From Streptomyces sp. NBC_01317 (lineage in GTDB: Bacteria > Actinomycetota > Actinomycetes > Streptomycetales > Streptomycetaceae), in the NCBI RefSeq assembly GCF_035961655.1, contig NZ_CP108393.1, forward strand, positions 7,649,501-7,713,500: DNA of 64,000 nt. The letters are read 5' to 3'. Under the pieces are notes generated by a model. The model had not been told where the DNA came from, did no database searches, and saw nothing but the letters and a program-made list of their open reading frames with translations. The position numbers were made by a program, and so were the translations under genes. Numbering within the stretch: the stretch's first letter is position 1; each line of letters begins with the position of its first letter. Positions 1-64,000 of the stretch are shown piece after piece.

Positions 1-1
1 C

Positions 2-409
2 CACATGTACCCGGACACCCAGGAGGTCATGGGCTGGGACATCACGGGCTCCGGCTTCCGGATCGTGCTGGACGCGGTCGTCCCCGACCTCGTGCGGAAG
101 AACCTGGCGCCGGAGGTGGACTCCTTCCTCGCCGACCACGGCCTCACCCGCGACGACATCACCGCCTGGGTGTGCCACCCGGGCGGGCCGAAGGTGCTGG
201 AGGCGATGGAGGATGTCCTCGAACTGCCCGACGGGGCGCTGGATCTGACGTGGCGTTCGCTGGCGGCGGCGGGGAATCTCTCGTCGTCCTCCGTGCTGCA
301 CGTCCTGCGTGACACGCTGGCCGAGCGCCGGCCGCCGGCCGGCAGCGCGGGGCTCCTGATCGCCATGGGGCCCGGTTTCTGCTCCGAGATGGTCCTGCTG
401 CGCTGGTAG
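2..409 (+). CDS. srsA: Type III polyketide synthase, C-terminal part (alkylresorcinol/phenolic-lipid synthase-like)
   Basis: Only the C-terminal part is present; the frame is open to the left edge. What is seen: the His of the catalytic triad in WVCHPGGPKVLEA (codon near 176), the Asn in AGNLSSSSVL (codon near 275), and a GPGFCSE segment that corresponds to the GFGPG loop of the chalcone synthase fold. Such enzymes condense an acyl-CoA starter with malonyl-CoA in the cytoplasm. The next two genes encode an ICMT-like methyltransferase and an FAD hydroxylase, the same order as srsA-srsB-srsC of Streptomyces griseus, which makes methylated phenolic lipids. I infer the srsA role from that context; the starter specificity and the nucleophilic Cys lie outside what can be read. 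Confidence 0.85.
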   Translation, partial: HMYPDTQEVMGWDITGSGFRIVLDAVVPDLVRKNLAPEVDSFLADHGLTRDDITAWVCHPGGPKVLEAMEDVLELPDGALDLTWRSLAAAGNLSSSSVLHVLRDTLAERRPPAGSAGLLIAMGPGFCSEMVLLRW

Positions 410-422
410 AGGGAAGGACGAG

Positions 423-947
423 ATGATCTGGTACACCGCGCTGATCCTGGCGGTCGGCGCCGAGCGCCTCGCCGAACTGGTCGTCGCCAAGCGCAACTCG
501 CGCTGGAGCCTGGAGCGCGGCGGCGTCGAGCGGGGGCAGGGGCACTATCCGCCGATGGTGGTGCTGCACACCGGTCTGCTGCTCGGCTGCCTCGCCGAAG
601 TGTGGCTGGCCGACCGGCCGTTCGACGCCGTCCTCGGCTGGTCGATGCTCGCCGTCGCGGTGGCCGCGCAAGGACTGCGCTGGTGGTGCATCCGCACGCT
701 GGGCCCGCGCTGGAACACCAAGGTGGTGGTCGTCCCGGGGCTGCCGCTGGTGACGGGCGGACCGTACCGGTGGTTCCGCCACCCCAACTACGTGGCGGTG
801 GTGGCCGAAGGGATCGCGCTGCCCCTCGTGCACACCGCCTTGACGACGGCGCTCGTGTTCACCGTGCTCAACGCCTGGCTGCTGACCGTCCGCATAAGGT
901 GCGAGAACCGCGCGCTCGACACGGTTGCCGTCGGCGTCACCACGTGA
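423..947 (+). CDS. srsB: Isoprenylcysteine carboxyl methyltransferase-family protein (SrsB-like phenolic lipid O-methyltransferase)
   Basis: 174-residue integral membrane protein with several hydrophobic segments and the ICMT/phospholipid methyltransferase signature near its C-terminal half: VVVPGLPLVTGGPYRWFRHPNYV, where the GPYRWFRHPNY core binds S-adenosylmethionine. ATG at 423 follows an AAGGACG ribosome site, 13 bases after the polyketide synthase stop. Known: SrsB of S. griseus methylates the alkylresorcinol made by SrsA. The downstream hydroxylase gene starts inside this gene's stop codon (GTGA), so the three genes are one translationally coupled operon. Its assignment as a phenolic-lipid methyltransferase rests on family plus gene order. 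Confidence 0.85.
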   Translation: MIWYTALILAVGAERLAELVVAKRNSRWSLERGGVERGQGHYPPMVVLHTGLLLGCLAEVWLADRPFDAVLGWSMLAVAVAAQGLRWWCIRTLGPRWNTKVVVVPGLPLVTGGPYRWFRHPNYVAVVAEGIALPLVHTALTTALVFTVLNAWLLTVRIRCENRALDTVAVGVTT

Positions 948-1960
948 TCGACCTCCTCGTCGTCGGGGGCGGACCCGCGGGACTGGCGACCGCGGTGCAC
1001 GCCACCCTCGCCGGGATGGAGGCGGTGGTGGTCGAACCGCGCCCCTCCCCGGTCGACAAGGCCTGCGGCGAGGGTGTGATGCCCAGCGGTGTACGGGCGT
1101 TGCGCGCCCTGGGCCTGGAACTCCCGCCCGGCCACCCGCTGCGCGGGATTCGTTATGTACGCGGCCCCCACCACGCCGAGGCGCCGTTCGGCGACGGGAC
1201 GGGCCTCGGGGTGCGCCGTACGGAACTGCACGCGGCTCTCACCCGGCGCGCCGAGGAGGCCGGCGTCAAGATCGTGACGGACCGCGTCGGCGCGATCGGG
1301 CAGAGCGCGGACTCCGTCACGGCCGCGGGGCTGCGGGCCCGCTGGCTGGTGGCGGCGGACGGGCTGCACTCACCGGTACGGCGCGGGCTCGGCCTGGACC
1401 TGCCCGACCGCAGGCCCCGGCGGTACGGCCTGCGGCGGCACTACCACGTGAAGCCCTGGACGGACTTCGTGGAGGTGCACTGGTCGGCGGCGGGGGAGGC
1501 GTACGTGACCCCCGTCGGCGAGGACGTGGTGGGGGTCGCGGTCCTCAGCACCCGGCGGCGCGGCTACGACGAGCATCTGGCCGGCTTCCCCGATCTGCTC
1601 GCCCGGCTCGACGGGCCGCCCGCGACCTCCGTGCGCGGGGCGGGCCCGCTGCGGCAGCGGGTACGCCGGCGCACGGCGGGGCGGGTGCTGCTCGTCGGGG
1701 ACGCGGCGGGCTACGTCGACGCGCTCACCGGCGAGGGGGTCGCGCTCGCGCTCGCCTCGGCGGAGGCGGCCGTACGGTGCCTGCGGGCGGGACACCCCGA
1801 GCGGTACGAGCGCGAGTGGCGCAGGCTCTCCCGGCGCCACCGGCTGCTGACGGAGGGTCTGGTACGGGTCGCCGGGCGCCCGGCGGGCGCCCGGCTGATC
1901 GTCCCGGCGGCGGCCCGCCTGCCGTCGGTCTTCGCGGCGGCGGTGCGGGCGTTGCAGTGA
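944..1960 (+). CDS. srsC: FAD-dependent monooxygenase/hydroxylase (SrsC-like)
   Basis: 338 residues. GTG at 944 overlaps the upstream TGA (GTGA), and the protein opens directly with the dinucleotide-binding strand IDLLVVGGGPAGLATAVHA. A second FAD motif, GRVLLVGDAAGYVDALTGEGVALAL, lies near residue 250, and ADGLHSPVRR is the usual DG motif of class A flavoprotein hydroxylases. In S. griseus the corresponding SrsC oxidises the alkylresorcinol ring to quinone-type products. Upstream in-frame codons exist, but the coupling to the methyltransferase stop fixes the start. Nearest alternative: a geranylgeranyl reductase-family oxidoreductase, which shares the same fold. Confidence 0.85.
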   Translation: MIDLLVVGGGPAGLATAVHATLAGMEAVVVEPRPSPVDKACGEGVMPSGVRALRALGLELPPGHPLRGIRYVRGPHHAEAPFGDGTGLGVRRTELHAALTRRAEEAGVKIVTDRVGAIGQSADSVTAAGLRARWLVAADGLHSPVRRGLGLDLPDRRPRRYGLRRHYHVKPWTDFVEVHWSAAGEAYVTPVGEDVVGVAVLSTRRRGYDEHLAGFPDLLARLDGPPATSVRGAGPLRQRVRRRTAGRVLLVGDAAGYVDALTGEGVALALASAEAAVRCLRAGHPERYEREWRRLSRRHRLLTEGLVRVAGRPAGARLIVPAAARLPSVFAAAVRALQ

Positions 1961-2005
1961 GGGGGGCCGTACGCGCGTGACAGGACGCCCGCCCCCGCGC
2001 CCCGG

Positions 2006-3262
2006 TCAGGGCGACAGACCCGCCGACTCGTCCGCCGCCTGGACGGTCAGCGCGCTCACCACGTGCGGCAGGACCTGCGCGACATAGTCCTCGATGGTCG
2101 CCTCCAGCCCCACGTCCCGCCCGGCGCTCTCCGACAGGTACCAGCGGTGCTCCAGCACCTCGTGATAGATCTGCGCCGCGTCCATCTCCCCGCGCAGCTC
2201 CAGGGGAACGGCCCGCACGGTCGGCCGGAACACGTCACGGACCCAGCGGTGCGCGAGCACCTCCGGCCGGGCCCCCAGCGGATCCCCCGGTACGTAGTCG
2301 TCCTCCCCGGCCATCCAGCTCTCCAGGTCGTTGAGCAGCCGCCGCGCCTGGTTCTCCTCGGCGTCCAGACCGGTCAGCCGCAGCAACTGCCGCTGGTGGT
2401 GCCCGGCGTCCACGACCTTCGGCAGGAACGTCACCGTGTCCCCCACGGGTGAGCGCTCGATCTGCATCTCGGCCACGTCGAAGCCCAGGTCGTTGAGCCG
2501 CCGTATGCGCCGGTCGATGTAGTGCCGCTTGCCCACCGGGTAGACCGACTCGCGGGTCAGCTCGTGCCAGAGGTCCTCGTACCGCTGGACGATCGCCGCG
2601 CCGAACGGGATCGGGTCGACGGACGGGTGCAGCGCCCCCGACGCCTCCAGGTCCATCAGCTCCCCGGCGATGTTCATCCGGGCCAGCTCTATGTCGTACT
2701 CGCGCTGGCCCCGGCTGAGGTTCTGCTGGATCTGCCCGGTCTCGGCGTCCACCAGATACGCGGCGTACGCGCCCGCGTCCCGCCGGAACAGCGCGTTGGA
2801 CAGCGAGCAGTCGCCCCACGCGAAACCGGCCAGGTGCAGCCGTACGAGCAGCACGGCCAGCGCGTCCATGAGCCGCTTCACGGTGGACGGGCGCATCGTC
2901 GACTCGAACATCGAGCGGTACGGCAGCGATCCCTTGAGGTGGCGGGTGATCAGCGCCGACTCCAGTGGCTCACCGTCCGCGTCCACGCGCCCGGTCACCA
3001 CCGCCAGCGGGTCCACGGCGGGAATGCCGAGCCGGTGCAGGTCCCGCAGCAGGCCGAACTCCCGTACCGCCGCCCGTTCGGTGATCTCCTTGACCGCCAC
3101 CACGTCGGGTCCCGCCGACGCGAAGCGCACGACGTGGCGCGAGATGCCGCGCGGGAGCGCGACGAGGCACTCCGGGGGCCACTCGTCGAGCGGGGTGTTC
3201 CAGGGCAGGTCGAGGAGCACGGCGGGCTGCTCCGGATTGGTCGCGCTGATCTGTAGCGCCAT
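2006..3262 (-). CDS. DUF4032 domain protein with lipopolysaccharide-kinase-like N-terminal domain
   Basis: 418 residues from ATG at 3262 (MALQISATN); more upstream in-frame codons exist but show no coding character. Middle region WGDCSLSNALFRRDAGAYAAYLVDAETGQI resembles a protein-kinase-like catalytic loop (D then N) followed by a D-x-E-T-G metal-binding segment. An early VVAVKEITE lysine fits an ATP-binding strand. The C-terminal half matches what I know of DUF4032 proteins, widely conserved in actinobacteria and of unknown function. It stands alone on this strand, divergent from the MFS gene; the shared intergenic region contains the three operator-like elements. Confidence 0.75.
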   Translation of the reverse strand: MALQISATNPEQPAVLLDLPWNTPLDEWPPECLVALPRGISRHVVRFASAGPDVVAVKEITERAAVREFGLLRDLHRLGIPAVDPLAVVTGRVDADGEPLESALITRHLKGSLPYRSMFESTMRPSTVKRLMDALAVLLVRLHLAGFAWGDCSLSNALFRRDAGAYAAYLVDAETGQIQQNLSRGQREYDIELARMNIAGELMDLEASGALHPSVDPIPFGAAIVQRYEDLWHELTRESVYPVGKRHYIDRRIRRLNDLGFDVAEMQIERSPVGDTVTFLPKVVDAGHHQRQLLRLTGLDAEENQARRLLNDLESWMAGEDDYVPGDPLGARPEVLAHRWVRDVFRPTVRAVPLELRGEMDAAQIYHEVLEHRWYLSESAGRDVGLEATIEDYVAQVLPHVVSALTVQAADESAGLSP

Positions 3263-3380
3263 CGCGTCTCCCACGGCGGTTGTCGGGCGCGAACCGGACC
3301 CGGAACCGCCGGTACCAGTGTGCCGGGCGGTGCGAGCCGTCCCGGCGGCCGGGGGAGCGGTGTGCCGGGGGAGCGGTGTG

Positions 3381-3458
3381 GTGAACGTCTGTGCACCCCG
3401 GGGTGCCGATGGGGGTGCACAGGTGTTTACTCTGAGGGGTGAACGCCTGTGCACCCCC
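3381..3458. promoter_or_regulatory. Three copies of a 17-bp operator-like element (probable TetR sites)
   Basis: GTGAACGTCTGTGCACC at 3381, its inverse GGTGCACAGGTGTTTAC ending at 3430, and GTGAACGCCTGTGCACC from 3439. The second and third form a near-perfect palindrome (15 of 17 positions) around an 8-base centre; the first and second face each other. They lie between the DUF4032 gene (start 3262) and the MFS gene (start 3505). The natural candidate binder is the TetR protein encoded immediately after the MFS gene. That assignment is inference. Confidence 0.6.
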
Positions 3459-3504
3459 ATGGTGACCGGGCGCCCCGGCCGCCCGCCCGCCTGTACGGAG
3501 AGAC

Positions 3505-4986
3505 ATGTCAGCAGCGATACCCGGACCCGCACCCGCACCGCACGCCCGCTTCCTGGTGGCGGTGCTCGCCTTCTGCGGTGTGGTCGTCGCGGTCATGCAG
3601 ACGCTGGTCGTGCCGCTGCTGCCGCACATCCCCCAGCTCACCGGCGCCACCCCGACGGCCGCCAGCTGGCTGGTCACCGTCACCCTCCTCACCGGCGCCG
3701 TCTGCACCCCCGTGCTCGGGCGCGTCGGCGACATGTACGGCAAGCGGCGGGTGCTCCTCGCCTCCCTCGGGGTGCTGGTGGCCGGATCCGTCCTGTGCGC
3801 GATCAGCTCCCAGATCACCGTGCTCATCGCGGGCCGCGCCCTCCAGGGAGCGGCGCTCGCGGTTGTCCCGCTCGGCATCAGCATCATGCGCGACGAGCTG
3901 CCGCCCGTCCGGGTCCTGCCCTCGATCGGGCTGATGAGTTCGACGCTCGGCATCGGCGCGGCCATCGGTCTGCCGGTCGCCGCGCTGGTGGTGGAGCACT
4001 ACGACTGGCACACCATGTTCTGGGCGTCGGCCGGGCTGGGGCTGCTGGACATGGTGCTCGTCCTGCTCGTCGTACCGGAATCGCCGGTGCGCTCGCGCGG
4101 GCGCTTCGACGCCCTCGGCGCGCTGGGGCTGTCCGCCGCCCTGGTGAGCCTGCTGCTCGCGGTCACCCAGGGCGGCTCGTGGGGCTGGACGTCCGTCCGC
4201 ACGCTGGGTCTGCTGGTCCTCGCCGTCCTGATCGGACTGGTCTGGGGCGCGTACGAACTCCGTACCACCAGCCCCATGGTCGACCTGCGGGTGTCCTCGA
4301 AGCCCGCCGTCCTGCTGACGAACATCGCCGCCCTCCTGATCGGCTTCGCCTTCTACGCCAACTCCCTGTCCACCGCGCAGATGGTGCAGGAGCCGAAGAG
4401 CACCGGGTACGGTCTCGGCGCGTCGATCGTCGTCAGCGGGCTGTGCCTGCTGCCCGGCGGGCTCGCGATGGTCGCCCTGTCGCCGGTGTCGGCGCGGATC
4501 TCCGCGAAGTACGGGCCCAAGACGGCCCTGGCGCTCGCCGCCGCCATCCTGGCCGTGGGCTATGTGGTGCGGTTCTTCACCAGCCACCAGCTCTGGACGA
4601 TCATCCTCGGCGCGACCGTCGTCGCGGCGGGGACGGCCATCGCCTACTCGGCGCTGCCCGCCCTCGTCATGCGCGCGGTGCCGGTGACCGAGACGGGTGC
4701 GGCGAACGGGCTCAACACCCTGATGCGGTCGGTCGGGCAGGCGTTCTGTAGTGCCGTGGTCGCCGCGGTGCTGGCCGACGTCACCTTCCAGGTGGACGGG
4801 CGGACCGCCCCCACCCTCCACGCGTATCTGCTCGTCTTCCTCATCGCGGCGGGCGCGGCGCTGCTCGCGCTGGCCGTCACCCTGTGTCTGCCGCGTCAGC
4901 GCCCCGTGGCCACCGGTACGGTCGGGCGGGACAGGGCGCGAGTGACGTCGGCGGGCGTCCGCCCTGGCCGCCAGGAGGGCGCATGA
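3505..4986 (+). CDS. MFS drug-efflux transporter, DHA2 (EmrB/QacA) family
   Basis: 493 residues, about 14 hydrophobic spans, as usual for the DHA2 group. Motif A is seen as GRVGDMYGKRR at residues 72-82 between spans 2 and 3, and the first span is FLVAVLAFCGVVVAVMQTLVVPLLP. ATG at 3505 is preceded by GGAGAG. Expected role: proton-driven export of a small amphiphilic compound across the cytoplasmic membrane. The stop overlaps the start of the TetR gene (ATGA), so exporter and regulator form one operon, and the operator-like elements upstream suggest ligand-induced derepression. Substrate unknown. Confidence 0.9.
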   Translation: MSAAIPGPAPAPHARFLVAVLAFCGVVVAVMQTLVVPLLPHIPQLTGATPTAASWLVTVTLLTGAVCTPVLGRVGDMYGKRRVLLASLGVLVAGSVLCAISSQITVLIAGRALQGAALAVVPLGISIMRDELPPVRVLPSIGLMSSTLGIGAAIGLPVAALVVEHYDWHTMFWASAGLGLLDMVLVLLVVPESPVRSRGRFDALGALGLSAALVSLLLAVTQGGSWGWTSVRTLGLLVLAVLIGLVWGAYELRTTSPMVDLRVSSKPAVLLTNIAALLIGFAFYANSLSTAQMVQEPKSTGYGLGASIVVSGLCLLPGGLAMVALSPVSARISAKYGPKTALALAAAILAVGYVVRFFTSHQLWTIILGATVVAAGTAIAYSALPALVMRAVPVTETGAANGLNTLMRSVGQAFCSAVVAAVLADVTFQVDGRTAPTLHAYLLVFLIAAGAALLALAVTLCLPRQRPVATGTVGRDRARVTSAGVRPGRQEGA

Positions 4987-5600
4987 ACGGGCAGACCGAC
5001 CACATCCCCGGCGGCACCGGTGAAGGCGGCGGTACGACAGGTGGGGGCGCCGATACGGGAACGGGCCGCCAGGCGATCCTGCGCGCCGCCCGGCGCGCGT
5101 TCGCCTTCCGCCCCTACGCCGAGGTGACCCTGCGGGCGATCGCCGCCGAGGCGGGGGTGAGCCCGTCCCTGATCGTGAAGCATTTCGGCACGAAGGAGCG
5201 GCTGTTCAACGCCGTCGCCGACTTCGGCCCGGCGGCCGACGCCCTGCTGGCCGCACCGCCCGCCTCCCTCGGCCGCCACCTGGTGCTGGCCCTGCTGAGC
5301 AGCCGCCGTGAGCAGCAGTCCGACCCCCTGCTGCGGGTGGTGTTCTCGCTGGGCAAGGACGACGAACGGACGCTGCTGCGGGAGCGTTTCGACGCCCAGT
5401 TCACCCAGCGCCTGGCCGCGCTGCTGCCCGGCGCCGGGCCCGGGCTCCGCGCCGAACTGATCGCCGGCCAGCTCCTCGGCCTCGGGGTGACGCTGAGCCT
5501 GTACCGCACGGGCGAGGCGGGACGGGCCACCGACGAGCACCTGGCCGACCTCTACGCGCCGGTCCTCCAGCACCTCATCACCCCCGCGGATCCGGTCTAG
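4983..5600 (+). CDS. TetR-family transcriptional regulator
   Basis: 205 residues. ATG at 4983 overlaps the MFS stop (ATGA). After a Gly/Thr-rich N-terminal tail of about 28 residues, the TetR DNA-binding domain runs as AILRAARRAFAF...VTLRAIAAEAGVSPSLIVKHFGTKERLF, with the HTH recognition helix in VSPSLIVKHF. The rest is an all-helical ligand-binding domain. Co-operonic with the exporter; probably represses it through the 3381-3458 elements. Family call is firm; operator assignment is inferred. Confidence 0.9.
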   Translation: MNGQTDHIPGGTGEGGGTTGGGADTGTGRQAILRAARRAFAFRPYAEVTLRAIAAEAGVSPSLIVKHFGTKERLFNAVADFGPAADALLAAPPASLGRHLVLALLSSRREQQSDPLLRVVFSLGKDDERTLLRERFDAQFTQRLAALLPGAGPGLRAELIAGQLLGLGVTLSLYRTGEAGRATDEHLADLYAPVLQHLITPADPV

Positions 5601-5616
5601 TTGGGCCGCCGGGCGC

Positions 5617-7362
5617 TCAGCGCTTCAGCACCAGCTCGGTGTTGCGGTCCGTGGACGTGCCCGCGCCGGCCTTGCCCGCGCCCGGGGCGTTGAACGAGAA
5701 CTCCCGGTACAGGGACGCGAGTCCGGTCTGCGAGAGGTCGTGGAAGTCCGTGCGGTGCGGGGCCGACGACTCGATGAGTGTGGTGAAGAGGGAGAGGGTG
5801 CCGTCGTTGTTGTCGGCGATCTCGATCACCCGGGCCAGCTGCGGGAAGTCGATGTGCGAGGCGGTGGAGATCTCCCAGAAACTCCCGTGCGCCAGCACCG
5901 AGTTGCGGTGGCTGTGCCCGTTGACCCAGGCCAGCACCGAGCGGTGCTTCTTGAGCAGCGCGACCACCTCGTCACCGGAGTGCCGGGCCTCGCCCGGCTT
6001 GGCGGGGTCGCGGTGGGTGTTGGTCATGGTCCAGCTGTTGTGGTGGCTGAAGACGACGACGTACTGGTCCTTGTGGGCGGTGAGGGTGCGCTCCAGCCAC
6101 GTCAGCTGTTCCGTGCCGAGCGACCCGAGGAAGTGGCCTCCCCGGTCCGTGGTGTCCAGGCTGATGCCGGTGACGTTCTGGCCCATGGGGAAGGTGTAGT
6201 AGAGCGTGTCGCTGTCGAGGTTGTCCGCCGTGTAGCCGTGTCCCGCCGGACCCGCCCCCGCGCGCGCCGGGTCGAGGTGCGCGGTCAGGTACTCGCGCGG
6301 GCCGAAGGGCGCCCGGCCGGGGTCGGGCGTGATCGCGCGCATCGACCGGGTGGAGGCGCGCAGCAGGTCGACCAGGCCGCCGCCGGCCGGGCGGCTGCCG
6401 CTCTTCAAGGTCTGCCGGAGGGTGGCCGCCGCGCTGTCGGAGATGCCGTAGAGCTTCTTCCCGCCGACCGCGAAGTCCGCGAGGAAGCCGCTCCGGTCGG
6501 CCATGGCGCCGCTCGCCAGTGTGTCGTGGTTGCCGACGGTCGAGAACCACGGCATCCGCAGCCCGGGGCTGTTGACCGAGCGGATCGCCGCCGCGAGGAA
6601 CCCCTCGATCCGGGGGTAGCCGAGCTTCTTGTCCGTGTCCGGGCGGGTGTCCTCCGGGTGCCAGAACAGCCGCTCGCCGGAGTTCTGGGCGCCCTCGTAC
6701 CGCCGTGGGTCCCCGGTGTTGGGGGTGACCCGGCCGCCGCTCATCACTGTCAGGAACCAGTCCAGCTCCGCCCGGGAGTTGTTGTCGGTGTTGTCGCCGG
6801 TCGTCACCGCGAAGGAGAGCGGGGCGCCGGTGGCGGGGCCGCTCCGCAGGGCGTTGATCTGCTCGACCAGGGCGACCGCGCCCGGCACGGTCAGGGCCTC
6901 CTGGGGGCGCCACGACGACAGGTCCATGGAGCGCAGGTACTCGGTGCGCACCGGGTGCTGCACGTCCACCAGGTGCAGGTCCGTGAGCTGGACGAACGAG
7001 CTGAGGACGGTACGCCGGCCCTCGCGGCCCGACCGGGGAGCCGCGAGGTCGTCCCGTACGACCCTGCGCCAGCCGGGCCCGTCGCCCAGGCGGCGGTACG
7101 GCACGGCCGCGCCGCGCGGCGAGGCCACCGTGTCGAGCGTGGTGCGGGCGGGGAGGGGGCGCGGCCGGACGGGCGCGGGGGAGGCCGGCGGGCGGGTCGC
7201 GGGGACGGCCGGGGCGGTCGGCGCTGCCGCCGCCGAGGCCTCACCCGAGCCGCCGCCCGCGCCGAGCGCGAGTCCGATTCCCGCCGAGACACCGACCGCC
7301 CCGGTGGCGGTGAGGAAGGACCGGCGGTCGACAGCGGTGACTGCGGAGCGTATGCGTGACAT
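5617..7362 (-). CDS. Tat-exported metallophosphoesterase (TIGR03767-like)
   Basis: 581 residues. The N-terminus carries a twin-arginine signal, DRRSFLTATGAVGVSAGIGLAL, followed by an Ala/Pro-rich linker, so it should be exported folded. Calcineurin-type phosphoesterase motifs appear in order: TDLHLVD, TTGDNTDN, GNHD, FSHHNSW and NGHSHRN, giving the Asp/His/Asn ligands of a dimetal centre. Substrate unknown. It converges on the TetR gene with only 16 bases between stops. The ATG at 7362 gives a complete Tat signal, which supports the start. Confidence 0.88.
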   Translation of the reverse strand: MSRIRSAVTAVDRRSFLTATGAVGVSAGIGLALGAGGGSGEASAAAAPTAPAVPATRPPASPAPVRPRPLPARTTLDTVASPRGAAVPYRRLGDGPGWRRVVRDDLAAPRSGREGRRTVLSSFVQLTDLHLVDVQHPVRTEYLRSMDLSSWRPQEALTVPGAVALVEQINALRSGPATGAPLSFAVTTGDNTDNNSRAELDWFLTVMSGGRVTPNTGDPRRYEGAQNSGERLFWHPEDTRPDTDKKLGYPRIEGFLAAAIRSVNSPGLRMPWFSTVGNHDTLASGAMADRSGFLADFAVGGKKLYGISDSAAATLRQTLKSGSRPAGGGLVDLLRASTRSMRAITPDPGRAPFGPREYLTAHLDPARAGAGPAGHGYTADNLDSDTLYYTFPMGQNVTGISLDTTDRGGHFLGSLGTEQLTWLERTLTAHKDQYVVVFSHHNSWTMTNTHRDPAKPGEARHSGDEVVALLKKHRSVLAWVNGHSHRNSVLAHGSFWEISTASHIDFPQLARVIEIADNNDGTLSLFTTLIESSAPHRTDFHDLSQTGLASLYREFSFNAPGAGKAGAGTSTDRNTELVLKR

Positions 7363-7762
7363 GGTGCGGACTCCCCGAGTGCGAACGCGTCAGCAAGCGT
7401 GCCGGAGGTCGGCCCCCTGGCTACTCCTTGATGGTTGGCACCGGGTGTGGCCTGCGCGTGAACGACGTTCCAACGCTCGACACCCATCACCGCACAGGGA
7501 TCACCGGCGGGGGCGAACCGTCGCCGGGCCCTTCCGCGCTGTACCGGAGCCGGTCACTCCCCGTTCATCGCCGGGGGAAGACGCGCCGCGCGCGGGACGC
7601 CGCTCGCGACGGCCGGACCCCCGGCCGTGCCCGAACGGTCACGACCGCCGCGGTCCAGCCATTTTGTTTTTTCTGTTGACGAATTACGGAGGGTGCGCCA
7701 GCATCGCAGCGACTTTCCGCAGACATGACCAACTGCCAAAGCCAGTACAGGGAGAGCGACGC
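7363..7762. promoter_or_regulatory. 400-bp divergent promoter region
   Basis: Lies between the metallophosphoesterase and the aldehyde dehydrogenase operon. It contains a small perfect inverted repeat GAACGACGTTC at 7460-7470, a candidate operator, and an AT-rich tract ending in TTGACG (7676-7681). That hexamer could be a -35 with a weak -10 (CAGCAT) 17 bases further on, about 60 bases before the dehydrogenase ATG. No ORF with coding character was seen. Confidence 0.4.
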
Positions 7763-9166
7763 ATGTCGACCCGTACCGCACCGCTGCCCGTGCACAATCC
7801 AGGAACAGGCGAGCTCCTCGGCGAGATCGAGGACAGCACCCCGGAACAGCTCACCGCCGCCCTCGCCACCGCGGAACGCGGCCAGCGCGCCATGGCCGCC
7901 CTGCCCGCCCACGAGCGGGCCCGACTGCTCCTCCGTACCGCCGACCTGATCGAGGCCGAGGCCGCCGACCTGGCCCGGTTACTCGCCGCGGAGAACGGCA
8001 AGCCCCTCTTCCAGACGACCGAGGAGGTCAAGGCCGCGATCCGGATCTTCCGCGGCTACGCCGGGGAGGCCACCCGGCTCTTCGGCCGGCAGATCCCGCT
8101 GGACGCCGTGCCGGGCCTGGAACGCCACCTCGCCGTGACCGTCCGCGAACCCCTGGGCCCCGTCGCCGCCCTCGTACCGTTCAACTACCCGGTCGAGCTG
8201 TACGCGCACAAGGCCGCCGCCGCGCTCGCCGCGGGCAACGCCGTGCTCGTCCACCCGCCCGTACGCTGCCCCCTCACCCTCGTGCGCGTCGCCGAACTGG
8301 TCGCCCGCGCCGGCGCCCCCGAAGGCGCCCACCAGCTCCTCACCGGAGGCGTCCACGTCTCCCAGGAACTGGCCTCCCGGCCCGGCGCCGCCGCCGTCAG
8401 CCTCACCGGCAGCACCCACGCCGGCCGCGAGATCGCCCGCCGCGCCGCCGACACCCTCAAGAAGGTCCACCTCGAACTCGGCGGCAACGACGCCCTGATC
8501 GTCTGCGACGACGCCGACGTGGAGGCCGCCGCCCAGGCCGTCGTCCTCGGCCGGCTGGCCCGGGGCAACGGCCAGATCTGCTGCGCGGTCAAGCGCGTCT
8601 ACGTCCAGGACGGCATCCACGACGCGTTCGTGGACGCCCTCCTCGCGGGCGCCGCCAAACTCACCGTCGGCGACCAGCTGGCCGACGGCACCGACGTCGG
8701 ACCGCTGATCAGCGAGGAAGCGGCCGAACGTGTCGAGGGGGCCGTCGCCGCACTCGTCTCCGACGGCGCGCGCAAAGCGGCGGGAGGGGGCCGCCGGGGC
8801 GCGTTCAGCGATCCCACCGTGCTCGTCGACGTCCCCGCGGACAGCCCGGCGCTCGCCGCCGAGATCTTCGGCCCGGTGGCGCCCGTCGCCCGCTTCACCG
8901 ACCCCTTCGACGCGGTACGGATGGCCAACGAGTCCCCGTACGGACTCCAGGCCGCCGTCTTCACCCAGGACATCCGGCGCGCCTTCCAGCTCGCCCACCG
9001 GCTCGACGTCGGCGGGGTCGTCATCAACGGCTCCACCGCGCTGCGCGCCGAGAACCTGCCCTTCGGCGGCCCCAAGGACACCGGAGGCTCCGCCGAGGGC
9101 CTGCACGACACGGCGCTGGAGTTCACCCGCCAGAAGACCATCGTGGTGATGGAGGCCCTCGGGTGA
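7763..9166 (+). CDS. NAD(P)-dependent aldehyde dehydrogenase
   Basis: 467 residues from ATG at 7763 (MSTRTAPLPVHNPGTGE). Family motifs: PFNYPVELYAHKAAAALAAGN, SLTGSTHAGREI (cofactor site), ELGGND with general base Glu near residue 238, and the nucleophile in GNGQICCAVKR (first Cys, about residue 273), then EIFGPVAPV. It oxidises an aldehyde to the acid; the genes downstream encode a sugar importer, so an aldehyde from sugar breakdown is plausible. Its stop overlaps the next start (GTGA). Residue 73 is a TTA codon (7979-7981), which in Streptomyces makes translation depend on the bldA tRNA. Confidence 0.9.
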   Translation: MSTRTAPLPVHNPGTGELLGEIEDSTPEQLTAALATAERGQRAMAALPAHERARLLLRTADLIEAEAADLARLLAAENGKPLFQTTEEVKAAIRIFRGYAGEATRLFGRQIPLDAVPGLERHLAVTVREPLGPVAALVPFNYPVELYAHKAAAALAAGNAVLVHPPVRCPLTLVRVAELVARAGAPEGAHQLLTGGVHVSQELASRPGAAAVSLTGSTHAGREIARRAADTLKKVHLELGGNDALIVCDDADVEAAAQAVVLGRLARGNGQICCAVKRVYVQDGIHDAFVDALLAGAAKLTVGDQLADGTDVGPLISEEAAERVEGAVAALVSDGARKAAGGGRRGAFSDPTVLVDVPADSPALAAEIFGPVAPVARFTDPFDAVRMANESPYGLQAAVFTQDIRRAFQLAHRLDVGGVVINGSTALRAENLPFGGPKDTGGSAEGLHDTALEFTRQKTIVVMEALG

Positions 9167-10713
9167 CCAGCACGACCCGTACATCCCCGGCCCCCCGGCC
9201 GTCCGCCCCGCCCGCCCTGGAGATCCGCGGGGTGCGCAAGGCGTACGGCGCCACCGAGGTGCTGCACGGCGTCGACCTGACCGGGCACGCCGGTGAGGTC
9301 CTCGCCGTGGTCGGCGCCAACGGGGCGGGCAAGTCCACCCTGATCAAGATCCTGGCCGGCGCCGAACGGATGAGCGCCGGTGAACTCCTGCTCGACGGCG
9401 AGCACGTGGACCTGCGCTCCCCGCACGACGCGCACCTCCACGGCATCCGTACGGTCCACCAGGAACTGACCCTCGTACCCGAACTGTCCGTCACCGAGAA
9501 CCTCCTCATGGGCCACTTCCCGCGCAGGCTCGGCGGCTTCGTCGACTGGCGGGCCGCCCATGCCCGCGCCCGGGACCTGCTGGAGTCCATCGGGTACGGC
9601 GCCATCGACCCCCGCACCCGGGCGGGCCGCCTCACGGTCGCCAGACAGCAGATGGTCGAGATCGCCAAGGCGCTGGTCAGCGAGGGCGGCGAGCCGCGCG
9701 TCCTCGTCCTCGACGAGCCCTCCGCCGTACTGGCGGGCAACGACCTGGAGGCGCTCTTCGCGCTGATCCGCCGCTTACAGGAGCGCGGCGTCCTCATCGT
9801 GTACGTGTCCCACCGCCTCGCCGAGGTGACCGAACTCGCCACCTCCATCGTCGTGATCAAGGACGGCCGGGCCGTCGCCACCACCACCCCCGACCGCACC
9901 GACGAGAACGAACTCATCCGCCTGATGGCGGGCCGCCGGCCGGGACAGCTCTACCCGGACCGCCGCCACGACCCGGGCGCACCGCTGCTCACCGTCTCCG
10001 GGCTGCACCGCCCGGGGGAGTTCGCCGACATCTCCTTCACCCTGCGGGCCGGTGAGATCACCGGACTGTTCGGCCTGGTCGGCTCCGGGCGCAGCGAACT
10101 GGCCCGCTGTGTCTTCGGCGCCGAACCCGCCCGCTCCGGGACCGTCAGAACGGCCGGCGGCACCGCCGACCGCTTCCGCACCCCGCGCGAGGCGATCGCC
10201 GCCGGGCTCGCCCTGGTCACCGAGGACCGCAAACGCACCGGCCTGGTCCTCGGCCTGTCCACCGCCGAGAACATCGGTCTCACCACCCTGCGCGCCTTCA
10301 CCAAGGGCCCCCTGCTCGACACCGGCGAACGCGCACGCCAGGTCGAGTCGATGGTGAGGCAACTGGACATCCGGCCCGCGCACTCCGCGAGACTCCCCGT
10401 CCGCGCGCTCAGCGGCGGCAACCAGCAGAAGGCCGTCCTCGCCAAATGGCTGCTCACCGGACCGCGTGTGCTGCTGCTGGACGAGCCGACCCGGGGCGTG
10501 GACATGGCCACCCGCGCCGAGATCTACCGGATGCTCGACCGGCTCGCCCGGGACGGGCTCGCCGTCCTGCTGATCTCCTCCGACCTCACCGAGGTGCTGG
10601 GCGCCACCGACCGGGTGCTGGTGATGCACGAGGGCCGGATCGCCGCGGACCTCCCTTCGGACCGTACGACCGAGGACACCGTCCTCGCCCACGCGATCGG
10701 ACACGCCGCATGA
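9163..10713 (+). CDS. Sugar ABC transporter, duplicated ATP-binding subunit (RbsA/MglA type)
   Basis: 516 residues with two ATPase domains. First domain: GANGAGKST Walker A, VARQQMVEIAKAL in place of a canonical signature, VLDEPSAVL Walker B. Second domain: degenerate Walker A GLVGSGRSELARC, signature LSGGNQQKAVLAKW, LLLDEPTRGVD. A good first domain with a degenerate second P-loop is normal for monosaccharide importers of the CUT2 class. GTG at 9163 overlaps the dehydrogenase stop. Residue 205 is a TTA codon (9775-9777), the second bldA-type codon in this operon. The pentose/hexose imported cannot be told. Confidence 0.93.
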   Translation: MTSTTRTSPAPRPSAPPALEIRGVRKAYGATEVLHGVDLTGHAGEVLAVVGANGAGKSTLIKILAGAERMSAGELLLDGEHVDLRSPHDAHLHGIRTVHQELTLVPELSVTENLLMGHFPRRLGGFVDWRAAHARARDLLESIGYGAIDPRTRAGRLTVARQQMVEIAKALVSEGGEPRVLVLDEPSAVLAGNDLEALFALIRRLQERGVLIVYVSHRLAEVTELATSIVVIKDGRAVATTTPDRTDENELIRLMAGRRPGQLYPDRRHDPGAPLLTVSGLHRPGEFADISFTLRAGEITGLFGLVGSGRSELARCVFGAEPARSGTVRTAGGTADRFRTPREAIAAGLALVTEDRKRTGLVLGLSTAENIGLTTLRAFTKGPLLDTGERARQVESMVRQLDIRPAHSARLPVRALSGGNQQKAVLAKWLLTGPRVLLLDEPTRGVDMATRAEIYRMLDRLARDGLAVLLISSDLTEVLGATDRVLVMHEGRIAADLPSDRTTEDTVLAHAIGHAA

Positions 10714-11741
10714 CCGACCAACTGACCAAGCCCCCCGAGTCGAACGGTCCCGGCGGCCCGACGCGGCCGGCCGGGGACCTAACGCCCGCGCGGCGGACGC
10801 CGAGGCTGATCGTCGCGGGGCGCGACCTCACCCTGGAGGCCGGGCTCGCCGTGCTGCTGATCGCGTTCGTCGCGGTCGCGGGCTCCACCACCGACGCCTT
10901 CCTCACCGAGGGCAACCTCACCAATCTGCTCAAGCAGATGGTCACCACCGGCCTGCTGGCCTACGGCATGCTCACCGTCATCCTCACCGGCGGGATCGAC
11001 CTCTCCGTCGGCTCGGTGGTCGCCTTCTCCGGCATCGTCGCCGCCGGGCTGTCGTCCGGGCTCCCCGTCCCGCTCGCCATGCTGGTCGGCATCGTCTCCG
11101 GGATGGCCTTCGGCATGGTCAACGGGACGTTGGTGGCCCGCTTCCAGCTCGCCCCGTTCGTGGTGACGCTCGCCGCGCTCACCACCATCAGAGGGCTCGC
11201 GTTCGTCTACTCGGAGACGCCGGTGGCGCCCGAGAAGGAAGGCTTCTTCGAGCTGGGGTCCGCCGTCCTCGGCCCGATCCCCGTCTCCACCCTGATCATG
11301 CTCGGCGTCTTCCTGTTCGGCGGGATCTTCCTCAGCCGCACCCCGGCCGGCCGCTCCCTCGTGGCGATCGGCGGCAGCGCGGAGACCGTCCGGCTGGCCG
11401 GCATCGGCGTACGCCGCCACATCGTCCTCGCCTACACCATCAGCGGCGCCTGCGCGGGCCTCGCCGGGGTCATCCTCGCCAGCCGCGTCGGCATCGCCCA
11501 GCCCAGTGTCGGCACCGCCTTCGAACTCGACGCGATCGCCGCCTGCGTGATCGGCGGCGCGAGCCTGGCCGGCGGCAAGGGCTCCGTACGGGCCACCTTC
11601 GCCGGGGTCCTCGTCCTCGCGCTGATCAACAACCTGCTCAACCTCTACGACGTGCAGAGCTTCTGGCAGCAGGTGCTCAAGGGCCTGATCATCGTCGCCG
11701 TCATCCTCGTCCAGCGCACCGGAAAGGCACGAACCTCATGA
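10710..11741 (+). CDS. Sugar ABC transporter permease (RbsC-like)
   Basis: 343 residues. ATG at 10710 overlaps the ATPase stop (ATGA). A polar, Pro-rich 40-residue N-terminal tail precedes about eight to ten hydrophobic spans. Typical CUT2 permease segments are seen: LTGGIDLSVGSVVAFSGIV, APFVVTLAALTTIRGLAFVY, AIGGSAETVRLAGI and DAIAACVIGGASLAGGKGSV. It forms the membrane channel of the importer with the preceding ATPase and following lipoprotein. The start is fixed by the overlap. Confidence 0.93.
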   Translation: MTDQLTKPPESNGPGGPTRPAGDLTPARRTPRLIVAGRDLTLEAGLAVLLIAFVAVAGSTTDAFLTEGNLTNLLKQMVTTGLLAYGMLTVILTGGIDLSVGSVVAFSGIVAAGLSSGLPVPLAMLVGIVSGMAFGMVNGTLVARFQLAPFVVTLAALTTIRGLAFVYSETPVAPEKEGFFELGSAVLGPIPVSTLIMLGVFLFGGIFLSRTPAGRSLVAIGGSAETVRLAGIGVRRHIVLAYTISGACAGLAGVILASRVGIAQPSVGTAFELDAIAACVIGGASLAGGKGSVRATFAGVLVLALINNLLNLYDVQSFWQQVLKGLIIVAVILVQRTGKARTS

Positions 11742-12706
11742 TCACGAAGAAAGCGTCCGGGGTCCTGGTGGCCGGAGTGCTCGCCGCGTCCCTCGCCGGC
11801 TGCTCCTCCGACGGCGGTACGGGAGGCGAGGGCGACGGCTCGTACACCGTCGGCATCGCCAACTTCACGCTCAGCGGGCCCTACTTCAACGGCATGGACC
11901 GGGCCATCAAGGCGCAGGCGAAGAAGAAGGGCGTCGAGACCGTCAGCACCGACGCGGGCGGCGACGCGGCGAAACTCGCCTCGAACGTCGAGGACCTGCT
12001 GAGCAAGGACGTCGACGCCGTGATCGTCTCGGGCGGCCCGCTGGAGTCCGCGCCCGCGGTCCTCAACTCCATCAAGGCCGCGGGCAAGCCCGCCGTCCTG
12101 GTCGACCGCAAGTTCCGCACCGGCACGTACAGCAGCTGGATCGGCCCCGACAACGAGGCCATCGGCAAGCAGAACGGCCAGTTCCTCGTGGAGCGGCTCA
12201 CCAAGGGCGGCACGGTCGCCCTCGTCAAGGGCGGCCCCGCCGACAACAGCATCGGCCAGGCCCGTACGAACGGGGTGAAGTCGGCGCTGGAGGGCGCCCC
12301 CGGCATCAACATCGTCGAGGCGCCCGACTTCGGCAACTGGAGCTCGGACGGCGGCCTGACCGTCATGGAGAGCCTGCTCGCCTCGCACAGCGACCTCGAC
12401 GCCGTCTTCTGCGAGAACGACGCCATGTGCCTGGGCGCCCAGCGCGCCATCAAGGACGCCGGCCGGGACAAGGAGATCGTGCTGGCCGGGGTGGACGGCC
12501 AGGCGGAAGCGCTCAAGGCCATCCTCGACGGCACCAACTACCTGGTCACCGGACTCAACGACGCCGACGTGATCGGCGGCCTCGGTCTCGACAGGACCGT
12601 GGACATCCTCGACGGAAAGAAGACCGAGAAGGACACGGTCGTCCCGTCCCCTCGTGTCACCAAGGAGAACGCCCAGAACTACTACGATCCGGAAGGCAAT
12701 TTCTGA
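11738..12706 (+). CDS. Sugar ABC transporter substrate-binding lipoprotein (periplasmic-binding protein type 1)
   Basis: 322 residues, start overlapping the permease stop (ATGA). The N-terminus is a lipoprotein signal with lipobox LAGC, Cys22, so the protein is anchored outside the membrane. The mature domain has the RbsB-like pattern: YTVGIANFTLSGPYFNGMDRAIKAQAKKKG, VDAVIVSGGPLESAPAVLNSIKAAGKPAVLVDR, LDAVFCENDAMCLGAQRAIKDAG and VLAGVDGQAEAL. It captures a sugar-type ligand for the importer encoded just upstream. Ligand identity not readable. Confidence 0.92.
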   Translation: MITKKASGVLVAGVLAASLAGCSSDGGTGGEGDGSYTVGIANFTLSGPYFNGMDRAIKAQAKKKGVETVSTDAGGDAAKLASNVEDLLSKDVDAVIVSGGPLESAPAVLNSIKAAGKPAVLVDRKFRTGTYSSWIGPDNEAIGKQNGQFLVERLTKGGTVALVKGGPADNSIGQARTNGVKSALEGAPGINIVEAPDFGNWSSDGGLTVMESLLASHSDLDAVFCENDAMCLGAQRAIKDAGRDKEIVLAGVDGQAEALKAILDGTNYLVTGLNDADVIGGLGLDRTVDILDGKKTEKDTVVPSPRVTKENAQNYYDPEGNF

Positions 12707-14160
12707 TGACCCGCACTCATCGTTACGCGTTGGCGGGCCTGGTCTGCGGCGCGCTTGTCGTTCCCCTCACCCTCGGTACGGCCTCGGCCGCGCCGGACGA
12801 GGACGCGAGCACGCGGGCGGCGGCCGCCCCGGCCGGCGCGCCCGCGGCAGCCGCTCCCAAGGCACCGGCCTGGCAATTACTGCACTCGGAGAACTTCAGC
12901 AAGCCGCTCGACCCGACCCGGACCCCGTGGACCCGCGAGACGTACAGCCAGCCGTTCGACACCATCATGGAGGACAACGGCCAGTGGTACCGCAACGACT
13001 ACGGGCCCGCCTGGGACACCGCGTTCAACTCCTTCGCCACGTACCGCAAGGAGTTCAAGGTCGGTGACGGAGGCTGGCTCACCGCCTCGCTCTCCGCCCG
13101 CGACTGGAACAAGGACGGTCAGATCGAGAAGGCGCCCTCCATCACCAACGGCAGCGCGGGCGGCAAGACCGTCGCCCAGCTCAAGGTGCCCGACCACACC
13201 GGCGGCGCCATCTTCCGTCCCACCCAGGCGCTGCCCGACCAGTACCGCATCGAATACCGCCTGAAAACCCTGGACTTCGGCGGGAAGCGCAACGGCACCA
13301 TCGACTACGGCAACCGCGTCAACGGCTACAGCAAGGACGGCTGCAAGACGCAGCACCCCTGGGGCGAGGGCTCCAACAGCCCCGGCTGGGAGGGCGACGC
13401 GTCGGCGCCGTACTGCGAGTGGCAGGACGTCCGCGCCGGGAAGTACGGCTACAACGGCTTCCACTACCTGTCGATCGTCGACTTCGCGAACCCCGCGCCG
13501 CGCAACAACCACTTCTGGCACTACCGCCGCAAGGTCCTGATGGACTCCTTCGCCCAGCACCCCGACCGGGTGGGCACCGGCACCGGCGGCCGGGTCTGCA
13601 ACTCCGCGACGAACACGTACTACGACTACAAGGACAGCAGCTTCAACACGGTCAACATGTGGATCAGCGGCCTGCCCAACTGGAACCCCGGCAAGGGTGG
13701 TCTGGCGGGCAACTCGCAGTGGTTCATGACCAGTTGCTCCGGCGGGGTTGCCGAGCAGCAGCTGTCCTCCGCCGCCGAGCTCCAGCCCGAGCTGATGCCG
13801 AACCAGGACTACGTCTTCGCCATCGAGCGTGACGCGACCGGCTACACGCTGGAGGCCAGCGGCAACTTCGCCCGCGCCGGGCAGAAGACGCTGCGGTTCC
13901 ACCGGCCCTTCATCGTGGACAACAAGCCGATCTGGCACTACAACGTCAAGGCGAGCGAGTACGACGGGCGCTTCAACAACACGCTCACGCAGAACGACAA
14001 CAACGGAAGCGCCACCTGGCCGAACCAGTGGCCTGCGGGATCCGCGTACCCGGACTCCTTCGTCATCGGGGACCTGTACACCAACGTGTACGAGGGCAGC
14101 GCGAGCCTGACCGACATCAAGATGTTCGTGCCCAAGGCGGTGAAGGCCGCGACGAAGTAG
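12706..14160 (+). CDS. Secreted protein of unknown function, probable carbohydrate-active beta-sandwich
   Basis: 484 residues. ATG at 12706 shares a base with the binding-protein stop (TGATG). A Sec signal (LAGLVCGALVVPLTLGTASAA) is followed by an Ala/Pro-rich linker and a domain beginning WQLLHSENFSKPLDPTRTPW. Aromatic- and Asn-rich strands (FHYLSIVDFANPAPRNNHFWHYRRKV, DSFVIGDLYTNVYEGSASLTDIKMFVPK) look like a concanavalin-type jelly roll, as in GH16-type glucanases, but I cannot find a clear catalytic motif. Position as the last gene of a sugar-import operon suggests it binds or cuts the polysaccharide supplying that importer. Residue 58 is a TTA codon (12877-12879). Confidence 0.7.
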   Translation: MTRTHRYALAGLVCGALVVPLTLGTASAAPDEDASTRAAAAPAGAPAAAAPKAPAWQLLHSENFSKPLDPTRTPWTRETYSQPFDTIMEDNGQWYRNDYGPAWDTAFNSFATYRKEFKVGDGGWLTASLSARDWNKDGQIEKAPSITNGSAGGKTVAQLKVPDHTGGAIFRPTQALPDQYRIEYRLKTLDFGGKRNGTIDYGNRVNGYSKDGCKTQHPWGEGSNSPGWEGDASAPYCEWQDVRAGKYGYNGFHYLSIVDFANPAPRNNHFWHYRRKVLMDSFAQHPDRVGTGTGGRVCNSATNTYYDYKDSSFNTVNMWISGLPNWNPGKGGLAGNSQWFMTSCSGGVAEQQLSSAAELQPELMPNQDYVFAIERDATGYTLEASGNFARAGQKTLRFHRPFIVDNKPIWHYNVKASEYDGRFNNTLTQNDNNGSATWPNQWPAGSAYPDSFVIGDLYTNVYEGSASLTDIKMFVPKAVKAATK

Positions 14161-14174
14161 CGCGCCCGGCAGGC

Positions 14175-14216
14175 GTGGGCAAGGACCCGCACGTCACCGC
14201 TCGGGTCCTTGCCCAC
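14175..14216. terminator. Bidirectional hairpin terminator overlapping the sigma gene 3' end
   Basis: GTGGGCAAGGACCCG (14175-14189) and CGGGTCCTTGCCCAC (14202-14216) form a perfect 15-bp stem with a 12-base loop. It sits between the secreted-protein gene and the convergent ECF sigma gene. The sigma stop codon (14194-14196) is in the loop, and the right arm encodes the sigma factor's last residues (QGPER). Confidence 0.8.
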
Positions 14217-15528
14217 CCTGTGCCTCCGCCTCCGCGAGGCGCCGCGCGAGATGGCGCCGCTCCGCGTCCGTCGGTGCCAGCGCGACCGCCTCGCGGTACG
14301 CGTCCACCGCCCCGTCCCACCGTTCGAGCCGGCGCAGCAGATCGGCGCGGGTGGCGTACAGCGGGAAGTAGCCGGTCAGTTCCCCCGCCGCGGCCAGGCC
14401 CTCCACCAGCGCGAGACCGTGCTCGGGCCCCTCGGACATCGCGACCGCCACCGCGCGGTTCAGCTCCACCACGGGCCCCGGCGACCACTTGGCCAACTCG
14501 CGGTAGAGCAGGGCGATCTGCGGCCAGTCCGTGTCCGCCGCGTCGGACGCCGTGGCGTGGCAGGCGGCGACGGCCGCCTGCACCTGGTACGGCCCCGGCC
14601 TGCGCCGCAGCAGTGCGTCCTCCAGGACGGACAGCCCCTCGGCGATCCCGTCGCGGTCCCAGAGAGAACGGTCCTGCCGCTCCAAGGGCACCAGCTCCCC
14701 GCAGGCGTCGACCCGTGCGGCACGCCGGGAGTCGTGCAGCAGCATGAGCGCGAGCAGGCCCCGTACCTCCGTGTCGTCCGGTAGCAGTCCGGCCAGCACC
14801 CGGGTCAACCGGACGGCCTCGGCGGTCAGTTCACGACGGATGGGCACCGCGCCGGCCGAGGCGCCGTACCCCTCGTTGTAGAGCAGGTACAGCACGCTCA
14901 GCACCGCCGCCGTCCGTTCCGGCAGCCGGTCGGCCGACGGCACCCGGAAGGGGATCCGCGCGTGCCGGATCTTGTTCTTCGCCCGGACCAGGCGCTGCGC
15001 CATCGTGGACTCGGAGACCAGGAACGCGTGGGCGATCTCCGCCGTGCTCAGCCCCGCCAGCGACCGCAGGGTGAGGGCGACGCGCGCCTCGGGCACCAGC
15101 GCGGGGTGGCAACAGGTGAAGATCAGCCGCAGGCGGTCGTCGGGCAGGGCGCCGTCCCCGTCCACCCCGTCCTCCTGTCCTGTCGGCGCGGCCGCCGGCG
15201 CGCGGTCCGCCAGGCCGGCCACCTCCCGTACGGCCCTGGCCTCGGTCCGCGCGCGGCGCAGCCGGTCCAGCGCCCGGTTGCGGGCGGTGGTGGTGAGCCA
15301 GGCGCCGGGGCGGCGCGGCACTCCGTCGCGCGGCCAGCGTTCCACCGCCCGCGCGAAGGCGTCCTGCGCGCACTCCTCCGCCAGGTCCCAGTCGCCGGTG
15401 AACCGGATCAGGGACGCCACGATCCGGCCCCACTCCCCGGCGTACGCGGCGGCGACCGCGTCGCTCACCGCGTCGCGCGCTCCGTCGCTCACGCCCTCGT
15501 TCACCCCGTCGTTCATTCCGTCGTTCAT
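14194..15528 (-). CDS. ECF42-type RNA polymerase sigma factor with C-terminal TPR-like extension
   Basis: 444 residues from ATG at 15528, chosen because it overlaps the DGPF gene stop (ATGA); an ATG 18 bases upstream is possible. Region 2 is seen as LIRFTGDWDLAEECAQDAFARAVERWP and region 4 as LAGLSTAEIAHAFLVSESTMAQRLVRAKNKIR. A long helical, TPR-like C-terminal half then follows (LALVEGLAAAGELTGYFPLYATRADLLRRLERWDGAVDAYREAV). ECF42 factors are known to have this extension and to sit beside DGPF-domain genes instead of an anti-sigma factor. The first 20 residues are built from 12-base repeats (NDGMNDGVNEGVSDG). Confidence 0.9.
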   Translation of the reverse strand: MNDGMNDGVNEGVSDGARDAVSDAVAAAYAGEWGRIVASLIRFTGDWDLAEECAQDAFARAVERWPRDGVPRRPGAWLTTTARNRALDRLRRARTEARAVREVAGLADRAPAAAPTGQEDGVDGDGALPDDRLRLIFTCCHPALVPEARVALTLRSLAGLSTAEIAHAFLVSESTMAQRLVRAKNKIRHARIPFRVPSADRLPERTAAVLSVLYLLYNEGYGASAGAVPIRRELTAEAVRLTRVLAGLLPDDTEVRGLLALMLLHDSRRAARVDACGELVPLERQDRSLWDRDGIAEGLSVLEDALLRRRPGPYQVQAAVAACHATASDAADTDWPQIALLYRELAKWSPGPVVELNRAVAVAMSEGPEHGLALVEGLAAAGELTGYFPLYATRADLLRRLERWDGAVDAYREAVALAPTDAERRHLARRLAEAEAQGGQGPER

Positions 15529-15854
15529 TCCGTCCAGAAAGGCCACACCTCGACCATGCCGAACCGGGCCATCGGGTGCTTCGACGCGATCTCGACGGCC
15601 TCGTCCAGGTCCGCGCAGTCGATCACGTCGAAGCCGGCCATGTGCTCCTTCGAGTCGGCGAAGGGACCGTCCGTGAGGAGCAGCGAGCCCTCCCGCACCC
15701 GTACGGTCGTGACGTCCTCGGCGGGCCGCACCCGGTCACCCATCAGGCGCGCGCCCCGGCCGTCCATCTCGTCCACCCAGGGCTGGGCGTCGAGTTCCGC
15801 CGGGTCGTCGATGGTGACGGAGTCGTCCGTGCAGATCAGCAGCAGGTACTTCAT
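15525..15854 (-). CDS. DGPF/YCII-domain protein, ECF42 partner
   Basis: 109 residues, MKYLLLICTDDS start, with the namesake motif LLTDGPFADSKEHMAGFDVIDC at residues 60-81. These small alpha-beta barrels are the conserved neighbours and usually the transcriptional targets of ECF42 sigma factors; the biochemical role is not established. The start is preceded by an AGGAACC site and an ATG at 15854. Coupled to the sigma gene by a 4-base overlap, so the two are co-translated. Confidence 0.9.
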   Translation of the reverse strand: MKYLLLICTDDSVTIDDPAELDAQPWVDEMDGRGARLMGDRVRPAEDVTTVRVREGSLLLTDGPFADSKEHMAGFDVIDCADLDEAVEIASKHPMARFGMVEVWPFWTE

Positions 15855-16161
15855 GGTTCCTCCTGGGGCGGATGGTGCCTCTGGGTCGTCCTACATCAGT
15901 ACGACGCGCGTCGCACGACAGGATCGACAGGTCCGCCGGAAAAACTTTCCGGTCCGGACGCATATGCCGCGGGACACCGGGCAGACGCATCTTCGACCCG
16001 AGTTCGCGGCCCGTCCCCCCGGGCCGCCGAGGTCCTCGGCCCACCGGCCACCCCCTTGCCGGTGCGCGCCCCGGCCCCACCGGCTACCCCCCCTTGCCGG
16101 TGGGGCCGCTTCATGCCGTCGTACGTCTCGGTCCTCCCGGACCGGATTCAGTGGACGGGAT
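15855..16161. other. Intergenic region, promoter side of the DGPF-sigma operon
   Basis: About 307 bases between the DGPF start and the stop of the flavin oxidoreductase. It contains the upstream region of the DGPF-sigma operon (reading leftward). I see no complete gene, strong inverted repeat or clear ECF promoter pair. Two similar GCCCC/ACCGGCTACCCCCC-type stretches near 16030-16100 are low-complexity repeats only. Confidence 0.4.
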
Positions 16162-17451
16162 TCAGTCGCCCTGGCCCGTGATCACGACCGGGCCCCCGCC
16201 CGGATCCGCCCGGTCGATCCAGTCGGCGGAGACGTACAGCGGACGGTTCGGCAGCGCGCCGCGCCGCAGGCGCTCGCGGTGCAGCACCCGGCCGTCCTGG
16301 CTGACGACCAACGCGGACAGCCGGCCGGCGGGCCGTGCCGTACGGAGGGCGAAGCGGCCGAGCGGCGGGCGCGGCCCCCTGGGGTCGATACGGTTCGGCG
16401 CCACCCACCGCAGGGGCGCGTCGACCTCCACCGCCAGCTGCCCGTCCGGCCACCGCCCGTCGGACAGGTATCGCAGCACCGGGCCCGCGACGAGCCGGCC
16501 CTCCCGGGCGGCGGTGCCCGCCGGCTCGACGGCGTGCAGCAGGTTGCCGACGGCGAAGACCCCCGCCGCGCCGGTACGGAACACGGTGTCGACGGCGGGG
16601 CCTCGCGTGCCCCGGTCCAGCGTGATGCCGCCCAGGCGGACCAGCTCGTGCTCGGGGATCCAGTCGCCGGTGAAGACGACCGTGTCACAGCCGAGGGTGA
16701 CCGTCCTGCCGTCGGTGTGCCGCAGCGCGACCCCGGTCAGCCGGACCCGGCCGAACAGTTCGGTCACCGTCGTGCCCGTGAGGAGCGGGACGCGCCGGTG
16801 CAGCCGGGCCCCGGCCCCCGCCGCCCAGGACGACTGGTGGCGCGGCTGGTCGGTGACCATGGCCGCGATCTCCACGCCGGCGCCGCGCAGGGTGCGCACC
16901 GCGGAGTAGCTGACGGGCTCGGCCCCGACGACGACGGCGCGGCCGCCGACCGGCTGGTGGTGGAGGTGGACGGCCTGCTGGAGCTCGCCGGTGGTGAACA
17001 CGCCCGCCGGCCGGGTGCCGGGCACCAGCCGCGCGGCGCGCGGCCGTTCGCGCGCGCCGGTCGCCAGGACGACCGCCCCCGCGGTCAGCCGCTCCAGTCC
17101 GTCGCGGCTGGTGGTGTCCACGGTGAGCGGACCGGCCCAGCCGGTCACGGAGACGCCCGTACGGACCAGGGCACCGGCCCCCGCGGCCGTGTCGGACCAG
17201 TGGCGGGCGTACGCGGGGCCGCTCATCGGGCGCCGCAGGTCCCGCAGGCCGAACCCCGCGTGGTAGCAGTGCCGGGGGATCCCCCCGGCCTGCTCCTCAC
17301 GGTCCACGACCTCGACCGTTCCGGCGCCGGCGGCGGCCAGCCGGGCCGCCGCCGCGAGACCCGCCGGGCCCGCGCCGACCACCAGCACGTCGACGGAGCG
17401 CTCCCGGCGGACGGCGCCCGGCGGCCCGCCGTTGTCTGCTGTCGCGTTCAT
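16162..17451 (-). CDS. NAD(P)/FAD-dependent oxidoreductase (GlpB/HcnB-like)
   Basis: 429 residues. ATG at 17451 overlaps the upstream gene's stop (ATGA). It has an N-terminal FAD motif VDVLVVGAGPAGLAAAARLAAAG, a second nucleotide-binding motif GGRAVVVGAEPVSYSAVRTL, and a GDWIPEHELVRLGGI...VFAVGNLLHAVEPAG segment typical of pyridine nucleotide-disulfide-type oxidoreductases. Known relatives are partners of GlpA-like flavoproteins, in glycerol-3-phosphate dehydrogenase or opine/hydrogen cyanide synthase pairs. Third gene of the glp-like operon; probably an electron-transfer partner of the adjacent BFD-bearing dehydrogenase. Confidence 0.85.
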   Translation of the reverse strand: MNATADNGGPPGAVRRERSVDVLVVGAGPAGLAAAARLAAAGAGTVEVVDREEQAGGIPRHCYHAGFGLRDLRRPMSGPAYARHWSDTAAGAGALVRTGVSVTGWAGPLTVDTTSRDGLERLTAGAVVLATGARERPRAARLVPGTRPAGVFTTGELQQAVHLHHQPVGGRAVVVGAEPVSYSAVRTLRGAGVEIAAMVTDQPRHQSSWAAGAGARLHRRVPLLTGTTVTELFGRVRLTGVALRHTDGRTVTLGCDTVVFTGDWIPEHELVRLGGITLDRGTRGPAVDTVFRTGAAGVFAVGNLLHAVEPAGTAAREGRLVAGPVLRYLSDGRWPDGQLAVEVDAPLRWVAPNRIDPRGPRPPLGRFALRTARPAGRLSALVVSQDGRVLHRERLRRGALPNRPLYVSADWIDRADPGGGPVVITGQGD

Positions 17452-18941
17452 GATCCGGCCTCCGGCCGCAGAGGGGGCGCGCCGCCGTCGGACCTGACAG
17501 GGGCGCCGGTGGTGTCGGGGCTGGGGGTGACCGGGCTCGGTGTGACAGGGCTGTCAGTGCTGAGCAGCGCGAGCACGGCGGCGCCGCAGTGGAAACCCTG
17601 GCACCGGCCGGCCCGCGCCCGGGTGCGCCGCCGCAGCCCTTCGAGCGAGCGGGCCGGGACCGTGGCGGTGAGGGCGTCGCGGATCTCGCCGCGCGAGACC
17701 CGCTCGCAGTGGCAGACGAGCCTGCCGTACTCAGGATCGGCCGCGATCAGCTCCGGACGTTCGTACGGGCGCGGAGAGGTCCGGCCGAGGTAGGGCATGG
17801 TCACCGGGTCGAGCGTCCGGGGCTCGCCCAGCTCCTCGCCCGCCTCCGTCAGCAGCTCGACCACATGGGCGGCGATCGCCATCGACGCGGTCAGCCCGGT
17901 GGAGCGGATCCCGCCCACCGTCACGTACCGCTGCCCCGGGTGGCAGCGGATCCGGTAGTCGTCCTCCTCGGTCGCGGCGCGCAGCCCCGCGTACACGGCC
18001 GTCACCTCCTCGTCGAGGAGCGCGGGCACGATCCGCCGGCCCTTCGCCCGCAGGAAGGCGAGCCCTTCGGCCGAGGAGTGGGTGGCGGTGCGGTCGGTCA
18101 GGTCCTCGGCGGTGGGGCCGAGCAGGACGTTGCCGTACACCGTCGGCGCCACCAGCACCCCCTTGCCGAGGGCGGTGGGCACCGGCAGCAGGATGTGCCG
18201 GACCAGGTCGCGCGCGAACGTGTCGAAGACCATCAGCTGGCCCCGGCGCGGGGTCACCGTGAAGTCGGTGTGGCCGAGCTGCCGGTCGAGGTCGTCCGCG
18301 TACAGCCCGGCGGCGTTGATCAGCACGTGCGTACGCAACCGGCCCCGGACGGTGGTGAGTTCGTGCGGCGATCCGCTGCTCACCCTTTCCACGCGGCAGT
18401 TGAGGTGCAGGTCGGCTCCGCCGCGCACCGCCTGGGTGGCGTACGCGAGGGTGGTCGTCCACGGGCAGATGACACTCTCGCCCGGCACGGTGAGCGCGCC
18501 GAGCGCCCCGGGGCCCAGGGCCGGCTCGCGCCGGTAGACCTCTTCGGGCCCGATGACGCGGGTGTCGTGGCAGTGGTTGCGCTCGGCCTTCTCCATGAGC
18601 CGTGGCAGCGCGGCCAGTTGCTCGTCGTCCCACGCCACGAGCAGCGCGCCGACCGGCTCGACGGGGATGCCGCTCTCCTCGGCGTACGCGGCCAGCCGCC
18701 GCTGTCCCTCACGGACCAGCCGGGACTCCAGCGACCCCGGCACGGCGTCGAAACCGGTGTGCAGAATGGCCGTGTTGGCCTTCGACGTGCCGTCCCCGAC
18801 GTCGTCGGCCGCGTCCATGAAGGCGATCCGCAGGTCGTACCGCGTCAGTTCACGGGTGATGGCCGCGCCGACCACCCCGGCGCCGACGACCACGACGTCG
18901 TACACCTCGTCCGGCAGAACCCCCGTTGTGGTGACAGTCAT
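17448..18941 (-). CDS. FAD-dependent glycerol-3-phosphate dehydrogenase-like protein with C-terminal BFD [2Fe-2S] domain (GlpA type)
   Basis: 497 residues. N-terminal FAD motif YDVVVVGAGVVGAAITRELTRYDLRIAFMD; DAO-fold body with GPTAEDLTDR and YVTVGGIRSTGLTASMAIAAHV. After residue 400 comes a bacterioferritin-associated-ferredoxin-like domain with CHC at 410-412 and CQGFHC at 447-452, four Cys positioned to hold a [2Fe-2S] cluster. A Ser/Pro/Thr tail with TPSP repeats ends the protein. This fits oxidation of glycerol 3-phosphate to dihydroxyacetone phosphate, with electrons passed to the cluster and the next flavoprotein. The upstream kinase supports that; another polyol phosphate remains possible. 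Confidence 0.87.
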   Translation of the reverse strand: MTVTTTGVLPDEVYDVVVVGAGVVGAAITRELTRYDLRIAFMDAADDVGDGTSKANTAILHTGFDAVPGSLESRLVREGQRRLAAYAEESGIPVEPVGALLVAWDDEQLAALPRLMEKAERNHCHDTRVIGPEEVYRREPALGPGALGALTVPGESVICPWTTTLAYATQAVRGGADLHLNCRVERVSSGSPHELTTVRGRLRTHVLINAAGLYADDLDRQLGHTDFTVTPRRGQLMVFDTFARDLVRHILLPVPTALGKGVLVAPTVYGNVLLGPTAEDLTDRTATHSSAEGLAFLRAKGRRIVPALLDEEVTAVYAGLRAATEEDDYRIRCHPGQRYVTVGGIRSTGLTASMAIAAHVVELLTEAGEELGEPRTLDPVTMPYLGRTSPRPYERPELIAADPEYGRLVCHCERVSRGEIRDALTATVPARSLEGLRRRTRARAGRCQGFHCGAAVLALLSTDSPVTPSPVTPSPDTTGAPVRSDGGAPPLRPEAGS

Positions 18942-18953
18942 GGTGCTCCAGGC

Positions 18954-20450
18954 TCAGGGTGCCGCGACGGGCGGGGGAGTACGGTCCACCAGCGCGGCGA
19001 CGGCCGCGCGGAAGACCCCGAGGCGGCCGGCGGCCTCGGCCGGGCCGATCCGTGGTTCGTAGACGGCCGACGGCCTCCACGGCGGTACGACGTCCGGCAG
19101 TGAGAGGCCCGAGTCGAGTCCCAGCCGCGCCAGGGCGCCCACGCCCAGGGCCGTGGCGTCCGGCAGCGCGGACACCTCCACGGGCCGTTGCAGCAGGTCC
19201 GCCTGGGTCTGCATCAGCAGCGCCGACCGGGTCAGACCGCCGTCGACCCGCAGGACGGTCAGCGGCACCCCGACATCGGCGGCCACCGCGTCGGCCAGCT
19301 CCACGACCTGGGCGGCGATCCCCTCGCACAGGGCGCGGACCAGGTGTCCCGCGCCGGTGTCGAGCCCCAGACCGGTCACCGAGCCCCGCAGGTCGCCCCG
19401 CCACCACGGCGCGGCCAGCCCGGCGAGCGCCGGGACGAACGTGACCCCGCCGCTGTCCGGCACGGACAGGCCGACCGGATCCAGGTCACCGGCCCCGGAG
19501 ATCACCCCGAGATCGGTGAGCCAGCGTACGGCGGAGGCGGCCGTGTAGACCTGCCCGTCCAGGCAGTAGCTGGTCCGCCCGCCGAGCCGCCAGGCGACAC
19601 AACTGACCAGGCCGGACGTGCCCCTGCGTGGCCGGTGGCCGGTCTGCGCGAGCAGGAACGCCCCTGTGCCGTACGTGCACTTGGCGGTGCCCGGCTCCGT
19701 CACGTCCTGGGCGAGCAGCGCGGCCTGCTGGTCGACCAGCAGGCCGGTGAGCGGGATCTCGGGCCCGAACGCGGTGGTGGTGCCGACGGGGCCCGCCGCG
19801 TCGACGATCCCGGGCATCGCCTCGTCGGCCAGCCCGTACAGCGCCCGCGCCTCGCGCGACCACTCCACGCGGTCCAGGTCGAGCAGCTGGGTCCGGCCCG
19901 CGGTCGCGGCATCGGTGACAAACGCGCCGGTCAACTGGTGGACCAGCCAGGCGTCGCTGGTGGTGACCACTCCCTCGCGGGTGAGCCGGCGCCGGATCCA
20001 GGCCATCTTGGGCGCGGCGAAGTAGGGGTCGACGGGCAGACCGGTCAGTTCCGTCAACCGGGCCGCGTGCGGGGCCAGTTCGGCGCAGAGCGACTCCGCA
20101 CGCCGGTCCTGCCAGACGATCGCGTCGGTGAGCGGGGCGCCCGTCGCCGGATCCCAGGCCAGGACCGTCTCGCCCTGGTTGGCGAGTCCGACGGCGGCGA
20201 CGGGCTCCCCCGCGTCCGCGAGCGCTCGGCGGCCCGCGTCGAGGACGGAGGACAGCAGCAGGGCCGGGTCCACCTCCACCGTGCCCCCGGGGCCGTAGCG
20301 GGGGGCCGCCGGGGCCGATCCCGTGCCGATCACACCGCGTTCGGGACAGATGACCAGCGCCTTGGTGGACGACGTGCCCTGGTCGACGGCGAGCACCGGC
20401 CGGGAGGCGGGCCCGGAGATGCCGGGGAGGGAGTGCTGGGCCGGGCGCAT
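18954..20450 (-). CDS. FGGY-family carbohydrate kinase (glycerol kinase-like)
   Basis: 498 residues from ATG at 20450 (MRPAQHSLPGISG). The 24 codons upstream in frame look non-coding. The ATP-binding N-terminal motif RPVLAVDQGTSSTKALVI, the substrate-side segment IVWQDRRAESLCAEL, and the FGGY C-terminal motif LTVLRVDGGLTRSALLMQTQADLLQRPVEV are clear. DQGTSST favours glycerol kinase over xylulokinase. Followed at 12 bases by the GlpA-like dehydrogenase, so the operon phosphorylates then oxidises the substrate. Promoter must lie in 20451-20750; no operator stands out. Confidence 0.85.
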   Translation of the reverse strand: MRPAQHSLPGISGPASRPVLAVDQGTSSTKALVICPERGVIGTGSAPAAPRYGPGGTVEVDPALLLSSVLDAGRRALADAGEPVAAVGLANQGETVLAWDPATGAPLTDAIVWQDRRAESLCAELAPHAARLTELTGLPVDPYFAAPKMAWIRRRLTREGVVTTSDAWLVHQLTGAFVTDAATAGRTQLLDLDRVEWSREARALYGLADEAMPGIVDAAGPVGTTTAFGPEIPLTGLLVDQQAALLAQDVTEPGTAKCTYGTGAFLLAQTGHRPRRGTSGLVSCVAWRLGGRTSYCLDGQVYTAASAVRWLTDLGVISGAGDLDPVGLSVPDSGGVTFVPALAGLAAPWWRGDLRGSVTGLGLDTGAGHLVRALCEGIAAQVVELADAVAADVGVPLTVLRVDGGLTRSALLMQTQADLLQRPVEVSALPDATALGVGALARLGLDSGLSLPDVVPPWRPSAVYEPRIGPAEAAGRLGVFRAAVAALVDRTPPPVAAP

Positions 20451-20838
20451 GTCCCCGTTCTTCGCTCGCAGGAGGTCGTGATCGCTCTGCGAAAGGGTGG
20501 TGCAGGTCAGAGACGGCGTCAAGGGCGGAACGGCGGACCGGGGAGCACGGGAACGGGGCCGCGCGCCGGGCGGATCCGTACGAAACTCCCGTGGCGCGTG
20601 TGACGAGTTGCAAAAAGTCGGCTGAGCGACCGGATTTTGACGGGGTGGGACCTACAATGATCGCCGAGCACCGGCAGGGCGCCCTTGAGGCACCCGACCA
20701 GCAGCGGATCGCTTCGCACCCCCACCGCGCCAGAGGATCCATGACGACCACATGCCTATCCGGGTGTCGCTTCCGCCGCACCCGATACACCCGACATACC
20801 CGGCGCACGCGTGTTCCGGGTCGACCGGGGCCGGGCTG
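20451..20838. promoter_or_regulatory. Divergent promoter region between kinase and hypothetical gene
   Basis: About 390 bases. A -10-like TACAAT is at 20653-20658, but TTGACG (20637-20642) is only 10 bases upstream of it, too close for a normal -35 partner. An AT-rich stretch around 20608-20620 (GTTGCAAAAAGT) is unusual for this GC-rich context. No palindromic operator found by eye. Confidence 0.35.
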
Positions 20839-21837
20839 ATGGCGGGCGACCACATACGTCCCGTCTACCACCCGGCGGGCCACGACGGCGAGTTGCGCGC
20901 CGCCGTACAGGACCTCAAGGCCGGGCGGTGGGTGTCGATGCGCAACCTGCTGGCCGACACGTCGGGTTGGGGACTGTGGACCCAGCGGACGCAGGTGCTC
21001 GCGGCCGTCGCCGCCGGTTCGGACGCCGTCCGGACCTGGCGCGCCGAGGAACCCGCGAATGTCGCCGCGACGGTGATGCACACCCGCGTCGTGGTCGAAC
21101 GCGCCCTGCGGGCGCACCGGGAGGGGCATCCGCGCACCAAGGAGCTGTGGCAGCTGGGGTGGGAGGCGTGCGGCGCCGCGGCCAGGATCGCCCCCGACGA
21201 CCCCGTGCCGTGGGTGTGCCTGCTCGCGCTGTCCCAACTCGACTCCCGGCAGCGGCTGGAGGAGCACCGGCTCGCGCCGCCGGGCCCGATGCTGTTCCCG
21301 GGCCCCTGGGAACTGCTGTCCGAGGCCGACCGGCGCGACCCGTACAACCGCGAGGCCTACCACCGCATGCTCCAGTTCGTGTACGCGCGCAGGGGCTCCC
21401 GCTCGCTCGCCGAGGCCGTCAACTTCGCCCAGTGGGCGGCCTCCACGGCGCCGGCGGGGTCGGCCCTGCACGTCCTGCCGCTGTACGTACGGGTGGAGCG
21501 CTACCGCCGCGAGAACGGGCAGGAGAAAGCCCTCGACCTGCACTGGGTCACGGAGGACGCCACCCGGGACGCGGCGCGGGCGCTGGACCTGTGGTTCGAC
21601 CGGGCGGTCCTGGCCGAGGCCTCGCTGCTCGACCTCAGCCATCTCGCGCACGCCCTCTGGGGATCGCTCCAATTCGAGTCCGCGGCGCGGGTGTTCGAGG
21701 CGCTCGGGCCGTTCTACGCCACCCTTCCCTGGGCCTACCGGGCCCGGGACCCCGCGCAGGCGGAGGAGATGTTCCTCCGCGCCCGGAGCCGCTCGCTCGC
21801 CGGTGCCCGCGAGGCCCGGGGCGACCCGCCGGGCTGA
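20839..21837 (+). CDS. Conserved hypothetical protein, helical
   Basis: 332 residues from ATG at 20839 (MAGDHIRPVYHPAGHDGEL); an ATG at 20752 would add 29 Pro/His-rich residues that look untranslated. The protein is mostly helical with repeated Trp/Ala-rich segments (WVSMRNLLADTSGWGLWTQRTQVL, NFAQWAASTAPAGSALHVLPLYVRVERYRRENG, LSHLAHALWGSLQFESAARVFEALGPFYATLPWAY), suggesting a TPR-like or alpha-solenoid scaffold. I do not recognise the family. No enzyme motif seen. Followed by 145 bases and an amino acid permease on the same strand. Confidence 0.7.
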   Translation: MAGDHIRPVYHPAGHDGELRAAVQDLKAGRWVSMRNLLADTSGWGLWTQRTQVLAAVAAGSDAVRTWRAEEPANVAATVMHTRVVVERALRAHREGHPRTKELWQLGWEACGAAARIAPDDPVPWVCLLALSQLDSRQRLEEHRLAPPGPMLFPGPWELLSEADRRDPYNREAYHRMLQFVYARRGSRSLAEAVNFAQWAASTAPAGSALHVLPLYVRVERYRRENGQEKALDLHWVTEDATRDAARALDLWFDRAVLAEASLLDLSHLAHALWGSLQFESAARVFEALGPFYATLPWAYRARDPAQAEEMFLRARSRSLAGAREARGDPPG

Positions 21838-21982
21838 GCCGGGCCCAGCCGGCCGGCCGGGCCCCCGCCCCGTCCGGCCGTACGACTCCACCGCGCCGGT
21901 TCCGTACCCCCGCACCCCGTTCCGTACCAGCCCGTATGCCCGTACCCGTCCCCTCGTCCCCGCCCCACCCCGGAGGTTTCCC

Positions 21983-23512
21983 GTGTCCCTTTCCCCGCCG
22001 GCCTGGTCGAACTCCGGCCTCGGTCCGCAGAAGGACGAAGAACAACGGCTGCGGGAACTCGGCTACCAGCCCGTCCTCGCCCGCCGCATGGGAGGGTTCG
22101 GCAACTTCGCCATCAGCTTCTCGGTCATCTCCATCCTCTCCGGATGCATGACCCTGTACGGCTTCGGCATGAACACCGGCGGTCCGGCGGTGATGCTCTG
22201 GGGCTGGGCGGGCGTCGGCCTGTTCGTCCTCTGCGTCGGCATGGCGCTCGCCGAGGTGACCAGCGCCTATCCGACCTCCGGCGCCCTCTACTACATGGCC
22301 GACCGGCTGGGCGGCCGTAAGTGGGGCTGGTACACCGGCTGGTTGAACCTGCTCGGGCTGCTGGGCGCGATCGCCGGAATCGACTACGGCGCCGCGCTGT
22401 TCACCGGAGCCTTCCTGAACCTGCGCTTCGGGTTCGAGCCCACCCCGGGCTGGACCATGGTCATCTTCGTGTGCATCCTGCTGCTGCACGCCGTGCTCAA
22501 CCTGTTCGGCGTACGGCTGGTCAGTGTGCTGAACTCGGTCAGTGTGTGGTGGCACCTCGGTGGTGTCGCCGTCATCGTCGGCGCCCTGGCGATCGTGCCG
22601 TCCCACCACCAGTCGCCCACCTACGTCTTCACCGAGTTCGTCAACAACACCGGCTGGCACAACTCGTTGTACGTGGCGGCGGTCGGACTGCTGCTGGCGC
22701 AGTACACCTTCTGCGGGTACGACGCCTCCGCCCACCTCTCCGAGGAGACGTCGAACGCCTCCGTCACGGCGGCGCGCGGCATCGTGCGCGCCATCTGGGT
22801 CTCCTGGATCGCCGGCTTCGCCCTGCTGGCCGGCCTCACGTTCGCCATCCAGGACTACACCGGCGCCCTGAACAGCTCCACCGGCGTGCCGCCCGCGCAG
22901 ATCCTCATCGACGCGCTCGGCACGAGCGGCGCCACCGCGATGCTCCTGGTCGTGATCGTCGCGCAGCTGTTCTGCGGCAACGCGGAGGTCGCCGCCGCCA
23001 GCCGGATGGTGTTCGCGTTCAGCCGCGACAACGCGCTGCCCGGCTCGGCGTGGTGGCGGCGCGTCAGCAGCCGTACGCAGACCCCCGTCAACGCGGTGTG
23101 GCTGTCGGTGGTCGTCGCCTGCGTGCTCGCCCTGCCCTCCCTGTACTCCACGACCGCGTACAACGCCGTCGTCGCCATCAACGTCATCGGCATCACCCCC
23201 GCGTACGCCATCCCGATCTACCTGCGGCTGCGCGCGGGCAAGCGCTTTGAGCCCGGCCCGTGGAACCTCGGCCGCTGGAGCAAGCCGGTCGGCTGGATCG
23301 CGGTGACGTGGGTGGCCGGGGTGACGGTCCTCTTCTGCCTTCCGCAGGCGAGCCCGGTGACCGTCGACTCCATGAACTACGCGGTGGTCGCGCTCGCCGT
23401 CGTGCTCGTGCTCGCCACGGTGTGGTGGTACGTGGCGCGCGGCTCGTACAGCACCCCGCAGTCGTACGGGAACGCGCGCGAGCAGTCGGAGATCTCCGAG
23501 GGGATCGTCTAG
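21983..23512 (+). CDS. Amino acid/GABA permease, APC superfamily
   Basis: 509 residues. GTG at 21983 follows GGAGG by six bases; earlier in-frame codons are Pro/Arg-rich and unlikely. The APC signature region near the N-terminus is ELGYQPVLARRMGGFGNFAISFSVISILSGCMTLYGFGMNTGGP, then about 12 hydrophobic spans, with ALAEVTSAYPTSGALYYMADRLGGRKWGWYTGWLNLLG as the conserved loop of the amino-acid-choline-transporter branch. Expected to import amino acids, GABA or choline-like compounds by secondary transport. Ends with a polar Ser/Glu tail. Terminator follows at 23533. Confidence 0.9.
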   Translation: MSLSPPAWSNSGLGPQKDEEQRLRELGYQPVLARRMGGFGNFAISFSVISILSGCMTLYGFGMNTGGPAVMLWGWAGVGLFVLCVGMALAEVTSAYPTSGALYYMADRLGGRKWGWYTGWLNLLGLLGAIAGIDYGAALFTGAFLNLRFGFEPTPGWTMVIFVCILLLHAVLNLFGVRLVSVLNSVSVWWHLGGVAVIVGALAIVPSHHQSPTYVFTEFVNNTGWHNSLYVAAVGLLLAQYTFCGYDASAHLSEETSNASVTAARGIVRAIWVSWIAGFALLAGLTFAIQDYTGALNSSTGVPPAQILIDALGTSGATAMLLVVIVAQLFCGNAEVAAASRMVFAFSRDNALPGSAWWRRVSSRTQTPVNAVWLSVVVACVLALPSLYSTTAYNAVVAINVIGITPAYAIPIYLRLRAGKRFEPGPWNLGRWSKPVGWIAVTWVAGVTVLFCLPQASPVTVDSMNYAVVALAVVLVLATVWWYVARGSYSTPQSYGNAREQSEISEGIV

Positions 23513-23532
23513 CCGTTGAACCACGCGCCGAG

Positions 23533-23562
23533 CGGCCCCGTCCCGGGACCGGGGCGGGGCCG
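23533..23562. terminator. Hairpin terminator between convergent genes
   Basis: CGGCCCCG (23533-23540) pairs with CGGGGCCG (23555-23562); the inner TCCCGG/CCGGGG pairs with one wobble. It lies exactly between the permease stop and the chitosanase stop (reading leftward), and could serve both strands. Confidence 0.7.
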
Positions 23563-23564
23563 TT

Positions 23565-24341
23565 CTACTTCGCGGCGCCGTTGTACTTCGCGCCGCCGTT
23601 CTCCCGTACGAACTTCTTCGCCAGCGCTTCCCCCAGCCGGACGGCCTCGTCGTGGTTCTCGATGGGGGAGACCCGGGTGTTCTTGAACAGGATGTACGTC
23701 ACCCCCGAGGGCACGCCGCCCCGCTGGGGGTGCGCCGGAATGCCCAGGCCGTCCGCCGTTGCGTACGAGGCCTCCCCGATGATGCCCACCGGGCCGGTGT
23801 CGCCGACCACCGCGTACTGCACCCGCCCGCCGTGGACGACGGCCACGACCCCGCCCCCGCGGATGCCCGACGCCGGGTAGCTCCACCGCTCGCTCGGCGC
23901 CGGCACGACGACGAACGGCAGCTTCTCCGAGTTCAGCGGCCTGCCGTCGGACTGGGAGAAGGCGGTGCTTTCCTGGAACCAGGGGTCGGTCGTCGTGTTG
24001 CAGTGGGCGGTGACCTGCCCGTCGCAGTCGATGTCCATGTCGGCCTTCCAGAACACCGCGCCCGTCGCACCGCAGACGGGAACCGTGGCCGCCGCGCCGG
24101 CGTCGACGCGGTACTTGCCCTTCGAGACCGGGGCGCAGGCGGTGGTCGCGGCCAGCAGGTCCGCCGCCTGCACCGTGCCCTCCTGGTCCGGTGCCCGCCG
24201 CTCGCCGCCCGGCCCGCCCGCCCCCGCCGGGGGGCCGGCGGGGGCGAGGGACGTCGCCTCGGCGGGAAGGACGGTCGCGGGCAGGGCCGCGGCCAGCAGG
24301 GCGGTACCGACCGTGCCGAGAACATGGGTACGACGAGCCAT
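23565..24341 (-). CDS. Secreted GH75 family chitosanase
   Basis: 258 residues from ATG at 24341, preceded by an AAAAGGAT ribosome site. Sec signal LGTVGTALLAAALPATVLPAEA, then a Pro/Gly-rich linker, then the GH75 domain. VFWKADMDIDCDGQVTAHCN contains the conserved acidic cluster expected at the active site, and PFVVVPAPSERW, VVHGGRVQYAVVGDTGPVGIIGEAS and FKNTRVSPIENHDE match the family's core. It should hydrolyse chitosan outside the cell. Four Cys in the mature part could pair. No binding module visible. Nearby Nudix gene upstream is probably unrelated. Confidence 0.85.
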   Translation of the reverse strand: MARRTHVLGTVGTALLAAALPATVLPAEATSLAPAGPPAGAGGPGGERRAPDQEGTVQAADLLAATTACAPVSKGKYRVDAGAAATVPVCGATGAVFWKADMDIDCDGQVTAHCNTTTDPWFQESTAFSQSDGRPLNSEKLPFVVVPAPSERWSYPASGIRGGGVVAVVHGGRVQYAVVGDTGPVGIIGEASYATADGLGIPAHPQRGGVPSGVTYILFKNTRVSPIENHDEAVRLGEALAKKFVRENGGAKYNGAAK

Positions 24342-24347
24342 GGGCTG

Positions 24348-24385
24348 ATCCTTTTCCTGGCGTTCCTGGCGTTCCTGGTGGCGAG
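24348..24385. repeat. Three tandem 9-bp repeats (CGTTCCTGG-type)
   Basis: CCTGGCGTTCCTGGCGTTC followed by CTGGTGGC upstream of the chitosanase start, in the 47-base gap after the Nudix stop. Too short to assign a function; on the minus strand it lies in the chitosanase leader, just 5' of the AAAAGGAT ribosome site. Confidence 0.5.
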
Positions 24386-24388
24386 GTC

Positions 24389-24901
24389 CTACTCGCCCGG
24401 CGGAGGGGGAAGCGGACGGTCGTTGTCCGCTATCTGCTCCGCCACCAGGGCCGCCAGCCGGTCCAGGAACACCCGCTGACCCGCCACCAGGCGCCGCGCC
24501 GCCTCCGGCAGGGCGAACCAGGCCACCCGGTCGATCTCGGGGAACTCCCGCAGGACACCGCTGCCCCGCGGCCACTCCATGGTGAACGTGCCGGGCACGG
24601 CGAGCGCCGGGTCCAGATCCCCCTCGACCGCCCAGATCGTGACGATCTTGCCGCCGCGCCGGCGTGACTCGCCCAGCGGTGTCCACGGCCCCTCGGGGGG
24701 CGGCAGGCCCAGCTCCTCCTGGAACTCCCGGCGCGCGGCGGCCTCGGCCGGCTCCTCGGGGCCGTACTCCCCCTTGGGGATCGACCACGCGGCGTCCTCG
24801 CGCCCCGCCCAGAACGGCCCGCCCATGTGCCCGAGCAGCACGGCGACACCGGTGTCGGTGACCCGGTGGACAAGAAGTCCCGCGCTGCGCTTGCCCGGCA
24901 T
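24389..24901 (-). CDS. Nudix hydrolase (MutT-like)
   Basis: 170 residues from ATG at 24901 (MPGKRSAGLLVHRV). The complete Nudix box GX5EX7REXXEEXG is seen at residues 44-65: G44, E50, R58, E59, E62, E63, G65. Predicted to cleave a nucleoside diphosphate linked to X with Mg2+. The upstream in-frame extension (to 25063) is the tandem-repeat DNA and is not coding. The AWSIPKGEYGPEEPAEAA context resembles the group of small actinobacterial Nudix proteins annotated as NTP pyrophosphohydrolases. Substrate unknown. Confidence 0.88.
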   Translation of the reverse strand: MPGKRSAGLLVHRVTDTGVAVLLGHMGGPFWAGREDAAWSIPKGEYGPEEPAEAAARREFQEELGLPPPEGPWTPLGESRRRGGKIVTIWAVEGDLDPALAVPGTFTMEWPRGSGVLREFPEIDRVAWFALPEAARRLVAGQRVFLDRLAALVAEQIADNDRPLPPPPGE

Positions 24902-24965
24902 GCCGTCAAGTCTGGGCGCTCCCGAGTCACTCCGCCCGAACTGATGAGCCGTGCGGGGCACGGCC

Positions 24966-25045
24966 GACGCCTCGACGGTCCGACGCCTCGACGGTCCGAG
25001 GCGTGGACGGTCCGAGGCGTGGACGGTCCGGCGCGTGGACGGCCC
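24966..25045. repeat. Five tandem 16-bp repeats
   Basis: Units begin at 24966, 24982, 24998, 25014 and 25030. The first two read GACGCCTCGACGGTCC, the next two GAGGCGTGGACGGTCC, the fifth GGCGCGTGGACGGCCC. The GACGCCTC and GAGGCGTG halves are nearly inverse of each other, so units 1-2 can pair with units 3-4. Located between the divergent Nudix and 48-residue genes, where it could form a cruciform or act as a clustered protein-binding site. Confidence 0.85.
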
Positions 25046-25122
25046 GGCACGGGGTAGGCGCACGGCAGATCGACCCGCCCACGGCTTCGGAAGCCATGGA
25101 TCCCGCGTCCCCAGGAGTCAAC

Positions 25123-25269
25123 ATGGCCGGCATGCTCGACCGCATCAAGCAGTTCACCCGCAGCCCGCAGGGGCAGCGCGTCACGGAGCAGGTACGGCGT
25201 GCCTCGGCCGACCCGCGGAAGCGGGAGCAGGCACGCAAGCTGTTCGGCAAGCTGCGCGGACGGCGCTGA
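25123..25269 (+). CDS. Small basic protein of unknown function (48 aa)
   Basis: ATG at 25123 with an AGGAG site 5 bases upstream gives MAGMLDRIKQFTRSPQGQRV and a highly basic C-terminus ending KLFGKLRGRR. The longer in-frame version from 25003 runs through the tandem repeats and is rejected. Net charge is strongly positive and the body is helical (TEQVRRASADPRKREQARKLFGK), so a nucleic-acid or membrane association is possible. Similar short proteins are common in Streptomyces. A strong terminator follows 20 bases after the stop, which supports expression as a single gene. Confidence 0.75.
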   Translation: MAGMLDRIKQFTRSPQGQRVTEQVRRASADPRKREQARKLFGKLRGRR

Positions 25270-25288
25270 CGCGCCGGTACGCAGCGAG

Positions 25289-25321
25289 CAGGGCCCGTCC
25301 TCGGATCGAGGACGGGCCCTG
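25289..25321 (+). terminator. Strong intrinsic-type hairpin
   Basis: AGGGCCCGTCCTCG and CGAGGACGGGCCCT form a perfect 14-bp stem (15 with the flanking C-G) around the loop GAT. It closes the 48-residue gene and sits 44 bases from the end of the convergent F5/8-type protein gene, so may act on both strands. Confidence 0.85.
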
Positions 25322-25364
25322 TCGTGTGCTGACTGTCAGATCACCGGATCAGTCGTTTACCGGA

Positions 25365-27563
25365 CTACGGGAACGAGGTGATCGTCGACGGGACCGTGCT
25401 GGTGCCGGACGTGGCCGACCCCAGACTGTTGATCACGTGGTTGTACTGACCCATCCCACCGAGGGACACGACCAACAGGTCGTGGAACTTCACACCGGGT
25501 TTGACCGGCGCCTGGAAGCCGTGCTCCTGGATGATGTTCGGATCCGACGTGTAGTTGCAGTAACTGCCCAGACCCCAACCCTCGTGGTTGTTCACGGAGT
25601 CGGCCACCTTGTAGGCGGCGTACCCCCTGATCGAACCGTTCTGGATGGCCGCCTGGTTCGGCGCGTCGTACGCCTTCTCGTTCTGGAAGAAGATCGTCTT
25701 GCCGTTCTCGCCGTACCACTCCACGTCGTACTTGTTGAAGTGTTCGACGAACAGGCCGGTGGCGAGGACGTCGTCGCCGTTGACCCGTAGACCGTAGTCG
25801 GCGCGGTTGGTCTCCCAGCCGACACCGGCACCGTGGTCGGCCCGCCAGATCCAGGTGTGGTCGATGATCGTGTCATCGCTGTTGATCACCATGCTGGTGG
25901 TGGCCTTGCCCGGGCCCGCGCCACCGATGCGGATGAAGACGTCCTGGACGGTGGTCGGGTTCGCGGAGTGGTCCGCCGACGCGCCCTGGGGTCCGACCTC
26001 GAGGAGCGTCGGGGAGTTGACGGGACCGGCGTCGATCAGGAAGCCGGCGAGCTTCACGCCGTCCACGTCGGCGACCTTCATCGCGGTCACCCCGTTGTCC
26101 GGGATGATCGTGGCGAGGCCGAGACCGAGGACGATCGTGTTGGCGCGGTTCACGTTGATGGTCTGGTCGATGTGGTAAACGCCGGGCGTGAACAGGAGGT
26201 TGAGCCCCTGAGCGAGCGCCTGGTTGATCGTCGCGGCGGTCGCGCCCGGCTTGACGACGTAGAACTGGTCGAGCGGCACGGACGTACCCTGCGGAGCGCC
26301 GTTGCCCCACGTGGTGCCACGGGCGTTGGTGCGCTTCGCCGGGGCGAAGACCTTGTAGGTGTTGCCGTCCAGGTACAGGAACGGCTTCTCCCGCGAGGTC
26401 GGGGTGTTGTTCAGCGTGGTGTACGGCGGGTTCGGGAAGCCCTGTGCGGGCGCGCCCTCGACACCGGAGAACACCATGTTCCAGACGCCGTTGGTCCAGC
26501 CGCCGACGGAGCTGTCACGGGTGTACCACTGCTGCTGGGAGTACGGGCCGACGGTGCCGTCGATCTTGCTGTCGGCGATGTAGCCGCCACTGGCCCAGCC
26601 GTACCCGTTGGGCGCCAGGTTGAGCCCGCCCTTGACGTGCATCCGGCGGAACGGCGCGGCCTGCGCGACGGCCCAGCGGTTGGTGCCGTTGACCGGGTTG
26701 ACGGCGAGGTTCTCGGCGGAGCGCCAGAAGTTCTGCGTGGCGTTCCCGTTGAACCAGCCGGCGTCCACGGTGATGTCACCGTTGATGTTGGTGTCGTCGG
26801 GCGACAGACCGAGGCCGGAGATCGAGGTGTAGAAGCCGAGTTGGGCGTTGAGACCGTTGTACGTGCCCGGCTTGAACAGGAACTGGTAGCGGCCCGAGCC
26901 GAACTGGTCCGACTCCTGCTGCTGGAAGACCTGGTCGAGCCTGCCCTGGATGTTGGGCGTCGACGGGTCGAAGACGATCACGTTCGGACCGAGGTCACCA
27001 CCGCCCGGCAGCGGGTTGCCCGTGCCGCCGTCGGTGCCGCCGAAGACCTGGAACTCCCAGAGGGAGTAGCCCCATTGGGTGGCCCGGACGGTGCCGGTCA
27101 CCCGGACGTAGCGGGCGTTGCCCGAGACGGTGAGGGTCTGCACGCCACCGGTGCTCGTGGTGGTGGCGTAGGCCTGCGTCCAGCTCGTGCCGTTGGTGGA
27201 GAGCTCGATCTTGTACGCCTTCGCGTACGCCGCCTCCCAGTTCAGGACCACCGAGTTGACCGCGACGGTGGAGCCGAGGTCGACCTGGATCCACTGCGGG
27301 TCGGAGGCGGCGCTCGACCAACGGGTCCCGGTATTGCCGTCGTTGGCGCCCGTGGCGGGGGTGCCGGCGTTCTCCACGCTGGAAGCCGTCACCGGCTTGC
27401 CCTGGGAGAGCAGGGTCGGGGCGGCGTCCGCCTTCGTGCTGGGGATGAGGAGCAACAAGGAGGCGATCAGGGTGGCGGCGACGGAAACGGCGAGTCCTCG
27501 CCGTCGGTCCGGCGTGGATCTCCGGAACGCCGGTACCGGCGAAGCGAGCGGAGGAGCGTGCAT
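25365..27563 (-). CDS. Large secreted protein: F5/8 type C (discoidin) domain plus parallel beta-helix
   Basis: 732 residues from ATG at 27563, eight bases after AGGAG; an ATG six bases upstream has poor spacing. Signal segment LAVSVAATLIASLLLLIPSTKADA. Residues about 45-180 form an F5/8 type C/CBM32-like module (VTASSVENAGTPATGANDGN, TRWSSAASDPQWIQVDLGS, YVRVTGTVRATQWGYSLWEFQVFG). A Gly-rich linker leads to a long Asn/Gly-rich right-handed beta-helix with IFKPG- and TPGVYHIDQTINVNRANTIVLGLG-type turns, as in GH55-like exo-glucanases or related polysaccharide-active proteins. The catalytic family is not certain. An upstream LacI-type palindrome fits control by a sugar. Confidence 0.8.
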   Translation of the reverse strand: MHAPPLASPVPAFRRSTPDRRRGLAVSVAATLIASLLLLIPSTKADAAPTLLSQGKPVTASSVENAGTPATGANDGNTGTRWSSAASDPQWIQVDLGSTVAVNSVVLNWEAAYAKAYKIELSTNGTSWTQAYATTTSTGGVQTLTVSGNARYVRVTGTVRATQWGYSLWEFQVFGGTDGGTGNPLPGGGDLGPNVIVFDPSTPNIQGRLDQVFQQQESDQFGSGRYQFLFKPGTYNGLNAQLGFYTSISGLGLSPDDTNINGDITVDAGWFNGNATQNFWRSAENLAVNPVNGTNRWAVAQAAPFRRMHVKGGLNLAPNGYGWASGGYIADSKIDGTVGPYSQQQWYTRDSSVGGWTNGVWNMVFSGVEGAPAQGFPNPPYTTLNNTPTSREKPFLYLDGNTYKVFAPAKRTNARGTTWGNGAPQGTSVPLDQFYVVKPGATAATINQALAQGLNLLFTPGVYHIDQTINVNRANTIVLGLGLATIIPDNGVTAMKVADVDGVKLAGFLIDAGPVNSPTLLEVGPQGASADHSANPTTVQDVFIRIGGAGPGKATTSMVINSDDTIIDHTWIWRADHGAGVGWETNRADYGLRVNGDDVLATGLFVEHFNKYDVEWYGENGKTIFFQNEKAYDAPNQAAIQNGSIRGYAAYKVADSVNNHEGWGLGSYCNYTSDPNIIQEHGFQAPVKPGVKFHDLLVVSLGGMGQYNHVINSLGSATSGTSTVPSTITSFP

Positions 27564-27639
27564 GGGCATGTCTCCTGAGTCATCAGAAAAGGGCAGCACG
27601 GGTGCGTGCGTGGGGGCATGGGTGGGGGGCAGATAGTCG

Positions 27640-27651
27640 GAGAGCGCTCTC
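27640..27651. promoter_or_regulatory. LacI-family operator-like palindrome GAGAGCGCTCTC
   Basis: Perfect 12-bp palindrome with the central CG of LacI-family sites, similar to the known CebR box TGGGAGCGCTCCCA of Streptomyces. It lies about 77 bases upstream of the beta-helix protein start, where a repressor would control it. The regulator gene is not next to it. Confidence 0.65.
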
Positions 27652-27868
27652 TGGGTAGAGGAGATGCTTCCCCCGTGTTTCGTACACGTCAAGAGTTGTG
27701 CGCGAACCGTCCGCTCCGGGTTCCCGTGTCATCAACAAATAACCGGCGGGACGCGCCGATTGTGGGCATCTGGGCGCTGTCCGGGGCGAGTTGAGGAGGG
27801 GTCGATTCAGAATCTGACGGCAGGGGGAGGGTGCGCGAAACGGTGTTATGGAGAAGGGCGTATCGCTA

Positions 27869-27886
27869 CTAACGCAAAAGTGTTAG
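27869..27886. promoter_or_regulatory. Palindrome upstream of SDR gene, candidate TetR operator
   Basis: CTAACGCAAAAGTGTTAG, an inverted repeat with matching CTAAC/GTTAG arms and Pu/Py symmetric next positions around AAAA. Centred about 65 bases before the SDR start. The TetR gene at 29716-30486, just beyond the two SDR genes, is the obvious candidate regulator. Confidence 0.55.
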
Positions 27887-27942
27887 CGTTGCTCCAGGGG
27901 TCGCGGAGAGCGCGTCCCGAACCGGGAAGACGGAGTGACGCG

Positions 27943-28728
27943 ATGACGGAGAACACGACCGACGGGACGGCGGAGTACGCGGCCGACACGACGGGGAACA
28001 CGGCCGGCCGGGTGGCCGTCGTCACGGGCGGCTCCCGCGGCATCGGCCGGCGGAGCGCCGAGCGGCTGGCGGCGGACGGCCTGGCGGTGGTCGTCAACTA
28101 CGCGGGGAACAAGGTGGAGGCCGACGAGACCGTCGCCGCGATCACCGCCGCGGGCGGCCGGGCCACCGCCGTCCGGGCCGACGTGGCAGACGAGGAAGCG
28201 GTGGCCGCGCTCTTCGACGCGGCCACGGAGACCTACGGCGGGGTCGACGTGGTCGTCCACGCCGCCGGCGTCATGAGTGTGTCCCCGATGGCGGAGACCG
28301 ACCTGGCCGCCTTCGACCGCATGGTCCGTACGAACATCCGCGGCGCGTACGTGGTCGACCAGCAGGCCGCGCGCCGGCTCAGGAACGGGGGCGCGATCAT
28401 CAACTTCTCGTCCTCCGTGCTGGGCCTCGCCCTGCCCGGCTACACCGCCTACGCCGCGACCAAGGGCGCCGTCGAGGGGATGACCCTGATCCTCGCCCGC
28501 GAGCTGCGGGGCCGTGACATCACCGTCAACGCGGTGGCACCGGGCCCGACCGCGACCGCGCTGTTCCTGGACGGCAAGGACGAGGACACCCTCGCGTGGT
28601 TCAGGGGGCAGTCGCCGCTGGAACGCCTCGGCACTCCGGAGGACGTATCGGAGGTGGTGTCCTTCCTGGCGGGCCCCGCCCGGTGGGTCAACGGGCAGGT
28701 GCTGCGGGTCAACGGAGGGGTCATCTGA
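27943..28728 (+). CDS. SDR family NAD(P)-dependent oxidoreductase
   Basis: 261 residues from ATG at 27943, GGAG seven bases before. After an acidic Thr/Ala-rich 20-residue N-terminal tail comes the cofactor motif TGGSRGIG (residues 28-35), then the NAG-like VVHAAGV, active-site Ser in INFSSSVLG, and YTAYAATKGAVEG with the catalytic Tyr-x3-Lys. The C-terminal RVNGGVI is standard for FabG-like classical SDRs. Reduces or oxidises an unknown carbonyl/alcohol. Probably co-transcribed with the SDR 72 bases downstream under control of the 27869 palindrome. Confidence 0.9.
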   Translation: MTENTTDGTAEYAADTTGNTAGRVAVVTGGSRGIGRRSAERLAADGLAVVVNYAGNKVEADETVAAITAAGGRATAVRADVADEEAVAALFDAATETYGGVDVVVHAAGVMSVSPMAETDLAAFDRMVRTNIRGAYVVDQQAARRLRNGGAIINFSSSVLGLALPGYTAYAATKGAVEGMTLILARELRGRDITVNAVAPGPTATALFLDGKDEDTLAWFRGQSPLERLGTPEDVSEVVSFLAGPARWVNGQVLRVNGGVI

Positions 28729-28800
28729 CCGGGGCCGTACCTCCCGTACTCCGCCCGCCCCTCCCGTCAGCCCTTACCGAGCAACAGAAGGAGCCCCCTC

Positions 28801-29697
28801 ATGGGCAGCACCATTCTCATCACCGGCGCCGGGTCCGGCTTCGGCGCGCTCGCCGCCCGCGCCCTGGCCCGTAACGGCCACACGGTCTACGCGGCCATGC
28901 GGGACACCGCGGGTCGCAACGCGCCCCGCGTCGCCGAGACCGCCGCGTACGCCGCCGAACACGGCGTGGACCTCAGGACCGTCGAACTGGACGTGCTGTC
29001 CCAGGAGTCGGCGGACGCGGCGATCGCCACCGTGCTGGCCGAGCGGCCGGCGCTCGACGTCCTGATACACAACGCCGGGCACATGGTCACGGGGCCGGCC
29101 GAGGCGTTCACCCCCGGAGAGATCGCCGCCGTGTACGACACCAACGTCCTCGGGACCCAGCGGGTCAACCGGGCCGCCCTGCCGCACCTCCGGGACCGGC
29201 GCCGCGGGCTGGTGCTCTGGATCGGCTCGACCAGCACCAAGGGCGGCACCCCGCCCTACCTCGCGCCGTACTTCGCGGCGAAGGCGGCCATGGACTCTCT
29301 CGCGGTCAGCTACGCCGCGGAGTTGGCGCGCTTCGGCATCGAGACGTCCATCGTCGTGCCCGGCTCCTTCACCACCGGGACCCACCACTTCGTGACCGGC
29401 GGACACCCGGCGGACCAGGGTGTGGTGACGGCGTACGAGCAGCGGTACGCGGGCCTGATGGAACAGGTGTCCGCGCGCCTCGCCGCGCTGGCCCCCGCCG
29501 ACGCCGACGCGAGCCAGGTGGCCGATGCCATGGTCCGGGTGGTCGAAGCGCCTTACGGGGAACGGCCGTTCAGGGTCCACGTCGACCCGGCGGGCGACGG
29601 CTCCGAAGAGGTCAGCGACGTCGCGGACCGTATCCGCGCGGAATTCCTCGGACGGATCGGGCTGGCGGACCTCCTGCGCCCGCATGCCGCCGCGTGA
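28801..29697 (+). CDS. SDR family oxidoreductase
   Basis: 298 residues, ATG at 28801 after an AGGAGCCCC site. N-terminal ILITGAGSGFGALAARALARNGHTVYAAMRD gives the TGxxxGxG cofactor motif, and Arg29 suggests NADP(H). HNAGHMV, WIGSTSTKGG and APYFAAKAAMD supply the NAG, Ser and Tyr-x3-Lys elements. Unlike the preceding SDR it has an extended C-terminus (VEAPYGERPFRVHVDPAGDGSEEV), as in atypical 'oxidoreductase-like' SDRs. The pair is divergent from no one but converges on the TetR gene with 18 bases between stops. Confidence 0.9.
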   Translation: MGSTILITGAGSGFGALAARALARNGHTVYAAMRDTAGRNAPRVAETAAYAAEHGVDLRTVELDVLSQESADAAIATVLAERPALDVLIHNAGHMVTGPAEAFTPGEIAAVYDTNVLGTQRVNRAALPHLRDRRRGLVLWIGSTSTKGGTPPYLAPYFAAKAAMDSLAVSYAAELARFGIETSIVVPGSFTTGTHHFVTGGHPADQGVVTAYEQRYAGLMEQVSARLAALAPADADASQVADAMVRVVEAPYGERPFRVHVDPAGDGSEEVSDVADRIRAEFLGRIGLADLLRPHAAA

Positions 29698-29715
29698 CAC
29701 ACGGGCCGCGGCTCC

Positions 29716-30486
29716 TCACGACGAGGGCTCCGCCGCTCGCGCGTCCGACACCCGCTCCAGCCACTCCGTCAGCAGGGCCCCCTCGGCGCCGCTGAGCACC
29801 TCGGGCGGCGACTGCCGCAGCAGCGCCCCCAGCCGGGCCGCCACGGCGGGAGCCGTACCGGAGCCGTCGTCGGGCCCGCTCGCCGCCGTCCCGTCCGCCG
29901 ACGTCCCGTCCGTCCCGCCGGTGTCCGGGCCGCCGTACATCGCCTCGTGGGTGAGGACCGAGGCGTGCACCGCGTCCCGTACCCGCCGCGACATGCCGGG
30001 ATCGGCGAACGTGGCGGGCCGGGCGACCAGCATCAGGGCCACCCCGACATTGGCCGACATGACCATCTGCGCGGCCAGGTCGGGCGAGATCCGCAGCTTC
30101 CCCTCGGCCGCCGCCCGCTCCAGATCGCGGGCGAGGATCCGGTGCGACTCCAGGGCGGAGGCGGGGGGCTCCCGCATGGCGGGGGAGTTCATCAGCCGGT
30201 AGAGGTTCGGGTGGGCGCGCGCGAAGGCGACATGGCTGTCCCAGCCCTCCCGCAGATCCTGGACCGGGTCCGCCCCCGGCACGTGCTCCCGCTTGGTCGC
30301 CAGATACGTGTCGAAGCCGTGGTCGACCACCGCCGAGAGGAGCCCGTTCTTGTCGCCGAACTGCCGGTAGAGCACGGGCGCGCCGATCTGCGCGGCCTCG
30401 CAGACCGCGCGGGTGGAGATGTCGCCGTTGGGCGACTTCGCCAGCAGCTCGGCGGCCACTTCGAGGATGCGGGTGCGCGTGGTCAT
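29716..30486 (-). CDS. TetR-family transcriptional regulator
   Basis: 256 residues, larger than usual because of a Gly/Ser/Asp-rich insert (GGPDTGGTDGTSADGTAASGPD). The N-terminal DNA-binding domain is clear: TRTRILEVAAELLAKSPNGDISTRAVCEAAQIGAPVLYRQFGDKNGLLSAVVDHGF. It converges on the SDR pair and likely controls them, with CTAACGCAAAAGTGTTAG at 27869 as candidate operator. Its own upstream region (30487-30530) has a direct repeat GATGCTA at 30492 and 30513, but no copy of that palindrome. Confidence 0.9.
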   Translation of the reverse strand: MTTRTRILEVAAELLAKSPNGDISTRAVCEAAQIGAPVLYRQFGDKNGLLSAVVDHGFDTYLATKREHVPGADPVQDLREGWDSHVAFARAHPNLYRLMNSPAMREPPASALESHRILARDLERAAAEGKLRISPDLAAQMVMSANVGVALMLVARPATFADPGMSRRVRDAVHASVLTHEAMYGGPDTGGTDGTSADGTAASGPDDGSGTAPAVAARLGALLRQSPPEVLSGAEGALLTEWLERVSDARAAEPSS

Positions 30487-30597
30487 GGAAGGATGCTATC
30501 AATCCGGGCGTAACGATGCTAATGGCAGAGCGTGGAAGTCGCTACGCGGCTACGGTGACCTCTTCGATACGGCGGAGCACGGGATGACAGAGACGAG

Positions 30598-31626
30598 ATG
30601 ACAGAGGCAACGCGTGGGGATCTCACCCCGGAGGACGTGGCCGGCGTCGTACGGGCCGCGTTCGGGTCCGGGCGTGGTCCCGTCAGGGTGGACCGGCTGC
30701 TGGGCGGCAGCAAGAAGGGCGTGTACCGGCTCTCCTTCGGAGACGCGTCCAGCGCCGTGCTCTACAGCTGGGCCGCGAGCGAGAACTACTGGCCGGAGCG
30801 CGCCGGTTCGCCGGACGGGCACGAGGATCACGATGATCCGTTCTCGGACGCCACCGGTCACGACCTGTTCGTGGCGGCGCACCGGGCCCTGACGGACCTC
30901 GGGGTACGTGCTCCGCGGGTCCATCTGGCCGATGACAGCATGGAGTTGTTCCCGGCGGCCTTCGCGGTGGTGGAGGACCTGAGGGGTGAGACGCTGGACG
31001 ACCTCCTCGACCGGGACCGTGACGCGGCCGGTGACGTGATGGCGCGGCTCGGCGAGATGCTCACCGTGCTGCACGGCAGCCGGAGCCCCGTGCTCGGGAA
31101 GGCCGCGGTGGTCGCGGCCGGGCGCGGCATCGCCCCCGGGGACCGTACGGCCGAACGGACCGTCCTGGACCGGGTGGTGCGCGACCTCGCCGAGGGCGCC
31201 GCCCTCGACCGCCGCCTCGCGGAGCTGCGGGAGCCCCTGGCCGAGGTCGCGGCGGAGCTGGCCGGGGCCGTCGGGCCCCGTGGCACGTACGGTCTCATCC
31301 ACGGCGAACTGGGCCCCGACCACGTGCTGATCGACCCGAAGGGGCGGCCGGTGCTCATCGACATCGAGGGCCTCATGCACTTCGACGTCGAGTGGGAGCA
31401 CGTCTTCCTGCGCCTCCGCTTCGGCGAGAGCTATCCCGCTCTGCACCGGCCGGGACTGGACGAGGACAGGCTCCGCTTCTACCGCTTCGCCCAGCATCTC
31501 TCGCTCGTGGCGGGCCCCTTGCGGATTCTCCAAGGGGACTTCCCGGACCGGGCGTTCATGCGAGGCCTGGTCGAGGAACACCTGCACCACACACGCTCGT
31601 TTCTCGCGCCGCGCGGGACCGGTTGA
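30598..31626 (+). CDS. Phosphotransferase of the APH/protein-kinase-like fold
   Basis: 342 residues from ATG at 30598. ATP-side segment LLGGSKKGVYRLSFGDASSAVLYSW replaces a canonical P-loop; catalytic loop YGLIHGELGPDHVLIDPKGRPVLIDIEGLMHFDVEWE has the HG(D/E) and D-I-E-G metal positions, with Glu instead of Asp in the first motif. This is the aminoglycoside phosphotransferase-like group, which also covers choline, homoserine and fructosamine kinases. Substrate not inferable. HGE rather than HGD is a departure from the active-site norm and may lower activity. Confidence 0.8.
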   Translation: MTEATRGDLTPEDVAGVVRAAFGSGRGPVRVDRLLGGSKKGVYRLSFGDASSAVLYSWAASENYWPERAGSPDGHEDHDDPFSDATGHDLFVAAHRALTDLGVRAPRVHLADDSMELFPAAFAVVEDLRGETLDDLLDRDRDAAGDVMARLGEMLTVLHGSRSPVLGKAAVVAAGRGIAPGDRTAERTVLDRVVRDLAEGAALDRRLAELREPLAEVAAELAGAVGPRGTYGLIHGELGPDHVLIDPKGRPVLIDIEGLMHFDVEWEHVFLRLRFGESYPALHRPGLDEDRLRFYRFAQHLSLVAGPLRILQGDFPDRAFMRGLVEEHLHHTRSFLAPRGTG

Positions 31627-31757
31627 GCCCTGGGGGAGCGGGCGGTGATTGCCGATCACGGTGTCCGGGAATCAGAAGGGGACAGACCGGTCGCCGGACA
31701 GGCCTTGGCCATCCCCGGAGCGGCATGCGCCGGTCCCTCACGAAGGGAGTGGTTTCG

Positions 31758-32174
31758 ATGCGTGCGTACGGGCATGCCCGACGGCGTGCCGCACGCGCCA
31801 CGTACAGCCTGCCGCGGTCGGACTCGTCCGCCCGCTGGGCGCGGCACCTGACGGCCGCCTACCTGAACCACGGCTGCGGCGAGAACGTCTCACGGGACCA
31901 GGTCGACGACGCGACCCTGGTCGTCTCCGAACTCGTCACGAACGCAACCCGGCACGGCCGGAGCGGCTGCCGCCTCCAACTCAGCGTGGACCGGGGGCGG
32001 GTCACGGTCGAGGTCCACGACAACAGCCCCCTGCGACCCCGCATCTCGACGGCGGACACGATGGCCGAGGGAGGGAGAGGGATGACGCTGGTACGCGAAC
32101 TCTCCCGCCGCCTCTCGGTGTTGGGCGCCCCGGGCGGCGGCAAGACCGTACAGGCGGTCCTCCTCGCCTGCTGA
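31758..32174 (+). CDS. ATP-binding protein, anti-sigma-factor RsbW/SpoIIAB-like (HATPase)
   Basis: 138 residues from ATG at 31758, AAGGGAG nine bases upstream. GHKL-type ATP-binding features: N-box VVSELVTNATRHG, G1-like VEVHDNSPLRP and G2-like GGRGMTLVRELS. Streptomyces encode many such short single-domain ATPases, which act as anti-sigma factors or serine kinases of anti-anti-sigma proteins. No sigma factor or antagonist gene is adjacent, so the partner is unknown. An ATG at 31725 would add 11 residues. Confidence 0.85.
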   Translation: MRAYGHARRRAARATYSLPRSDSSARWARHLTAAYLNHGCGENVSRDQVDDATLVVSELVTNATRHGRSGCRLQLSVDRGRVTVEVHDNSPLRPRISTADTMAEGGRGMTLVRELSRRLSVLGAPGGGKTVQAVLLAC

Positions 32175-32224
32175 CGTGCCCGCCCTGCTGACGTGGCCGT
32201 CGCACCTCGTTCTAGCCTCTCGCC

Positions 32225-32794
32225 ATGAAAGCTGGTGAGGGCGAGGACGCGCTGGTTCTGGCGGCCCGGGAGAGGCTTGCCGCAGGGCAGGACGAGGAAG
32301 AGGTCGTCGCCCAACTGGCCGCGAGGACGGGCGAGTGGCACGCCTGCGTGCTGGCCGTGTGCCTGGCCGTGGGCGTGCCCCGGACGGATGCCGAGGCTCG
32401 ACTGCGCCACGTGGAGCGGTGCTTCGCGGAATTCGAACCGGGCGAAGAGGAACTCCTCTCCAGTCTCCTCGTCATGGGAGACACGTTCATCGTGGACGCG
32501 GTGCTCGACGAGCACGACGAGCACATCCGCGGCCTGTTGGAAACCGCCGCCGGCGTACGCGGGGGTTTCCCCGGCGGCCTGATCACGTGGTTTCGCACGG
32601 GAGAGCTCACCAAGCTCTTCCTGTACTTCGCCAGGGTCGGAATCCGGGCCGGGCGGGGCTCACCGCCCGATTTCTGGGCCGCGCTGACGGCGGCCGGCGA
32701 ACTACTGGCGGCCGAGGACGGCCCGGACCAGGCAGAGGTGAGGGCGGGGCTGGAACGCTGCCGCGGGCAGGGCGCCGCCCTCGGTGCGAAATAG
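32225..32794 (+). CDS. Hypothetical protein, helical (189 aa)
   Basis: ATG at 32225. A TAGCCT -10-like hexamer at 32213-32218 sits only seven bases before the start, so the message may be leaderless. The acidic helical protein (GEDALVLAARERLAAGQDEEEVVAQLAARTGEWHACVLAVCLAVG) begins with a pattern of alternating charged and hydrophobic residues. I recognise no family and no enzymatic motif. Standing 50 bases after the anti-sigma-like ATPase, it may or may not share a function with it. Confidence 0.7.
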   Translation: MKAGEGEDALVLAARERLAAGQDEEEVVAQLAARTGEWHACVLAVCLAVGVPRTDAEARLRHVERCFAEFEPGEEELLSSLLVMGDTFIVDAVLDEHDEHIRGLLETAAGVRGGFPGGLITWFRTGELTKLFLYFARVGIRAGRGSPPDFWAALTAAGELLAAEDGPDQAEVRAGLERCRGQGAALGAK

Positions 32795-32809
32795 GGGCAG
32801 TGTCGACCG

Positions 32810-32846
32810 TTTCACGAACCCATATCAAGCACCGATTTCACGAACC
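32810..32846. repeat. Direct repeat TTTCACGAACC x2, possible operator
   Basis: TTTCACGAACC at 32810-32820 and 32836-32846, 26 bases apart, so on nearly the same face of the helix plus half a turn. A weaker third copy (TGTCACAAAAC) follows. It is about 90 bases before the DoxX-like gene start and is the only notable signal in that leader. Confidence 0.5.
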
Positions 32847-32932
32847 GATGTCACAAAACGGGTCGCCGGAGCGTCTACGGGGAGAACGGCATCCCACGAG
32901 GGATCGCCACGCCCCGCAGATACGGAGAAATC

Positions 32933-33289
32933 GTGTTCGCCGCCTACGTCACGGTCATCATCCTCGGCGCGGTCTTCAACGGTGCCGCCGCCGTCACCTA
33001 CCTGATCGGCCACGAATACCCGAAGACCCAGGCGGACATGAAGGGCATACCCCGGAAGTGGGTGCCGGTGCTGGGCGTGCTGCTGGCGGCGGGCACCGTG
33101 GGGCTGCTGGCCGGGCTCGCCGTGCCTCTCCTGGGCACCCTCGCCGCGTCCGGTCTCGTGCTGTACTTCATCGGCGCGATCATCGCCCACCTGCGGGTGG
33201 GCTCTCGCAACATAGTCGGCGGCATCGTGTTCCTCGCCACCGCGGCCGCCGCCCTGGCTCTGGGCCTGTCCTACCACGGCGTTCGGTGA
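32933..33289 (+). CDS. DoxX-like small membrane protein
   Basis: 118 residues. GTG at 32933 after GGAG (five bases). Four hydrophobic spans: YVTVIILGAVFNGAAAVTYLIG, VPVLGVLLAAGTVGLLAGLAV, LLGTLAASGLVLYFIGAIIAHL and GGIVFLATAAAALALGLSYHG. The overall layout and the GHEYPKTQADMKGIPRKWVP loop after span 1 match the DoxX-like family. Function in the family is not well defined; some members are linked to redox stress. Stands alone between hypothetical and SARP genes. Confidence 0.8.
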   Translation: MFAAYVTVIILGAVFNGAAAVTYLIGHEYPKTQADMKGIPRKWVPVLGVLLAAGTVGLLAGLAVPLLGTLAASGLVLYFIGAIIAHLRVGSRNIVGGIVFLATAAAALALGLSYHGVR

Positions 33290-33368
33290 GCCGGCGGTTT
33301 CCCACCCGTGGCCCCGCCCCTTGGCCCCACCCCGCCGCCGCCCGCCGCGGAGCGGGGACAATGGACCG

Positions 33369-36300
33369 GTGACCTACGGCTATCGCGTCCTCGGCGCCAC
33401 CCGGGCCCTGCGTCCCGACGGGACGGAGGTACGGCTCAGCGGGGCACGGCTGCGCGCGCTGCTCGCCGCCCTCGCCGGGGCCGGCGGGCGTGCGGTCGGC
33501 ACCGGGGAGCTGGTCGCCCAGGTGTGGGGCGAGGACGAGGAGCCGCCCGCCGACGCGGTGGGCGCGCTGCAAGCCCTGGTCGGGCGGCTCAGGCGGGCCC
33601 TGGGCGGCGAGGCCGTGGCCTCCGCGCCGGGCGGCTACCGGCTTGTCGCGGGGCGCGACAGCATCGACCTCTTCCGCTTCGAGCGGCTGGCCGCCGACGG
33701 TGCCGCCGCCCTGCGCGAGGGCGACCCCGAGCGCGCTCTGGCGCTGCTGGACGAGGGCCTCGCACTCTGGGACGGACCCGCCCTCGCGGACCTCCCGGGG
33801 CGTGCGGCCGACCCCCTGGCCGTACGGGCCGAACAGCGCCGCGCCGCGGCCCGCCGCGACCGGCTGGCCGCCGAGGTGGCTCGGGGAAGGCCGGAGCGGG
33901 CACTGGCCGGTCTCGCGGCCCTCGCCGCCGGGGCGCCGCTGGACGAGCCCCTGCACGCCCTGCGGATCCGGGCCCTGCGCGCGGCGGGCCGTCCCGCCGA
34001 GGCGCTCCAGGCGTACGAGGAGGTACGGACCGTCCTGGCCACCCGCCTCGGCACCGACCCGGGCCCCGAACTACGCTCCCTGCACACCGAGTTGCTGACA
34101 GGCGCCGCACCCCCGAGCCCCACTCCCCGCACCACCCAGGTCGGCAACCTACGGGCCGGACTCACCTCATTCCTCGGCCGGGAAGCCGAACTAGCCGCCC
34201 TCGAAACCGAGTTGTCCACCGCGCGACTGATCACCCTGATTGGCGCGGGCGGCGCGGGCAAGACCCGCCTGTCCCTGGAGGCGGCCCGAGCGGCCGCCAC
34301 CCGAGCGCGGCCCGCCGTGGTGCCGCACGGCGACAGGCTTCACGCGGGCCGGCCCGGCGGGACGCGGGCCGGCAAGGCGCGGGCCGACGTGCCGTGGGCC
34401 GAAGGCGGCAGGCCTGACGGTGGTGGGCCCGGCGTGATGCGGGCCGGCAAGGCGTCGCCCAACGGTGGCGAGCGCGATGCGGTAGGGCCCGTCGGTGGTG
34501 GGCCTCACGGCGGTGGGCCCGATGGGACGCGGGCCAGTGAGGCGTGGCCCGGCGGCGGCCAGCCGGAGGTGGCCTGGCCCGACACTGGGCGGCCCGAGGG
34601 TAGCGAGTCCGGGGACGGCCGGCCCGAGGGTGGCAAGCCTGGGGACGGCCGGCCCGGCGGGGCGTGGGACGAGAAGGCGTCGTCCGACAGCGGTAGGCCG
34701 GACGGGACACGGGCCGGCAGGGTGTGGCCCGGGGGCGGGCAGCCGGACGTGGCATGGGACGAGCAGGCGTCGCCCGGCGGAGGCAGGCCCGGCGGGACAC
34801 GGGCCGGCAGGGTGTGGCCCAAGGACGGCCAGCCGGACGTGGCATGGGACGAGAAGGCATCGCCCGATGGCGGTGGGCCCGGCGGGTCGTGGACCGGCAG
34901 GGTGTGGCCCGAGGGTGGTCGGCCCGGAGTGGCGTGGGCCGGGGGCGGCCGGCCTGAGGTGGCGTCGCTCGGCGGCGGCCGGACCGAGGGGTGGCGGGCC
35001 GAGGGTGGACGGCCCGGCGGGGCGGTGGGTGGAGACGCGTGGCCCGACGGGGTGTGGGTCGTTGAGTTGGCGCCCGTGCGGGAGGCCTCGGCCGTGTCTG
35101 AGGCGGTGCTTACCGTCCTGGGTGCCCGTGAAACCGTCGTGCAGGGGTCGCCCGGGGTACGGGGCACGGCCGCAGGGGCGCCCCCGGTGGACCCCCTCGA
35201 CCAGCTCGCCGAGCACTGCGGGCAGCGCCGCATGCTCCTCCTGCTGGACAACTGCGAGCACGTGATCGGCGCCGCCGCCGAACTGGTCGAGGCCCTCCTC
35301 ACCCGCTGCCCCGGCGTCACCGTCCTCGCCACCAGCCGCGAACCGCTCGGCGTGCCGGGGGAGTCCGTACGCCCCGTGGAGCCGCTGCCCCAGGACGTCG
35401 CCCTGCGGCTCCTCGCCGAGCGCGGCGCCGCCGGCCGCCCCGGCTTCCGTATCACCGACGACCCTGACGCCTGCGCCGAGATCTGCCGCAGGCTCGACGG
35501 CCTCCCGCTCGCCCTCGAACTGGCCGCCGCCCGCCTGCGCGTGCTCGGCCCCCGGCAGATCGCCGACCGCCTGGACGACCGCTTCCGCCTGCTCGGCACC
35601 GGCAGCGGCAGCAGGACCGTCCTGCCCCGGCAGCAGACCCTGCGGGCCGTCGTCGACTGGTCCTGGGACCTGCTCGCCGAGGACGAGCGGGCGGTCCTGC
35701 GCCGCCTCTCCGTCTTCTCCGGCGGCTGCGCCCTCGCCGAGGCCGAGACGGTCTGCGACACCCCCGACACGCTGTCCCTGCTGGCCTCCCTCGTGGACAA
35801 GTCCCTCGTCGTCGCCGACCCCGAAGGCGCCGCCGGCATGCGCTACCGCCTCCTGGAGACCGTCGGCGGATACGCCGCCGAACGCCTCGCCGAGTCGGGC
35901 GAGCGGGCGGCCGTCGAACGCCGCCACCTCGCCGCGTACCGCGAACTGGTCCGCGTCGGGGACCCGGAGCTGCGCGGCCACGGGCAGACCCACTGGCTCG
36001 GTGTCTTCGAGCGCGAGCACGACAACGTACGGGCCGCGTTGCGCACCGCCGTGGACCACAAGGAGGAGCAGGAGGCGCTCTGCCTCGTCCTCGCCATGAG
36101 CTGGTTCTGGCAGCTGCGCAACCACCGTGCCGACGCCCTCGCCTGGTCCTCCGCCGTTGCCGCCCTCGGCCCCGACCCGTTCGAGGAGCCCGTACGGCCC
36201 GCCGTACCGCTGACCGAGCCGTGCACGGCCCTGCCCCCGCCCTGGTCGGAGGACCAACTGTGGGAAGCCCGCCGGGGGATACGGCTGATCCTCCTCGCGG

Positions 36301-37409
36301 GCTCCGACGACGGCTCGTTCACCGCCGACCGGCCCGGCACCCGGTCACGGCTGCGCGCGATCGTGTCGGCCTACGGCCCCGGGCTGCCGCAGAACTGCCG
36401 CCAGCCCGGCACCACCTGGTTCTTCGCCCGGCTGATGACGGGAGACCTCCCCGGCATCACGGAGACGATGGAGGAACTGGTCCTGGCCTCCCGGACCCAG
36501 GGCGACAGCTGGCATCTCGGCCTGGCCCTGATGCTGCGCGCGAAACTCCTCAACGACCGTACGGAGGGGCTGATCCGCTCCGGCCTCGACGCCGACGAGG
36601 CCCTGGCCCTCTTCGAACGGGCCGGCGACCTGTACGCCATCGCCGAATCGCTGTCGGCCCGCGCCGAGACCCACGAACGCCAGGGCCGGTACGAGGAAGC
36701 CGCCGCCGACCTCCAACGCGCGATGGAATGCTGCGCACGGATCGGGGCCCACGCCCAGATCCCCCTGTTCAAGGCGCGGTTGGCCTCCGTAGGGCTCGAC
36801 GCGGCCGACGCCGCCGGTGACCAGGACGCGGAGCGGCGCGCCGAGGAGCTGCTGGTCGAAGCGGTCGAGGAGAACGCGGTGCACTTCGGCCAGACCGCCG
36901 GAACGTCCCGGCTGCTGCTGGCCAGACGCTACGGACGCACCGGACGTACAGACCTCGCACGTGCGCAGCTGCACACCCTGGAGGGCGAGAACCCGTACGC
37001 CGGCCGGGCCCTCTTCGGTGGCATGGTCGCGGGTCTGCACGGCTGGCTGGACTGTCTGGAAGGGGAGTTCGACCGCGCCCTGGACCATCTGCGGCTGGCT
37101 GTCGAGCGCTTCGACCGGCTGGTGTTCCTGGTCGCTCCGCACCTGATCGTCAGTCAACTCCCCAGCGCGGCCTGGGCCAAGGCACGGCTGGGTGAGCCGG
37201 AGGCCGGTGCGCGGCTGCTGGGCGCCCACGCACGCCACACCGAACTGCCGGAAGGCATCGGACTGCACCCCTTCCCGCCGGCCTCCGACACCGAGATCCA
37301 GGAGCACGCGGAGGCAGTCGTACGCGCGGCACTGGACGGTCCGGCCTACATCCGCGCCCACGCCGAGGGCCGCGACCTCACCGTGGTGGAGGCCGCAGCC
37401 CTCATCTGA
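33369..37409 (+). CDS. AfsR/SARP-type giant regulator with repeat-expanded NB-ARC domain
   Basis: 1346 residues from GTG at 33369. Domains in order: OmpR/PhoB winged helix (about 1-90, VRLSGARLRALLAALAGAGGRAVGTGELVAQVWG), bacterial transcriptional activation domain (about 95-240, RALLALLDEG...PGPELRSLHTELL), NB-ARC ATPase with Walker A GAGGAGKT at 292-299 and Walker B MLLLLDNCEHV, then TPR-like repeats. Family members activate secondary metabolism clusters. About 240 residues of Gly/Pro/Trp/Asp-rich repeats (315-557) separate Walker A from the DGVWVVELAPV strand that normally follows it by about 20 residues. The reading frame stays open. Target genes unknown. Confidence 0.9.
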   Translation: MTYGYRVLGATRALRPDGTEVRLSGARLRALLAALAGAGGRAVGTGELVAQVWGEDEEPPADAVGALQALVGRLRRALGGEAVASAPGGYRLVAGRDSIDLFRFERLAADGAAALREGDPERALALLDEGLALWDGPALADLPGRAADPLAVRAEQRRAAARRDRLAAEVARGRPERALAGLAALAAGAPLDEPLHALRIRALRAAGRPAEALQAYEEVRTVLATRLGTDPGPELRSLHTELLTGAAPPSPTPRTTQVGNLRAGLTSFLGREAELAALETELSTARLITLIGAGGAGKTRLSLEAARAAATRARPAVVPHGDRLHAGRPGGTRAGKARADVPWAEGGRPDGGGPGVMRAGKASPNGGERDAVGPVGGGPHGGGPDGTRASEAWPGGGQPEVAWPDTGRPEGSESGDGRPEGGKPGDGRPGGAWDEKASSDSGRPDGTRAGRVWPGGGQPDVAWDEQASPGGGRPGGTRAGRVWPKDGQPDVAWDEKASPDGGGPGGSWTGRVWPEGGRPGVAWAGGGRPEVASLGGGRTEGWRAEGGRPGGAVGGDAWPDGVWVVELAPVREASAVSEAVLTVLGARETVVQGSPGVRGTAAGAPPVDPLDQLAEHCGQRRMLLLLDNCEHVIGAAAELVEALLTRCPGVTVLATSREPLGVPGESVRPVEPLPQDVALRLLAERGAAGRPGFRITDDPDACAEICRRLDGLPLALELAAARLRVLGPRQIADRLDDRFRLLGTGSGSRTVLPRQQTLRAVVDWSWDLLAEDERAVLRRLSVFSGGCALAEAETVCDTPDTLSLLASLVDKSLVVADPEGAAGMRYRLLETVGGYAAERLAESGERAAVERRHLAAYRELVRVGDPELRGHGQTHWLGVFEREHDNVRAALRTAVDHKEEQEALCLVLAMSWFWQLRNHRADALAWSSAVAALGPDPFEEPVRPAVPLTEPCTALPPPWSEDQLWEARRGIRLILLAGSDDGSFTADRPGTRSRLRAIVSAYGPGLPQNCRQPGTTWFFARLMTGDLPGITETMEELVLASRTQGDSWHLGLALMLRAKLLNDRTEGLIRSGLDADEALALFERAGDLYAIAESLSARAETHERQGRYEEAAADLQRAMECCARIGAHAQIPLFKARLASVGLDAADAAGDQDAERRAEELLVEAVEENAVHFGQTAGTSRLLLARRYGRTGRTDLARAQLHTLEGENPYAGRALFGGMVAGLHGWLDCLEGEFDRALDHLRLAVERFDRLVFLVAPHLIVSQLPSAAWAKARLGEPEAGARLLGAHARHTELPEGIGLHPFPPASDTEIQEHAEAVVRAALDGPAYIRAHAEGRDLTVVEAAALI
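34311..35040 (+). repeat. In-frame repeat insertion within the SARP ATPase domain (90-bp period)
   Basis: Imperfect tandem repeats; the clearest copies start with GGGACACGGGCCGGCAGGG at 34704 and 34794, and a diverged copy at 34884, exactly 90 bases apart. Each 30-residue unit is two 15-residue halves of the type GGRPGGTRAGRVWPx and GGQPDVAWDEKASP. Less regular copies extend leftward to about 34330. All indels keep the frame. Confidence 0.85.
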
Positions 37410-37436
37410 AGTGACGCAGTTCGAGCTGACGTTCCG

Positions 37437-38426
37437 TCAGGAGTTCGCCGGTTTCCGCGACATGGAGGGCTCGGCGGCGATCCCAGCATCCGCCAGCCGC
37501 TCGCGCGCCTCGGCGAGATCCGCCTCCGTCGGGTCGTCGTCCTGCGAGAGGCTGCGCCGCCAGTACCCGGTGAAGCCGACCGCCCGCCGGTCGAACCCGC
37601 GCTCCTCGACCAGATGGCGCCGCAGCGCCCGTACGGCACCGGCCTCACCGCCGAGCCAGCCGTGCACCGAGCCCTCCGGGAAGACCGCGTCACGCACCGC
37701 CCGTACCAGCGGCCCCTGCGGCCCGGACGGCGCCCGGCCGCGATGCAGCCAGTGCACGGTCACGTCACCCGCCGTCCCGAACCGCTGCTCCTCCGCCGCG
37801 TCCACGACCTCGGCGAAGACCACCGCGCGGGCCCCGGCGGGCAGCGCCTCCACGATCGTGCCGATCGCGGGGAGCGCCGTTTCGTCCCCGGCCAGCAGCA
37901 TCCAGTCCGTCGTCCCCAGCGGCACGGGCGTCGCGAAGTACGCCGAGGGGCCGAACATCCCGAGCACGTCGCCCGGGGCGGCCGACCGCGCCCACCGCGT
38001 CGCGGGACCGGCCTCCCCGGCCCCGCTCCCGCCCTTGGTCCCACCCCCGTCGCCACCGTTCCCGTGCAGCACAAAATCGACACAGACCGTGCCCAGGACC
38101 GGGTCGTGCGAGCGGATCGTGTAGCTGCGCGCCCAGGGCCGCTCGGCCTCCGGGATCGCCTGGAGGGCCCCGTACCACCGCATCACGTCCTGCTCCGGGC
38201 CCGCCGCCCCGCTCGCGGGCAGCCGGGGGACCCGCTGCCCGGCCCTCGGGAAGTACAGCTTCACCTGCTGGTCGGGGCCGGCGAGGGCGAAATCTCCGAG
38301 GTCGGGGCCGCCGAAGGTGACCCGGACCATGTGCGGGGAGAGCCGTACGACACCGGTGACCTGGACGGTCCGTACGGGCAGCGCCCGGGGCGCGGCGGCG
38401 GGCGGCCTGTCTGCGTTCTCTGTCAT
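37437..38426 (-). CDS. Siderophore-interacting protein (ViuB/YqjH-type FAD ferric reductase)
   Basis: 329 residues from ATG at 38426 (MTENADRPP). The FAD-binding half contains RVTFGGPDLGDFALAGPDQQVKLYFPR and RSYTIRSHDP (the R-x-Y-T flavin motif). The second half has LLAGDETALPAIGTIVEALPAG and VHGWLGGEAGAVRALRRHLVEERGFDRRAVGFTGYWRRS, the NAD(P)H-side region of the SIP family. It should reduce ferric siderophores in the cytoplasm to release iron. A Gly-rich insert (GNGGDGGGTKGGSGAGE) is low-complexity. Followed upstream by an iron-siderophore binding protein gene on the same strand, 92 bases away. Confidence 0.9.
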   Translation of the reverse strand: MTENADRPPAAAPRALPVRTVQVTGVVRLSPHMVRVTFGGPDLGDFALAGPDQQVKLYFPRAGQRVPRLPASGAAGPEQDVMRWYGALQAIPEAERPWARSYTIRSHDPVLGTVCVDFVLHGNGGDGGGTKGGSGAGEAGPATRWARSAAPGDVLGMFGPSAYFATPVPLGTTDWMLLAGDETALPAIGTIVEALPAGARAVVFAEVVDAAEEQRFGTAGDVTVHWLHRGRAPSGPQGPLVRAVRDAVFPEGSVHGWLGGEAGAVRALRRHLVEERGFDRRAVGFTGYWRRSLSQDDDPTEADLAEARERLADAGIAAEPSMSRKPANS

Positions 38427-38517
38427 ACGGGCCACGCTGGCAGCCCGCGCCGACACGCCCCCGACAGCCCGCCGACACCGGGCCGGTGCCCGCGGTGACC
38501 CCGGTGCGCCCCCGCGG

Positions 38518-39378
38518 CTACAGCGCGGCCGCGACCGCGTCGAGGAACCGCGCGTGCGCGCGGTGGCTGCACGGCGCTTCCGGGTTCCACGCCACGATCC
38601 GCGCCCGCTCCTCCAGGGCGAGCCAGGCGGGGTTGGACCGCAGGCTCTCGCGCGGCGCCGCGTTCACCCGTACGTCGACCAGGACGACATCCGGCTCCAG
38701 GGCGGCCGCCTCCGCCCACTCGACCGTGCGCCAGTTGGTCCCCGCGCCCTCCGCCGGGTCGATCAGCGACACACCCAGCTCGGTGAGGTCGCGCAGGTCG
38801 GGCCAGGTCAACGGCCTTGCCAGGTAGGCCGTTTCGGGTCCCGCCGCGGACAGGGCCAGCACCCGGGGGCTGTCGGCCCGGCCCGTCAGCGTACGTACGG
38901 CGGCCTCCGCGCGCGCCAACTCCGCCTCGGCGGGCCCGTGCGGAGCGCGCAGCGCGCGGGCCAGTTCCGTGAACCGGTCCCTGATCCCGCCGAGGGAGCG
39001 GTCCTTGCCCACGTCGAGGACCACCACCGGGACCTGTTCCTCCAGGTGTTTGGCCGCCTCGGGGTCGATGCCGTACACCTGCCCGCCCCCGTAGCTGACG
39101 GCGACCACCAGATCGGGCTCCGCCGCGACGAGCGCGTCCAGGTCGACGGCGCTGCCCGCGCCGAAGGAGACCAGCCCGGCGAGCGGCAGGTCGCCCGCCT
39201 TCGCGGGATCGGGCGCCCCGCCGTCGTGATGGGAGCCGAAGATGCCCAGCGGACGCAGCCCGTGGTCCCACAGCGTCGCGCCCGCCTGTATGTACGCGGC
39301 CACCCGCGCGGGGTGACCGGGCGTCACGGTCAGGTGGCCACGGTCGTCCGTGAACTCCCAGCTGTTGCTCGAGTCCAT
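38518..39378 (-). CDS. Iron-siderophore ABC-type substrate-binding protein without signal peptide
   Basis: 286 residues from ATG at 39378 (MDSSNSWEFTDDRGHLTV) with GAGGCGAGG upstream. The fold markers of FepB-like binding proteins are present: ARVAAYIQAGATLWDHGLRPLGIFG, LDALVAAEPDLVVAVSYGGG, ALRAPHGPAEAELARAEAAVRTL, WTEAAALEPDVVLVDVR-like helix and NPAWLALEERARIVAWNPE. There is no hydrophobic signal or lipobox in this or the longer 39468 version, which is unusual for an importer component. A cytosolic carrier for ferric siderophore next to the reductase is one reading; a lost signal is another. Confidence 0.82.
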   Translation of the reverse strand: MDSSNSWEFTDDRGHLTVTPGHPARVAAYIQAGATLWDHGLRPLGIFGSHHDGGAPDPAKAGDLPLAGLVSFGAGSAVDLDALVAAEPDLVVAVSYGGGQVYGIDPEAAKHLEEQVPVVVLDVGKDRSLGGIRDRFTELARALRAPHGPAEAELARAEAAVRTLTGRADSPRVLALSAAGPETAYLARPLTWPDLRDLTELGVSLIDPAEGAGTNWRTVEWAEAAALEPDVVLVDVRVNAAPRESLRSNPAWLALEERARIVAWNPEAPCSHRAHARFLDAVAAAL

Positions 39379-39652
39379 GCCTCGCCTCGTTCCGCTCGTG
39401 TCGGTGCGATGTCCGGTACAGGACGTCCGTACGGATGTGTGTGCGGTCGCCACCCACTCTCTGCCCATCCGGGGGCCCGCGGACTCCCACCGGGCCCGCC
39501 CAGGTCATGGCCCCGGTCACGTTCCCGGCGGCCACGGGCCCGCTCCGGCGTCCGGCGGCCCCCGCGCTCCATGAGGGAGAATGCCTGTTCGGGAGGCCGA
39601 AGGAGCAGCCGCCGCCCGTACGCCCGCCGACCCGTCCCCAGGGAGCGTTCCG

Positions 39653-40138
39653 ATGAAACCCGCCGCTCATGTCCGCAAGACCGCCCTGCCCGGCGTCGGC
39701 ACCCGCTACGACCTCAACACCGAGGCGGGCGCGCACCTTTCGGTCGTCGTGCACCAGGACGGCCGGCGCATCATCTCCTTCCACGACCCGGAGGACGACG
39801 ACGCCTGCAAGGACGCGGCGGCCCTCGCGCCGTCCGAGGCGACCGCGCTGTCCGCCCTCCTGACGCCCGACCCGGTCGCCCACCTCCACCAGCACCTGGA
39901 GATCGACCTGGTCACGGAGCACATCCCGGTCGGCAAGAGGTCCCCGTACGCGGGCCGCACCCTCGGCGCCACCCAGGCCCGCACCCGTACCGGCGCGTCG
40001 ATCGTCGCCGTCCTGCGCCGAACCGACGCCTTCCCCTCACCCGCCCCGGACTTCCGCTTCGCCCTCGGCGACACGCTCGTCGTCGTCGGGACACGCGAAG
40101 GCGTCGACGCCGTGGCCGAACTGATCACCGGAGGCTAG
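39653..40138 (+). CDS. KhtT-like regulatory subunit (TrkA-C domain) of a K+/H+ antiporter
   Basis: 161 residues from ATG at 39653, GGGAGCG six bases upstream. N-terminal beta-rich part KTALPGVGTRYDLNTEAGAHLSVVVHQDGRRIISFHDPED, then a RCK_C/TrkA-C domain (DFRFALGDTLVVVGTREGVDAVAELI). KhtT of Bacillus subtilis is the cytoplasmic regulator of the KhtU antiporter, responsive to nucleotides. The antiporter gene follows six bases after the stop, an operon arrangement identical to that pair. The longer in-frame start at 39581 lacks a ribosome site. Confidence 0.85.
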   Translation: MKPAAHVRKTALPGVGTRYDLNTEAGAHLSVVVHQDGRRIISFHDPEDDDACKDAAALAPSEATALSALLTPDPVAHLHQHLEIDLVTEHIPVGKRSPYAGRTLGATQARTRTGASIVAVLRRTDAFPSPAPDFRFALGDTLVVVGTREGVDAVAELITGG

Positions 40139-40144
40139 CCGACT

Positions 40145-41410
40145 GTGCATGACACCACCCCGCTGCTCATCGAACTCGGCTCCATCATCCTGGGGTTGGG
40201 CATCCTCGGCCGGCTCGCCGGACGGATCGGGTTCTCGCCCATCCCGCTCTACCTGCTCGCCGGACTCGCCTTCGGCCACGGCGGTCTGATCCCGCTCGCC
40301 GCGAGCGAGGAGTTCGTCGCCACGGGCGCGGAGATCGGCGTCATCCTGCTGCTGCTCCTGCTGGGACTGGAATACAGCGCCGCGGAACTGGTCACCAACC
40401 TCAAGACCCAGTACCCCTCGGGCATCGTCGACCTGGTCCTGAACGCCGTGCCGGGCGCCGTCGCCGCGCTGCTCCTCGGCTGGGGCCCGGTCGCGGCCGT
40501 CGCGCTGGCCGGGGTCACCTGGATCTCGTCGTCCGGGGTGATCGCCAAGGTCCTCGGTGACCTCGGCAGGCTCGGCAACCGCGAGACCCCCGTCATCCTC
40601 GGCGTGCTGGTCATCGAGGACCTCGCGATGGCCGTCTATCTGCCCCTGCTCACCGCCCTGTTGGCCGGACTGAGCCTCGCGGGCGGCTCCGTCACCCTGC
40701 TGATCTCGCTCGGCACGGTCGGCGCGGTCCTCTATCTGGCCCTGCGCCACGGCCGGTTGATCAGCCGGGCGGTCTCCTCCGACAACCCGGAGATGCTGCT
40801 CCTGGTGGTCCTCGGCCTGACCGTCCTGGTCGCCGGGATCGCCCAGGAACTCCAGGTCTCCGCCGCCGTGGGCGCGTTCCTCGTCGGGATCGCCCTGTCC
40901 GGCGAGGTCGCGAAGGGCGCGCACCACCTGCTGGCACCGCTGCGCGACCTGTTCGCCGCCGTCTTCTTCGTCTTCTTCGGCCTGAACACCGATCCGGCCG
41001 CCATCCCGCCCGTCCTGCTCACGGCCCTTGTCCTGGCGCTCGTCACGACCGCGACGAAGATCGGCACCGGCTGGTACGCGGCGCGGCGCGCCGGGGTGCG
41101 GACGGCGGGCCGCTGGCGCACCGGCGGCACGCTGGTGGCGCGCGGTGAGTTCTCCATCGTCATCGCCGGGCTCGCGGTCGGCGCGGAGCCCCGCATCGGT
41201 CCGCTGGCGACGGCCTACGTCCTCATCCTGGTGATCCTCGGCCCCCTGGCGGCCCGCTGGACGGAACCGCTGGTACGCAGGGTGACCCGGGGGCGCAAGC
41301 CGGGGGACGCGGCGCGGGTGCCGGGGACGGTCCCGGCGCCGGAGGCACCCGGGACACCCGAGGCACCGGGGACGCCGGAGCAGAGCGATGAGGTACGGGG
41401 AGCCGTCTGA
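40145..41410 (+). CDS. CPA2-family K+/H+ antiporter (KhtU-like)
   Basis: 421 residues. GTG at 40145, six bases after the KhtT-like stop. About 12 to 13 hydrophobic spans in the Kef/KhtU pattern: IGFSPIPLYLLAGLAFGHGGL, GVILLLLLLGLEYSA, WISSSGVIAKVLGDLGRLGNRETPVILGVLVIEDLAMAVYLPL with the ion-site Asp, and LRDLFAAVFFVFFGLNTDPA. Exchanges K+ for H+ across the membrane. A polar C-terminal tail with PEAPGTPEAPGTPE repeats replaces a cytoplasmic RCK domain, consistent with the regulator being a separate protein. Confidence 0.9.
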   Translation: MHDTTPLLIELGSIILGLGILGRLAGRIGFSPIPLYLLAGLAFGHGGLIPLAASEEFVATGAEIGVILLLLLLGLEYSAAELVTNLKTQYPSGIVDLVLNAVPGAVAALLLGWGPVAAVALAGVTWISSSGVIAKVLGDLGRLGNRETPVILGVLVIEDLAMAVYLPLLTALLAGLSLAGGSVTLLISLGTVGAVLYLALRHGRLISRAVSSDNPEMLLLVVLGLTVLVAGIAQELQVSAAVGAFLVGIALSGEVAKGAHHLLAPLRDLFAAVFFVFFGLNTDPAAIPPVLLTALVLALVTTATKIGTGWYAARRAGVRTAGRWRTGGTLVARGEFSIVIAGLAVGAEPRIGPLATAYVLILVILGPLAARWTEPLVRRVTRGRKPGDAARVPGTVPAPEAPGTPEAPGTPEQSDEVRGAV

Positions 41411-41449
41411 GGGCCCCCGTACCCCACCGCGTCACATCCGCACCCGTTC

Positions 41450-42025
41450 TCAGACCCCGACGCCGAAGTCCGACGCGATCCCGGCGAGGCCGCTGGCGTA
41501 CCCCTGGCCGACCGCGCGGAACTTCCACTCCGCGCCGTTGCGGTACAACTCACCGAAGATCATGGCGGTTTCGGTGGCCGCGTCCTCGCTGAGGTCGTAG
41601 CGGGCCAGCTCCGCGCCGCCCGCCTGGTTGACCACCCGGATGAACGCGTTACGGACCTGGCCGAAGCTCTGCCCGCGGTTCTCGGCGTCATGGATCGACA
41701 CCGGGAAGACGATCTTGGTGACGTCGGCGGGCACGGCCGCCAGATTCACCTTGATGGCCTCGTCGTCGCCCTCGCCCTCACCGGTGAGGTTGTCCCCGGT
41801 GTGCTCCACGGACCCGTCGGGGCTGGTGAGGTTGTTGTAGAAGACGAACTGCTGGTCCGAGCCGACCTTGCCGGAGTCGCCGACCAGAATGGCGCTCGCG
41901 TCCAGGTCGTAGTCGGTGCCGGTGGTCGTCCGAACGTCCCAGCCGAGGCCGACCAGGACGGCTGTCAGCCCCGGTGCCTCCTTGCTGAGCGAGACATTGC
42001 CGCCTTTGGACAGGGAAACTCCCAC
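41450..42025 (-). CDS. terD: TerD-family protein
   Basis: 191 residues, the usual TerD length. GTG at 42025 follows AGGAGGA by five bases and gives [20 protein letters not shown], the diagnostic start. [26 protein letters not shown] and [21 protein letters not shown] carry the Asp/Glu pairs that bind Ca2+. [27 protein letters not shown] is also typical. TerD proteins are linked to tellurite resistance and stress responses, and in Streptomyces to development. No other ter genes nearby. Converges on the KhtU gene. Confidence 0.93.
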
Positions 42026-42168
42026 GCTGCTCCTCCTGAGCTGTTCCTGAGCCATGTTGGTGCCGTAGCGAAAATCTACAACAGTGTAGAAACATTGGGG
42101 AGCCTCATGCCGGCCCGGGCCGGCCCGATCCGGTAGGCCCGCATCACGTATCGACCACGGCTCACGTA
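42026..42168. promoter_or_regulatory. TerD leader and promoter region
   Basis: 143 bases. Contains the AGGAGGA ribosome site of terD and an AT-rich stretch TACAACAGTGTAGAAA near 42077-42092, unusually AT-rich for this DNA and containing the self-complementary CTACA...TGTAG (42076-42089). This is a plausible promoter/operator for terD reading leftward. Confidence 0.4.
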
Positions 42169-43725
42169 TCAACCACGGCCGGCCCGGGTCGGCTCCCGCC
42201 GCCCCGTGGCCGAACCACCCGCCGTCCGCGTGATGTTGCGTGCCATCCCGCCGAACACCGAGGAATGGAAAGGCGAGATGCCCCACCAGTACGCGTGCCC
42301 CAGCAGCCCTTGCGGATGGAACAGCGCCCGCTGCCGGTACACCGTCACGCCCTTCTCGTCGCGGTCCGCCCGGAGTTCGAGCCAGGCCAGCCCCGGCAGC
42401 CGCATCTCGGCCCGCAGCCGCAGCAGCCGCCCCGGCTCGATCTCCTCCACGCGCCAGAAGTCCAGCGAGTCACCCACCCGCAGGTGCTGCGCGTCCCGCC
42501 GGCCCCGGCGCAGCCCCACCCCGCCGACGAGCCGGTCGAGCCGGCCCCGTACCGCCCAGGCCAGCGGGAACGAGTACCACCCGTTCTCCCCGCCGATGCC
42601 CTCGATGACCCGCCACAGCGACTCCCGGGGCGCGTCCACGGTCAGTTCGCGCTCGTCCGTGTAGAGGCTGCCGCCGGCCCAGTCGGGGTCCGTGGGCAGC
42701 GGATCGCTCGGGGCGCCGGCCACCGAGGCGGACGTCCAGCGGGTGGACACCTGCGCCTCCTGGATACGGCGCAGGGCCAGCTCGGCGGACCGGTCGAAGG
42801 TGAGCGGGCCGCCGGGCGGATCGGGGACGTACCGCGCGATGTCCCTCTCGTGGCACACGACTTCATGGCGCAGCGACTCCGCCAGGGGCCGGGCGATGGA
42901 CGCCGGGACGGGGGTCACCAGGCCGACCCAGTGGCTCGACAGGCGCGGGGTCAGCACCGGTACGGGGACGATGAGGCGCCGGGGGAGTCCGGCGACGGCC
43001 GCGTACCGCTGCATCATGTCGCGGTACGTCAGGATGTCGGCGCCGCCGATGTCGAACGCCCGGTTGACGTCGTCGGGCAGGCGCGCGCACCCGACGAGGT
43101 AGCGGAGCACGTCGCGTACGGCGATGGGCTGGAGGGACGTCCGTACCCAGCTGGGCGTCACCATCACGGGCAGCCGCTCCGTGAGATAGCGGAGCATCTC
43201 GAAGGAGGCCGAGCCCGAGCCGATGATGACGGCGGCGCGCAGGAAGGCGGTCGGCACGCCGGAGTCCAGCAGAATACGGCCGACCTCGGCGCGTGAGCGC
43301 AGATGCGGCGACAGCTCGCCCTCGGGCACGCCTGCGGGCGTGAGCCCGCCCAGATAGACGATCCGCCGGACACCCGCGGCCTTCGCCTGCTGGGCGAACG
43401 TGCGGGCGGCGCGGCGGTCGGTGGCGGCGAAGTCCTGGCCGGTGCCGAGCGCGTGTACGAGGTAGTACGCGACGTCGATGCCCTGGAAGGCGGCCCCGAG
43501 GGAGACGGGGTCGGTGACATCGCCCCGTACGATCTCCGCCCGGCCCGCCCATGGGTGGTCGCGCAGCTTGTCCGGGGTCCGGGCCAGGCAGCGCACCGTG
43601 TGCCCGGCGTCGAGCAGCTCGGGCACCAGCCGGCCGCCGATGTAGCCGGTGGCGCCGGTCACGAGACAGCGCAGTCCCGGTGCCGCCGGCCCGTGGTTCT
43701 CGTCCTGATCAGATACGTCCCTCAT
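42169..43725 (-). CDS. SDR/NAD(P)-binding protein fused to a DUF2867 domain
   Basis: 518 residues. N-terminal extended-SDR/NmrA-like domain: [32 protein letters not shown] (motif at residues 24-30), [34 protein letters not shown]-terminal DUF2867 half from about residue 350: [103 protein letters not shown]. The combination is common in actinobacteria; its substrate is unknown. No catalytic Tyr-x3-Lys is obvious, so it may bind nucleotide and ligand rather than catalyse. Confidence 0.88.
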
Positions 43726-43811
43726 AGGGTGAGCGTGTGCCCCGGAGCGGCGATCAGCAACGCGGCGTGCGCCGACCGGCTCTTTCGCTCTTCCGGGCTG
43801 TCACACCTTGA

Positions 43812-43894
43812 GGGCCGTCACGGCGTCCGGGCTGTGACACGTGCGGGCCGTCACAGCTTCCGGACCGTCACAGCTTCGGGCCGTCACACCTTCC
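43812..43894. repeat. Five tandem 16-17-bp repeats at the 3' end of dhaM
   Basis: Units start at 43812, 43829, 43845, 43862 and 43878; the best copies read GGGCCGTCACAGCTTCC and GGACCGTCACAGCTTC. The fifth unit contains the dhaM stop codon (43884-43886) on the minus strand. The array fills the gap between dhaM and the SDR-DUF2867 start. Confidence 0.8.
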
Positions 43895-44294
43895 GGTACG
43901 AGTAGGCCTCGGCGGCGGCCGCCTCCACCGCGTCCAGGTTCCCGCCCGCGGACGAGGTGACCACGGCGGCCACCGCGCCCTCCACGAACGGCGCGTCCAG
44001 GAGCCGCGCCCCCGCGGGCAGCTCGTCACCCTCGGCGAGGAGCGCCTTCACCGTCAGTACGGAGCTGCCGAGGTCCGCCAGGATCGCGACACCGGAGCCC
44101 CGGTCCACCCGCGCCGCGGCGGCGGCTATGAGTTCCGAGCTGGTGCCCAGCTCGCCGCCCGGTGTGCCGCCCGCGCCGGCGACCGGGGCGAGGGGGCCGC
44201 CGCCCGCCAGGCCCAGGGCCAGTTCCGCGACGGAATCGGCGACACTCGGGCTGTGCGACACCAGCACGATCCCCACCGGCTTCTCGATGCTCAT
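43884..44294 (-). CDS. dhaM: DhaM, PTS-dependent dihydroxyacetone kinase phosphotransferase subunit (EIIA type)
   Basis: 136 residues from ATG at 44294, overlapping the dhaL stop (ATGA). The N-terminus VGIVLVSHSPSVADSVAELA has the phosphorylatable His14 of mannose-type EIIA. The mid-region GVAILADLGSSVLTVKALL and ending YSYRKV are typical. It takes phosphate from HPr and passes it to DhaL-bound ADP. Only the EIIA domain is present, as is usual in actinobacteria; no HPr or EI domain is fused. The repeat array covers the last codons. Confidence 0.93.
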   Translation of the reverse strand: MSIEKPVGIVLVSHSPSVADSVAELALGLAGGGPLAPVAGAGGTPGGELGTSSELIAAAAARVDRGSGVAILADLGSSVLTVKALLAEGDELPAGARLLDAPFVEGAVAAVVTSSAGGNLDAVEAAAAEAYSYRKV

Positions 44295-44920
44295 GCGGTC
44301 GCCTCCCACGTCTCGGCGAGGGCCGCGAGGAGCAGGGCGGAGGACGTGGCTCCCGGGTCCTGGTGCCCGACGCTCCGTTCGCCCAGATAGCTGGCCCTGC
44401 CCTTGCGCGCCTGGAGCGGTACGGTCGCCAACGCTCCGGCCTCCGCCGCCTCGGCGCCCGCGGCGAACGACGTACCGAGCGCCTCCGTCGCGGGCTCCAG
44501 CGCGTCCAGCATCGTCTTGTCCCCGGCCTTCGCCCCGCCCAGCTGCGCCACGGCCGCCACCCCGGCGGCCAGCGCCTCGGCGAACTGCGCGGGAGTGACC
44601 TCGGCCGCGTCGCCCAGCGCCTTGCCCGTACGCCGCAGCAGGGTGCCGTACAGCGGCCCCGAGGCGCCGCCCACCGTGGAGATCAGCTGCCGTCCCGCCA
44701 GCGTCAGCACGGCGCCGGGCGCCAGCGGCCCCTCCTTCTCCAGGGTGGCCGTGACGGCCCGGAAACCGCGCTGGAGATTCGTACCGTGGTCGGCGTCACC
44801 GATGGCCGAGTCCAGCTCGGTGAGCCGGCCGGCCTCCCTCTCCACCGCCGCGCCCGCGGTCGTCAGCCAGCGGCGGAAGAAGTCGCCGTCGAGCGTGCGG
44901 CCGGATTCCTGATCGGACAT
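44291..44920 (-). CDS. dhaL: DhaL, ADP-binding subunit of dihydroxyacetone kinase
   Basis: 209 residues. LTELDSAIGDADHGTNLQRGF has the Mg-ADP-binding Asp residues (GDADHGTN at 41-48), followed by TLISTVGGASGPLYGTLLRR-type and KAGDKTMLDALEPA signatures. Its ADP is rephosphorylated by DhaM and then phosphorylates dihydroxyacetone held by DhaK. The stop overlaps the dhaM start. ATG at 44920; a GAGG-type site and a 107-base gap to dhaK lie upstream. Confidence 0.93.
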   Translation of the reverse strand: MSDQESGRTLDGDFFRRWLTTAGAAVEREAGRLTELDSAIGDADHGTNLQRGFRAVTATLEKEGPLAPGAVLTLAGRQLISTVGGASGPLYGTLLRRTGKALGDAAEVTPAQFAEALAAGVAAVAQLGGAKAGDKTMLDALEPATEALGTSFAAGAEAAEAGALATVPLQARKGRASYLGERSVGHQDPGATSSALLLAALAETWEATA

Positions 44921-45027
44921 GTGAACTCCTCGCGCGCGCGTCGCGTCCGTGGACGCCTTGCCCCGAACCTATCGGCCTACCGCATGGACCACGCGGGACG
45001 GTCCGGCCATCACGGAACCACCTCTCC

Positions 45028-46020
45028 TCACCGCCCCCAGCGCAGTCCGGCGGTCTCCACCGGCGCGTCGTACAGGCGCAGCAACTCTCCGTCGACCTGG
45101 CACAGGGTGACGGAGCAGCCGGCCATGTCCAGGGAGGTCACGTAGTTCCCGACGAGGGTGCGGGCCACGGTGACGTTCCGCTCGGCGAGCACCCGCTGGA
45201 CCTCCGCGTTGAAGCCGTACAGCTCCAGCAGCGGGGTCGCGCCCATGCCGTTCACCAGGGCCAGTACGGGCCCCTTGGGCCGCAGGTCCTCCAGGACCGC
45301 GTCCACGGCGAAGTCGGCGATCTCGCGGGACGTCATCATCGCGCGCCGCTCGCGCCCCGGCTCCCCGTGGATACCGATGCCCAGCTCCAGCTCCCCGTCG
45401 GGCAGGTCGAAGGTGGGGGTGCCCTTGGCGGGCGTGGTGACCGCGCTGAGGGCGACGCCGAAGGTGCGGGAGCTCTCGTTCACCTGCCGGGCGATCGCCT
45501 CGACCTGGTCGAGGGGCGCCCCCTCCTCGGCGGCGGCGCCGGCCAGCTTCTCGACGAACAGCGTGGCGCCCGTCCCGCGCCGCCCGGCGGTGAAGAGGCT
45601 GTCGGTCACCGCCACGTCGTCGTTGACCAGGACTTTCGCGATCCGGATGCCTTCTTCTTCGGCCAGCTCGGCGGCCATGTCGAAGTTGAGCACGTCACCG
45701 GTGTAGTTCTTCACGATGAACAGCACGCCGGCGCCACTGTCGACGGCGGCGGCGGCGCGGACCATCTGGTCGGGTACAGGAGAGGTGAAGACCTCACCGG
45801 GACAGGCGGCGGACAACATTCCCGGCCCGACGAACCCCCCGTGCAACGGCTCATGCCCGGACCCTCCGCCGGACACCAGCCCCACCTTCCCGGCGACGGG
45901 CGCGTCTCCGCGCACGATGACGCGGTTCTCCACATCCACGGTCAACTCGGGATGCGCCGCCGCCATCCCGCGAAGCGCGTCGGCGACCACGGTCTCGGGC
46001 ACGTTGATCAGCATCTTCAT
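45028..46020 (-). CDS. dhaK: DhaK, dihydroxyacetone-binding subunit
   Basis: 330 residues. Motifs: SGGGSGHEPLHGGFVG (50-65), FIVKNYTGDVLNFDMA, and GIHGEPG with the covalent-hemiaminal His at position 218, matching the known active-site His of E. coli DhaK. Catalyses formation of dihydroxyacetone phosphate with DhaL and DhaM. First gene of the dhaKLM operon. An AGGAGGATC ribosome site precedes ATG 46020. With the glpK-like operon at 17-20 kb, this window has two routes from C3 polyols to DHAP. Confidence 0.95.
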   Translation of the reverse strand: MKMLINVPETVVADALRGMAAAHPELTVDVENRVIVRGDAPVAGKVGLVSGGGSGHEPLHGGFVGPGMLSAACPGEVFTSPVPDQMVRAAAAVDSGAGVLFIVKNYTGDVLNFDMAAELAEEEGIRIAKVLVNDDVAVTDSLFTAGRRGTGATLFVEKLAGAAAEEGAPLDQVEAIARQVNESSRTFGVALSAVTTPAKGTPTFDLPDGELELGIGIHGEPGRERRAMMTSREIADFAVDAVLEDLRPKGPVLALVNGMGATPLLELYGFNAEVQRVLAERNVTVARTLVGNYVTSLDMAGCSVTLCQVDGELLRLYDAPVETAGLRWGR

Positions 46021-46291
46021 GTGATCCTCCTACCAAGGTTAGCGGCTGTGTCTCTGACCGACATACTTGCAGGTCACACCCCACAAGCCCGGTATTTCGA
46101 TCTTGACGGTGCCAGGCACTCCTGCTGCCATCGCCGACACCGCACCCGGTGATGACGCGGCTCAACCATTATCGATCCAACGCCCCCGCACGGCACGACC
46201 TGGACCCAACGAACCACCGTCCCACCCTCCTGGCGCCGCCTCCCCCGAACGCTCACGGAACTGCGTGACCTCGCCCAAGACGACCTAGGAA
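46021..46291. other. dhaK promoter region and unassigned DNA before the CRISPR array
   Basis: The right-hand side of dhaK must contain its promoter. One open frame around 46181-46290 (containing LPRTLTELRDLAQDDL) has coding-like composition, but no start and no recognised relative; it may be a decayed gene end. It merges into the first degenerate CRISPR repeat. Confidence 0.3.
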
Positions 46292-46512
46292 CCGGCAGAC
46301 CCCGCCCAGGCGGGGAGAACACAGGCGCGACCCAGGACACCACCAACGCGGACGGGACGCCCCCCCCCGCTGGCGCGGGAAGGAAGACCGAAAGGCCGTT
46401 GGCCCGTCCGCCGTCGCTGGGCATAACCCCCCAGCTGGCGCGAGGGAAGAGCACATCTCAAGCGCCACGTCCGGATGGGTCGCTGGAACACTCCCGCTGA
46501 CGCGGGAAGCCC
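46292..46512 (-). CRISPR. Degenerate trailer end of the CRISPR array (four decayed repeats)
   Basis: Four repeat-like units at about 46292, 46357, 46422 and 46484 keep the CCCCCGC...GCGGGAAG core but have accumulated substitutions and small indels. Spacing is 65, 65, 62 and then 61 bases, approaching the exact 61-base period of the intact part. The fourth, TGGAACACTCCCGCTGACGC onward, is the best conserved. Spacer-length intervals between them are 32-37 bases. Confidence 0.75.
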
Positions 46513-46544
46513 ATCGTCTACGCCGACGGGATGGTCGGCGATGC

Positions 46545-46817
46545 CGGAACACCCCCGCTCGCGCGGGAAGAACGCCCGGTCCTCCGTCGCGATGCTGGCG
46601 AGCGCCGGAACACCCCCGCTCGCGCGGGAAGAACTTCTCCGTGCTGGGGTGGGGTTCCGCGGGTCACGGAACACCCCCGCTCGCGCGGGAAGAACGCGAG
46701 CGCGTGATCGTTGAGCATGGTGTCGACCGGAACACCCCCGCTCGCGCGGGAAGAACAAGGAGCGGGCGCCGCAGACTTTCGAGCTGATCGGAACACCCCC
46801 GCTCGCGCGGGAAGAAC
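46545..46817 (-). CRISPR. CRISPR array, five identical 29-bp repeats, type I-E-like
   Basis: Repeats at 46545-46573, 46606-46634, 46667-46695, 46728-46756 and 46789-46817. All begin CGGAACACCCCCGC and end GCGCGGGAAGAAC on the plus strand. The four intervening spacers are all exactly 32 bases and unrelated in sequence. On the minus strand the repeat starts GTTCTTCCCGCGCGAGCGGG, with the GTTC...CCCGCGC-N-AGCGGGG pattern of type I-E repeats, so transcription from the right is expected, and the decay on the left is the old end. No cas gene lies in this window. Confidence 0.95.
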
Positions 46818-46905
46818 CCTTCTTGACCTGCGGCTTCAGGAGGGCTTTGCTGTTTCTTTGCTTAGGTCTCTTCGCATCAGGAACATCGTGTCAGACCTCA
46901 GCGCG
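46818..46905 (-). promoter_or_regulatory. Candidate CRISPR leader
   Basis: The sequence to the right of the last intact repeat is more AT-rich than its surroundings (TTTGCTGTTTCTTTGCTTAGG at about 46843-46863 on the plus strand). It lies upstream of the array if read on the minus strand, which is where new spacers and the promoter would be. Inferred from position and composition only. Confidence 0.45.
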
Positions 46906-47391
46906 CACCACTCCCGTGTTGGGTACTTGGCGTGCGGCAGGCGGGTCCTCTAGGGCTCTGTGGACCCCCTGACCAGTCAGATGCTACCCAGGCTCTGTGG
47001 CGAGGGCGGGACCCGCGTATCCGCTCATTTGCTGTGGTGGTGGCGGAGACGTGGCCGCTTGGGTTGTGGGGGGAGATGTGTCGCGGCGGCCAGTGCCGAG
47101 CTCGGCTCCGGAGGTCTTGGTGAGGCGGCGGCGATGAAGGGCGATCCGGCCTTGATTCCTGTGCGGACGGAGCCCGTAAGTGCCGGGTGGTGCTCGTTGT
47201 CGGAGCCGTGCCTGCCGAGGCTGGTGATCACGGACCGGGTTGGGCTGTACGCGTCGCGTTGGGTTGATGGCTCATCCTTGTGCCCTACAACAGCGCGCGG
47301 AGCCCGTGGCTTTGGGCGGGCATCCTCCCGCGTCGCGGGGCGTCGCGGGCTACCGTGGTCCGGAGTTGTCGGAGGAGTCGGGGGTTGTGGC
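46906..47391. other. Non-coding stretch before the STAND gene
   Basis: About 490 bases. A long frame open to 46960 is continuous with the STAND gene but is Trp/Gly/Arg-rich and looks untranslated. A possible hairpin GGGTCC...GGACCC (46943-46967) and GGAGGAG at 47371 are the only local signals. No RNA gene recognised. Confidence 0.35.
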
Positions 47392-49530
47392 GTGATTGAT
47401 CCGCTGTCGGTGTCGGCGGTAGTGGCGTTTCTCGGGGCCGTCGGTGCGGGGATGGCGAACGAGTACGGGCGGCGGCTGAACGAGGCTGTCGGCGGGATGG
47501 TGGCGCGGGTCGCGGGGCGGGAGGTGACGGCTCCGGGTGGGCAGGCCGATCGGGAGGCCGTGGCCCGGGTTCTGGTGGCGGAGGCCCGGCGCGATCCGGG
47601 GCAGGCCCGGCTGCTGGGGTCGTTGATGAGCGGGCTGCCGAATCACCGTACGGCGGAAGGGCCCGCGCCCCAGTCGTTGCGGGCACCTGCCCGGTTCTTC
47701 ACCGACCGCAAAGAAGCGCTGACGCAACTGCGCAGGGAAGCGGGGCGGAAGGCCGACGGCCGGCCGCGTGTGGCGGTTGTCTTCGGGCCTCCGGGCATCG
47801 GCAGCAGCGAGGTCCCCGCCTACTTCGGCGCCCAGGAGGCCCACCGCTACCCCGACGGCACCCTGTACGCGGATCTGCGGGGCGCGTCGGCCGGAACCGC
47901 CCCGACCGCCTCGGTGCTGTTGCGGGACTTCCTCCTGAAACTGCACGTGGCGGCCGAACACATCCCACCCGCCACAGAGGACCGGGCCGCATACTTCCGT
48001 ACGCTCCTGGGCTCCCGGCGCTTACTCGTGGTCCTCGACCACGCCCAGTCCGCCGCCCAGGTCCGACCGCTGATCAGCGGAGCACCCGGCGTGTTCACGA
48101 TCGTGGTGGCCGCGCGTCCGCTGACCGGTCTGGACGCCGTGCCGGTTCCGGTGGGGCCGTTGGCGGACCGGGACGCGCGGCTGCTGCTCGGCGCACTGGT
48201 GAGCAAGCAGACGTTGTCGGCTGCCCGCGCCACACTTCCGGCGGTGCTGGAACGGTGCGCCGGTTCGCCGTTCGCGCTGCGCGCCATGGCCCCGTATCTC
48301 GCGGCTCCAGTTCCCGTGCCTGTCGCCGACGTGGCCGCCAACGGAGATCCCGTCCGCTCGGTCGCCGAGGAGCTGTACCGGCAGTTGGCACCCGACCCGG
48401 CCCGCGTGTACCGCATGGCCTCGCTACGGCCCTGGCCCGCCCTGGCCGCCGCGCCTGTCGCCGCCGCCGCACAGGTGAGCGAGCAGGACGCGGCCCGCAT
48501 GCTGGCGGAGCTGGCCGAGCGGCAGCTGCTGGAGGAACTCGCCGACGCCAGGTACCGCTTCCGCCCCGCCGTCCGCGCGCACGCGCTCGAAGCCGCCGCC
48601 CGCGAGGACGGCCTCGCGCGATGCGCCGCCGCGACGGCCAGGGCCGTGGACTACTACGTACGCCTCGCTGTCCGCGCCGACTTCGCGGCGCTGCGCGAAC
48701 GCCCGCACGTCGACCCGCTGTTCGACGAACTGGGTCCGGGAGAGTACGAGGACGAGGGCGCCGCGATCGCCGCGCTGACCGCCGAGTTGGGCAACCTGGT
48801 GGAAAGCGTGCTGGCCGCCGAGGAGTTCGGGGACTTCGCCACCGCCTGCCGCGGAACCGAGGCGTTGTGGGCCGTCCAGCTCAAGGCCGGCCGCCACGAG
48901 GCCGTACTGCCCGCGCTGCGCGCCGGGACACGCGCCGCCGAACAGCGCTTCCCCGGTACGGAGATGGCGGGCCGGATGCACACCCAACTGGCCTTCGCGC
49001 TGATGGAGACGCCGAGTTGCTACGGCGAGGCCGAACGTGAACTGGAGGCGGCGGCCGAAGCGGAGGAGCGGGCCGGCCACCTCCGGGGCCAGGCGACCGT
49101 GATCGAGTCGCTGGGCCTGCTGCGGTTGCGCCAGTGGCGGTTCGCCGCCGCCCTGGAGTCGTTCGACGCAGCGGGCCGGCTGCTGGACGGCATCGCCGCC
49201 ACCGACCGGGACGCGCAGCATCTGCCACGGGCACGTGCCCTGCTGGAACGCCACCGCGGTCGAGCCCTGCGCGGTCTCGGCCGGTTCGCGCCGGCCCGGC
49301 AACGCCTCGCTGTCGCACTGGAGTTCTTCCGCGCCCCGGACACCGCGGAGCCGTACAACGAGGCCCGCGTGCTGACCGATCAGGCCGAGACCGAGCGCGA
49401 CGCGGGTGACTACACCGCCGCCCTACGGCTGGTCGACGAGGCCGCCGCTATCCTCGGCGGCCAGAAGGCCACGGGGCACCTGGACTCCCTCGATCTCATC
49501 CGCCGGGAGTGCCTGGCCGGTCAGGCGTGA
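47392..49530 (+). CDS. STAND/NB-ARC-like protein with TPR repeats and degenerate Walker A
   Basis: 712 residues from GTG at 47392 (MIDPLSVSAVVAFLGAVGAGM), whose first 20 residues are hydrophobic and could insert in the membrane. The P-loop reads VVFGPPGIGSSEVPAYFG at about 130-147: Lys of GxxGxGK(S/T) is Ser138. Walker B-like RRLLVVLDHAQSA follows, then a winged-helix-like region and a long TPR array (AGHLRGQATVIESLGLLRLRQWRFAAALESFDAAGRLLDG). STAND proteins sense a trigger and oligomerise using ATP; this one may not hydrolyse ATP. Residue 211 is a TTA codon (48022-48024). The last 108 bases overlap the convergent TagF-like gene. Confidence 0.85.
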   Translation: MIDPLSVSAVVAFLGAVGAGMANEYGRRLNEAVGGMVARVAGREVTAPGGQADREAVARVLVAEARRDPGQARLLGSLMSGLPNHRTAEGPAPQSLRAPARFFTDRKEALTQLRREAGRKADGRPRVAVVFGPPGIGSSEVPAYFGAQEAHRYPDGTLYADLRGASAGTAPTASVLLRDFLLKLHVAAEHIPPATEDRAAYFRTLLGSRRLLVVLDHAQSAAQVRPLISGAPGVFTIVVAARPLTGLDAVPVPVGPLADRDARLLLGALVSKQTLSAARATLPAVLERCAGSPFALRAMAPYLAAPVPVPVADVAANGDPVRSVAEELYRQLAPDPARVYRMASLRPWPALAAAPVAAAAQVSEQDAARMLAELAERQLLEELADARYRFRPAVRAHALEAAAREDGLARCAAATARAVDYYVRLAVRADFAALRERPHVDPLFDELGPGEYEDEGAAIAALTAELGNLVESVLAAEEFGDFATACRGTEALWAVQLKAGRHEAVLPALRAGTRAAEQRFPGTEMAGRMHTQLAFALMETPSCYGEAERELEAAAEAEERAGHLRGQATVIESLGLLRLRQWRFAAALESFDAAGRLLDGIAATDRDAQHLPRARALLERHRGRALRGLGRFAPARQRLAVALEFFRAPDTAEPYNEARVLTDQAETERDAGDYTAALRLVDEAAAILGGQKATGHLDSLDLIRRECLAGQA

Positions 49531-51276
49531 GCGGATCCGGTGTTCACTCGCCCCCGTACGGACGGTGATGTCGCCCGGTGCGCCGAGCGCGACGATCGCA
49601 CCGGCCGCACCGGCGGCCAAGTGGGCAAAGAACGCCGACGCGTACAGGGCGGGGTCGGCGCCGGCGCCGGGGCGGGCGGTGAGTTCGCTCGTCAGACCGT
49701 CGCGGTGCCGGACCGTACAGGCATGGGGACCGGTGACGTACGCGGCCAGGGAGCAGCCCGGGTAGCGGTCGAGGATCTCGGCCGCCCACTGCCGCGGTGC
49801 GCCGAGGCGGGGATCGTACGGTTCGCCCTGACGCCAGATCAGGTCGGCGAGCTCCAGCATGCCGGGGTCGAGGGTGTCCTCGTGCACGGCCAGATGGCCG
49901 TCACCCGGGCCGCCGGGCTCGGCAGGGGGCTCGGAGAAGCGGCGGACCTCGATCACACCGTCGTCGCCGACACGGGTGATGACGCGTAGCGGCGCGGTGT
50001 GCGGGATGGGTTCGTACGGAGGCAGGGGCAGCGGGTCGAGCAGCGCGGGTCCGGGGGGTTCCGGGATGCCGATCAGGCCGTAGAACAGCTCCCTCAGCAG
50101 CGCCCCCGACCGGCCCGGCGCCGACGTGGTCATCTCCGCCGGCGCGGGGAGCGGCCGGTGGGTGGCCAGTTGGTGTTCCACCTGCGGAAGCAGCGGCGCG
50201 TACGGGTCGAGCCGGGGAGCCGTACGGACGAACCCGGCGACGGGCGAGGTCGGGCCAAGGCCGTCCAGGGACGCCGACCCGAGCAGGACGGGCGTCCCCA
50301 GGGCGGCGGCGTAGTAACTGACCGAGCCGAAGTCGCCGATCACCAGGTCCGCGGCGATCAGCGCCTGCCGCCAGCCGTCCAGCGGATCCACGAGCGCCAG
50401 ACCCGCCCGTACGGCCCGGTCCAGCCAGAGCCGTACCTGCCCGGGGCCGTGCGCGGCCCAGATGTTCGGGTGGAGCACGGCCGCGGTCCGGTACTCGTCC
50501 ACGGGCAGATCCGATGCCAACGTCCGCAGCAGCAGGGGCAGTACGTCATCGGATCCACGGTCCCCGAACAACGAATCCGGATTCCAGGTGGAGTTCAGCA
50601 GCACCAGCCGTTGGCCCGGCCGTACCCCCAGCGCCCTGCGGTACCGCTCCCGGTGGTGCCGGGCCGCCAGCATCCGGTCGAAGCACGGGTCACCACCGAG
50701 CACCGCCGCAGGAACGGCCTCGGGACAGGCGACGCCCAACCGCTCGATCTGCTCGGGATGCGAGAACACCATCGCGTCCGCGACCGGTACGCCGTCGGCC
50801 AGCACCCATTCCGGCGCCATTCCGAACAGCGGATCGCCGAGCACCGGATTCTCGGTCGCCGGATTCCCGGTCGTCCTTCGGAGCGTCTTGTTGTATCCAG
50901 TTCCATGCGAAACGATGACTAACTGCCCGCGAATCTCAGCGAGTTGGCCCCCGAGACTGGCCGAGAGCGCAAGGTCCACCGGCGTACTCACCGCTTGTTC
51001 CCAAGGCAGCACCGGCACGCCGATCGAGTCGAGCAGTTCCGTCACACCGCTCTGGAAGGGCGACGAACCCGTGCAGGTCGCGAGCAGCTGAACCCGCAGA
51101 TCGTCGCGGAAGAGGGGGAGCAGATCGAGGAGGCGGGTCGCGGCTGTGACGTTGTGCACGACCAGCAGCACCCGCCGGCACCGCCCCCGAGTGGCCCATC
51201 GACTCGCTTCGTCCCCCACCGGCACCCGTACCCATTCCCGCGAGCGTTCCGCCACCGGCCTCACCCCCCTCACCAC
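49423..51276 (-). CDS. Glycosyl/glycerophosphotransferase-like protein (TagF-type GT-B fold)
   Basis: 617 residues from GTG at 51276 (GTG at 51273 or 51264 also possible; GGGAG is upstream). VLLVVHNVTAATRLLDLLPLF, QLVIVSHGTGYNK, VLLNSTWNPDSLFG, AVLHPNIWAAHGPG and ADLVIGDFGSVSYYAAALGTPVLL correspond to the conserved positions of CDP-glycerol glycerophosphotransferases (His of HGT, the LHP motif, and the D-(Y/F)-(S/G)-S-V loop). The C-terminal 200 residues are a separate, unassigned domain. Possible role in wall or surface polymer synthesis. Residue 119 is a TTA codon (plus-strand taa at 50920-50922). Its 3' end overlaps the STAND gene. Confidence 0.72.
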   Translation of the reverse strand: MVRGVRPVAERSREWVRVPVGDEASRWATRGRCRRVLLVVHNVTAATRLLDLLPLFRDDLRVQLLATCTGSSPFQSGVTELLDSIGVPVLPWEQAVSTPVDLALSASLGGQLAEIRGQLVIVSHGTGYNKTLRRTTGNPATENPVLGDPLFGMAPEWVLADGVPVADAMVFSHPEQIERLGVACPEAVPAAVLGGDPCFDRMLAARHHRERYRRALGVRPGQRLVLLNSTWNPDSLFGDRGSDDVLPLLLRTLASDLPVDEYRTAAVLHPNIWAAHGPGQVRLWLDRAVRAGLALVDPLDGWRQALIAADLVIGDFGSVSYYAAALGTPVLLGSASLDGLGPTSPVAGFVRTAPRLDPYAPLLPQVEHQLATHRPLPAPAEMTTSAPGRSGALLRELFYGLIGIPEPPGPALLDPLPLPPYEPIPHTAPLRVITRVGDDGVIEVRRFSEPPAEPGGPGDGHLAVHEDTLDPGMLELADLIWRQGEPYDPRLGAPRQWAAEILDRYPGCSLAAYVTGPHACTVRHRDGLTSELTARPGAGADPALYASAFFAHLAAGAAGAIVALGAPGDITVRTGASEHRIRSRLTGQALPADEIEGVQVPRGLLAAEDSGGLVDQP

Positions 51277-51454
51277 GCTCCCAAGTCGCGGCTCAACCTA
51301 TCCGTTGGCCGGGTGAGAGGCCCCGGCCGAGTCCGGACGTCGCGAGCGGGGCCACGCGGTCGCGGCGGCGGACGCCGCACGTCAGCCCTACGACGCGCCC
51401 TCATTGGGGTGACCTCCCGAGCCGGGGTCCTCCGGACGAGTAGACCTTGCTCCC

Positions 51455-53665
51455 GTGAATCAATTGGCCAATTGGTGCTTCGAGAACCGCCGCAGAGTGG
51501 TCGGGGGCTGGCTGCTGGCCCTGGTGGTCCTGCTCGGGATCAGTCAGTCGATCGGCAGCTCGTACAACGAGAGCGTCAGCCTGCCGGGTACGGATTCCCA
51601 GGCGGCGGTGTCGCTCCTCAAGAAGAGCTTCCCGTCGGCGTCCGGTGAGAACGACCAGGTGGTCATCGAGGCGCGGAACGGCACCACCGTACGCTCCTCC
51701 TCGGTCAAGGACCCGGTGACCGCCGCGCTCGCCAAGGTGGCCGGCGTCCCCGGTGTGGAGTCGGTCATCAGCCCGTACAGCAAGGCGGGCGCGGGGCAGA
51801 TCAGCCGGGACGGCACCGTGGCGTTCGCCCGGGTGACCTGGTCCAAGGTGGCCGCGGACGTCACCAAGACGGACGCCAGGCATCTGATCGACGCCGCGAA
51901 GACCGCCGACGGTCCTGACGTCCACATCTCGCTCGGTGGCCAGTCCATCTCCAACGAGGAGGCGTCGGGCCCCGGTCTGTCCATCGCCGTCGGCGTGATC
52001 GCCGCGCTGGTCATCCTGCTGATCGTCTTCGGGGGAGCGCTCTTCTCCTCCCTGATGCCGCTGATCACCGCGATCGTCGCCCTGTTCATCGGCCACGCGA
52101 TCATCAGCCTGCTGTCCCACGTGATGGACACACCGAGCGTCTCCAGCGACCTCGCGATCCTCATCGGCCTCGGTGTGGGCATCGACTACGGCCTGTTCAT
52201 CATCAGCCGGCACCGCAGCGCGGTGAAATCGGGGCTCGGCTACCGGGCGGCGACCGAGCAGGCCGTGAACACCTCCGGGCGTACGGTGCTGTTCGCGGGC
52301 ATCACCGTCTGCATCGCGCTGCTGGGTCAGTTCGCGCTCGGGGTCGACTTCCTCTACGGGCTCTCCGCCGCCTCGGCGATCACGGTCGCGCTGACCATGG
52401 CGACCTCGCTGACGTTCCTGCCCGCCATGCTCGGGTTCCTCGGTGAGAAGGTCCTCTCCCGCCGGGAGCGTGCCGCTCTGGAGGAGAAAGGTCCCCTCTC
52501 CACCGACGCCACGGGCTTCTGGCTCCGGTGGGGGAGGTTCATCGAGGTCCACAAGGCGGTCGTGGCGGCGGTCTCGCTGGCTGTTGTGGTGGTGGTCGCC
52601 CTGCCCCTGTTCAGCCTTCGCCTCGGATCGTCCGGTGCCGCCGACGACCCGACCTCCTCCACCACACACCAGGCGTTCAACGCTCTCGCGAGGGGGTTCG
52701 GGCCCGGGTTCAACGGCCCGTTCCAGCTCGTCAGCGCGGTCTCGTCGCCGGACGACAAGAAGGCGTTCGAACGCTTCCTGGCCGACGCCGCCCACACCCC
52801 CGGAGTGGCCCGGGTGACACCTCCGGTGACCTCCCCGAACGGCGGGGCCGCCCTGGCGATCCTCTATCCGACGACCGCTCCGGGCGACAAGGCGACCGTC
52901 ACCCTGGTCTCCACCATCCGGCACCTGGCGCCCCAGGCCGAAGGCCCCGGTCACCCCGCCGTGCATGTCGGCGGCGCCACTCCCAGCAACATCGACTTCT
53001 CGCGCGTGCTGAGCGACAAACTGCCCCTGTTCATCGCCGTGGTCGTCATCCTGGCGTTCCTGCTCCTGGTGATGGTCTTCCGCAGTCTGCTGATCCCGCT
53101 GGTGGCGGCCCTCATGAACCTTCTCTCCGTCGGGGCCGCGCTCGGCGCCCTGACCGCTCTGTTCACCTGGGGATGGGGCAGTTCGGCCCTCGGCCTGCCG
53201 ACGACGGGACCCATCGACGCCTTCATCCCCGTTCTGCTGTTCTCGGTGCTGTTCGGGCTCTCGATGGACTACGAGGTGTATCTGGTGAGCCGGATGCAGG
53301 AGGAGTGGCACCACCAACGCCGCACCGCGCACGGGGACGCGGCGGAACTCACGGCGGGGGCCGTGCGCCACAACCACGAGGCGGTGACCCTCGGTCAGGC
53401 CAAGAGCGGGCGGATCATCGCGGCGGCCGCCGGCATCATGATCCTGGTCTTCGGGTCCTTCCTCATCGGCGACAGCTTCGTTCTCAAGGAATTCGGGTTC
53501 GGCCTCGGCTTCGCGGTCCTCGTGGACGCCCTGGTCATCCGAGGGCTGCTGGTCCCCGCCCTCATGCACCTGATCGGTCCCGTCAACTGGGCGCTCCCCG
53601 CCCGCCTCAGCCGTATCGTGCCCAACCTCTCCGTGGAGAGCGCCTCGGACAACGGCCACGCGTGA
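51455..53665 (+). CDS. MMPL/RND family transporter
   Basis: 736 residues. GTG at 51455 lies nine bases after a TAGACC -10-like hexamer (51441-51446), so the mRNA may be leaderless. Twelve hydrophobic spans in two halves, each with a large extracytoplasmic loop; RND signatures LAILIGLGVGIDYGLFIISRHRSAVKSG and SVLFGLSMDYEVYLVSRMQEEWHHQRR carry the Asp pairs for proton relay. Streptomyces MMPL proteins export lipids or small hydrophobic compounds. Located after 190 bases of spacer, divergent from the TagF-like gene, which could supply a surface polymer precursor; that link is weak. Confidence 0.92.
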   Translation: MNQLANWCFENRRRVVGGWLLALVVLLGISQSIGSSYNESVSLPGTDSQAAVSLLKKSFPSASGENDQVVIEARNGTTVRSSSVKDPVTAALAKVAGVPGVESVISPYSKAGAGQISRDGTVAFARVTWSKVAADVTKTDARHLIDAAKTADGPDVHISLGGQSISNEEASGPGLSIAVGVIAALVILLIVFGGALFSSLMPLITAIVALFIGHAIISLLSHVMDTPSVSSDLAILIGLGVGIDYGLFIISRHRSAVKSGLGYRAATEQAVNTSGRTVLFAGITVCIALLGQFALGVDFLYGLSAASAITVALTMATSLTFLPAMLGFLGEKVLSRRERAALEEKGPLSTDATGFWLRWGRFIEVHKAVVAAVSLAVVVVVALPLFSLRLGSSGAADDPTSSTTHQAFNALARGFGPGFNGPFQLVSAVSSPDDKKAFERFLADAAHTPGVARVTPPVTSPNGGAALAILYPTTAPGDKATVTLVSTIRHLAPQAEGPGHPAVHVGGATPSNIDFSRVLSDKLPLFIAVVVILAFLLLVMVFRSLLIPLVAALMNLLSVGAALGALTALFTWGWGSSALGLPTTGPIDAFIPVLLFSVLFGLSMDYEVYLVSRMQEEWHHQRRTAHGDAAELTAGAVRHNHEAVTLGQAKSGRIIAAAAGIMILVFGSFLIGDSFVLKEFGFGLGFAVLVDALVIRGLLVPALMHLIGPVNWALPARLSRIVPNLSVESASDNGHA

Positions 53666-53705
53666 CGGCTTCAGGAGTGTACGAAGGGCGGAGCCCGGCC
53701 TCGGG

Positions 53706-54503
53706 TCATTCCGCCCGTCGGGCAAGGGGCGAGGTGGCGGGGCGGGGCGGCCCCGACGGGGTGCGGACCAGGAGGAACGCGGAGCGGCGGCGCAGGGTGA
53801 AGCCGATGGACTCGTAGAGGCGGATGGCGTCGGTGTTGGCGGCGGACGCGTGCATGAACGGTGTCTCGCCGCGCTCCCGGATACCCGCCGCGACCGCGCG
53901 GACCAGCCGCGTGGCGAGGCCCTGACCCCGGTGGGCGGGGTCGGTGCAGACCGCGCTGATCTCCCGCCACCCGGGCGGGTGGAGCCGTTCGCCGGCCATG
54001 GCGATGAGCCGGCCCTCGCGCCGGATGCCGAGGTAGGTGCCGAGTTCGACGGTACGGGGAAGGAAAGGGCCCGGCTCGGTACGGGCGATCAGGTCGAGGA
54101 TCTCCGGTACGTCGGCCGGGGTGAGGCGGACCGCTTCGGCGTCGGGTTCGGCGCGCAAGGACGTGTCGACCAGTTGGACGCCCTGTCCCCGCTGGACGGC
54201 CTCCCACCCGTCGGGAAGGTGCGTCGCGCCGCTGACCGGGGCGAGAGCGTCAGGACCGACCAGTGCGACGAGGTCGTCCCAGGCGCGGGGATCGGTCGAA
54301 TCCGACAGTGCGGTGAAGGGGGAGATGTCCGTGGGATAACGCGCGGCGCGGCCCACCCGCTCGGCGAAATGGGAGTGCGGGCCGGTGAGCGAGGCCCAGG
54401 CGGGGTTGTCGAGGATGTGCGGGGCCGGGACGCTCCCGGGCTCCTGATGGTTCCGCGGCTCGGGCAGCGGCTGGCTCTGGGACGGGTGGACGCTGGTGGA
54501 CAT
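53706..54503 (-). CDS. GNAT-family N-acetyltransferase
   Basis: 265 residues from ATG at 54503 (MSTSVHPSQ); AGGAG is 12 bases upstream, rather far. The C-terminal half holds the GNAT acetyl-CoA site: ISAVCTDPAHRGQGLATRLVRAVAAGI (R/Q-x-x-G-x-G/A) and ANTDAIRLYESIGFTLRRR. The N-terminal 130 residues (HILDNPAWASLTGPHSHFAERVGRAARYPTDISPF) match the FR47/GNAT-like fusion seen in several actinobacteria. Last gene of the leader-LLM-SolA operon. Acetylation of the product or detoxification of an amine could fit; nothing fixes it. Confidence 0.85.
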   Translation of the reverse strand: MSTSVHPSQSQPLPEPRNHQEPGSVPAPHILDNPAWASLTGPHSHFAERVGRAARYPTDISPFTALSDSTDPRAWDDLVALVGPDALAPVSGATHLPDGWEAVQRGQGVQLVDTSLRAEPDAEAVRLTPADVPEILDLIARTEPGPFLPRTVELGTYLGIRREGRLIAMAGERLHPPGWREISAVCTDPAHRGQGLATRLVRAVAAGIRERGETPFMHASAANTDAIRLYESIGFTLRRRSAFLLVRTPSGPPRPATSPLARRAE

Positions 54504-54506
54504 GAT

Positions 54507-54540
54507 GGTGCTGATCTCCTCGCGAGGGTGCTGATCTCCT
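54507..54540. repeat. Tandem duplication of a ribosome-site segment upstream of the GNAT gene
   Basis: GGTGCTGATCTCCT occurs at 54507-54520 and 54527-54540, a 20-base repeat. On the minus strand each copy provides AGGAGATCAGCACC, i.e. two candidate Shine-Dalgarno sites before the GNAT start. Probably a recent slippage duplication. Confidence 0.7.
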
Positions 54541-54586
54541 TGTGGGCCTTGCCGCCCGGGCGTTCTGAGGTGTACTCCCGCCGCGC

Positions 54587-55681
54587 TCAGCCGACGCGCG
54601 GCCCGAGAGCGAACCGGTCGGCGGCCGGGGCCCCGCCGACCAGGTCGGCCGCCAGTTCCCCGATGACCGAGGCGAACTTGAAACCGTGTCCGGAGAAGCC
54701 GGCCAGCACGGTCAGGGGCCCCTCCCGGTCGATGACGAAGTGGTGGTCGGGAGTGGTGGTGTAGAGGCAGGTACTCGCCACCGGCGCCGTGGCGTCCACG
54801 CCGGGCAGCCAGCGCTCGGCGTACCGCTGGACCTCGGCGAGTGAGTGAGGGACGACGGTACGGTCCCGGTGGTCCGGATCGACGACGGGCCCGACCCCGT
54901 GGAAACCGACCTTGACCCCGTCGTCGCTGCCGAGTCCGTAGATCCCGCCCTCGTCCGCGAGGCCGGCCCCTGGATGGTGGATGAAGCTCGGCCAGCCGAG
55001 CGCGTCCGGTGCCGGGAAGTGCGCGGGCTGCTCCTGGGTGACCCGCATCGCCGGCAGGCCGGACACGAGCCCGGACAGCCGGCCCGGCGCCCAGCCGCCG
55101 ACCGCGACCACCACCGAGTCGGCGGTGAACGCCTCCTCGTCGTCCGTCACGATCTCGGCGCGCCCGCCGCGTACCGACAGCTTGGTCACCTTCACGCCGT
55201 GCCGGATACGGGCGCCGTGCTGCCGTGCTGCCTGCTGGAACGCCGCGACCGCGCGGTCGGCGTGCACCCGGCCGGCCTCGGGATGGAACAGCGCGGTGGT
55301 GTCGGCCCGCAGCCCCGGCCACCGCTCGGCGGCCTGCGCCGGGGTGAGGAACTCCGACGGCCGGCCGGCCGCGCTGAGGACGTCGTGGAGCGCGGAGGTC
55401 GCGGCGGCCGGGCCGTGGTCGACCGCGCCCGTCAGCTCCAGCACCTGGCGTCCGGTCTCCTCTTCGAGGCGCCGCCACAGCGGCAGGGCCCGTACCGCCA
55501 GCGAGACGTAGAACGGGTCCGCGTAGGCCAGGCGGAAGATCCGCGAGCTGCCGTGCGAACTGCCCCGGTCGTGCCCGGGCCCGAACTGCTCGAAGAGCGT
55601 GACCTGTTCGCCCCGTGCGGCCAGGTGCCAGGCCGCCGAGGAGCCCATGACCCCTCCTCCGACGACGATGTGATGAACCAC
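54587..55681 (-). CDS. N-methyl-L-tryptophan/sarcosine oxidase-like FAD enzyme (SolA/MSOX type)
   Basis: 364 residues. GTG at 55681 opens with MVHHIVVGGGVMGSSAAWHLAARGEQVTLFEQF, the FAD motif; AAAGGAT is upstream. STCLYTTTPDHHFVIDREGPL contains the Cys expected to bind FAD covalently in monomeric sarcosine oxidases, and FSGHGFKFASVIGELAADLV is the C-terminal flavin-side signature. Oxidises a secondary N-methyl amine, giving formaldehyde and peroxide. The gene follows the LLM monooxygenase by 53 bases, so the two act probably on the same organic compound, one on C-S or C-H bonds and this on an amine. Confidence 0.87.
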   Translation of the reverse strand: MVHHIVVGGGVMGSSAAWHLAARGEQVTLFEQFGPGHDRGSSHGSSRIFRLAYADPFYVSLAVRALPLWRRLEEETGRQVLELTGAVDHGPAAATSALHDVLSAAGRPSEFLTPAQAAERWPGLRADTTALFHPEAGRVHADRAVAAFQQAARQHGARIRHGVKVTKLSVRGGRAEIVTDDEEAFTADSVVVAVGGWAPGRLSGLVSGLPAMRVTQEQPAHFPAPDALGWPSFIHHPGAGLADEGGIYGLGSDDGVKVGFHGVGPVVDPDHRDRTVVPHSLAEVQRYAERWLPGVDATAPVASTCLYTTTPDHHFVIDREGPLTVLAGFSGHGFKFASVIGELAADLVGGAPAADRFALGPRVG

Positions 55682-55734
55682 GGGGTCGACATCCTTTCCG
55701 GGCAACGAATATGACGAACGAATATGACGGACAG

Positions 55735-57054
55735 TCAGGAACCGGTGGCGGCGACCGGTCGGTCGCGGGCCGGCAGTTCGAGTCCGAGGTTCTCCCGCAG
55801 TGTGGTGCCGGTGTAGTCGGCGGCGACGATCTTCCGCTTGCGCAGTTCGTGCAGCAGGCCGTTGACGGCGAAGTCGTGCTGGAGCGGGTCCGCGAGGCCG
55901 CTCAGCGTGATGACGTCCAGCACACCCGCCCGGAACCGCTCCTCGACGGCGTCGGCGAGTTGCTCGGGTGTGCCGGCGACCGCCCAGTGACCGGTGTCCT
56001 GGGCCGCGACGACCAGCTCCCTGAGGGTGTAGCCCTGGCGCGCGTACCCGGCGAAGATCTCCACCCGGCCGCGACGCCGGTTCACCGAGCTGACGTCGGG
56101 CAACAGGCTCTCCGGCAGCTTCTCGTCGAGCGGGATCTCCGACAGGTCGACCCCGCCGCCGAGCATGTCGGCCACCTGGGCGCGGCCGCGCTCGAAGTCG
56201 ACCGACTCGCGCCTCTCCCGTACGAGCCGCCGCGCCTCCTCCTCGGTGGCGCCGTACGTGGCGTGGAGCGAGCTGAAGATCAGCGGCAGCCCGCCGGGCC
56301 GCCCCCACCGCTCGGCCTGGCTCCGGATCTTCCGGGTGAAGTCCACCGCGATGCCGAGGGTCGGGAGGGAGGTGAAGACGATCTCGGCGTAGCGGGCGCC
56401 GAGCGCCGTCCCGGCGGCGGACTGCCCTGCCTGGATCTGGACCGGGCGGCGTTGCGGCAGCGGCGGGATGTTCAGCGGGCCGGCCACGGTGAAGAACCGT
56501 CCGGAGTGGTCGATCGGGCGCACCCGGTCGCGGTCCAGCACCGCCTTTCCGTCCGCACCGGCGGTCAGCGCGCCGGTTTCCCAGCTGTCCCACAGCGCGT
56601 TGACCACCTCCAGCGATTCCTCGGCGCGCGCGTAGCGGTCCTCCGGGCTGGGCAGGCCGCCGGGCCCGAAGTTCTCCTCACCGATCGATGAGGTCACCAG
56701 ATTCCAGGCCGCCCGCCCGTTGCTGACGTGATCGAGGGTGCCGAACAGCCGGGCCAGGTTGTACGGATGGTGGAACGTGGTCGATACGGTGGCGATGAGG
56801 CCGATCCGCGAGGTCACCTGGCTCAGCGCCGAGACGAACACCAGCGGCTCCTGGGACCCGATCGCGCCCTGGGCGCCGAAGCTCAGCAGATCGGCGGTGA
56901 ACAGCGCGTCGATCCTGGCGGCCTCCGCGAGCTTCGCCACGCGTACGGCGGTGTCCAGGGTGGACCGGGTCGGATCGACCGCCAGGTCGTACGTCTCCGA
57001 CGTACCGCCGGCTCCGGTCACGGTTTTCAGCGTTCTGGGCCGCTTCGCGCTCAC
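55735..57054 (-). CDS. LLM-class flavin-dependent monooxygenase (NtaA/SnaA/DszA family)
   Basis: 439 residues from GTG at 57054 (MSAKRPRTLKTV). Family pattern: LAEAARIDALFTADLLSF, SQVTSRIGLIATVSTTFHHPYNLARLFGTLDHVSNGRAAWNLVTSSIGEENFG, LWDSWETGAL, PVQIQAGQSAAGTALGARYAEIVFTSLP and QRPLQHDFAVNGLLHELRKRKIV-like C-terminus. Uses FMNH2 supplied by a separate reductase to oxidise organosulfur or polyamino-acid-type substrates. It is preceded by a sulfur leader peptide ORF and a long hairpin, and heads the LLM-SolA-GNAT operon. Confidence 0.9.
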   Translation of the reverse strand: MSAKRPRTLKTVTGAGGTSETYDLAVDPTRSTLDTAVRVAKLAEAARIDALFTADLLSFGAQGAIGSQEPLVFVSALSQVTSRIGLIATVSTTFHHPYNLARLFGTLDHVSNGRAAWNLVTSSIGEENFGPGGLPSPEDRYARAEESLEVVNALWDSWETGALTAGADGKAVLDRDRVRPIDHSGRFFTVAGPLNIPPLPQRRPVQIQAGQSAAGTALGARYAEIVFTSLPTLGIAVDFTRKIRSQAERWGRPGGLPLIFSSLHATYGATEEEARRLVRERRESVDFERGRAQVADMLGGGVDLSEIPLDEKLPESLLPDVSSVNRRRGRVEIFAGYARQGYTLRELVVAAQDTGHWAVAGTPEQLADAVEERFRAGVLDVITLSGLADPLQHDFAVNGLLHELRKRKIVAADYTGTTLRENLGLELPARDRPVAATGS

Positions 57055-57114
57055 GACTGGTCCATTCTCACCGGTGCCGGCGATATCGGGGGGCGGCGAA
57101 ATGCTGGGGCGAAC

Positions 57115-57161
57115 CACACCGGGACAGGCCGGATCGGAGCCGGCCGGGTGTCCGTGGTGTG
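57115..57161 (-). terminator. Long hairpin, candidate attenuator between leader peptide and LLM gene
   Basis: On the plus strand CACACC, GGACA and GGCCGG (57115-57132) pair with CCGGCC, TGTCC and GGTGTG (57140-57161) in order, with only short bulges; the loop is ATCGGAG. At about 17 paired bases this is the strongest hairpin in the 210-base gap between the leader stop (57266) and the LLM start (57054). Reading leftward it lies where a leader-coupled terminator or anti-terminator should be. Confidence 0.6.
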
Positions 57162-57265
57162 TACGGGCCTGCCGGACCGGATCAGGACAGCGTCCGGGCA
57201 GGCGAGGGCAACGAGAGGAAGACGCGACGACGCGGAAGGGGAACGCCGGGGGGAACGCCGAAGGG

Positions 57266-57388
57266 TCAGCGACAGAGCGCGGTGTGGGTCCGGCACAGGT
57301 CCACATGCCGGCGCCTGGTCCGGACCGGCGGCGCGATCGCGGCGCGGCCCTGCCCGGAAAGGGCGGACCTGGCGTGCGATGCCTTCAC
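57266..57388 (-). CDS. Sulfur-type leader peptide ORF (40 aa, ends RRHVDLCRTHTALCR)
   Basis: GTG at 57388, GGGGAG five bases upstream, TGA at 57266. The last 16 residues read TRRRHVDLCRTHTALCR-like, matching the RRHVDLxRxxxALC(R) signature of the short 'putative leader peptides' that precede sulfur assimilation and organosulfur genes in actinobacteria. Two Cys codons sit in the conserved tail. A -35 TTGACA is at 57449-57454 and TACGTT at 57424-57429 (minus strand). The next gene downstream is the LLM monooxygenase. Translation stalling at Cys codons would report cysteine shortage; that mechanism is known for mycobacterial cysteine-rich leaders and inferred here. Confidence 0.85.
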   Translation of the reverse strand: MKASHARSALSGQGRAAIAPPVRTRRRHVDLCRTHTALCR

Positions 57389-57423
57389 GGTGACTCCCCA
57401 TCGGTCCTGGTGTGAGCAGGACG

Positions 57424-57454
57424 AACGTACGTGGCAGGTGGGCGGGCTTGTCAA
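57424..57454 (-). promoter_or_regulatory. Promoter of the leader peptide-LLM operon
   Basis: Minus strand: TTGACA (plus-strand TGTCAA, 57449-57454), a perfect -35, and TACGTT (plus-strand AACGTA, 57424-57429) as -10, 19 bases apart. The start of transcription would fall near 57417, about 30 bases before the leader GTG. Confidence 0.6.
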
Positions 57455-57479
57455 GAGCGAGTCTCACGAGACGGAACGC

Positions 57480-57533
57480 GGGACGGAAGACGGGACGGAA
57501 GACGGGACGAAAGACAGGGCGGAAGACGGGACG
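57480..57533. repeat. Four tandem 12-bp repeats GGGACGGAAGAC
   Basis: GGGACGGAAGAC at 57480 and 57492, GGGACGAAAGAC at 57504, AGGGCGGAAGAC at 57516, then a partial GGGACG. They occupy most of the gap between the cysteine synthase stop (57552) and the -35 of the leader promoter (57454) on the minus strand. Could be a clustered activator site or simple slippage. Confidence 0.85.
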
Positions 57534-57551
57534 CCGATCGAACGTCCCCCG

Positions 57552-58544
57552 TCACGCCCCGGGTTCGTCCAGCAGGCCCAGCTCGCGCAGCCAGTTGTCG
57601 TCGAACACCTTGGAGAGATAGTTGCGGCCGGAATCCGGCAGCAGCGCGACCACCAGGTCCTCCGGAGTCAGTTCCGCCGCCACCCGCAGCGCGGCGGCCA
57701 CGGCGGTCCCGGCGGAGCCGCCGACCAGCAGGCCCTCCTCCCGGGCCAGCCGCCGCGCCGTCCGCAGGGAGTCACGGTCGCTGATCCGCTCGAACCGGTC
57801 CACGACCTCCGGGTGGTAGGACTGCGGCCAGGTGTCGTCCACCGTCTCCGGGTGCCGGAAGTGGCCGATGCTCTCGACGTAGTACGGGCTTCCGTCGCCG
57901 CCCGAGTAGACCGAGGACTCCGGGTCGGCGCCGACCACGGTCACCCGGCCGCCGCTCACCTCCTTGAGGAACTCGCCGGTCCCGGTGATGGTGCCGCCGG
58001 TGCCCACGCCGGACACCAGATGGGTGATCCGTCCGTCGGTCTGCCGCCAGATCTCCGGCCCGGTGGTGCGGTAGTGCGCCAGCGGATTGGCCGGGTTGTC
58101 GTACTGGTTGGCCAGCCAGCCCCCGGGCGTCTCGGCGGCGACCCGGGTGGCCACCGAGTGCACATGATCGGGATGCTCGCGCGGTACGTCGCTGGGGCAG
58201 ACGACGACCTCCGCGCCGTACGCACGCAGGACGGCGACCTTCTCCGCGCTGCTCTTCTCCGGGATCGCGAAGACACACCGGTAGCCGCGCTGCGCGGCGA
58301 CCATGGCCAGGCCGACGCCCGTGTTGCCCGAGGTGCCCTCGACGATGGTGCCGCCGGGCAGCAGTTCCCCGGACTCCTCGGCCGCTTCGACCATCGCCAG
58401 CGCGATGCGGTCCTTGACGCTGCCGCCGGGGTTGACGTACTCCAATTTCACGCAGACCGGCGCGACGGCTCCGTCGGTGACGCGGTTGAGGCGCACCAGC
58501 GGGGTGTTGCCGACCGCGTCGGTCAACGAAGCGTGGACGTCCAA
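57552..58544 (-). CDS. PLP-dependent cysteine synthase / cystathionine beta-synthase-like enzyme
   Basis: 330 residues from TTG at 58544, seven bases after AAGGAG, giving MDVHASLTDAVGNTPLVRLNRVTDG, the family's normal start; GTG at 58598 has no ribosome site. Lys of NPGGSVKDRIAL forms the Schiff base; EGTSGNTGVGLAMVAA and SGVGTGGTITGTGEFLKE hold the PLP phosphate. No regulatory CBS pair follows, so it is the 330-residue catalytic core. Condenses O-acetylserine (or serine) with sulfide (or homocysteine). Flanked on both sides by leader-peptide operons, it is the assimilation step of the island. Confidence 0.9.
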   Translation of the reverse strand: MDVHASLTDAVGNTPLVRLNRVTDGAVAPVCVKLEYVNPGGSVKDRIALAMVEAAEESGELLPGGTIVEGTSGNTGVGLAMVAAQRGYRCVFAIPEKSSAEKVAVLRAYGAEVVVCPSDVPREHPDHVHSVATRVAAETPGGWLANQYDNPANPLAHYRTTGPEIWRQTDGRITHLVSGVGTGGTITGTGEFLKEVSGGRVTVVGADPESSVYSGGDGSPYYVESIGHFRHPETVDDTWPQSYHPEVVDRFERISDRDSLRTARRLAREEGLLVGGSAGTAVAAALRVAAELTPEDLVVALLPDSGRNYLSKVFDDNWLRELGLLDEPGA

Positions 58545-58920
58545 TGCGGTGCTCCTTGTGTGCGGCTCTGTCACCGGTTCCGGGGTGTCCACGGGCACAC
58601 CCCGGGCAGGTCAGGGCGGACGAGGAGACGGACCGGGCCCGGGGTGATCACCAGGCCACGGTAGCGGGGCGGGTCGGATCCCATCGTTTCACTCGTATGA
58701 AACATCGGCTGGAACATCGGCGGCCGGGCCGGACGGCGAGGGCATGGCACGGCGGGCCAGGAGGGCCGCCCGAGCGGTACGGGCGGTTCCGTGCGGCATT
58801 GTTCACAGCGGGACGAACGGTTAACGTGAAATCCGATCACCCGCTTCGGCGGCAGGCCTCGGACCCGGTACGGCCACGGCCCGGCGATCGACCCGACAAC
58901 GGCGAGGCGAGGTGAACGGT
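58545..58920. promoter_or_regulatory. Divergent regulatory region between cysteine synthase and plus-strand leader
   Basis: About 375 bases. The palindrome GTTTCACTCGTATGAAAC (58686-58703) is a strong operator candidate. Rightward, TTGTTC (58799-58804) and TAACGT (58822-58827) are 17 bases apart, a plausible promoter about 90 bases before the leader ATG. No gene seen. Confidence 0.5.
58686..58703. promoter_or_regulatory. Perfect inverted repeat GTTTCA-N6-TGAAAC
   Basis: Two 6-base arms with a six-base centre (CTCGTA), symmetric within the intergenic space of the divergent sulfur genes. Size and position fit a dimeric HTH regulator controlling cysteine synthase and the plus-strand operon. The regulator is not in this window. 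Confidence 0.55.
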
Positions 58921-59061
58921 ATGCGGGCGCGACGTCCCGGCGGACGCGACCGTCGCATGCCGGACCACGGCGGGTCCTTCGAACTCGGCGTCGCCCGGCG
59001 CCATGTCGACCTGCTGCGCGTGAGCAGCGCACTGTGTACGAGGACGTCTCCGGGCCGCTGA
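58921..59061 (+). CDS. Second sulfur-type leader peptide ORF (46 aa, contains ARRHVDLLRVSSALC)
   Basis: ATG at 58921 with GAGG eight bases upstream (an internal ATG at 58957 would shorten it by 12). Residues 25-39 are ARRHVDLLRVSSALC, the same signature as the minus-strand leader; it then ends TRTSPGR before TGA at 59059-59061. A promoter-like pair is at 58799-58827. The MFS-LLM-LLM genes follow from 59262. Only one Cys codon here. The longer frame in which others might annotate the region was not read as coding. Together with the first leader this frames cysteine synthase symmetrically. Confidence 0.83.
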   Translation: MRARRPGGRDRRMPDHGGSFELGVARRHVDLLRVSSALCTRTSPGR

Positions 59062-59261
59062 GCGTGCCCTCGCCGCCTGTGCCGATCGGCGCCGCGACAG
59101 CGATCTGATCGCGCCCCGCCCGCTCGTACCGGCGCACCCGAAGCAGTGGCGTACCCACACGTCCGCGTACCGGCGCGCGCTTCCCCTCTCCTGAGGCTCC
59201 CGAGGCCGCCGTGTCCCGCCCCGCGCCCCCGCCCCTACCCCACCCGACCGAGAGGTTCACG

Positions 59262-60569
59262 GTGTCCAAGAGCCCCGCCTCATCAGGGCTGTTCGCCGCC
59301 CTGCGGGTCCGTGACTACCGCGTCTACTGGAGTACGGGCCTGGTGTCGAACGTCGGCACGGCCATGCAGGGCGTCGCACTGGACTGGTTCGTGCTCGACC
59401 TGACGCACAGCGGGACCGCCGTCGGCTGGGCGGCGGGCCTCCAGTTCGCCCCCGTCCTGCTGTTCGGCCTGTGGGGAGGCGTCCTCGCCGACCGGTACGA
59501 CCGGCGCACCCTCCTGCTGTGGGCCCAGTCGCTCTACGCGGTCCAGGCGCTGCTCCTCACCGTCACCGTCCTGTCGGGCCACGCGCCGCTCTGGTGGATC
59601 TACCTGCTGTCCTTCGCGCTGGGCTGTGTGTTCACGGTGGAGAACCCCGCGCGGCTCTCCTTCGTCACGGAACTGGTCGGCCCCTCCCTGATCGCCAACG
59701 CGGCGGGCCTCAACATCCTGTCCCTGAACGCCGCGCGACTGATCGGACCGGCGATCGCGGGCGTACTGATCGCCGTGATCGGTACGGGCTGGGTCTTCGC
59801 GCTGAACGCGGTGTCCTTCACGGTGGTGACCGCCGGCCTGCTGACGATCCGTCCGAAGGCGGTACGGAGCCCGGGGGAGCGGCCACCGTGGGCGGGTGCG
59901 GGCGCGGCCGGGCTGCGCTATGTCGCCGCCCGTCCCGAACTGGTCGGAGTGTTCACGATCTTCGGTCTGGTCGCCACCTTCGCGGTCAACTTCTCCACCA
60001 CACTGACCCTGTTCGCCGGCCGGGTCTTCGACGTCGGCTCCAGCGGCCTCGGATTCATGTCGACCGCGCTGTCCGTCGGTACGATCGCCGGCACGCTCGT
60101 CGCCACCCGCCGCGCCTCGCCCCGGGTGCGGACCGTGGTCATCGGCGCGGTGCTGTTCGGTGTCAGCGAGGCGCTGGCCGCGCTCATGCCCTCGTACCCC
60201 ACCTTCCTGCTCATGCTGCTGCCGGCCGGATTCACGCTGATGACGCTCAACACGGCGGTCAGCGCCTTCGTCCAGTCGGAGGTCAGCGACGCCATGCGCG
60301 GCCGGGTGATGGCCGTCTACACGGTGATCTCGATGGGGGGCGCTCCGCTCGGCGGTCCCGTGATCGGCTGGATCTCCGAGCACGCGGGGGTGCGCTGGGG
60401 GCTGGCGTCGGGGGGCGGGGCGGCCGTCCTGGCCGCCGTCACCGTGGCTCTCTGGCTGGTACGGCACCAGGCCCTCACCCCTCGCCCGTACGTCCACGAC
60501 CCGGCGGCGGACGACGGTCCCGTACCGTCCCCGCCGCCCGCTCCCACTCCCACGGCCTCTGCCAACTAG
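59262..60569 (+). CDS. MFS transporter (MFS_3/EntS-like)
   Basis: 435 residues from GTG at 59262, six bases after AGAGG (GTG at 59211 would add 17 Pro-rich residues). Twelve hydrophobic spans; LFAALRVRDYRVYWSTGLVSNVGTAMQGVALDWFVLDLTHSG is the conserved entry, and motif A GVLADRYDRR is at 73-82. The C-terminal tail is Pro-rich (PSPPPAPTPTAS). These carriers mostly export drugs or siderophores. In the sulfur operon it could import a sulfur source or expel the desulfurised product. Genes for two LLM enzymes follow. Confidence 0.88.
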   Translation: MSKSPASSGLFAALRVRDYRVYWSTGLVSNVGTAMQGVALDWFVLDLTHSGTAVGWAAGLQFAPVLLFGLWGGVLADRYDRRTLLLWAQSLYAVQALLLTVTVLSGHAPLWWIYLLSFALGCVFTVENPARLSFVTELVGPSLIANAAGLNILSLNAARLIGPAIAGVLIAVIGTGWVFALNAVSFTVVTAGLLTIRPKAVRSPGERPPWAGAGAAGLRYVAARPELVGVFTIFGLVATFAVNFSTTLTLFAGRVFDVGSSGLGFMSTALSVGTIAGTLVATRRASPRVRTVVIGAVLFGVSEALAALMPSYPTFLLMLLPAGFTLMTLNTAVSAFVQSEVSDAMRGRVMAVYTVISMGGAPLGGPVIGWISEHAGVRWGLASGGGAAVLAAVTVALWLVRHQALTPRPYVHDPAADDGPVPSPPPAPTPTASAN

Positions 60570-60606
60570 CCGGATTCCCGGACCACTTCACCCGGAGGTA
60601 CTCCCC

Positions 60607-61764
60607 ATGACCGACCCCGACGACGGTCTTCCGCGCCTTCCCCGCCTGCACCTCGCCCTGGAGGTGGACGGCGACGGCGCCCACCCCGCCGCCTGGCGCC
60701 ACGCGGGGCGCCCGCCCGGCGCCGTCCTGACTCCCCGGGCGCTGCGGGACGTGGTCGCCGCGGCCGAGAACGCCGGCTTCGGCCTCGTCACCTTCGCCGA
60801 CTCACCGCTGCCGCCCGGCGCGGACCCGGACGGCTCCCCGTACAAGACCCCGTCCGACGCCGCCGGACCGGCCGGACGCATCGAGGCCGGAACCCGCGCC
60901 GCCTACGTCTCCGTCCTCACCGACCGGATCGGCCTCGCGCCCGTCCTGCACGTCGCCCCCACGGAACCGTTCCACCTCGCCACCCAGCTCGCGAGTCTCG
61001 ACCACGCCTCCCACGGCCGGGCCGGCTGGGTGGTCGGCGCGGCGGCCGGCGAGGCCGCCCTCGCCACCGTCGGACGAGCGCCGCTTTCCGCCGCCGAACT
61101 GCGCCGAGAGACGGCCGACGTCATCGACACCGCCCGCGCCCTGTGGGACTCGTGGGAGGACGACGCGGTCATCAAGGACGTCGCGACCGGCCGTTTCCTG
61201 GACGCGGACCGGGTGCATCACATCGACTTCGAGGGCGCGTCCTTCACCGTCAAGGGCCCCCTGATCACCCCGCGCCCGCCGCAGGGCCAGGTCGTCGTCC
61301 TGGCCCCGGACGCCCTGGAGGCCGACACACGCGCCGACGTGGTCCTGGTGGCGCGGCCCGACCTCGCCGCCGTCGCGGCCCGCGCGGCCACGGCCAGGGA
61401 GTCCGGCGCGCCCCTGGTGTTCGCCGAGGTGGAGGTGGTCCTCGACGCCGACGCCCCGGCCGCCGACCGGCTCGCCGCACTGGACGAGGCCGCCGACTGG
61501 CCCGGGTCCGGACGGCTGCGCCACGTCGGCTCCCCGCAGTCCCTGGTCGACCTGCTCCGCCACCTGGCCGAGTCGGTCGACGGGGTCAGGCTGCACCCCG
61601 CCGTCCTCGCCGCCGACCTGCCGGTCCTGATCGAGCACGTCCTGCCGGAGCTGTCCGCCACGGGCCTGTGGCACGCGCCGCGCCCCGGCGGCACCCTGCG
61701 CGAAACACTCGGTCTTCCCCGTCCCGCCAACCGCTTCGCCGCCCCCGCGGCCACCCACGCCTGA
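60607..61764 (+). CDS. LLM-class flavin-dependent oxidoreductase, divergent
   Basis: 385 residues, ATG at 60607 after GGAGG. Motifs of the family are visible (FGLVTFADSPLPP, TDRIGLAPVLHVAPTEPFHLATQLASLDHASHGRAGWVVGAAAGEAAL, ALWDSWEDDAV, DRVHHIDFEGASFTVKGPLITPRPPQGQ), but the second half is shortened and lacks the usual FMN-phosphate segment seen in the two other LLM genes here (the R-x-x-P...AGDSD region). It may therefore be a partner or a degenerate paralogue. Located between MFS and the second LLM, all same strand, with 10 bases to the next start. Confidence 0.82.
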   Translation: MTDPDDGLPRLPRLHLALEVDGDGAHPAAWRHAGRPPGAVLTPRALRDVVAAAENAGFGLVTFADSPLPPGADPDGSPYKTPSDAAGPAGRIEAGTRAAYVSVLTDRIGLAPVLHVAPTEPFHLATQLASLDHASHGRAGWVVGAAAGEAALATVGRAPLSAAELRRETADVIDTARALWDSWEDDAVIKDVATGRFLDADRVHHIDFEGASFTVKGPLITPRPPQGQVVVLAPDALEADTRADVVLVARPDLAAVAARAATARESGAPLVFAEVEVVLDADAPAADRLAALDEAADWPGSGRLRHVGSPQSLVDLLRHLAESVDGVRLHPAVLAADLPVLIEHVLPELSATGLWHAPRPGGTLRETLGLPRPANRFAAPAATHA

Positions 61765-61774
61765 GGTGAGTGCC

Positions 61775-63139
61775 ATGCCGGAAACCCCTCCCCAGCTCCA
61801 CCTCGGCGTCTTCTTCACGGGCGTCGGGCCGCAGTTGATCTGGACCGACCCGGACGCGCTCTCCCACACGGCGGTCGACACGTTCGTCCAGATCGCGCAG
61901 ACCCTCGAACGCGGCCTGTTCGACGCGTTCTTCCTCGGTGAGGGACTGCGCGTACGGGAGAACCGCGGCCGGGTCTTCGACCTCGACGTCGCCGGCCGCC
62001 CCGACGCGATCACCCAGCTCTCCGCGCTCGCCGCCGTCACCGAGCGGATCGGCCTGGTGGCGACCCAGAACACCACGTACAACTATCCGGCCGATCTGGC
62101 CCGCCGTCTGGCGAGCCTCGATCTGCTGTCCGAGGGCCGGGCCGGCTGGAACATCGTCACCACCGACAACGCCTGGACGGGCGCCAACTTCCGCCACGGC
62201 GGCTGGCTGGAGCACGAGCGCCGTTACGAGCGGGCCGGGGAGTTCGTCGAAGCGGCCAAGGAGCTGTGGTCGTCCTGGGCCCCGGACGCCGTCGCGCCCG
62301 GCGGGCGGGCCGCGAGCTGGGCCCGTACCGGTTCCGTCACCCCGGTCGGGCGGGACAGCGATCTTGTACGGCTGCGCGCCACGGCCACCGTGCCGGGCAG
62401 CCGCCAGGGCCGTCCCGTGCTCTTCCAGGCCGGGGACTCGGACGGCGGCCGGGAACTGGCGGCCCGCCACGCCGACGTGGTGTTCTCCGCCAACGCGGAG
62501 TACGGCAAGGCCGTCGCGTACGCCGCCGACCTGCGCGAACGGCTGGCCCGCCACGGCCGCACACCGGACTCGCTGCGGATCCTGCCGGGCGCGAGCCTCA
62601 TCCTCGGCGACACACCGGCCGAGGCGGAGGAGAAGGCCCGCTGGGTACGGCGGGAGCAGGTCAACGGTCCCCGGGCGATCGCCTTCCTGGAGCAGTACTG
62701 GGGCACCGACCTCTCCGCCTACGACCCGGACGGACCGCTGCCCGACATCGAGCCCGGTGAGGACGAACTCGATCCCTCCCGGGGCACGATCGCGATCTCG
62801 CACCGCAGCGGCAAGCTGGCCCTGATCCAGAAGTGGCGCGACCTCGCGGCCGAACGCGGCCTGTCGATCCGTGAGCTGGTGCTCGAAGTGTCGCCGGGCC
62901 ACCCGTCCTTCGTCGGCACCCCTTCGACCGTCGCCGACGAGTGGACCCGCTATGTCCGCACCCGCGCCGTCGACGGCTTCAACCTCCTGCCGCACCTGCT
63001 CCCCGCCTCGCTCACGGACATCGTCGACAAGCTCGTCCCGGAACTCCAGGAACGGGGTGTGTACCGGACCGCTTACGAGGGCACCACCCTGCGCGAACAC
63101 CTCGACCTGCCGCCGCTTCCCGCCGTCCCGGGCGCCTGA
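61775..63139 (+). CDS. LLM-class flavin-dependent monooxygenase (NtaA/SnaA/DszA family)
   Basis: 454 residues from ATG at 61775, GAGG eight bases upstream (GTG at 61766 is the alternative). Motifs: LERGLFDAFFLGEGLR, TERIGLVATQNTTYNYPADLARRLASLDLLSEGRAGWNIVTTDNAWTGANF, LWSSWAPDAV, GRPVLFQAGDSDGGRELAARHADVVF and VDGFNLLPHLLP...LQERGVYRTAYEGTTLREHL. Full-length family member; uses reduced flavin and O2 to attack an organosulfur, chelator-type or similar compound. Last gene of the plus-strand leader operon. No flavin reductase gene is visible in the window. Confidence 0.92.
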   Translation: MPETPPQLHLGVFFTGVGPQLIWTDPDALSHTAVDTFVQIAQTLERGLFDAFFLGEGLRVRENRGRVFDLDVAGRPDAITQLSALAAVTERIGLVATQNTTYNYPADLARRLASLDLLSEGRAGWNIVTTDNAWTGANFRHGGWLEHERRYERAGEFVEAAKELWSSWAPDAVAPGGRAASWARTGSVTPVGRDSDLVRLRATATVPGSRQGRPVLFQAGDSDGGRELAARHADVVFSANAEYGKAVAYAADLRERLARHGRTPDSLRILPGASLILGDTPAEAEEKARWVRREQVNGPRAIAFLEQYWGTDLSAYDPDGPLPDIEPGEDELDPSRGTIAISHRSGKLALIQKWRDLAAERGLSIRELVLEVSPGHPSFVGTPSTVADEWTRYVRTRAVDGFNLLPHLLPASLTDIVDKLVPELQERGVYRTAYEGTTLREHLDLPPLPAVPGA

Positions 63140-63196
63140 TCCGCGACCCGAGCAGGACCGCGACACGCCCACGGCACGGGCCGCCCCCTCCCCGGA

Positions 63197-64000
63197 TCAG
63201 GCCCTGCCGTGCGCCTGTTGCGACTGCCGCGACAGCGAGTCGATGACCACCGCCGCCAGCAGCACACCCCCGGTGATCATGAGCTGTACGGCCGACTGGA
63301 TCCCCAGCAGCGCCATGCCCGAGGCGATCGACTGGATGACCAGGATGCCGAGCAGCGCCGACCAGGTCGTCCCCCGTCCGCCGTACAGGCTGGCGCCCCC
63401 GACGACCGCCGCGGCGATCGCGTTCATCAGCAGCATGACGGAGCCCGACGTCTGGTTCGCCGCGGTGATCCGGGAGGCCAGGAACAGGCCGCCCACCGCC
63501 GCCATCGTCCCGGACACCATGAAGACCGAGATACGCACGAGCACCACATGGACCCCGGTGCGCCGGGTGGCCTCGATGCCGCCGCCGATGGCGTACACCT
63601 TCCGTCCGTACGGCGTACGGCGGAGGAGGATGTCCAGCGCCGCGATCAGGACGAGGAAGATGAGCAGGGCCAGCGGCAGCCCCTGGAACCGGTTGAGCAC
63701 GGCGGCGGCGGCGAACGCGATGACCGCCACCACCGCCGTCCGCACCCCGGTCTCGGCGAGCCGCTTGGTGGGCATCCCGGCGCCCTTGCGACGCCGCCGG
63801 TCCCGCCAGGACACCAGGAAGAACGCGGCGGTGCCGAAGGCCGCGAGACCGTACGCGACCCCGTCGTCGTGGAAGTAATAGCTGGTCAGCTGGGCGACGA
63901 AGCCCTGGTCGTCGAGGTTGATCGTGGCGCTGGTGCCCAGGATGTAGAGCATGAGGCCGCTCCACCCCAGCAGCCCGGCGAGCGTCACCACGAACGCCGG
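63197..64000 (-). CDS. XylH-like sugar ABC transporter permease (partial, 5' end outside window)
   Basis: C-terminal 267 residues; the frame continues past the right edge. Hydrophobic spans with CUT2 permease hallmarks: PAFVVTLAGLLGWSGLMLYILG, RTPYGRKVYAIGGGIEATRRTG, SGSVMLLMNAIAAAVVGGASLYGGRGTTWSALLGILVIQ, IQSAVQLMITGGVLLAAVVIDSLSR. Membrane channel of a xylose/ribose-type importer, the second one in this window. Converges on the LLM operon with 57 bases between stops. Confidence 0.9.
   Translation of the reverse strand, partial: PAFVVTLAGLLGWSGLMLYILGTSATINLDDQGFVAQLTSYYFHDDGVAYGLAAFGTAAFFLVSWRDRRRRKGAGMPTKRLAETGVRTAVVAVIAFAAAAVLNRFQGLPLALLIFLVLIAALDILLRRTPYGRKVYAIGGGIEATRRTGVHVVLVRISVFMVSGTMAAVGGLFLASRITAANQTSGSVMLLMNAIAAAVVGGASLYGGRGTTWSALLGILVIQSIASGMALLGIQSAVQLMITGGVLLAAVVIDSLSRQSQQAHGRA

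Follow-up and report, generated by a model that had tools for sequence, protein, structure and literature searches.

Two short open reading frames (ORFs) that point away from a cysteine-synthase-like gene raise the question of whether they encode leader peptides of sulfur operons and, if so, which part of them does the sensing. Within the window, i.e., the whole stretch of 64,000 nucleotides from Streptomyces sp. NBC_01317 that was analysed, both ORFs that the sequence-only reading had described (40 residues on the minus and 46 on the plus strand) are present together with ribosome sites and promoter-like hexamers (Table 1). Since a strict sigma-70 scan called 0 promoters for the window leaders, the term promoter-like refers to the hexamers and their recurrence. 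Among 5 other loci compared, TTGACA-N19/20-TACGTT was found again in L026, L107, and L029 and was not found in L110 or L111; the L029 copy, which lies just 105 nt upstream of the stop codon of the leader, is perhaps a chance match. The start and ribosome-site region of leader 1 recurs at orthologous loci, and GGTTA(A/C)CGTGAA lies upstream in all 4 plus-leader copies compared, with the window copy counted.

Table 1. Leader ORFs, their signals, and neighbouring genes, numbered from the first nucleotide of the window.
Feature	Position	Strand	Basis and remarks
FAD-dependent oxidoreductase (DAO)	54587..55681	-	Pfam PF01266
NtaA/DmoA-family FMN-dependent monooxygenase (LLM1)	55735..57057	-	TIGR03860 349.3 bits, cut-off 279.7
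Spacer, leader 1 to first gene	57058..57265	-	C-rich, G-poor; candidate Rho loading region
Leader ORF 1	57266..57388	-	40 aa, NF042934-type; sequence and profile score; GTG start 57388, TGA stop 57266; peptide VKASHARSALSGQGRAAIAPPVRTRRRHVDLCRTHTALCR
RxxVDLxR..C block of leader 1, Arg -4 to Cys +9	57272..57313	-	
Asp+9 Cys codon of leader 1, TGT, next base C	57272..57274	-	sequence
Ribosome site of leader 1, GGGGAG	57394..57399	-	sequence
Promoter-like TTGACA-19-TACGTT, 5' of leader 1	57424..57454	-	sequence and recurrence
PALP enzyme, cysteine synthase / cystathionine beta-synthase group	57552..58544	-	TTG start, AAGGAG
Promoter-like TTGTTC-17-TAACGT, 5' of leader 2	58799..58827	+	sequence and recurrence
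Ribosome site of leader 2, GAGG	58909..58912	+	sequence
Leader ORF 2	58921..59061	+	46 aa, NF042934 member; profile score; ATG start 58921, TGA stop 59061; peptide MRARRPGGRDRRMPDHGGSFELGVARRHVDLLRVSSALCTRTSPGR
RxxVDLxR..C block of leader 2, Arg -4 to Cys +9	58996..59037	+	
Asp+9 Cys codon of leader 2, TGT, next base A	59035..59037	+	sequence
Spacer, leader 2 to first gene	59062..59261	+	C-rich, G-poor
MFS transporter (MFS_3), first gene of operon 2	59262..60569	+	profile matches
Luciferase-like monooxygenase (LLM2)	60607..61764	+	PF00296; TIGR03860 181 bits, below cut-off
NtaA/DmoA-family FMN-dependent monooxygenase (LLM3)	61766..63139	+	TIGR03860 392 bits, above cut-off

The assignment of both ORFs to a recognised actinobacterial family of sulfur-type leader peptides is borne out by profile scores and by matches throughout the genus. 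NF042934, annotated as 'cis_reg_atten, putative leader peptide', has, like the window leaders, RxxVDLxR..C in a short ORF before sulfur genes. Leader 2 scores 31.5 bits, above the curated cut-off of 27, while leader 1 scores about 23.1-24.0 bits, about 3 bits below it; the latter is a relative by register, motif, and UGU codon and not a formal member. At E<=0.001, the model matches 121 of 121 sampled genomes of the genus vs 0 of 14 control genomes, and at E<=10 weak matches occur in 10 of the 14 controls, with 0 above the cut-off. The genome of the window itself holds 10 matches above the cut-off (L001-L010), behind which lie cysO-cysM, cysteine dioxygenase (CDO), a monooxygenase, FMN reductase, DUF1684, sulfite reductase, the MFS-monooxygenase operon of the window, an ABC permease, a GST-type gene, and a rhodanese gene. 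A position ahead of sulfur-metabolism genes, which we take to be the defining trait of NF042934, is found for the window leaders as well, given the sulfur role that their family suggests for the monooxygenases; these are thus probably of the sulfur-scavenging type. None of 4227 Rfam families matched the window at the gathering score. The leader family itself is already known, and the window pair are further ordinary members. Our best explanation would treat both ORFs as cis-acting leader peptides of the NF042934 kind.

Both leaders do precede flavin monooxygenase genes, as had been proposed, but the plus-strand operon starts with an MFS transporter that is followed by two monooxygenases. Similarly, the gene between them, previously called cysteine synthase, encodes a PALP enzyme but does not reach the cut-off of any listed model for cysK, cysM, or cystathionine beta-synthase (CBS), the best of which is cystathionine beta-synthase (441.9 bits vs a cut-off of 510). 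No leader of its own was found for this cysK-like gene at the window locus. While the pair does point outward, its symmetry does not amount to a functional unit: the minus leader shares the strand of the cysK-like gene and lies past the 3' end of that gene, and the plus leader runs divergently from it. When the window was compared with 5 close orthologues (L026-L030, 85-98% identity), only three loci had leaders on both sides of cysK: the window, the near-identical L026, and L030. In L027 the order is leader-tauD-cysK, the sole leader of L028 is ~5.5 kb away from cysK, and the leader of L029 is apparently an orphan. Of 75 more distant cysK loci fetched, the 37 scanned (L031-L066 and L086, leaving out L067-L085 and L087-L105) yielded 0 with a leader, the sole pattern match (L062) lying inside a long frame. 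Given the varied arrangements at close orthologues and the 0 of 37 distant loci, a symmetric cysK unit was rejected, and the suggestion that the flanking pair is meaningful as such is not supported. The pair around the cysK-like gene is local, and the leaders go with the monooxygenase operons.

What the analysis adds is a near-absolute UGU, otherwise a rare codon, at a fixed place in the family. Among 184 family leaders that have a Cys at the ninth codon past the Asp of VDLxR (Asp+9), this codon is UGU in 183 and UGC in 1, a count that leaves out own-genome matches L012-L025 (E 0.04 to 7) and draws on 185 loci which, beyond the own-genome leaders, were picked from the best-scoring of several hundred family matches listed, with weak members under-represented. 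After deduplication to <70% identity, UGU was found in 54 of 55 leaders (55 of 184 being the set of the final count and 38 of 148 an earlier one). Cys codons in the downstream ORFs show the opposite usage (TGT 33, TGC 276), as do most Cys codons elsewhere in these leaders, among them that of an optional Cys at +2, present in 97 of the 184 leaders (TGC 94, TGT 3). C- and T-ending forms both occur among the codons for Asp(0) and His(-2), and the block codons for Arg, Val, Asp, and Leu vary synonymously among family leaders. Furthermore, the base after the +9 codon is never G (0/184; C 130, T 39, A 15), while G follows 124 of 308 Cys codons in the downstream ORFs. The NF042934 model is protein-only and holds no codon information, so that the UGU preference and the non-G next base are visible only in DNA. 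It should be noted that the fixed register is to be read with the fact that the NF042934 model itself stops at the +9 Cys and that our search expression required Leu at +1, Arg at +3, and, 3-7 residues past that Arg, a Cys. L365 and L367, which have Phe at +1 and lie outside this expression, both carry TGT, and so does L188, which was missed by position in the count. Cys at +9 is not universal, since in L009, an own-genome leader that keeps the block, +9 is a stop codon and the sole Cys is at +5. No mention of the UGU preference was found in the available portions of the literature on such leaders, and an earlier one, e.g., in Canestrari 2020, is possible.

Sensing by these leaders very likely takes place at a Cys codon, in line with the sequence-only reading, which had assigned it to the two Cys codons of the first leader. 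The single UGU at Asp+9, present in both window leaders (as the only Cys codon in leader 2), appears better placed for this role; the +2 Cys is optional and mostly TGC. Two tRNA-Cys genes were found in the genome, both with anticodon GCA (ARAGORN, loci covering 66 tRNA matches); UGU would therefore be read by wobble. One match (L336) was uncalled by ARAGORN, and its anticodon loop, TCC by eye, is not that of a tRNA-Cys. With only GCA tRNA-Cys among the 66 matches, a dedicated UGU-reading tRNA was ruled out. Frame-shifting at UGU was also considered; judged by eye, the P-site codons (mostly AUC, CUC, and CUG) would not re-pair.

Past the leader stops, both untranslated spacers are C-rich and G-poor, as expected of a Rho-type arrangement (first 130 nt: C 62 and G 33 for leader 1, C 60 and G 38 for leader 2), and a Rho gene is present in the genome. 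Over 125 nt, C minus G was +0.138 for 38 divergent leaders vs +0.044 for 228 other upstream regions, which may still include those of leader-preceded genes (p 1.4e-8). As C exceeds G in 71% of these control regions too, the composition may be a sign of merely being untranslated. In the tna leader, tryptophan is sensed at a stop codon. The window leaders share with tna-type attenuation a C-rich region past the leader stop; no terminator was found in the window, and an action of Rho on these leaders is putative. For actinobacterial cys leaders, tna-type Rho-dependent attenuation was proposed in 2005, according to the available part of that survey (PMC1262725).

With slightly more confidence than doubt, we favor a model in which a shortage of Cys-tRNA makes the ribosome dwell at this UGU, in register with the nascent peptide, and so permits expression of the operon, probably because Rho is kept off. 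Its starting points are features read directly from the DNA: family membership, the fixed Asp-to-Cys register, the peptide-level constraint, the near-absolute UGU, the non-G next base, and the spacer composition, to which come the negative results for a terminator in the window and for conserved structure in the single leader group examined. The nascent RxxVDLxR would sit in the exit tunnel as the Asp+9 codon reaches the A site, and this codon, UGU with a non-G base behind it, would be a wobble-read Cys codon in a presumably weak context. With Cys-tRNA(Cys) in short supply, the ribosome would dwell there and most likely shield the spacer from Rho, allowing RNA polymerase to reach the operon genes. 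With Cys-tRNA(Cys) plentiful, it would end at the nearby stop and bare the untranslated spacer, and once the ribosome is gone, Rho would stop transcription. The pausing, the Cys-tRNA signal, and Rho as effector are all three elements that we infer. Against dwelling at UGU stands that speed tuning alone would not need UGU to be so strict.

Mycobacteria offer a close comparison, with leaderless poly-Cys ORFs reportedly described by Canestrari in 2020. In the mycobacterial poly-Cys attenuator, the leader region sequesters the downstream ribosome site. Class-sample poly-Cys leaders of the form LTKRRAVDLCRVAGCCCCCCSC (at least 3 Cys in a row, n=9) align in the same register, with +9 TGT and +8 TGC in 9/9 each; +9 stands out less in them, since TGT is common at other positions, including +10 in 8/9. 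By contrast, leader 1 has two Cys codons and leader 2 only one, each comes with a ribosome site of its own, and the promoter-like hexamers suggest a 5' UTR. Neither has a run of Cys codons (the two of leader 1 are separated), and both stay below the 45-bit cut-off of the NCBIfam models Ms5788A (minus leader, 19.5) and Ms4527A (plus leader, 24.8). Translation attenuation of this type would have the leader region cover the ribosome site of the first gene unless a ribosome pauses at Cys. In its favor, the poly-Cys leaders of the class sample share the RRxVDLxR block, and translation is the reported target of the mycobacterial members, with the cysteine biosynthetic genes of M. smegmatis as an example (PMC13236596, available part). 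Predicted pairing between the leader region and the ribosome site (start sites set by eye, spacer shuffles single-letter only) exceeded shuffles in 2 of the 7 own leaders folded, L002 (0.62 vs 0.41, sd 0.24) and L006 (0.20 vs 0.07, sd 0.07), but was 0.00 in both window leaders (thermodynamic model only), L004, and L010, and 0.02 in L001. Moreover, the UGU-to-start distance varies (220 and 227 nt in the window, 95-219 nt inside one gene group), and among 36 cysO-cysM spacers, one group, no conserved structure exceeded shuffled alignments. We consider this explanation rather unlikely. Far less probable still is classical attenuation by an intrinsic terminator past the leader. Streptomyces trp and ilv leaders have candidate or known attenuators (PMC8079986 and PMC1262725, in the parts available), but 0 terminator-like sites (hairpin and T run) were found in 56900-59400, where shuffles give only 0.7, the cysO-cysM group is without a conserved hairpin, and the 2005 survey, in its available part, saw no terminators past cys leaders (PMC1262725). 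The uORFC-8-2 motif of Rhodobacterales cysS leaders likewise has Cys codons in a short upstream ORF, for which ribosome-mediated attenuation has been proposed; UGC dominates there and an intrinsic terminator follows, according to the available part of that paper (PMC8632094), whereas UGU is near-absolute in our family and no such terminator was found in the window.

The peptide itself might be the sensor, with RxxVDLxR arresting the ribosome when cysteine, sulfide, or a comparable small molecule is sensed in the tunnel and UGU just slowing the A site long enough for this. The synonymous changes among the codons for Arg, Val, Asp, and Leu, the constant distance of 9 residues from Asp to Cys, and the block retained in L009 despite its stop at +9 agree with such an arrest; yet common ancestry of all leaders may also preserve a peptide, and both the family model, which selects the block and ends at Cys, and the residues imposed by the search expression favor finding it. 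We regard arrest of this kind as unlikely. Reading of UGU might instead require tRNA-Cys with the sulfur modification ms2i6A37, and the leader would then sense sulfur status via tRNA thiolation as well as charging. Consistent with this, both tRNA-Cys genes have A36-A37-A38 (read by eye), a feature linked to MiaA/MiaB modification, and the genome has a MiaB gene (487 bits, cut-off 355), but 9 of 14 control genomes also match the MiaB model above the cut-off, and the gene is therefore common. Codon-specific amino-acid sensing has a precedent in B. subtilis (PMC3862929, available part), and we still hold a requirement for the modification to be quite improbable. Even less credible is an RNA motif, UGU followed by a non-G base, that would serve protein binding or transcription pausing with the reading frame incidental. 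Its third base is kept beyond coding need, its next base is never G, and that U is predicted to be paired in leader 2 (1.00, shuffles 0.42) but hardly so in leader 1 (0.02). However, the fixed codon distance from a peptide-constrained block speaks against it, and other kept bases nearby reflect peptide need or GC-rich codon use.

Returning to the favored dwelling at a peptide-registered UGU, we would extend it only tentatively, with clearly more doubt than confidence, to an Actinomycetes-wide leader class, mycobacterial poly-Cys leaders included, that acts via one such codon, UGU with a non-G base behind it and not UGC, and in which wobble decoding by tRNA-Cys is what is read. The UGU register suggests one sensing site common to poly-Cys and single-Cys leaders, with the nascent peptide taking part. 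If the single-codon reading is true, the leader would report tRNA-Cys charging, and perhaps tRNA sulfur modification, beyond the amount of cysteine, and a two-fold synonymous choice would be under near-absolute selection across a bacterial class. The leader family, loosely described so far, gains a prediction at the level of a single base: replacing one U by C, a synonymous exchange, should abolish the sulfur regulation of the operons downstream.

Both short open reading frames that point outward from the cysK-like gene are real and of a known kind of leader, as had been proposed in the sequence-only reading. The frames and their ribosome sites were seen, and the NCBIfam "putative leader peptide" model NF042934 (cut-off 27 bits) scored 31.5 bits on the plus leader and 24.0 bits, below the cut-off, on the minus leader. 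This leader family is already known and widespread: the 8.07 Mb genome holds 10 matches over the cut-off, to which the minus leader is an additional one below it, and matches at E<=0.001 were found in 121/121 genomes searched in the genus (2 to 13 per genome) and in 0/14 control genomes. Sampling across the class gave matches at E<=1e-4 in 154 of 246 genomes, 151 of those over the cut-off. The other leaders of this genome precede cysO-cysM and genes for cysteine dioxygenase, a monooxygenase, FMN reductase, DUF1684, sulfite reductase, an ABC permease, rhodanese and a GST-type protein. Two weak family matches inside short open frames of the same genome (L014, 14.3 bits; L021, 11.7 bits) are possibly diverged leaders.

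Leaders and neighbouring genes in the window, positions in reading direction
Feature	Position	Strand	Remarks
Minus leader ORF	57388 -> 57266	-	ribosome site, promoter-like hexamers
Plus leader ORF	58921 -> 59061	+	ribosome site, promoter-like hexamers
Minus operon		-	NtaA/DmoA-type monooxygenase, FAD oxidoreductase
Plus operon		+	MFS transporter, two monooxygenases
PALP enzyme, cysteine synthase / cystathionine beta-synthase group	58544 -> 57552	-	between both operons

The framing of cysK by the pair, which had been considered unusual, proved incidental: across the LLM1 (first gene of the minus operon) and cysK loci, leaders track sulfur-scavenging-type operons, with cysK as a recurrent neighbour. 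No leader of its own was found in the search for the cysK-like gene of the window, whose product is 98% identical to that of Streptomyces sp. SID3212. LLM1 is present in 7/295 genus genomes at E<=1e-100, own genome counted, and a recognisable leader lies upstream of it in the own locus, L107, L110 and L111; the pattern expression finds none upstream of LLM1 in L108 and L109, and the sole leader of L112 lies about 1.3 kb upstream. Among loci of close cysK orthologues, L026, L027 and L030 retain a plus-type leader, which in L030 stands directly before the plus-operon monooxygenase LLM2, itself partly masked in that record. In L028, cysK adjoins the LLM genes and a stretch of MFS sequence whose match begins only at residue 160, with no recognisable leader at that site. 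L027 also carries another leader (RLHVDLARTSASLC, TGT), followed by a TauD dioxygenase gene and the cysK orthologue (4976-5888), so that in that genome a leader may control an operon that includes cysK. An LLM1-type leader in L029 (3578-3622) has no coding gene evident behind it on the same strand and is apparently an orphan copy. In the window, a GTCTTCCGTCCC-like unit is imperfectly repeated at about 57470-57540 on the minus strand, between the cysK gene and the minus-leader promoter.

Codon use was examined in 185 leader loci (11 own, 30 from the genus search, 29 from the class search, 80 + 35 fetched afterwards), which besides the own leaders were picked from among the best-scoring family matches listed, out of several hundred. 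Counting from the Asp(0) of the block RxxVDLxR..C, Cys stands at +9 in 184/185 loci, encoded by TGT in 183 of the 184 leaders and by TGC in one (L261); after deduplication (<70% identical over 75 nt), TGT remains in 54/55. In the ORFs behind the leader at 148 of the loci, Cys is written as TGT 33 times and as TGC 276 times (binomial P 1.7e-51 for the TGT excess at +9, remaining relatedness ignored). Neither the family model nor the pattern expression uses DNA, and therefore the +9 codon was not selected for. Nor does the U simply follow from weak codon bias in leaders, because the codons at +2 (TGC 94, TGT 3), +7 (TGC 36, TGT 8), His(-2) (CAC 127, CAT 14) and Asp(0) (GAC 146, GAT 38) mostly end in C. 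Cys codons just past +9 likewise lean towards TGT (+10, TGT 14, TGC 8; +11, TGT 13, TGC 20). The base 3' of the +9 codon is C in 130, T in 39, A in 15 and G in 0 leaders; G follows 124/308 Cys codons in downstream ORFs. Another 15 leader matches, from other scanned loci, all have TGT; some of their genomes may overlap the earlier sample. The exception lacking Cys(+9), L009 (reverse strand of the locus, about 1501-1551; own C1:679483-679533), has a TAA stop exactly at +9 and the block's only Cys at +5; the gene behind it encodes a glutathione S-transferase C-terminal domain, and the leader is either decayed or a variant working at a stop codon. In L272, the leader tail with ATCTGTCGGTGA plus the next bases is duplicated in tandem just past the leader stop. 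A further leader type, RRRHIDLKRS(T/A)SC(L/F)CR, with TGT at +9, was seen near MFS-gene relatives (L114, 3389-3448; L115, 812-859).

Codon positions 1 and 2 are nearly fixed at Arg(-4), Asp(0), Leu(+1), Arg(+3) and Cys(+9), and position 3 varies except at +9: the constraint is on the peptide, plus a single extra base. How fixed the peptide looks is in part an effect of how the leaders were selected, since NF042934 favours the whole block and its last position, 19, falls on the +9 Cys (residue 39 of the plus leader), and the pattern expression required Leu and Arg(+3); in two leaders Phe stands at +1. Leaders of the form RRAVDLCRVAGCCCCCCSC, from genomes we infer to be mycobacterial, resemble published mycobacterial poly-Cys ORFs, and the register is common to both leader types. 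The nine such leaders have TGT at +9 (9/9), TGC at +8 (9/9) and TGT at +10 (8/9), the last of which weakens the +9 contrast. In single-Cys-type and poly-Cys leaders alike, the +9 codon is where we would locate the sensing event.

Downstream of the leaders, mean C minus G over 125 nt past the stop is +0.138 for 38 divergent leaders and +0.168 for all 148, compared to +0.044 in 228 other upstream regions (Mann-Whitney p 1.4e-8); these controls came from the window and fetched loci with genes called by a simple script, and still include leader-preceded genes. The C excess is a shift rather than a switch, because C>G also holds in 71% of control regions. No terminator-like site was found in 56900-59400 and no Rfam match anywhere in the window. 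Among seven own leaders folded (L003 was dropped, its start not being found), predicted pairing between ribosome site and leader was 0.00 for both window leaders, L004 and L010, 0.02 for L001, 0.20 for L006 and 0.62 for L002. The cysO-cysM spacers (36/44 after near-identical removal) gave an alifold energy of -46.5, compared to -47.3 +/- 4.8 for shuffles. Taken together, the spacer, terminator and folding results favour for these leaders the Rho idea, proposed in 2005 for terminator-less cys leaders (PMC1262725); a Rho gene is present in this genome.

The two tRNA-Cys genes found in the genome, which are clearly different (L302, C1:6804852; L321, C1:5347335, some 28 kb from the leader ahead of cysO-cysM), both have anticodon GCA, so that UGU is wobble-read. 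Before C, U or A, UGU is plausibly the slowest-read Cys codon, and its slow reading would sharpen a cysteine-supply sensor. Sulfur modification of tRNA-Cys could also matter, since both genes have A36-A37-A38 and MiaB is encoded. Codon-specific amino-acid sensing is known in B. subtilis (PMC3862929). The preference for UGU is not general to Cys leaders, as UGC dominates in Rhodobacterales cysS leaders (PMC8632094). The earlier cysteine interpretation is likely right in outline, whereas the sensing codon would be the shared UGU rather than the two Cys codons assigned to the first leader, and it is this near-absolute UGU within a peptide-fixed register that is worth following.
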